Positions 1 to 12,779 of a DNA stretch of 12,779 nucleotides are shown here, piece after piece (the first letter of the stretch is position 1; each line of letters starts with the position of its first letter). The DNA lies in contig CALCPB010000482.1 of NCBI GenBank assembly GCA_937897665.1, positions 1 through 12,779 of the forward strand, read 5' to 3'. The notes under the pieces were generated by a model. That model was not told the origin of the DNA. It ran no database searches and was given only the letters and a program-made list of their open reading frames with translations. This DNA comes from an uncultured Halomicronema sp. (GTDB lineage: Bacteria; Cyanobacteriota; Cyanobacteriia; Phormidesmidales; Phormidesmidaceae). A program made the translations under genes and the position numbers.

Positions 1-170
1 ACTGATGGCGGTGGCCACTTTGCTGAGGACACCGAGGGGCGCTCTGATCCTGCGCGCACCAGAGAGCCCAGGAGCAGGGCAGAGCGTGATTGCGCCTTAA
101 ACAAAAGCCCCACCCAAGGTGTCAACAGTGCACCCTGAGCAGAGCTTGCCAGTCATTTCAATCTCTAAGT
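1..170. other. Left-edge spacer, no supported gene
   Basis: No protein here can be supported. On the + strand a reading frame is open from base 2 to a TAA at 98-100 (about 32 codons), which could be the tail of a gene outside the window, but its residues resemble no family I know. A hairpin with a 10-bp stem and one mismatch pairs 37-46 with 60-69; no T-run follows. On the minus strand, just past the leuA stop, a short CACC/GGTG stem (about 113-123) is followed by a T-rich stretch and might be a weak leuA terminator, but the stem is only four pairs. Confidence 0.3.
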
Positions 171-1802
171 TTAGATCCGGGCCGTGGCTGCAGCCGTGAT
201 GTCATCATTTTGAGGATGAATTGCCTTGCCGCCTTGAAGGGAGTCATACAGCCGGTTCAGGGCCTTGAGATAGGCTTGGGTAGACGCCACCACAATGTCG
301 GTGTTGGCGGCATGACCTGAAAACACGCTGTCTTTATGGCGAACGCGCACGGTGACTTCACCGATCGCGTCAATCCCAGCGGTCACCGACTGCACCGAAA
401 ATTCGCTCAGCTCGTTCGGAATGCTGACCACTCGGTGAACCGCCTTAAAGGCTGCATCGACTGGCCCAGTGCCGATGGCGACGTCAGTTAGCTCCTCGCC
501 ATTCGGAGTGCGCAGCGTAACCGTGGCGGTCGGGCGCGCATGGTCTCCACAAGAAACCTGCACATGCTCTAAATGATAGTGCTCAGGCGCTTGTTGGGTC
601 TCGTCATTCACCAGGGCTACGATATCCCAATCGGTAACGACTTTCTTTTTATCGGCCAAGTCTTTGAATCGCAGAAAGGCGCGGTTGAGTTCCTGATCAC
701 CCAATTCGTGCCCCAGTTCCTTCAAGCGAGTGCGAAAGGCATTGCGCCCCGAAAGTTTACCCAACACAATCTGGTTGTTGTTGAGGCCAATCGACTCGGC
801 ATCCATGATTTCGTAGGTGAGCTTGTTTTTGAGCACGCCATCTTGGTGAATACCCGATTCGTGGGCAAAGGCGTTAGCCCCGACGATCGCCTTATTGGGC
901 TGCACAAACATGCCTGTCAGGGTCGAAACCAATCGCGATGTTTGATAAATCTCCGGCGTGTTGATGTTGGTCAATGGGGCTTCTGACTCGGCTGGACGAC
1001 CCAAAAACGGGTTGTAAAAACTACGCCGCACATGCAGGGCCATCACCAATTCTTCTAGCGCGGCATTCCCAGCACGCTCGCCAATGCCGTTGATGGTGCA
1101 CTCGAGCTGACGCGCCCCGTTTTTAACCGCCTCTAAGAAGTTGGCGACGGCCAAGCCCAAATCGTTGTGGCCGTGTACAGAGATGATGGCTTGGTCGATG
1201 TTGGGCACATTTTCACTAATGCCGCGAATCAGATCGCCAAACTCGGTCGGTGTCAAATAGCCCACCGTATCAGGAATGTTGACGGTGGTCGCCCCCGCCG
1301 CGATCGCGGCAGTCAACACCTGGTACAGAAATTCTGGCTCAGAGCGCCCGGCATCCTCCGGCGAAAACTCCACATCATCGGTGAACGTTTTGGCATAGGT
1401 GACCATTTCTTCGGTGATGGCCAGCACCTCTTCGCGATTCTTGCGCAGCTTGTACTGCATGTGGATGTCGGAGGTGGCAATAAAGGTATGGATGCGACCG
1501 TTGGCTGCCGGGGCGATCGCGCGACCTGCTGCTTCAATATCCTGACGGGTGGCCCGCGCCAAGCCACAAATGGTGGGGCCTTCGGGGGTACCTACTTGCT
1601 CAGCAATTTGTTGAACGGCGGCAAAATCGCCAGGGCTGGCAAACGGAAACCCCGCTTCAATAATGTCGACCCCCAGTCGTGCCAGCTGCCGAGCGATCTT
1701 CAGTTTTTCATCCACGTTCAGCGTGGCTCCTGGAGACTGCTCTCCATCACGCAAGGTGGTATCAAAGATCAAAATCCGGTCGGACTGGGAGGGATTACTC
1801 AT
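171..1802 (-). CDS. leuA: 2-isopropylmalate synthase
   Basis: LeuA condenses acetyl-CoA with 2-oxoisovalerate to give 2-isopropylmalate, the first committed step of leucine synthesis in the cytoplasm. The 543 residues fit the long, leucine-regulated bacterial form. Residues 8-270 form the catalytic TIM barrel: DTTLRDGEQ at 14-22 (D14 a metal ligand), HGHNDLG at 210-216 (H210 and H212 metal ligands) and GERAGN ending at N246, the last expected ligand. A linker follows, then a C-terminal domain from about residue 390 of the kind that binds leucine for feedback inhibition. The ATG at 1802 places the DTTLRDGEQ motif at the usual distance from the N terminus. No clear Shine-Dalgarno precedes it, which is common in cyanobacteria. 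It stands alone, with no other leu gene adjacent, as is usual in this phylum. Homocitrate synthase and citramalate synthase are relatives, but the motif set and length favour LeuA. Confidence 0.96.
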
Positions 1803-2267
1803 GGGGTTTCACAGTCAATCAATAAACAACAATCAATTTGTATCGACACGCACCATTCTAATTCCATCTCCCGACCATCTGTCCCTTTTCTAAATCAATA
1901 ATTAGGGGTTTGCTGACTTTTCGGATGCGCGACGCAGGCGATCGCTAATCAGTCGCTGGGTCGAATAAAACGTTGAGCTGGTCGCCGATATTGGCTCCGC
2001 TCAATGAGCTAGTCAGACTACACGTAAGAGTTGAGCTGCGGTGTTTGCCTTGCCAGCGAGGCTACGCCACGCAATGACTTCGAGAGGAGCTACCCCATCG
2101 GCAGGACCTAGGCGTCTGTCGATTCAGGAGGCGATCGCCCCTGAAGTTGTTGACAAAGATCGTAGTCAAACCTGGGAATTTTAGTTCTACTTTGTGCCTT
2201 AGACGACTGACAACCCAGAAGTGACCTTGAGATTGTAAATGCTGGTATTGTTTCTCAGCAGGTTTGT
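1803..2267. other. Intergenic region between leuA and the small exported gene
   Basis: This 465-bp divergent spacer must hold the promoters of leuA (leftward) and of the exported protein (rightward). I see no well-spaced sigma-70 pair. A TAGAAT on the minus strand at 1855-1860 could be a leuA -10 box but lacks a fitting -35, and a perfect TTGACA at 2150-2155 lacks a -10 at normal distance. Two HIP1 palindromes lie near 1938 and 2131. No reading frame here looks coding. Confidence 0.5.
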
Positions 2268-2669
2268 GTGAAGCGTTTCTTGGGTTTGTTGGGTTCAGTG
2301 GGCTTGATGCTAGCAGCTCCGATGGCTGCTGAAGCGGCTCGCTTGTCTTTAGTCGGTAATGTGAAATTAGTAGCGGCCGAATTGCCAGTTGAAGATGCCC
2401 GCGTCACGGTCACCTTTCACGGCCATGAAATGGGCATTCACGAATATACAACCCAGCGCCGAATTCGAGTCCGCACTAATGCTGATGGTAGTTTTGAAGC
2501 TGTGGTGAAAGTGCCTGACGATCGCTACATCTGGACCCACGCCACAGTTGAGATTGACGAAACTGACATGAGTAAGGCTGCGATTGCTCAAACCCTGTGC
2601 CAAATCGATGAACAAGGGGGGGGCTACTGCAGCAAAAGCTTTAACGTCAATCCCTTAGGCAGCCAATAA
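2268..2669 (+). CDS. Small exported beta-sandwich-like protein, function unknown
   Basis: I do not recognise a named family. The 133-residue product starts with a classic Sec signal peptide: K2 and R3, a hydrophobic stretch at 4-20, and an AEA cleavage motif at 21-23, so the mature protein should be periplasmic or secreted. The mature part is rich in alternating beta-strand sequence. The pattern VEDARVTVTF (41-50) followed by RVRTNADGSF (67-76) resembles the strands and Asp-Gly turn of carboxypeptidase-regulatory or transthyretin-like domains; this is inference from pattern only. C111 and C121 could form a disulfide outside the cytoplasm. The start is GTG at 2268, with AGG five bases upstream, and is chosen because it gives a complete signal peptide. 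The gene converges on the sugar transferase and ends just before a strong inverted repeat. Confidence 0.8.
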   Translation: MKRFLGLLGSVGLMLAAPMAAEAARLSLVGNVKLVAAELPVEDARVTVTFHGHEMGIHEYTTQRRIRVRTNADGSFEAVVKVPDDRYIWTHATVEIDETDMSKAAIAQTLCQIDEQGGGYCSKSFNVNPLGSQ

Positions 2670-2691
2670 TCCTTGACTCGCTTCTTAATCT

Positions 2692-2743
2692 CTCCAACCA
2701 GAAAGGGCGCTCTGCAAAATCAGAGCGCCCTTTCTGGTTGGAG
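2692..2743. terminator. Bidirectional hairpin terminator, perfect 23-bp stem
   Basis: Bases 2692-2714 are exactly complementary to 2721-2743, with a six-base loop (CAAAAT). The core is a GC-rich stem beginning GGGCGCTCTG, flanked within the dyad by AAA on one side and TTT on the other, so each strand presents a GC hairpin followed by a short U-run. It lies 23 bases after the stop of the exported-protein gene and 15 bases beyond the stop of the convergent sugar transferase, the place for a shared terminator. Confidence 0.85.
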
Positions 2744-2757
2744 CATAATTGCCTGAT

Positions 2758-3438
2758 TTAATAGGCGTCGGAGCGCGATAACAGATGAAAAACGGTTCTG
2801 AAGATGAGCCGTAGATCGTAAATGGGATTCCAAAGCTCTTGATAAAGCAAGTCAAGCTTGACGACTTCTTCAAAATCTTTGATTGAAGAGCGACCGCTCA
2901 CCTGCCACTGACCGGTAATGCCGGGTTTGACGTTCAAGCGCTCCCAGTGGTGGCTAGCATAATTAGCCACTTCATCACCAGTGGGGGGGCGCGTGCCGAC
3001 TAAGCTCATGTCTCCCTTGAGCACGTTCCAAAACTGAGGAAACTCATCGAGACTCGTGCGCCGCAAAAACTGACCCACTCGGGTAATGCGCGGGTCGTTT
3101 TCGTTCTTGAAAAGCTGACCCTGTACTTCATTTTTGATCAGAGCTTTTAACTCATCCGCGTTTTCGACCATTGAGCGAAACTTCCAAATGCGGAAGGTCG
3201 CCCCATGCAGGCCATAGCGCTCTTGAGAGTAAAAAATCGGGCCGCTACTTTCTAATTTAATGGCGATCGCCACTGGAATCGTGATTAAAGCCAGCACTAA
3301 GAGACCAATCAGGCTGCCCAAAATATCAATGCTGCGTTTGATAATGCAAGATGCTGAAGGATGAATAACTGGGGGAAGTTGTCTAGCGGTCATGGTGGCG
3401 GTAGCGGCAACGGTTGAGGTAGATGCGAGCGATTCCAT
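2758..3438 (-). CDS. Polyprenyl-phosphate sugar-1-phosphate transferase (exopolysaccharide initiation)
   Basis: This enzyme moves a hexose-1-phosphate from a UDP-sugar to undecaprenyl phosphate in the inner membrane, the first step in building exopolysaccharide or O-antigen repeat units. The 226 residues match the short, catalytic-only form of the bacterial sugar transferase family (Pfam Bac_transf). Visible in order are KRSIDI (34-39), a single membrane-embedded hydrophobic helix (about 40-60), PIFYSQERYG (67-76), FRIWKFRSM (82-90), the catalytic SLDE with the Asp-Glu pair at 131-132, PQFWNVLKGDMSLVGTRPP (134-152) and KPGITG (171-176). The sugar specificity cannot be read from the sequence. 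The N-terminal 30 residues are low-complexity and Ala/Thr-rich. The ATG at 3438 has no obvious Shine-Dalgarno. No glycosyltransferase, flippase or polymerase gene is adjacent, so it is an isolated gene rather than part of a visible polysaccharide cluster. Confidence 0.93.
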   Translation of the reverse strand: MESLASTSTVAATATMTARQLPPVIHPSASCIIKRSIDILGSLIGLLVLALITIPVAIAIKLESSGPIFYSQERYGLHGATFRIWKFRSMVENADELKALIKNEVQGQLFKNENDPRITRVGQFLRRTSLDEFPQFWNVLKGDMSLVGTRPPTGDEVANYASHHWERLNVKPGITGQWQVSGRSSIKDFEEVVKLDLLYQELWNPIYDLRLIFRTVFHLLSRSDAY

Positions 3439-4162
3439 AGAACTTCAAGGATTAAGTTTTCGGGAGACTTGTAAAACTGCGTATTTACACTCATGCACTC
3501 TGTTAAGGAAAATCTAACGAACTTCTATGTTTTCCCCAGTGCTAATTGAGGTGTTTTGAACAAATTTGCGGGATCTTTGCATTCGCATGAAGCTTTCATG
3601 AAGCTAATGCGATGGTCTTCGAGGGGAAACTGTTGGGTTGCTCAAGCACTTGATGTTTTGAGCGATCGCCGCCGCTGCTGTTGATGCGGAGTGGAGCTTT
3701 TGGGGTCAGGCATGACGGATAGATTGCCAGCCTGCACCGGGGGCTTAATCTCTGATCTTGTGCTCAGTAGCCGTTAATACCGGTTCTCAATTACGAAGTA
3801 ATTTCTGTGGCAAGACGAAATAACCCCAGAACTCGGGACGCCCAAAGTAGCGTGGTCTCGCAGAAGGGTGGTCAGCACTGCGATCGCTCACAGATGCCCT
3901 AAATCGCCGCCAGGAGGGTGGGTTGGGTAAGCTGCCGTACTTTATCAAGCCTCCGCCCAGTGGCTGATGCGTTTTGCTCAACAAGCTGCGGGCATCGTTT
4001 GTCTGGTCGCGTGACCCCCAGACCGTTTGTGCGGCCAGGAGACGGGCGCGGTGATTCTCGCAACAGCGTGGGACACGTCATGGCAGCCGGGCACATTAAT
4101 AGCGCCTATGGTTTGCGCTGTATGAACAGACCCTAGAGAGTTAAGAGCTGCCATCACTCGTT
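3439..4162. other. 724-bp gene-free region upstream of the TIR locus
   Basis: Several short open frames exist on both strands (for example 3918-4136 + and 3899-4096 -), but they overlap one another, are rich in Arg, Pro and Ser, and look like chance frames. Two HIP1 palindromes lie near 3662 and 3881. The segment must carry the promoters for the leftward sugar transferase and the rightward TIR gene, but I could not pick a convincing -35/-10 pair. An imperfect dyad with internal direct repeat is listed at 3579-3610. A small hairpin (AGCGC paired with GCGCT, around 4100-4120) lies about 45 bases before the TIR start. Confidence 0.5.
3579..3610. repeat. Imperfect dyad with nested direct repeat
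   Basis: GCATT at 3579-3583 pairs with AATGC at 3606-3610. Inside lies CATGAA/TTCATG around a short centre, and the octamer ATGAAGCT occurs twice, three bases apart. The element sits about 140 bases upstream of the sugar transferase start and could be an operator, but there is no independent support for a regulator. Confidence 0.3.
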
Positions 4163-4738
4163 ATGAATCTGCTGAAAGATGTCTTTATTTCTAACGGACG
4201 GGCCGACAGCCGAGAATTCGCCCAACACCTGTGCAATCGCTTGACCGAGGCTGGCTACACCGTTTGGTTTGACTACAACGACATTCCTCCCGGCAAAGAC
4301 TATCAGCTGCGCATTAATGACGGCATCGCCAAAGCCGACAACTTTCTGTTTATCATTTCGCCCCACGCGACTAACTCGGCCTATTGTCGCAAAGAGATCG
4401 ACCTCGCGATTGCGCTCAACAAGCGCCTAGTGCCGATCATGCACGTTGAGCAGATCAGCAAAGAAACTTGGCAGCAGCGTCATCGCCACAGCCGCGAGGC
4501 CGACTGGCAGGCTTATCAAGCGACGGGCAAGCATTCTTGTTTTACGCATCTACATCCTGAACTGGCCAAAATCAACTGGAACCAGGTGAGCTTTCAATCT
4601 GGCATCAATGATTTTGAGCAGTCATTTCAGGCCCTGGTCGGGCTCTTTGAGCAGCAGCGAGACGTGGTGCATCAACATACGGTGTTGCTCACACGGGCGC
4701 TGACATGGGAGCAGCAGCATCGGAAAACGCCGTCGTAA
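4163..4738 (+). CDS. TIR-domain protein (N-terminal part of a split or interrupted TIR-WD40 protein)
   Basis: TIR domains of bacteria commonly cleave NAD+ or make signalling nucleotides from it. Residues 4-95 form the TIR fold: DVFIS (6-10), VWFDYNDIPPG (34-44, the BB loop), FLFIISP (61-67) and SAYCRKEIDLA (72-82), where E78 is at the position of the catalytic glutamate of NADase TIRs such as SARM1. Residues 92-165 are an extended segment (ETWQQRH, FTHLHPELAKINW) that I recall following the first TIR in related cyanobacterial proteins. From residue 172 a linker begins (HTVLLTRALTWEQQHR) that stops abruptly at a TAA. The same linker recurs twice, complete, in the next gene, and its missing second half is encoded in frame immediately after this stop. 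I therefore judge this as the front end of a longer protein ended by a nonsense codon, though a genuine separate TIR subunit is possible. There is no clear Shine-Dalgarno at the ATG. Confidence 0.85.
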   Translation: MNLLKDVFISNGRADSREFAQHLCNRLTEAGYTVWFDYNDIPPGKDYQLRINDGIAKADNFLFIISPHATNSAYCRKEIDLAIALNKRLVPIMHVEQISKETWQQRHRHSREADWQAYQATGKHSCFTHLHPELAKINWNQVSFQSGINDFEQSFQALVGLFEQQRDVVHQHTVLLTRALTWEQQHRKTPS

Positions 4739-4741
4739 CGG

Positions 4742-7700
4742 GTGGGTGATGCCTGCCGCCAGGGGATAGATTGGCTACAGGCTCGCTTTCAAGACCGGCA
4801 GTCTCCTGGCCAACCGACCGATCTGCAGTGTGAGTTTATTGCCGAGAGCCTCAAGAATGCCAAAAACTTGATGACTCAAGTGTTTTTGGCTTACGCCGAA
4901 ACCGATCGCGCGGTGATGGAGCCGGTGCGCCGCTCTCTGTGGCGAGCCGGTATCACCGTCTGGACCAATACGACTGACCTGCAACCCGGAGCCGACTTCC
5001 CCCAAGCCATCCTGCAGGGGATTGAGCAGGCAGACAACCTGGTTTATTTGCTCTCCCCGGCCTCGCTCGAATCATCCTACTGTCAGCGAGAACTTAGCTA
5101 CGCGATCGCCCTCAACAAACGCATCATTCCCATCTTGGTGAGTCCGGTCGAGGCGGCCACCTGCCCGCCAGAGTTGAGTGACTTGCACTATATCGACCTC
5201 ACTGGTAACCCGCAGGTTGGTGATTATCAGGCTGACGAGAGCGAACTGCTGCGGATTTTGCAGACCGACGATGAATATTATCAAACCCACAAACTGCTGC
5301 TGGTGCAGGCGCTGAAATGGAAGCAGCAGCACCGCAACCCCAGCATTTTGCTACGGGGCTATAATCTGCGACAGGCGGACATTTGGCTCAAAACGGCGCA
5401 GACGCGCAGCCAGCACCTGCCCACCCCCCTGCAGGCCGATTTGATCGAGGAAAGTCTGCGGCAACCGCCGCCCAGTTCCTTAGATGTCTTCATTTCGTAT
5501 TCCCGCGCTGATGCTGACTTTGCGCGGCAACTGAACGACACCCTGCAGATTTACGGCAAGCTGACCTGGTTTGACCAAGAAAGCATCGCCAATGCCAGCG
5601 CTGACTTTAAGACCGAAATTCGGCGGGGCATTGAAGTTTCCAACAACTTTGTGTTCATTTTGTCGCCGCGCTCTGTGCAGTCGCGCTACTGCGCTGAGGA
5701 GGTGGAATATGCTGCAAAGCTCAACAAGCGCTTCATCACGATTCTGCATCAGCCTATCGATCTAGAGGGTTTGCATCCTGCCTTGGCCCAGGTGCAGTGG
5801 CTCGATTTTACCCCAGCTGAGCGCGACTTTTGGGAAGATTTTAACCAGCTGGTGCGCGTACTTGAAACCGATCGCGAATATCTGCAGAGTCACACCAAAT
5901 GGTCGCAGCAGGCAATCGAATGGCAGCAGTTGCAGCAGAGCCCAGACTTGCTACTGCGGGGCAGCGAGTTTGCGATCGCCGAAGCCTGGCTGCAAGCCGC
6001 GATCAAGGAGCATAAGCAGCCCGCACCGACTGAGCTGCAGGTGAACTACATTGAAGCGAGCCAAGCCGCAATTGCCGCAGAGGTGCGTCAAGAGCAGCGG
6101 CAGCGGGTCATCTTGCGATCGCTGCTGGGCATCATGACCACCGTTGCCCTGGTGGCAGCAGGCACTGGCGTCTGGGCTTCCCACAGTCGTCGCCAGGCGA
6201 TCAAGAGTGAAATTCAAGCTCTCGCGGCCTCCTCAGAGGCGCAATTTATTACAGGCCAATCTTTTGATGCCTTGGTGACCGCCCTCAAAGCCGAAGACCG
6301 CCTGCGCGGTGCGCATTGGTTAGCTCACGACCGTCCCCTGCACGATCGCGTCACAACCGCCTTACAACAAGCGGTTTATCTGGGACGCGAAATTCATCGG
6401 CTCGAAGACTTTGAGCGCCTTGTCAGTGTGGCTAAATTTAGCCCCGATGGTCAGACGCTGATCACCGTTGATGAAGAACAGATCAAACTCTGGACGCCCG
6501 ATGGCCAACGTCTGAAAAATGCCGCTGGTTTACCCATCGCACCGCTCGAACATGCCGGTCAATTCAATAGCGTTGTATTCACCGCCGATAGTCGAGCGCT
6601 AATAATGAGCGGTTGGGATCCCGTTTCGGGTCAACCCTCAATCCAACGGTGGGATTTGGCAGGCAATGCCCTGCCGACACTGTCCTCAGAGACTACATGG
6701 CAGTGGATTGCTCCTAGCCCCGATGGCCAAACCATTGCGACATCGGATGGCAATAGTATTCGACTCTGGCACCCCGATGGCACCCTGCGCACAGACTTGC
6801 CCAATAGTGCCGCTGTCGGCTGGTTGAGCAGCTTAAGCGAATTGGGACAAAACGGCTTTAGTGAAGACGGGCAAACGCTCGTGGTTTTTGAGGGCGATCG
6901 CCAATTAGTGAAGCTATGGCGACTTGACGGTACCTATCAAGAATTTGTCGTCCCTGACGAGTTGCAGTATCGGGCGCTCAGCCCCGATGGCTCTAGGCTG
7001 ATCTTTTCTGGCGATGACCAACTGCAGGTTTATCAGCCCGACGGCACTCAGCAGGTCACCTTGGCACAGAGTCAGCTGCCCCAAAATGCCACGCTAGGCA
7101 CAGTCGTCTTGAGCGCTGATGGCCATATTGCTGCTAGCTACACCTTTAATCAAGCCAATCGTGGCCCCTTCGTCCGGCTTTGGAACCCCGAGGGCGATCT
7201 CATCGCTGCTCTCGACGGTCATGATGCCTTCATCAGTACCATGAAGTTCAGCCCCGATGGGCAACTGTTGGCGACTGCCAGGTATGACAAAACGGTCAAA
7301 CTGTGGCGCTTAGATGGCACGCTGGTCGACGATCTGCCCGGTCATGCCGACTGGATCAACAGCCTAGATTTCAGGCCGGATGGGGCGGTCTTGGCCACAG
7401 GCAGCTACGATGCGACCCTGCGCCTCTGGAGTGTTGATGTCAATCTGGCTAAAAGCACCCAAGTTGACCAGCACTTTGTAAACCCAGACCAAACGCAATT
7501 TGTCACAGGCATGACGAATGGACCGGTCAAACTTTGGCAGGCAGATGGTAGTCCCATCGCAACCCTAACCGAGCAAAATGCTGGAGTCGTGAATGCAAAC
7601 TGGAGCGCTGACGGCAGCACCCTGGTCACGACGGCTCAGCAGGCTCCGGTCTCTTTTGGGCCGGTGCAGTTGTGGAGCGCTGACGGCCAGCGGCAAGCCA

Positions 7701-9130
7701 CCCTGATTGAGCAAACCGAGACGACCCCAAAAGATACGACAAGCGAGCTAGTGACTCGCATCAGCTCCGATGGTCAGCGCATTATTACGATCGCTCAAAC
7801 CCCAGAAACCTATGGCCCCGCCCGGCTCTGGACCCAGGACGGGCAGTTACTCGCCACGTTGATTGAGCCCCTGCCCAAAGCCGAGGGCTACACTGAAAAC
7901 CACCATTATCACAATGCGATTGCCTTTACCGGCGATGGCCAGGCGATTGTTACCCAACCCGAAGGGGTGGAGGGGGATGGCCCCGTGCAGCTGTGGAATA
8001 TTGACGGTGACCCCATCACGACCCTCATTGCTCCGATGATGCGAGCCGAGGCAGCCGCTGAAGCGGCTTATGTCGGCAGACAGGTATTCAGCAGCGAATC
8101 AGGCAGTACCCTCGTCACTCTGCCATATACCTCAGAGATCTACGGCCCTGTCGAGCTTTGGGATAGCAGCGGCCAGAAGCAGGCAACCTTAGTGGAGGCG
8201 ATCGCGATCGCCGACGATGAAGAGAGAAGTTCAACCTGGATTGACGTTAAGCTCAGCCCTGATGGTGAAACGATCTCGACTGTGGTGAGATCACCCCAAA
8301 ATCCTGGCCTTGTTCAGCTTTGGGACGCTCAGGGACAGGCCATCGCCACCCTCATGGCAATTGAGGAAATGGCTGAAGAAGACGATATCAACGTCTTATT
8401 CACCTTCAGTCCCACGGGTGATACGTTTGTCACCCAACAATATTCTTCAACCACTTATGGGCCGGTGCAACTGTGGCGTCAGAACGGCGAACTCATCGCC
8501 ACCCTGATTGAACCGATGGCTAAATCTGAGGATGAGGCCCAACAAGCCATCGATATCCGGTTCGGTGAAGATGGCCAAACTCTCATCACGACCGTTCCCA
8601 ATGGAGCCGTTCAACGCTGGCAGACCGAAACTGGCACCCTGATTAATACGGTGATGTCCAGTCTCGATTCGAGCAACCCTTGGGGCCTGATCGTCAGCCC
8701 CGATGAAACGTTGTTAGCCGTACCCATCGGGGCCAAGACCTACGAAATTTGGGACGTGGAAGGGCAGCGATTGAGAACAATTCAAGGGGATGGGGATGCT
8801 ACAGCGCCGCAATTCAGTGCTGATAGCCAAATGTTTGTGGTGGGTAACTATGACAATCGGGTCAGACTTTGGCACCGTGACCAGAGCAGCTTGATTACCC
8901 TAGGGGGCCATGAATCGCCACCCACGAGCTTGTTTTTTGCCCCCGACAGTACCCAGCTCGCCTCAGCGGATAATCGCCAACTGATTTTGCATCAGCTTGA
9001 TGGTCTTACGGATTTAGATAACTTGGTGCAGATGGGGTGTGAGCGAGTCGCGACGCATATCTTGCATAGCGCCGAATTCGGCGAGGGCGATCGCCCACTT
9101 TGCCAAACCGTACTCTCTGCAGGGCAATAA
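4742..9130 (+). CDS. Two-TIR, membrane-anchored WD40 repeat protein
   Basis: A 1462-residue receptor-like protein. Domains: second half of a linker module (1-38); TIR (45-165) with SSYCQREL, putative catalytic E117; complete linker (182-240); TIR (247-375) with SRYCAEEV, putative catalytic E320; complete linker (383-445); one hydrophobic helix (about 458-480) flanked by basic residues; a helical stretch (485-550); about 19 WD40-like repeats (555-1420) recognisable by SPDG and LW motifs; and a C-terminal cap (1421-1462) with MGCERV and GDRPLC, typical of cyanobacterial WD40 proteins. The WD40 part should form two or three beta-propellers that sense or scaffold, with the TIRs as effectors. The GTG at 4742 is the first in-frame start after the upstream TAA but has no ribosome site; ATG 4871, just before the TIR, is an alternative. 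Translation may instead continue from 4163 in the same frame. Partners and trigger are unknown; a role in phage defence or regulated cell death is inference from the family. Confidence 0.9.
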   Translation: MGDACRQGIDWLQARFQDRQSPGQPTDLQCEFIAESLKNAKNLMTQVFLAYAETDRAVMEPVRRSLWRAGITVWTNTTDLQPGADFPQAILQGIEQADNLVYLLSPASLESSYCQRELSYAIALNKRIIPILVSPVEAATCPPELSDLHYIDLTGNPQVGDYQADESELLRILQTDDEYYQTHKLLLVQALKWKQQHRNPSILLRGYNLRQADIWLKTAQTRSQHLPTPLQADLIEESLRQPPPSSLDVFISYSRADADFARQLNDTLQIYGKLTWFDQESIANASADFKTEIRRGIEVSNNFVFILSPRSVQSRYCAEEVEYAAKLNKRFITILHQPIDLEGLHPALAQVQWLDFTPAERDFWEDFNQLVRVLETDREYLQSHTKWSQQAIEWQQLQQSPDLLLRGSEFAIAEAWLQAAIKEHKQPAPTELQVNYIEASQAAIAAEVRQEQRQRVILRSLLGIMTTVALVAAGTGVWASHSRRQAIKSEIQALAASSEAQFITGQSFDALVTALKAEDRLRGAHWLAHDRPLHDRVTTALQQAVYLGREIHRLEDFERLVSVAKFSPDGQTLITVDEEQIKLWTPDGQRLKNAAGLPIAPLEHAGQFNSVVFTADSRALIMSGWDPVSGQPSIQRWDLAGNALPTLSSETTWQWIAPSPDGQTIATSDGNSIRLWHPDGTLRTDLPNSAAVGWLSSLSELGQNGFSEDGQTLVVFEGDRQLVKLWRLDGTYQEFVVPDELQYRALSPDGSRLIFSGDDQLQVYQPDGTQQVTLAQSQLPQNATLGTVVLSADGHIAASYTFNQANRGPFVRLWNPEGDLIAALDGHDAFISTMKFSPDGQLLATARYDKTVKLWRLDGTLVDDLPGHADWINSLDFRPDGAVLATGSYDATLRLWSVDVNLAKSTQVDQHFVNPDQTQFVTGMTNGPVKLWQADGSPIATLTEQNAGVVNANWSADGSTLVTTAQQAPVSFGPVQLWSADGQRQATLIEQTETTPKDTTSELVTRISSDGQRIITIAQTPETYGPARLWTQDGQLLATLIEPLPKAEGYTENHHYHNAIAFTGDGQAIVTQPEGVEGDGPVQLWNIDGDPITTLIAPMMRAEAAAEAAYVGRQVFSSESGSTLVTLPYTSEIYGPVELWDSSGQKQATLVEAIAIADDEERSSTWIDVKLSPDGETISTVVRSPQNPGLVQLWDAQGQAIATLMAIEEMAEEDDINVLFTFSPTGDTFVTQQYSSTTYGPVQLWRQNGELIATLIEPMAKSEDEAQQAIDIRFGEDGQTLITTVPNGAVQRWQTETGTLINTVMSSLDSSNPWGLIVSPDETLLAVPIGAKTYEIWDVEGQRLRTIQGDGDATAPQFSADSQMFVVGNYDNRVRLWHRDQSSLITLGGHESPPTSLFFAPDSTQLASADNRQLILHQLDGLTDLDNLVQMGCERVATHILHSAEFGEGDRPLCQTVLSAGQ
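7520..8622 (+). repeat. Eight divergent WD-like repeats with GPVQLW signature
   Basis: Within the WD40 region, eight successive units carry a GPVQLW-like motif, often followed by a DG turn and the string ATLIE. The motif glycines fall at residues 927, 973, 1025, 1080, 1135, 1189, 1240 and 1288, a spacing of 46-55 residues, longer than the 40-43 of ordinary WD40 blades. Between units are acidic insertions instead of the usual Gly-His. Six of the eight begin GP. The best-conserved units are 973, 1080 and 1240. Confidence 0.75.
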
Positions 9131-9173
9131 AGAGAAGGGGCGGCGATGACAGTGCTGATCGTCACAACGAAGA

Positions 9174-9199
9174 AAGGTTCCGGCAAGCCCCGAAACCTT
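9174..9199. terminator. Possible hairpin terminator after the TIR-WD40 gene
   Basis: Bases 9174-9183 pair with 9190-9199 through a ten-base stem with one mismatch and a six-base loop, 43 bases past the TIR-WD40 stop. No U-run follows, so factor-independent termination is uncertain. The next gene is convergent, so a terminator is expected about here. Confidence 0.4.
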
Positions 9200-9261
9200 G
9201 CAACTACACCTTATTGCACTCCCTAAAGTTCTGTCTCGCGAGCAGGGAATGATCGGCTAGA

Positions 9262-9618
9262 TTAGCGCCAAGTGCGCTCGCCCTCTTCGTTGACGCGGGC
9301 CTGACGAATCACATCTGAAATTTCTTCGGCATCATCGACATGGTGTAGAGCTTTCTGTCCTTCTTCAGGATCGTCCACCACAAAATAAGTGGGTACTACG
9401 ACGCGATCGCCCGTAATATCAGCAGTGTCAACGGCAACCTGCTGCGCCTTCTCTTCCACTGACTTCTCGGGGTGGCGTACATCGCCGGGGTTCAGGGGTT
9501 GGTCACTATGCTCAAGGACTTCTCGGTGGGCCGCCTTTTGTTCCGGAGACACCTCCTCAGGCGTCAGTGGCTGTCGAATTTTCTGCCCGTCCTCTTTAGA
9601 GTGTTGTTGAGTATCCAT
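9262..9618 (-). CDS. Small highly charged protein, function unknown
   Basis: I do not recognise this 118-residue protein. It is strongly hydrophilic and acidic, has no cysteine, no signal peptide and no membrane segment, and its first 60 residues are rich in Glu, Gln, Pro, Lys and His, suggesting a disordered N-terminal half. A more ordered part (about 60-110) contains DRVVVPTYFVVDDPEEG (71-87) and EEISDVIRQARV (97-108), which could be a short strand-helix unit. It is probably cytoplasmic. The start is well supported: ATG at 9618 is preceded by AAGAGG with six bases of spacing, the best ribosome site in the window. It converges on the TIR-WD40 gene and lies between that gene's 3' end and a displaced near-copy of the same 3' end, so it may have arrived by insertion or rearrangement. 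Confidence 0.75.
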   Translation of the reverse strand: MDTQQHSKEDGQKIRQPLTPEEVSPEQKAAHREVLEHSDQPLNPGDVRHPEKSVEEKAQQVAVDTADITGDRVVVPTYFVVDDPEEGQKALHHVDDAEEISDVIRQARVNEEGERTWR

Positions 9619-10046
9619 ATATGACCTCTTCTCTTACTGCTACAGCCAGCTTAAAAGCCATCCTGGTTTGACTACATCGCTCTGCAGGGTCACATTTCGG
9701 CGCGGCGACTCACCCAAAAGCCAGAAGTTTCCCTACTGCGTTTGGGCCAGGGAAATGCCTTAACAGCGATCACCCTGATGTTCACTGCAGACGTCACGAC
9801 ACCCATGAGAAATTAGGCCCCGACAGTAATCGACTGGGGGTAGACCTTAGCTTTTCCGAGAACATTCATAACCAAAAAGTTGAAACGAAGCGATCGCTCA
9901 CTTTGCCAAAACGGACTCTCTGAATTAAGAGATTTAGGCATAGAGCACTGCGACTGCCGTGTCGTTGGCCATCATTGAGCCGTCGCAAATAGCCCAGAGT
10001 ACATACTCATCAACCTTTGCGGGCTTGTTGGTGTACCTTGGGGCCT
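9619..10046. other. 428-bp intergenic region with rearrangement debris
   Basis: No complete gene is present. A small hairpin pairs 9728-9734 with 9749-9755. A 33-base near-copy of the TIR-WD40 3' end occupies 9890-9922. On the minus strand the frame from about 10056 down to a TAA at 9934-9936 reads as protein-like sequence (including VDEYVLWAICDGSMM) but has no start codon upstream of two internal methionines. Together these suggest remnants of lost genes. Confidence 0.5.
9890..9922 (+). pseudogene. Remnant of a WD40 gene 3' end
   Basis: Thirty of 33 bases match 9087-9119, the last part of the TIR-WD40 gene, 803 bases away. The match starts at a HIP1 site (common by itself), but 22 of the 25 bases beyond it also agree. 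In the corresponding frame the remnant encodes SDRSLCQNGLS against GDRPLCQTVLS in the intact gene, the conserved C-terminal motif of cyanobacterial WD40 proteins. Upstream similarity fades at once, so only the tail survives. Confidence 0.6.
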
Positions 10047-10532
10047 TTATCCAGCGTCATCTTTGGCCGTAACTGGAATGTCAAAGTGCAGTACTTCTGT
10101 GCGAATTCCCAGCTTCGTATAAAGCGCGATCGCCGGTGCATCTTCCCTATCTGCCTGCACATAGATCACCGAGGCGGCCCGCGCTGCGGCAATCGTTTTG
10201 AGTTTTTGGATCAACGCTGTTGCAATCCCCTCACGTCGGTGTGCTGCGGCCACCGCCAGATCATAGATATAGATTTCGCTGCGCTCTTGCTCAAACTTTT
10301 GCAGTTCGTAGGCGGCGATGCCGCCAACTACCGAGCCCTGCTTTAAGGCGGCCAGAGCAATGAAAGAATCGCTGGCGAGTAAGCGCTTGAGATAGCGCTG
10401 GCTGGGACGAGCCGCTGTATAGGTTGCCTCATCCTCGAACGCTGCGCCGAAGGTGGTCATCATGTCTGCCATCAGCGCCCAGTCTTCAGCGGTCAGCCTA
10501 CGAATACTGAAGGGAGAAGATAAAAATGACAT
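10047..10532 (-). CDS. GNAT acetyltransferase, aminoglycoside AAC(3)-I-like
   Basis: A 161-residue GCN5-related N-acetyltransferase, likely cytoplasmic. It matches the AAC(3)-I group, which acetylates the 3-amino group of gentamicin-type aminoglycosides using acetyl-CoA. Shared stretches, compared from memory with AAC(3)-Ia, are FIALAA (57-62), [15 protein letters not shown] (80-94), [11 protein letters not shown] (98-108), VIYVQAD (122-128) and ALYTKLGIR (136-144) followed by EVLHFDI (146-152). The RREGIA loop (99-104) is the acetyl-CoA pyrophosphate-binding site. Length equals the family norm. The ATG at 10532 has no clear Shine-Dalgarno. No integron, attC site or transposase is near, so this looks like a resident chromosomal homologue; its natural substrate may not be an antibiotic. 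It is transcribed away from the next gene, across a 160-bp divergent spacer. Confidence 0.9.
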
Positions 10533-10692
10533 AGGCTAACGTGAGGGCAAATTCAGCGGCGACGGCGGCCAACAGTTCATTTTGGCATTCAGTTTGAGGC
10601 ACGCTCGATATTATGCTATCTAAACGCCCAGAATGATTCTCAACAAGCTACTGTAGGGGCAGTTCACACATGCAGCGTTACTACACCGGGGT

Positions 10693-10989
10693 ATGAGGTC
10701 TTCCCAGATTTTGCTCATGATCATGACTAGCTGCGGGCTGCTCCGAGCACCCGCCGTCATGGCGCTTCCGCCCCCCACTGACACGCCGGAAGAAGTCTTG
10801 AGAACCGAGATTATTTTAGAAGCGCGATCGCCCCTGACTGGCGAACCCCTCAGCGCGGCTGAATATCTTGAACTCCAAGAAGACCTTCGGCAAAATCAGG
10901 AACCACTGCTGTCTTCGCAGGTGCGCGAAACGGTTTTTCTCCTGCAAATCAGACGAGTTCTAAAGCCGATCATTCCATTAATTCCCTAA
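10693..10989 (+). CDS. Small exported cyanobacterial protein, function unknown
   Basis: The 98-residue product has an N-terminal signal (R2, hydrophobic 6-23, likely cleavage after the AVMA at 21-24), leaving a mature protein starting LPPPTDTPEEVLRTEI. I recall similar mature sequences (a PPP-TPEEVLRTEI start, then EARSP, then an AEY-LQ segment) in hypothetical proteins of other cyanobacteria, but know no function. The middle (53-70) is an amphipathic, acidic helix candidate and the C terminus (80-98) is basic and hydrophobic, ending in a Pro/Ile-rich run. C14 lies in MTSC, close to but not a good lipobox, so a lipoprotein is a weaker alternative. The ATG at 10693 has a GGGG run too close to be a good ribosome site; a start at ATG 10720 would shorten the signal peptide. 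Confidence 0.75.
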   Translation: MRSSQILLMIMTSCGLLRAPAVMALPPPTDTPEEVLRTEIILEARSPLTGEPLSAAEYLELQEDLRQNQEPLLSSQVRETVFLLQIRRVLKPIIPLIP

Positions 10990-11055
10990 TGTCTGGGCCG
11001 AGTTGCCGAGTGCAAGCAATAAAAGTGACCGCTTTGACCCTGAGAACAGATATTC

Positions 11056-11095
11056 TTTACAAAGTTTTGTTAATCTATTCTCCAGATATTACATA
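11056..11095 (+). promoter_or_regulatory. Candidate glgB promoter with HLR1-like repeat
   Basis: In an AT-rich stretch about 100 bases before glgB, TTGTTA (11067-11072) and TACATA (11090-11095) stand 17 bases apart as a weak -35/-10 pair. TTTACAAA at 11056-11063, two bases, then TTTGTTAA resembles the HLR1 direct repeat bound by the cyanobacterial regulator RpaB, but only the first half fits well. Confidence 0.25.
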
Positions 11096-11165
11096 AGTCA
11101 CAGCCTCCCAAGTGGGGTGCCAATTTTCAATACATCGTCTGAAACGTCTTAATACAAGGTTATCT

Positions 11166-12779
11166 ATGCCTGTTACAGTCGCCCCCGAGCAAATCGATCG
11201 CATCGTTTGGAATCAACACCACGACCCTTTTGAGGTGCTAGGGCCGCATTTGATTCAGCAAGACGGCAAGACGGTGTGGGCGGTGAGGACGTATCTCCCT
11301 AACGCGTCTCAAGCCTGGGTGGTGCTGCCAGAAACCCGCAGTGAGTTGGCGATGGCCGCTAGCCATAACCCTCACTTTTTTGAATGTGTTTTAGAAGTTC
11401 AAGATTTGCCCAACTACCAGCTCAAATATCAGGAAGGCGAACACGAACGATTTATTTATGATCCCTACGCCTTCAAAACCCGTCGGATCACCGACTTTGA
11501 TATTCATCTGTTTGCAGAAGGCAACCACCACCGGATTTACGAAAAGCTCGGTGCCCACACCGCCGAACTCGAAGGCGTCTCAGGGGTTTATTTTGCCGTT
11601 TGGGCACCCGCGGCTCGCAACGTATCGGTGCTCGGCGATTTTAACTATTGGGACGGGCGCAAGCACCAAATGCGGCTGATTGGCAACGGTATTTGGGAGC
11701 TCTTTATCCCCGAAACTAGTGTCGGGGAGCACTATAAGTTTGAGATCAAGAATCACCACGGCCATATTTACGAAAAATCTGACCCCTACGGATTTCAGCA
11801 GGAAGTACGCCCCAAAACCGCTTCGATCGTCGCCGACCTCGATACTTACGATTGGCAAGACGCTGATTGGATGGAAAAGCGTCGCTCCACCGACCCGCTG
11901 ACGCAACCAGTTTCCGTCTATGAAGTGCATCTAGGCTCTTGGCTGCACGGCTCTTCGGCAGAGCCTGCCCGGCTGCCTGATGGCACCGTAGAACCGTCAG
12001 TGCAGGTGGCTGAACTTAAGCCCGGCGCGAGATTTCTCACCTATCGAGAACTCGCTGCCAAGCTGATTCCCTATGTGAAGAAACTCGGGTTTACCCATAT
12101 TGAGCTGCTCCCCGTCGCCGAACATCCCTTTGATGGCTCATGGGGCTACCAGGTCACCGGTTACTATGCCGCCACTTCTCGCTATGGCAACCCCGAAGAC
12201 CTGATGTACTTTATCGATCAGTGTCATCAAAGTGGTATTGGCGTCTTGGTGGATTGGGTGCCAGGTCACTTTCCTAAAGATGGTCATGGCCTGGCCTTTT
12301 TTGATGGCACCCACCTGTATGAGCATGCCGATTCCCGCAAGGGCGAGCATAAAGAGTGGGGCACCTTAGTCTTTAATTACGGTCGCAACGAGGTTCGGAA
12401 TTTTCTCGTTGCGAATGCGCTGTTTTGGTTCGACAAATATCATATTGACGGCATGCGGGTCGATGCGGTGGCCTCGATGCTCTACCTCGACTACCTGCGA
12501 GAACCAGGAGAGTGGATCGCCAATGAATATGGCGGACGAGAGCATATTGAAGCGGCTGACTTTTTGCGTCAGGTTAACCATTTGCTGTTTAGCTACTATC
12601 CCGGCATTCTCTCGATCGCCGAAGAATCAACCTCTTGGCCGATGGTGTCTTGGCCGACCTATGTGGGGGGATTGGGTTTCAATCTGAAGTGGAACATGGG
12701 CTGGATGCACGACATGCTGGACTATTTCCACATGGATCCGTGGTTTCGGCAATTCCATCAAAACAACATTACCTTCAGC
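11166..12779 (+). CDS. glgB: 1,4-alpha-glucan (glycogen) branching enzyme, 3' end outside window
   Basis: GlgB cuts an alpha-1,4 glucan chain and rejoins it through an alpha-1,6 bond, creating branches in cytoplasmic glycogen. The 538 visible codons cover two N-terminal beta-sandwich domains (about 18-110, DPFEVLGPH; and 138-230, [22 protein letters not shown] beginning near residue 138) and most of the GH13 barrel: [51 protein letters not shown] with nucleophile D433, and AEESTSWP with acid-base E486. The 53-residue distance between these two equals that in E. coli GlgB (D405, E458), so the third catalytic Asp is expected near residue 554, past the edge. Total length should be about 760. ATG 11166 has AAGG six bases upstream. 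The 176-bp spacer before it suggests its own promoter. Confidence 0.97.

Follow-up and report, generated by a model that had tools for sequence, protein, structure and literature searches.

The window, i.e. the whole 12,779-nt stretch of DNA analysed here, carries on its forward strand a gene for a protein with three TIR domains and WD40 repeats whose reading frame is interrupted by an in-frame TAA (4736–4738). This stop is located in the first of three repeated linkers, between an ORF of 191 aa with a single TIR domain and an ORF of 1462 aa encoding TIR-TIR-WD40. The original prediction of an interrupted three-TIR-WD40 gene is upheld by a near-identical relative in which the frame is unbroken. 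Instead of a new coding trick, the interruption most likely reflects either an ordinary loss of function or an error in the sequence; between the two, we lean toward a real and recent disabling change in linker 1 that was accompanied by decay of the TIR1 module.

ORF1 (4163–4738, + strand) encodes TIR1 and the beginning of linker 1 and is terminated by the TAA, while ORF2 (4742–9130, +) comprises the remaining part of linker 1, TIR2, linker 2, TIR3, linker 3, a hydrophobic helix and the WD40 part. The coordinates bear out the earlier statement that both lie in the same frame, separated by nothing but the TAA and one CGG codon (4739–4741), which is followed by GTG (4742–4744) and a Gly codon (4745–4747). 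Likewise, linker 1 read through the stop was confirmed to give a gap-free alignment to linkers 2 and 3 in which Gly 195 and Trp 204 keep their register. Two in-frame TIR-family ORFs that share a conserved linker are, on this sequence comparison, far beyond chance, but the window copy does not run through linker 1 as a single open reading frame, being broken by the TAA.

Pfam searches identified TIR_2 once in ORF1 (E 2.2e-24) and as two stretches in ORF2, with WD40 repeats following; scores for the PF13676 family were 86.7 bits for ORF1 and 182 bits over the two ORF2 stretches, at a cut-off of 28. In TIR1 (4181–4456, +), Glu 78 (4394–4396) aligns with the Glu of solved bacterial TIR proteins, and we take this aligned residue to be catalytic. 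A Glu at the catalytic-type position of TIR NADases is present in TIR1 by alignment, and by a matching motif only in TIR2 (4880–5230, +; Glu at 5090–5092) and TIR3 (5486–5854, +; Glu at 5699–5701). Further downstream, a likely membrane helix (6107–6178, +; best 19-residue Kyte-Doolittle window 1.93) precedes the WD40/beta-propeller matches (6896–8986, +; ORF2 residues about 719–1415). An AlphaFold2 model of ORF2 residues 1–473 (mean pLDDT 84.8, pTM 0.70, 31 sequences) has helical modules following the TIR domains, and TIR domains were the top matches when this model was compared with the PDB by Foldseek. For linker 2, helices were modelled at ORF2 residues 177–195, 206–220 and 229–240, and for the part of linker 1 beyond the stop at residues 2–15 (low confidence, block means of 63 and 66) and 27–40. 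By the linker 2 pattern, the stop would be placed between helices 1 and 2 of a three-helix linker 1.

Searching the database with the read-through translation (X at the stop) retrieved P0045, which is 1653 aa long, originates from the MAG ‘Cyanobacteria bacterium J06626_4’ and represents a cluster of 8 member sequences (longest contig 48.6 kb). P0045 is identical to the window read-through at 1599 of 1645 positions (97%) and unbroken through linker 1; in G005, a member of the same genus, the frame is continuous as well. Such continuous proteins in cyanobacterial relatives were what the original prediction had led us to expect. In our survey of the class, based on matches of E 1e-60 or better with match rows counted by hand, 55 of 388 genomes yielded 113 matches, all spanning the stop position; these are matches and not separate genes, as some proteins contribute two of them, and scoring was limited to five candidates per genome. 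A stop at linker 1 was found in one of the 113 matches from the 388 genomes, namely in the window itself, with the other 112 lacking it, and a stop at any position in two (the window and G274:C18, where it lies inside TIR1), although these counts could miss copies with a change of frame. Judged from these matches, the interruption is not a family feature. Two separately conserved genes in relatives, a finding that would have spoken against an interrupted gene, were not encountered, as P0045 is fused and the 112 other matches are free of a stop here. The combination of an intact near relative with an interruption seen in a single match is consistent with a pseudogene or nonsense allele.

Three other family copies that we read from DNA are broken as well, each at a different place. 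G274:C18 contains a TGA in TIR1 and changes frame further downstream (L129, G274:C18:1-7000), which makes its three-TIR gene a probable pseudogene; G030:C33 has a change of frame within TIR2; and in G026:C65 the match ends after TIR1. The database further holds short proteins (P0002, P0003, P0007 and P0008) that, by eye, follow TIR1 and diverge from the family within linker 1 or no later than where TIR2 begins. These are possibly other broken copies. Three of them, P0002, P0003 and P0008, had suggested a break hotspot in linker 1; they come from a search that took only proteins of 0.55–1.75 times the query length, and we neither claim nor reject such a hotspot, the broken copies read from DNA being broken elsewhere. 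As a side observation, many related multi-TIR proteins (P0066, P0069, P0073 and others) carry PF05226 (CHASE2) and no WD40 matches; going by their domains, they are a sister architecture of tandem TIRs. The number of TIR matches per genome also varies: the window's genome has 6, some others in the family have dozens (46 in G020).

The residues around the stop were compared with the columns of homologues P0046–P0163 (from the best 120 listed of 1357), anchored to P0045. Filtering for coverage and identity removed 8 of these 118 proteins; the remaining 110 were picked by high score against a continuous query and are hence a non-random sample. The stop column is Leu in 110/110 homologues, substantiating the earlier assignment of the TAA to a conserved Leu, and the next column, Arg in the window, is Leu in 109/110. 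The proposal that a single TTA to TAA change had created the stop falls short: P0045 has other residues at five of the ten codons around and including it (4724–4753, +; residues 188, 191, 192, 193 and 197), and the second Leu of the linker is gone too. Within TIR1, residue 11 is Asn (AAC, 4193–4195, +), where all 110 homologues and P0045 have Tyr, and residue 108 is Arg (CGC, 4484–4486, +), a position at which Pro is found in P0045 and in 103 of 105 homologues. As several linker and TIR1 residues were lost together, the linker change was not one clean substitution. At residue 180, it is the window rather than P0045 that carries the usual residue (102/110).

At the level of protein, i.e. counting replacement differences, the window deviates from P0045 at 6 of 184 positions in residues 1–184, at 6 of 48 in 185–232, at 3 of 423 in 233–655 and at 31 of 990 in 656–1645. 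TIR1 plus linker 1 (residues 1–232, 12/232) is thus more divergent than residues 233–655 (Fisher P 0.0005), and this also applies when the linker patch is omitted (residues 1–186, 6/186; Fisher P 0.027). Differences cluster at the stop, with 5 in 15 residues (P 0.019). Compared with the WD40 part (residues 656–1645, 31/990), on the other hand, residues 1–186 are no more divergent (6/186; Fisher P 1.0). For this reason we argue TIR1 decay from which residues have changed, not from their rate of change.

The following scenario would account for these observations. The normal, ancestral state would be a continuous, membrane-anchored cyanobacterial protein with three TIR domains and WD40 repeats, whose gene was recently interrupted in the window strain by a disabling change in linker 1. 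Ribosomes beginning at the normal start would then produce TIR1 plus about one helix only, little or no TIR2-TIR3-WD40 part would arise through chance reinitiation, and the TIR1 module, freed of its role, would be starting to lose invariant residues. Here we infer that the base calls are correct and that ORF2 expression is lost or low. In favour of this scenario are the continuity of P0045 and G005, the confinement of the stop to one match, the near-invariant state of the four altered columns, the excess of differences in TIR1 plus linker 1 over residues 233–655, the modelled position of the stop between helices, and the three other family copies broken at other places. Against it stand the unremarkable divergence of TIR1 outside the linker relative to the WD40 part, the usual residue at position 180 of the window, and the type of nucleotide change discussed below.

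Translation signals add little. In the 20 nt preceding GTG 4742, a search for ten SD-like strings turned up only GGA at −20, in line with the earlier remark that no ribosome site precedes this codon. The remark stands as an observation, but the missing site is weak evidence for lost ORF2 expression, because the ORF1 start (4163) has no SD-like string nearby either and an in-frame GTG at 4925, inside TIR2, is preceded by GGAG at −7. None was found before ATG 4871. A shortened ORF2 product from an internal start, for example GTG 4925, may still be made. A scan for internal promoters between 3900 and 5000 was uninformative (0 found versus 0.7 expected by chance).

Four options had originally been listed, of which a recent nonsense mutation and a base-call error remain, whereas readthrough and a coupled split gained no support, the stop being non-conserved and the RNA beyond it showing no folding in excess of shuffles (z 0.51). 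In the case of a natural split, TIR1 would be a working 191-aa protein of its own and ORF2 would be expressed from GTG 4742 through coupled reinitiation or from a later start. The distance of only 3 nt between the ORF1 stop and GTG 4742, the aligned Glu retained in TIR1, the continued conservation of residues 233–655 and a cut that is predicted to fall between helices are all compatible with this idea, as is GTG 4925 with its GGAG, although starting there truncates TIR2. The short TIR1 proteins P0002, P0003 and P0008, which by eye leave the family in or soon after linker 1, could be cited here as well, but they stem from the length-restricted search. In addition, TIR1 has lost the invariant Y11 and P108, the near-identical P0045 is fused, and no near-identical separate ORF1 protein was found among the matches listed, the best of which covers 98% of the query at 59% identity (identities reach 65% where a shorter part is matched). 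We thus regard a working split as improbable, and a little more so its particular version in which a recent split left free TIR1 plus a TIR2-TIR3-WD40 remainder made by reinitiation, so that the protein would be two-part in one strain and one chain in its relative. Programmed readthrough of the TAA, producing a regulated amount of the joined protein, would make sense of the frame and spacing preserved across the stop. Yet neither the stop nor its context is conserved (one in 113 matches, absent from P0045), folding of the 100 nt that begin with the stop does not exceed that of shuffled sequences (it is matched or surpassed by 143 of 200 shuffles), and the neighbouring near-invariant Leu was lost as well; we give readthrough hardly any credence.

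A sequence error deserves more weight, though we still hold it to be the less likely of the two remaining explanations: a patch of poor consensus at about 4193–4753 in a fragmented assembly would have created the stop and the odd residues, and the real gene would be continuous. The genome (G000), 90% complete, is split into 1047 contigs, and the differences from P0045 cluster at the stop and strike invariant columns. In residues 1–197, moreover, all 10 of 10 single-step differences from P0045 are transversions, versus 12 of 35 elsewhere (Fisher P 0.0002; the boundary was chosen post hoc and one mixed two-step difference was dropped), and a run test on transversions that needs no chosen boundary gave P 0.0048. 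Under neutral change at kappa 2, ten of ten transversions has a P of 0.0036. This is not the pattern expected of neutral decay, and it hints at poor sequence. We nevertheless refrained from taking the skew as proof of error after inspecting, as a control, the AAC(3)-I-like gene (10047–10532, − strand), whose replacement differences from the close relative G002 comprise 19 transversions and 10 transitions and include a run of 7. Its replacement differences lie at both ends, residues 57–142 being identical. Since P0164, which is identical to the window protein through residue 129 and differs at the C-terminal end, shares the N-terminal differences (residues 4–56), these are natural; by hand count, 5 of 7 single-step differences among them are transversions, which is less extreme than ten of ten. 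Judging by this protein, a milder transversion skew is natural on the window contig.

Further points argue against an error. The patch has no indels relative to P0045, and no second version of 3900–5000 was found in the genome bin. When the remaining five ORFs (leuA-like, a 133-aa ORF, sugar-transferase-like, a 98-aa ORF and glgB-like) were set against G002, runs were 1–3 long and no additional stop interrupted the aligned frame; the leuA-, sugar-transferase- and glgB-like genes have few replacement differences. A local double frameshift in the patch (shifted reading V-V-T-G) was set aside by eye, and a diversity-generating retroelement was put aside too, as the differences are scattered across about 560 nt in the 5’ part of the gene and affect bases other than adenine.

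Homology to G002 ends on the left flank at window position 3934 and resumes on the right at 10047, there on another contig. For the intervening stretch (about 3935–10046), which holds the TIR-WD40 gene, we found no counterpart beside the matching flanks in G002, the flanks lying on two contigs; the best TIR match in G002 is distant (E 1.1e-38). By this comparison, 3935–10046 looks like a variable locus. In the E 1e-60 survey, which included five further members of the genus, G001, G004 and G005 have matches and G002 and G003 do not; being present in three of five, the gene itself looks accessory.

Taken at face value, the window copy represents a single allele, broken or miscalled, of a large and variable cyanobacterial TIR-WD40 family. 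Annotation of the window genome would report two separate genes here, whereas the close relatives have one continuous gene, which calls for caution. Should the stop be real, the window strain and its near-identical relative would constitute a natural test of what the first TIR domain contributes.

As for function, TIR domains have been described as cleaving NAD and acting as effectors in conflict and cell-death systems (PMC7159879, PMC8195603). When the gene was scanned with PADLOC, matches to ThsB, Ago-TIR and other models fell into the TIR regions. The TIR-WD40 protein may act in immunity or cell death as an effector of the TIR NADase type, with the WD40 part as the sensor that gates it. In the parts seen of PMC10907252, PMC3501461, PMC7517822, PMC7159879 and PMC8195603, we found no description of a three-TIR-WD40 protein or of a stop in linker 1, by which we do not claim absence from print.

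Among known proteins, the solved bacterial TIR proteins (PDB 3h16, 7uxr and 8g83, AbTIR) match TIR1 in sequence, with the Glu aligned; the window gene, known from sequence, differs in having three tandem TIRs ahead of a hydrophobic helix and WD40 repeats. G274:C18, G030:C33 and G026:C65 represent the same kind of gene and are also interrupted, but not at linker 1. The continuous cyanobacterial three-TIR-WD40 proteins P0045 and P0107 have the same domain order and linkers, whereas the window copy has acquired a stop and no longer has certain invariant residues in linker 1 and TIR1.
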